Positions 1 through 6,181 of a stretch of DNA of 6,181 nt are shown piece after piece. Numbering within the stretch: the first letter of the stretch is position 1; every line of letters begins with the position of its first letter. Source of the DNA: a bacterium (lineage in GTDB: Bacteria; Coprothermobacterota; Coprothermobacteria; Coprothermobacterales; JAADFF01). The translations under genes and the position numbers were made by a program. The notes beneath the pieces were generated by a model that saw only the letters and a program-made list of their open reading frames with translations, ran no database searches and was not told the DNA's origin. The stretch covers positions 1 through 6,181 of the forward strand of contig JAMORD010000115.1 in the NCBI GenBank assembly GCA_027063755.1. Direction: 5' to 3'.

Positions 1-1371
1 AAACATCTTGAGCATGCCCGCAGACTACTTTCTGAGAAGGAAGAAGAACTCATTGCCCAGATGAAGACAACCGGTGGTTATGCATGGAGCAGACTTCGTG
101 GCACCGTAACGGCCAAACTCACAGGCCCCATAGAGGTAGATGGTGAGAAGAAAGAGCTTTCTATCAATGCCCTGAGAAATATGGCATATGATAAAGACCC
201 CGATGTGAGAAAGAAGGCATATGAGGCAGAGCTTGCCGCATATCCCAAGGTGGAGGATACCGTGGCATCTGCCATGAACTCTATTAAGGGTGAGTATCTT
301 ATCATTATCAAAAAGCGTGGCTACAATGACCCGCTGGAGGCTACACTTGAGTATATGCACCTTGATAGGGATACATTTGAGACCGTTATGGAGGTTATCA
401 GGGAAAACCTACCTGCATTTAGAAAATATCTCAGGCACAAGGCTAAGATTTTGGGCTATGATGGAGGACTTCCTTGGTATGACCTGTTTGCCCCGATGGG
501 TAGATTTGACAAGACATATACCATAGATGAGGCAAAGGAGTTTATCCTATCTGTCTTCAAGCAATTTGATGAGGAGCTATATGCCCTTGCAAAGCGTGCT
601 TTTGAAGAACGCTGGATAGACTACACACCCCGTAAAGGTAAAAGGGGCGGTGCCTTCTGTGCAAAGGTGCATCCACTCAAGCAGTCTCGTATTATGGCAA
701 ACTTTGACGGCTCGTTTGATGGTATTACCACATTGGCTCATGAGCTGGGGCATGCCTTCCACAACTACAATCAGAGAAATGAGAGCATACTCAATGCCAC
801 AAGCCCTATGCCCATTGCCGAGACGGCCTCTATATTCAATGAGGTGCTTGTCATAGAGAAGACATTGCCCACTGTAGATAAAGATGCTAAAGTTTTTATT
901 CTTGAGAAGGATATCAGCGGCAATACACAGGTTATTGTGGATATTATGAGCAGATTCATCTTTGAGTCTGAAGTGTTCCGCAGAAGGCCAGAGGGTGTGC
1001 TCTCGGTAGCTCAGCTGAAAGATATCATGCTCCAGGCCCAGAAAGAGGCATATGGTGAAGGTCTTGATGAAAACTATCTGCACCCGTATATGTGGCTCAT
1101 TAAGCCCCACTACTATTCACCTGACCTTCACTTCTACAACTTCCCATATGCATTTGGACTACTCTTTAGCCGTGGTTTGTATGCCATGTATAAGAAAGAG
1201 GGAGACGACTTTATACCCAAGTATAAAGAGCTGCTGAGAAATACAGGTAAATACGATGTGGGCGATATAGGAAGCATTATAGGAATAGACCTTAGAGAGA
1301 AGGATTTCTGGCAGGCATCAATGGATGGCCTGAAACAGGAGATTGAGGAGTTTATTGCCCTTACTTCATAG
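1..1371 (+). CDS. pepF: Oligoendopeptidase F, M3 family metallopeptidase (5' end missing)
   Basis: Zinc metalloprotease of the M3B (PepF) family, a cytoplasmic enzyme that cuts short peptides. The reading frame is open from base 1, so the ATG at 61 is internal and 456 residues are visible; family members are about 600 residues, so roughly the first 140-150 are missing. Counting from base 1, the zinc-binding HELGH is at residues 247-251. The third zinc ligand is probably Glu274 in the conserved AETASIFNE stretch. The family's C-terminal block, with HFYNFPYAFG, a GLLFSRGLY stretch and a closing helix, is intact and ends in TAG. The preceding RGYNDPLEATLE and LPWYDLFAPMG segments also match PepF. 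It is followed by an intrinsic terminator, so it is the last gene of its transcript. Family assignment is firm; the peptide specificity cannot be read from sequence. Confidence 0.96.
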   Translation, partial: KHLEHARRLLSEKEEELIAQMKTTGGYAWSRLRGTVTAKLTGPIEVDGEKKELSINALRNMAYDKDPDVRKKAYEAELAAYPKVEDTVASAMNSIKGEYLIIIKKRGYNDPLEATLEYMHLDRDTFETVMEVIRENLPAFRKYLRHKAKILGYDGGLPWYDLFAPMGRFDKTYTIDEAKEFILSVFKQFDEELYALAKRAFEERWIDYTPRKGKRGGAFCAKVHPLKQSRIMANFDGSFDGITTLAHELGHAFHNYNQRNESILNATSPMPIAETASIFNEVLVIEKTLPTVDKDAKVFILEKDISGNTQVIVDIMSRFIFESEVFRRRPEGVLSVAQLKDIMLQAQKEAYGEGLDENYLHPYMWLIKPHYYSPDLHFYNFPYAFGLLFSRGLYAMYKKEGDDFIPKYKELLRNTGKYDVGDIGSIIGIDLREKDFWQASMDGLKQEIEEFIALTS

Positions 1372-1398
1372 GGGGCTTAGGGGAGAGGAGTTTTTCAA

Positions 1399-1435
1399 GG
1401 GGAGGGAAGAGGGGCCCTCCCCAATTTTTGTTTTG
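1399..1435 (+). terminator. Intrinsic terminator of pepF
   Basis: A perfect 8-bp GC-rich stem, GGGGAGGG (1399-1406) with CCCTCCCC (1415-1422), has an 8-base loop and is followed by AATTTTTGTTTTG. It begins 27 bases after the pepF stop and points in the pepF direction. In the opposite direction no U-tract follows, so it is not expected to end the converging ATPase operon efficiently. Confidence 0.85.
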
Positions 1436-1446
1436 TCTTTTCTCCT

Positions 1447-1575
1447 ATTGTAGGAGGATATGATTTGGGACGATATCGGAAGCCATAGGAATGGAGATGA
1501 AAGAGATTTTTTGTAGGCATGGGAGCTAAAGAGGAAAAGAAGAAACGGCTTTTTACTCCATAGAGGGCTTGGGGA
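1447..1575 (+). pseudogene. Degraded remnant of a second pepF 3' end
   Basis: This otherwise non-coding stretch aligns with the last ~140 bases of pepF and its 3' flank (about 1244-1384). The best blocks are GATATCGGAAGC against GATATAGGAAGC, a shared ATAGGAAT, GATTTTTTGTAGGCAT against GATTTCTGGCAGGCAT, and TACTCCATAGAGGGCTT against TACTTCATAGGGGGCTT. The TAG stop codon (1561-1563) is kept. Several small gaps break the frame, and one in-frame TAG appears where pepF has a Trp codon. Similarity runs past the stop codon and ends near 1575, just before the end of the converging ORF. This is best read as the tail of a former tandem pepF paralogue; a partial local duplication is the alternative. 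The alignment was made by eye. Confidence 0.6.
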
Positions 1576-1577
1576 AG

Positions 1578-2126
1578 TTATAAACATATATCTTCTTTGA
1601 TGTCTTGGTCTGTGTATAGAATAGATATATTTCTACTTTCTATAATGGTGCGATATCTTATATATGCTCTGCCCAGCCTTTTGATGTATTTCATGGGATG
1701 TATTATGAGTATAAACCAGTGTTTCTTATGGGGTTTTATATTGGCTTTGACAAGATAGGATTTTAGTGTTTCGGCAGTGGATATTTTTCTTATTAGACTA
1801 TTGTCTATTTTGCTATGTGCTTCTATAAATACAAAGTTGTTCTCTGCGATTATTGACAGGAAATCAGGAGTATTGACGATTTGTGTGTTTTCTTTATATT
1901 TGAGGAGTAAGCTATCCATGTATAGAAATAATAAGCTGATATCCTGGCTACAAATAATCTTTTCTGAAATGTAAAAAGCCAGTTCTCCTGCGTTAAGGAT
2001 TTTAATGTCATTTACTGATGGTATTCCTTCTAACCATTGAAAAGAGCCGTAAATAGTAATATTGGTTGTTTCGCACCAGTTTAAAATGATTTCTCTTATG
2101 CGAAGTTTTGTGTTTTCTGTGCTCAT
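1578..2126 (-). CDS. Uncharacterised 182-aa protein, partner of the upstream ATPase
   Basis: I do not recognise this protein. It reads from an ATG at 2126 to TAA and is soluble-looking, with no signal peptide or clear membrane helix. It mixes hydrophobic and charged segments and has a basic C-terminal third (KPHKKHWF at 132-139, KYIKRLGRAYIRYR at 146-159), which would suit nucleic-acid binding. It starts only two bases after the ATPase stop (TAG-CA-ATG) and has no good Shine-Dalgarno sequence of its own, so it is probably translated by coupling to the ATPase and made in a fixed ratio with it. The coding sequence is very AT-rich (for example 28% GC over 1921-1980 by count). In solitary ATPase systems the second gene is often the effector or adaptor; that role here is inference only. 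No nuclease or TOPRIM motif could be made out convincingly. Confidence 0.8.
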   Translation of the reverse strand: MSTENTKLRIREIILNWCETTNITIYGSFQWLEGIPSVNDIKILNAGELAFYISEKIICSQDISLLFLYMDSLLLKYKENTQIVNTPDFLSIIAENNFVFIEAHSKIDNSLIRKISTAETLKSYLVKANIKPHKKHWFILIIHPMKYIKRLGRAYIRYRTIIESRNISILYTDQDIKEDICL

Positions 2127-2128
2127 TG

Positions 2129-3226
2129 CTATTTATATTTGCTGTAACTGTTTACTATTTCAAATAACTTATCGTCAAGGAGGAGTCCTCCCCAATCTCC
2201 TTCTCCTCCCCATTGCTCGTGGGAAAAGTCTTCTTTTAGTGTATCTAAATGGCTAATATCTTTGATAATTCTATCTTTAAACATGTATACCGATATACCT
2301 TGCCAGTTCTGGACCAGTTTGGTAACTGTATGTTTTTTCAGACCAAAGAACTCTGTGAATAAGCGGTGTAGTCCTTCTTTTTTTACGCTTGCTATTGCCC
2401 ACAACATTTGAAGAAAGGCCTGACTATGGGTGCTGAAAAGGATGTGTTTGCCCTTTGCAATTGCTTCCAATAGTAATGAGAAGATATATACTTGGGCTTT
2501 AGTGTGTAAACCAAGTTCTGGTTCTTCTATAAAGATGTATTGATATTTTCCTGTGCCAAGTAGTAGCCCAAATAATAATGAAAAAGCCTCTCTTTGTCCT
2601 GTACTCCAAGCTGATACTGGAACAAAATTGTTTTCTATCTCTCCCACTACTTTAGGTCCTGACGGTGTTTGTACGAGTTTTATAAACATAGGTGTACCAG
2701 TAGATGTGTATATACTGGCCAAGACTTTATTAAATGTGGTGTAAGATATACGACTTTTTTTTGACCAATGTTTCGTCAGAAATATGTTTTCGTCTACTGG
2801 CATGTTACCTAATCTTTTCAACATGATATCTGTAAACCTTCTAACTACGAAAGGATAGTCTGGGATTGCCTGGGCCGGTGGATACCATCCGTACAGTAAA
2901 AGCATATTTCTATGGGCTGGGATATATAAAATTTGTTCTTTTTTTCCGTTTTGCTTAGCATGCTTGAGAAGATCGTCTGGCTGTTCTACTATAGATGTGC
3001 CGAAGAAATTCGTTAGCATTTTGGGGATAAGTGAGTCGTCTATTAGTTTACCCCATATGTGTTTATATTGATTTTTTACAAATGTAAGCTGTTCAAGTAG
3101 GTAGATTGTCATAGAGGCAATAGATTTTCCTGAGCCTTGGGGACCCACAAACACTGTTAGTGGTTTGAGCTTTATATGTAAAGGTTTATCCCAAATTGAG
3201 ATACCGTCTATAACAATATCATTCAC
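2129..3226 (-). CDS. SMC/ABC-type AAA15 ATPase, solitary, likely defence-associated
   Basis: A 365-residue cytoplasmic ATPase. Visible elements in order are: an N-terminal strand pair (LKPLTVFVGPQGSGKS) with Walker A GPQGSGKS at 28-35; the YIPAHRN segment at 101-107 typical of the AAA15/OLD-like group; an ABC-type signature SAWSTGQREAF at 205-215; Walker B YIFIEEPELGLH at 230-241; and the H-loop LFSTHS at 263-268. There is no room for a long coiled coil, no TOPRIM nuclease domain and no transporter partner, so it is neither a complete OLD/GajA nuclease nor a transport ATPase. The start is GTG at 3224-3226, chosen because GAGGTG (3234-3239) lies 7 bases upstream and the Walker A distance is right. 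The next gene follows after two bases. AAA15 ATPases with a small second gene recur in phage-defence systems such as PARIS; assigning this one to defence is inference from architecture. Confidence 0.9.
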   Translation of the reverse strand: MNDIVIDGISIWDKPLHIKLKPLTVFVGPQGSGKSIASMTIYLLEQLTFVKNQYKHIWGKLIDDSLIPKMLTNFFGTSIVEQPDDLLKHAKQNGKKEQILYIPAHRNMLLLYGWYPPAQAIPDYPFVVRRFTDIMLKRLGNMPVDENIFLTKHWSKKSRISYTTFNKVLASIYTSTGTPMFIKLVQTPSGPKVVGEIENNFVPVSAWSTGQREAFSLLFGLLLGTGKYQYIFIEEPELGLHTKAQVYIFSLLLEAIAKGKHILFSTHSQAFLQMLWAIASVKKEGLHRLFTEFFGLKKHTVTKLVQNWQGISVYMFKDRIIKDISHLDTLKEDFSHEQWGGEGDWGGLLLDDKLFEIVNSYSKYK

Positions 3227-3233
3227 AAGTTTT

Positions 3234-3251
3234 CACCTCATAGTTATTATA
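3234..3251 (-). promoter_or_regulatory. Possible -10 box and Shine-Dalgarno of the ATPase operon
   Basis: On the minus strand a perfect TATAAT (3251-3246) lies upstream of the ribosome binding site GAGGTG (3239-3234) and GTG start. If used, transcription would begin about at the ribosome binding site, giving a leader of only about a dozen bases. No good -35 hexamer is seen at 16-18 bases spacing. The binding site is convincing; the promoter is tentative. Confidence 0.4.
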
Positions 3252-3312
3252 AAGCAGGCTATCGGATGAAGTATCTTTCTACTATAAGGGTGTATGCAGA
3301 CAATTACTACAT

Positions 3313-3342
3313 GGGGGAGGCCCCAGACCTCCCCCGATTTTT
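3313..3342 (+). terminator. Terminator-shaped hairpin facing +, without a + strand gene
   Basis: A perfect 8-bp stem, GGGGGAGG (3313-3320) with CCTCCCCC (3328-3335), has a 7-base loop and is followed by GATTTTTA, so the U-tract lies on the + strand. The only genes here, bioY and the ATPase, are both on the minus strand. The hairpin sits immediately after the bioY stop, so it may still act on the bioY mRNA: A-rich on one side, no U-run after it in that direction. It closely resembles the pepF terminator in stem sequence and in the trailing (G/A)ATTTTT. Confidence 0.65.
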
Positions 3343-3907
3343 ATCTCACAACAGCAGAGAAACCGCCGGCAAAGATGCCTTTAATGGTGTCTACAACGAT
3401 GAATGGCACGACGCCCTTGGCTATGGCTACGGGTAGACTCATGCCATATGCCATAAGTCCCAACACGCCAAATGTGTATATAAGTGCAATGCCAAGCACA
3501 GAGCCAAGAAGTGAGCCTATGGGGCTATCTATCCTTTCGGCTACAAGGCCGGCAATGTATGCTGCTGCAATAAATCCTACGATGTATCCGCCGGTGGGGC
3601 CCATGATGTGCTGAATGCCACCAGATGCACCGGTAAACCATGGCATACCCATAGCACCTATAAGGGCATACATGAGCATGGAGATAGTTCCCCACATGCT
3701 ACCCATAAGCAGACCGGCACCAAGCACACCTAAAACCTGCAGTGTCATTGGCACTGGTGTAAACGGTAGAGGTACACGCACCTGGGCCAGGACGCCTGTC
3801 AGTGCTGCTCCCATAAGTGCAATGGCTAATTTCTGGGTAAACGATAGCTTCTGAAAGCGATCATAGATTGAGAGTTTAGATGTTAAGATGGCTGCCTTGC
3901 TTCTCAT
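3341..3907 (-). CDS. bioY: Biotin transporter substrate-binding subunit BioY
   Basis: Membrane-embedded S component of an energy-coupling-factor (ECF) biotin importer. At 188 residues it is the usual BioY length, with about six hydrophobic helices after a short cytoplasmic N-terminus. Family hallmarks are VPLPFTPVPMTLQ at 45-57, the GPTGGY turn at 103-108, and VVPFIVVDTIKG at 166-177 near the C-terminus. The ATG at 3907 is preceded by AAGGGGGG with 6 bases spacing. The ATPase and transmembrane T subunits of the transporter are not adjacent, so BioY probably shares a general ECF module encoded elsewhere; BioY alone has also been reported to import biotin in some bacteria. No biotin synthesis genes are nearby, which suggests scavenging. 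A perfect palindrome lies 55 bases upstream of the start, in a position suitable for an operator. Confidence 0.95.
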   Translation of the reverse strand: MRSKAAILTSKLSIYDRFQKLSFTQKLAIALMGAALTGVLAQVRVPLPFTPVPMTLQVLGVLGAGLLMGSMWGTISMLMYALIGAMGMPWFTGASGGIQHIMGPTGGYIVGFIAAAYIAGLVAERIDSPIGSLLGSVLGIALIYTFGVLGLMAYGMSLPVAIAKGVVPFIVVDTIKGIFAGGFSAVVR

Positions 3908-3961
3908 AATAGTCCCCCCTTAAGTATATTTTCAACATTCTACTATATTAGCCCCGTCTCT

Positions 3962-3977
3962 ATGAAACCTGTTTCAT
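3962..3977. promoter_or_regulatory. 16-bp perfect palindrome upstream of bioY (candidate operator)
   Basis: ATGAAACCTGTTTCAT is a 7+2+7 perfect inverted repeat between the end of the membrane-protein gene (3993) and bioY (3907). A -10-like TATAGT (minus strand, 3947-3942) lies 14 bases downstream, so a bound repressor would cover the -35 region. It does not match the BirA (TTGTAAACC/GGTTTACA) or BioR (TTATCTATAA) operators as I know them. It is flanked by CCCCG/CGGGG and TCTCT/AGAGA, which allow two alternative extended RNA stems (3951-3988). Confidence 0.55.
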
Positions 3978-3992
3978 CGGGGGAGAGATGTG

Positions 3993-4376
3993 TTAAGTTG
4001 GCTTGTCTTGAGCTATTTGCTTGTAGAAATACGCCTTAAGGTATGCTGCCATATAGGCATTAATAACTGCCAATAAAAGCCCAATACCAATAGATTTAAT
4101 ATTCCATATTCCCCTGATGTCCAAATATTTAACTACAGCCATAACAATGAAAAATTCTACAAGTGCAATGGCATTTGCTACCAGGACAGATTTCCAACTA
4201 TCTACTATGCTACCCAGCATACCTACCATAACGATGACAGATAAAAACGACACAGCGGATATGGTGTCACCTGTCTGTGGAGGGTTTACTATGGCTATGG
4301 CAAGCAGTTCTGCCACCATAGCCAGCAGTACATACACGGCCTGTTTAATGCCTACAGGACCTAATCTGAAAGCCAT
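3993..4376 (-). CDS. Small four-helix integral membrane protein, function unknown
   Basis: I do not recognise a family. The 127-residue protein has four clear hydrophobic segments at about 11-30, 39-58, 63-83 and 93-115. Short charged loops (NPPQTGDT, DSWK, KYLDIRG) separate them, and the hydrophilic C-terminus is KQIAQDKPT. There is no cleavable signal peptide. ATG at 4376 is supported by AAAGGTGA 6 bases upstream. It begins 13 bases after the NifX-like gene ends and so is almost certainly co-transcribed with it; bioY follows after an 85-base gap. Helix count and size could suit a small transporter subunit or a membrane anchor, but no transport motif or conserved catalytic residue stands out. 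The composition matches its GC-richer neighbours rather than the AT-rich cassettes. Confidence 0.88.
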   Translation of the reverse strand: MAFRLGPVGIKQAVYVLLAMVAELLAIAIVNPPQTGDTISAVSFLSVIVMVGMLGSIVDSWKSVLVANAIALVEFFIVMAVVKYLDIRGIWNIKSIGIGLLLAVINAYMAAYLKAYFYKQIAQDKPT

Positions 4377-4389
4377 ATGCAGTCACCTT

Positions 4390-4692
4390 TCATAGGTTTT
4401 CTAAAACTCTTTCAAGTCTGCCGTATGCCCCTTTAACGAGGTCTATACCCATGTCAAGTATCATATCTTCATCGTCCTTACTAATCTCGTTGACTACAAA
4501 CAGGTCTACGGCACGAGATGCCAAGAAAGGAATGACCTCATCGGGGTCCATGTTGTTTTCAATAAATCTGATATCCTCAATCTGACCTGTTTCCGACATA
4601 TCTATTATGGCAAACGCCTTAGCACTCTTTATCTTCTTTGCCACACGAGATGACAGACCATCTGTCTCTTTTACAGGAATACATATTCTCAT
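4390..4692 (-). CDS. NifX/NifB-like (dinitrogenase Fe-Mo cofactor family) protein
   Basis: A 100-residue single-domain protein resembling the Nitro_FeMo-Co fold (NifX, NifY, the C-terminus of NifB, and many stand-alone proteins in non-fixers). Diagnostic features are the start MRICIPVKETDGLSSRVAKK, the strand AFAIIDM at 26-32 followed by IEDIRFIENN, and the second half with alternating strand and helix (AVDLFVVNEI at 61-70, MGIDLVKGAYG at 81-91). Stand-alone members bind iron-sulfur or Fe-Mo-type clusters or act as cluster carriers; no nif genes are present here, so a nitrogenase role is not indicated. The usual central His-Gly motif and any Cys cluster ligands are missing, apart from Cys4. 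The ATG at 4692 has GGGAGGTGA just upstream. It is the first gene of the minus-strand operon, diverging from the restriction-modification genes. Confidence 0.8.
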   Translation of the reverse strand: MRICIPVKETDGLSSRVAKKIKSAKAFAIIDMSETGQIEDIRFIENNMDPDEVIPFLASRAVDLFVVNEISKDDEDMILDMGIDLVKGAYGRLERVLENL

Positions 4693-4713
4693 GTTCTCAC
4701 CTCCCGGTGTTGT

Positions 4714-4722
4714 ATCATATCA
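4714..4722 (-). promoter_or_regulatory. Extended -10 promoter element of the NifX-like operon
   Basis: On the minus strand TGATATGAT (4722-4714) matches the extended -10 form TGnTATAAT at all but one base of the hexamer. The predicted start near 4707 gives a short leader carrying GGGAGGTGA ahead of the ATG at 4692. No strong -35 is visible, as is usual for extended -10 promoters; the palindrome at 4728-4742 occupies that place. Confidence 0.5.
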
Positions 4723-4727
4723 CATGG

Positions 4728-4742
4728 TATAGTAAAACTATA
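4728..4742. promoter_or_regulatory. Palindrome in the divergent intergenic region (candidate operator)
   Basis: TATAGTAAAACTATA is a 6+3+6 perfect inverted repeat midway between the NifX-like gene and the restriction-modification genes. It covers the -35 area of the minus-strand promoter and contains a -10-like TATAGT on the + strand (4728-4733), so a bound protein could affect both directions. It is AT-rich, so chance occurrence is possible. Confidence 0.4.
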
Positions 4743-4762
4743 AATGCTTATAGGGGGAAAAG

Positions 4763-4846
4763 ATGAAGGTAGGGTTGTGGACTAAGAGGAGGAAAAGAAG
4801 TTCTTCAATAATTTTCTTACTGCTGGTGTTGATATTGCTAAGTTGA
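4763..4846 (+). CDS. 27-codon ORF overlapping the nuclease start (coupled leader or frameshifted N-terminus)
   Basis: An ATG at 4763 with a good Shine-Dalgarno AGGGGGA (4752-4758) opens a 27-residue frame, beginning MKVGLWTKRRKR and continuing with a leucine-rich hydrophobic tail. Its TGA (4844-4846) overlaps the ATG at 4846 of the nuclease frame as TGATG. Two readings fit. It may be a real basic-plus-hydrophobic peptide that feeds ribosomes into the nuclease by coupling. Alternatively, it may be the true nuclease start put out of frame by a one-base change near 4784-4800. I favour the second: the overlapping frame 1 from 4786 reads EEEKKFFNNFLTAGVDIAKL straight into the nuclease and looks like natural protein, and one extra A near 4785 would join them as MKVGLWTK-EEEKK. 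Confidence 0.5.
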   Translation: MKVGLWTKRRKRSSSIIFLLLVLILLS

Positions 4847-5595
4847 TGTATAGAGTAAATGGCAAGTATATGGCTTATTATCCTAAGGACTATAATGGGA
4901 CTAAAGATACGATGCAAAGTAGAAATTCATATATAGGAGATTACACAGAGAGCTGGTTTGCCAATATTCTTCAACATCTTCCTGTAATTAAACAGAGAAA
5001 ATTAAAAGTAGAAATAGGCTATAAAGACGATGAAGTCTTGTCTGCTCTCTCGCCGGTGGATGTTGCCATCTTGTCAGATGATAGGGAATTGGTTTTAATC
5101 TTTGAAGTGAAGATGTCTATAGTTAATAACTACTGTTATGTTGATGGTAATATTCAGTGGTGTGGTGACATGACAGAACATACTGGTAATCCCGGTCTAC
5201 ATAGAAGTGACTCTGTGCTCAAGGCTATTGCTAAGGTATTATCCATACATGCTAGGGAGTTCTTGTTAGCAAGGAGAAGTGTTCCTATTATTGTGGTAAC
5301 TAATGCCCCACCTGCTCCTTTGTCCGCTGAGAGATTGGAGATGTCTTATAGGGTTGGTGCTATTCAAGGAGTATGGAATGTTGGATTTGATGATGGTAGT
5401 TATTTTGAAGGTTACAGGCATGTAACCTCGCTTGAGGATATAAACAACCTAGTTAAGTATCTTGTAGAGAAAAAGGGATACTTCTTTTCTGGATATAAGA
5501 CCTCCGATGAGTTGAAAAACATTATTCTTGAAGCAGTAAACGGCCCAGATGATAAAATCGTTGAGCGATTTTTACAATCTATCAGAGGTGAATAA
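4843..5595 (+). CDS. Putative Type II restriction endonuclease, PD-(D/E)XK fold
   Basis: Candidate restriction enzyme, inferred from its catalytic pattern and from the methyltransferase that follows one base after its stop. Counting from TTG 4843, a PD-(D/E)XK site is visible as Asp73 in SPVDVAIL and Glu88-Val-Lys90 in LIFEVKMS, with Glu36 in a preceding helix (YTESWFANIL). Further conserved-looking stretches are GNPGLHRSDSVLKAI (116-130) and PIIVVTNAPPAP (148-159). I do not recognise the specific family or target site. The start is uncertain: TTG 4843 and ATG 4846 both lack a Shine-Dalgarno sequence, while the frame is open back to 4786 without any ATG/GTG/TTG. Initiation may therefore depend on coupling to the 27-codon ORF, or the gene carries a frameshift that hides about 28 N-terminal residues (intact length would be about 277). 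The coding sequence is AT-rich. No controller (C) protein gene is seen upstream. Confidence 0.8.
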   Translation: MMYRVNGKYMAYYPKDYNGTKDTMQSRNSYIGDYTESWFANILQHLPVIKQRKLKVEIGYKDDEVLSALSPVDVAILSDDRELVLIFEVKMSIVNNYCYVDGNIQWCGDMTEHTGNPGLHRSDSVLKAIAKVLSIHAREFLLARRSVPIIVVTNAPPAPLSAERLEMSYRVGAIQGVWNVGFDDGSYFEGYRHVTSLEDINNLVKYLVEKKGYFFSGYKTSDELKNIILEAVNGPDDKIVERFLQSIRGE

Positions 5596-5596
5596 A

Positions 5597-6181
5597 GTGG
5601 GAACCAAAACTTGGTCATTTGGAGTGTCTGGTAGGTACGGGCATGATTCATCCTCGTTTTATGGAAGAAGACTGTATGGCGGAATAGATATTCCTAAGAG
5701 TGTGGAATATGTAGAAAACCCTCTTCCAGAAACTGTTATTGATAAAATTTTCTTGCATTCCAGTGAACATATGGAAGAGTTGCCAGATAGCAGCGTGCAT
5801 CTTATGGTCACCTCACCTCCTTATAATGTAGGGAAGGATTATGATCAAGATATGTCATTAGATGAATATTTAGAATTTTTATATACGGTTTTTCAAGAAG
5901 TGTATAGGGTGCTTGTGCCTGGGGGGAGATTGGCAATAAATGTAGCCGGTTTGGGAAGGAAACCATATATTCCTCTCCATCACCTTGTTGGGATGTTACT
6001 TACGGAAATTGGTTTTATTATGAGGGGAGAAATTATTTGGTATAAGGCTGCTGCTGGTGCATCTTCTACTGCATGGGGAACATGGAAAAGCCCAAAAAAT
6101 CCTGTGCTTAGAGACTTTCATGAGTATATATTGGTTTTTTCTAAAGATTCTTTGAGCCTACCGGATAGAGGTAAAGAACCT
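5597..6181 (+). CDS. DNA amino-methyltransferase (m4C/m6A, beta-class order), 3' end missing
   Basis: Site-specific DNA methyltransferase, the protective half of the restriction-modification pair; 195 residues are visible and the frame runs off the window. Catalytic motif IV is TSPPYNVGKDYD at 72-83, followed by an EVYRVLVPGGRLAINVA strand-turn-strand (101-117) and the GEIIWYK (144-150) and SPKNPVLRDFHEYILVFSK (165-183) blocks. These are typical of SPPY enzymes in which the catalytic half precedes the AdoMet-binding FxGxG motif, expected beyond base 6181. SPPY most often means N4-cytosine, but N6-adenine cannot be excluded. The start is GTG 5597, one base after the nuclease stop, with AGAGGTGA (5584-5591) inside the nuclease gene's end. 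The N-terminal ~30 residues, rich in Gly, Ser, Tyr and Arg, are an extension before the domain and may contact DNA. Methylase is translated after nuclease from the same message. Confidence 0.93.
   Translation, partial: MGTKTWSFGVSGRYGHDSSSFYGRRLYGGIDIPKSVEYVENPLPETVIDKIFLHSSEHMEELPDSSVHLMVTSPPYNVGKDYDQDMSLDEYLEFLYTVFQEVYRVLVPGGRLAINVAGLGRKPYIPLHHLVGMLLTEIGFIMRGEIIWYKAAAGASSTAWGTWKSPKNPVLRDFHEYILVFSKDSLSLPDRGKEP

Follow-up and report, generated by a model that had tools for sequence, protein, structure and literature searches.

Does the restriction nuclease gene in this DNA follow a short, translationally coupled reading frame that tunes its level, or has a gene that once ran in a single frame been broken near its 5' end? 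The window, by which we mean the whole stretch of 6,181 nucleotides analyzed, is contig C115 of the G000 assembly (1.5 Mb in 251 contigs, 88% complete), and carries a putative Type II-like restriction-modification pair in which a nuclease gene is followed, on the same strand, by a methyltransferase gene. The initial annotation described a nuclease N-terminus split between two frames that meet at a TGATG stop-start overlap, and offered as explanations a sequencing error, a real one-base deletion rescued by reinitiation, a -1 recoding event and a coupled microprotein that tunes the nuclease level.

Layout of the nuclease start and its partner gene

The stretch AGGGGGAA (4753-4760, + strand) is a Shine-Dalgarno-like candidate for the ancestral nuclease start, judged from the sequence and from a shuffle test that included such a motif; GGGGGA lies upstream of ATG 4763 and the leader is purine-rich. 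As initially annotated, and exactly to the base, this ATG serves a 27-codon open reading frame, MKVGLWTKRRKRSSSIIFLLLVLILLS (4763-4846, + strand), whose TGA stop (4844-4846) overlaps the ATG at 4846-4848 within TGATG (4844-4848). From 4786 the nuclease frame remains open up to its stop at 5593-5595, and a TAA at 4783 closes it on the 5' side. The claim that it has no start with a binding site also held: no ATG, GTG or TTG occurs in frame from 4786 up to 4843, TTG 4843 and ATG 4846 are the sole in-frame starts near the nuclease front, and no Shine-Dalgarno sequence precedes ATG 4846. The latter opens the 249-codon remainder of a PD-(D/E)xK nuclease (4846-5595, + strand) at family position Phe27, where it replaces an invariant residue (LFY to LMY). 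A net change of one base at the break would give the 277-codon nuclease that had been proposed, and past the break the frame runs for 269 codons with no other stop. The region from the divergent upstream gene to 4763 holds no controller gene, as previously stated, and most genes after the methyltransferase, on contig C133, have transport functions.

The partner gene starts at GTG 5597, one base past the nuclease stop, and its 5' part extends to 6181 (+ strand). It encodes a predicted N4/N6-type DNA methyltransferase (Pfam N6_N4_Mtase, 3e-19; PADLOC MTase_II, 7.8e-78). Contig C133 (L129) overlaps window positions 6031-6181 (151 bases, 1 mismatch) and supplies the remainder of the gene, including the motif DPFAGSGTT and the stop codon. 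Since the frame is complete across both contigs, the predicted methyltransferase frame is shown to be intact, and its product can go on methylating the chromosome. The single mismatch in the contig-end overlap hints at a strain mixture. Elsewhere in the window, an AAA ATPase gene (2129-3226, - strand) matches the PADLOC candidate-defence model PDC-M56A (E 3e-42) and is followed by a gene whose 182-aa product matches no PADLOC model (1578-2126, - strand); the two possibly form a defence unit near the restriction-modification pair.

The nuclease family and the position of the break

Neither single-sequence scans of the genome and viral collections nor tblastn on plasmids and phages detected relatives of the nuclease, which matched no Pfam, NCBIfam or PADLOC model above cut-off; sequence searches of the PDB were negative, and an exact-DNA search of the viral contigs for the 5' end of the gene gave no match. 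Searching 98 genomes yielded two intact relatives, both with a methyltransferase of the window's type downstream, and a three-sequence alignment of these with the window nuclease was needed to find the family in the genome collection, where it comprises 80 homologous loci (L005-L084) from many phyla; the same alignment found no member in the viral contigs. This widespread PD-(D/E)xK family, encoded beside a methyltransferase and lacking a model, merits consideration for a family model of its own.

The N-terminus of the family follows a very regular pattern, M-x-(L/F)-W-x7-FF-xx-A-(L/M)-...-PEQLFY, which lies in one frame in 76 of the 80 loci, one further locus being cut by a contig end. The mean majority frequency is 0.78 over the first 27 family positions and 0.79 over the catalytic part, and W4, E9, F12, F13, F27 and Y28 show little or no variation. 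The initial annotation had taken homologues beginning MKxGxWTKEEE or similar as support for a frameshift, and such openings were indeed found (M-x-LW-x7-FF, as in MSLWNNETEIQFF and MELWSKDVEREFF). At the corresponding position, none of the 80 loci shows a TGATG, and a conserved 27-aa frame with this overlap, which had been named as evidence against a frameshift, is absent from the homologues.

In the window, the same pattern is divided between two frames. MKVGLW matches the homologues in the frame of ATG 4763, with its Trp at 4778, and EEEKKFF matches them in the nuclease frame, which also holds E9 (4792), FF (4801-4806) and L26. W and FF are 20 bases plus one apart, which corresponds to exactly seven codons once a net difference of one base is allowed, and this family spacing combined with a one-base shift argues that 4763 was the ancestral start and that the frame was broken just after it. 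Furthermore, the residues encoded from 4786 on match the family at invariant positions, which suggests that this segment formed part of the translated nuclease until recently. Among dinucleotide shuffles of 4693-4800, only 0.18% had both a family-spaced W in the shifted frame and an ATG with a Shine-Dalgarno-like motif. Relative to its family, the nuclease gene is thus almost certainly frame-broken. The interval that holds the net one-base break (4781-4792, + strand), with W in one frame and E9 and FF in the other, joins the predicted ancestral 5' end, MKVGLWTK (4763-4786, + strand), which completes W-x7-FF once one base is allowed for, to a nuclease-frame remnant, EEEKKFFNNFLTAGVDIAKL (4786-4845, + strand). 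The conserved remnant covers family positions 7-26 and is mostly predicted N-terminal helix (pLDDT 94-96). Comparison with the homologues shows ATG 4763 to be the predicted ancestral start of a nuclease in a single frame; the predicted 27-aa peptide, with no counterpart in the family, is an out-of-frame by-product of the break.

Two hallmarks of a Type II restriction-modification system are found here, namely a nuclease gene beside a methyltransferase gene in a pair conserved across genomes, and the PD-(D/E)xK catalytic residues (D, E and K of SPVD...IFEVK, invariant in a 36-row alignment). A third, an intact, expressible nuclease frame, is lacking, the frame being broken at about 4781-4792. 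With M-x-LW-x7-FF, the true start of this unmodelled family becomes visible, allowing correct annotation and making disrupted copies recognisable.

Consequences and origin of the break

We consider it probable that the locus is a restriction-modification pair with a frame-broken nuclease that yields no full-length product, next to an intact methyltransferase. A net one-base break between nuclease codons 5 and 9, about seven codons in, would carry translation from ATG 4763 into the wrong frame and stop it at 4846, so that full-length nuclease would not be made; reinitiation at the overlapping ATG 4846 would give at most a low level of the 249-residue form, and the intact methyltransferase would keep methylating the chromosome. 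Termination-reinitiation at TGATG overlaps couples translation in tested gene pairs and is well documented (PMC6728339), so small amounts of truncated protein may be made. Starting at 4846, this product could have 249 residues at best and would be without the conserved N-terminal helix, which AlphaFold2 models place at pLDDT 94-97 and which is included in structural alignments to AgeI, SgrAI, Bse634I and NucC that extend to model residue 1. The predicted 249-residue form is probably inactive or weak, and the cell probably makes little nuclease or only a shortened one.

Three alternatives assign a function to the arrangement. Rescue of a real break by reinitiation at TGATG, so that a shortened nuclease is still active but made in smaller amounts, fits the position of ATG 4846 exactly at the junction and the intact catalytic core. 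However, the helix with the conserved W4, E9 and FF would be lost, ATG 4846 has no Shine-Dalgarno sequence, whose removal weakened reinitiation in 4 of the 5 E. coli gene pairs (PMC6728339), and coupling in restriction-modification overlaps is not automatic, as none arose from the PvuII overlap (PMC2997769). The stop-start overlap of a coupled pair is present, but the upstream frame is not a conserved gene of its own and no homologue has the arrangement. The reinitiation that the initial annotation proposed thus stands as a possible event, with a truncated product, and the functional rescue appears unlikely; its more elaborate form, in which the break turned the N-terminus into a short leader and TGATG sets a low, tolerated dose of shortened active nuclease, seems very unlikely. 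A programmed -1 frameshift over AAGAGGAGGAAAAGAAG, which would yield the full protein, agrees with the direction and spacing of the break and with the Shine-Dalgarno-like AGGAGG inside the stretch, but inspection of 4784-4800 revealed no X-XXY-YYZ heptamer in the zero frame, and the homologues need no recoding, being in a single frame at 76 of 80 loci with the split not conserved. We regard it as highly improbable. Scarcely any credence is due to a genuine, conserved and translationally coupled 27-aa microprotein: despite its good Shine-Dalgarno sequence and TGATG overlap, it opens with eight residues of the nuclease N-terminus, goes on with conserved nuclease codons read out of frame, and has no counterpart in any homologue. 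Neither of the latter two proposals of the initial annotation finds support, as both arrangements are missing from the homologues.

A more serious alternative is an assembly or sequencing error, with the break existing only in the metagenome contig and the organism possessing an intact 277-aa nuclease. Apart from the break the frame is perfect and the catalytic residues are kept, and sequencing error is a recurrent alternative for the restriction-modification frameshifts listed in REBASE; 109 of 138 re-sequenced Brucella frameshift cases were errors (PMC3488263). The window nuclease is far diverged: it keeps 60% of the near-invariant family positions, a share that is 90% or more in the members ranking next in divergence and 80% in its own methyltransferase, it exceeds the divergence predicted from the methyltransferase (0.335 vs 0.397, residual s.d. 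0.021, by extrapolation), and in the tree it sits on a very long branch whose exact place is unsure. Because so diverged a frame has no further stop, either the break arose very recently on that branch or it is an error; likewise, 269 codons with no other stop and with the catalytic residues kept suggest a recent break or a gene that is still useful. Against an error, no run of identical bases at the site exceeds 4, and comparison of 182 G000 genes with those of a congener revealed, after inspection, no single-base break in conserved genes over 56,000 aligned residues, although breaks near gene ends would escape this test. This makes a random consensus error in the nuclease gene unlikely (under about 1.5% by the rule of three, gene-end breaks being missed) and favors a real mutation. 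The extra divergence of the nuclease relative to its methyltransferase is also in keeping with decay. Between the two explanations initially proposed, a natural mutation is thus the likelier, and we hold it to be so with reasonable confidence; an error keeps a smaller but appreciable chance.

The true breaks in that comparison were a 10-base, frame-changing deletion in an otherwise highly conserved chemotaxis-receptor-like gene (L134:850-950) and a decayed gene (L174:6369-7429), interrupted by several stops and shifts of frame, of which the congener has an intact copy. The motif CTAAGARGAGG, present at the window break and at that of L134, might have marked a site of recoding or error shared by both, but this was rejected because the L134 break is a 10-base deletion relative to the congener; three further apparent breaks, in L143, L189 and L199, are best explained as shadow ORFs or non-coding starts.

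Within the family, nine loci have a disrupted nuclease gene with an intact methyltransferase gene (L025, L061, L069, L070, L074, L076, L078, L081 and L082) and two show the reverse (L007 and L046), a small contrast (two-sided sign test, about 0.07) among loci that may hold sequence errors themselves. The disrupted members are scattered on the tree, which points towards recurrent loss of the nuclease. In L074 (2960-3010, Melioribacteraceae) the frame breaks at a T10 run in the N-terminal FF codons, possibly a phase-variable tract or a homopolymer error, and L082 (2975-3001, Spirochaetales) carries a TAG stop in frame where the family has its conserved N-terminal Trp. For the window, we infer a recent natural mutation with an effect on activity, that is, ordinary decay of the restriction gene (or possibly a sequence error) rather than a new regulatory device.

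Comparison with known systems

At the level of fold, the model of an intact homologue (L079) resembles BsaWI, AgeI, SgrAI, Bse634I and NucC (Z about 9-11 over 154-179 residues, at 10-14% identity), a likeness from which we claim no membership; the model of the window nuclease itself gave weak Foldseek matches (best E 0.018). The overlapping C and R genes of PvuII-type systems likewise have a short frame that ends at the nuclease start, but there the upstream frame is a regulator gene (PMC2997769), whereas here it is the displaced N-terminus of the nuclease. The closest parallel is with Type II systems whose nuclease gene is disrupted: the two genes are adjacent on one strand, the nuclease gene broken and the methyltransferase gene intact, and they encode a PD-(D/E)xK nuclease and a SAM-dependent N4/N6 methyltransferase, although this nuclease family has no Pfam, NCBIfam or PADLOC model. 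Restriction-modification genes in REBASE with a single frameshift resemble it in that one partner is frameshifted while full-length orthologues exist elsewhere (PMC3488263). That survey described broken methyltransferases beside intact nucleases, whereas in the window it is the nuclease that is broken, which would make this locus a further case of a restriction half lost and a methyltransferase kept.
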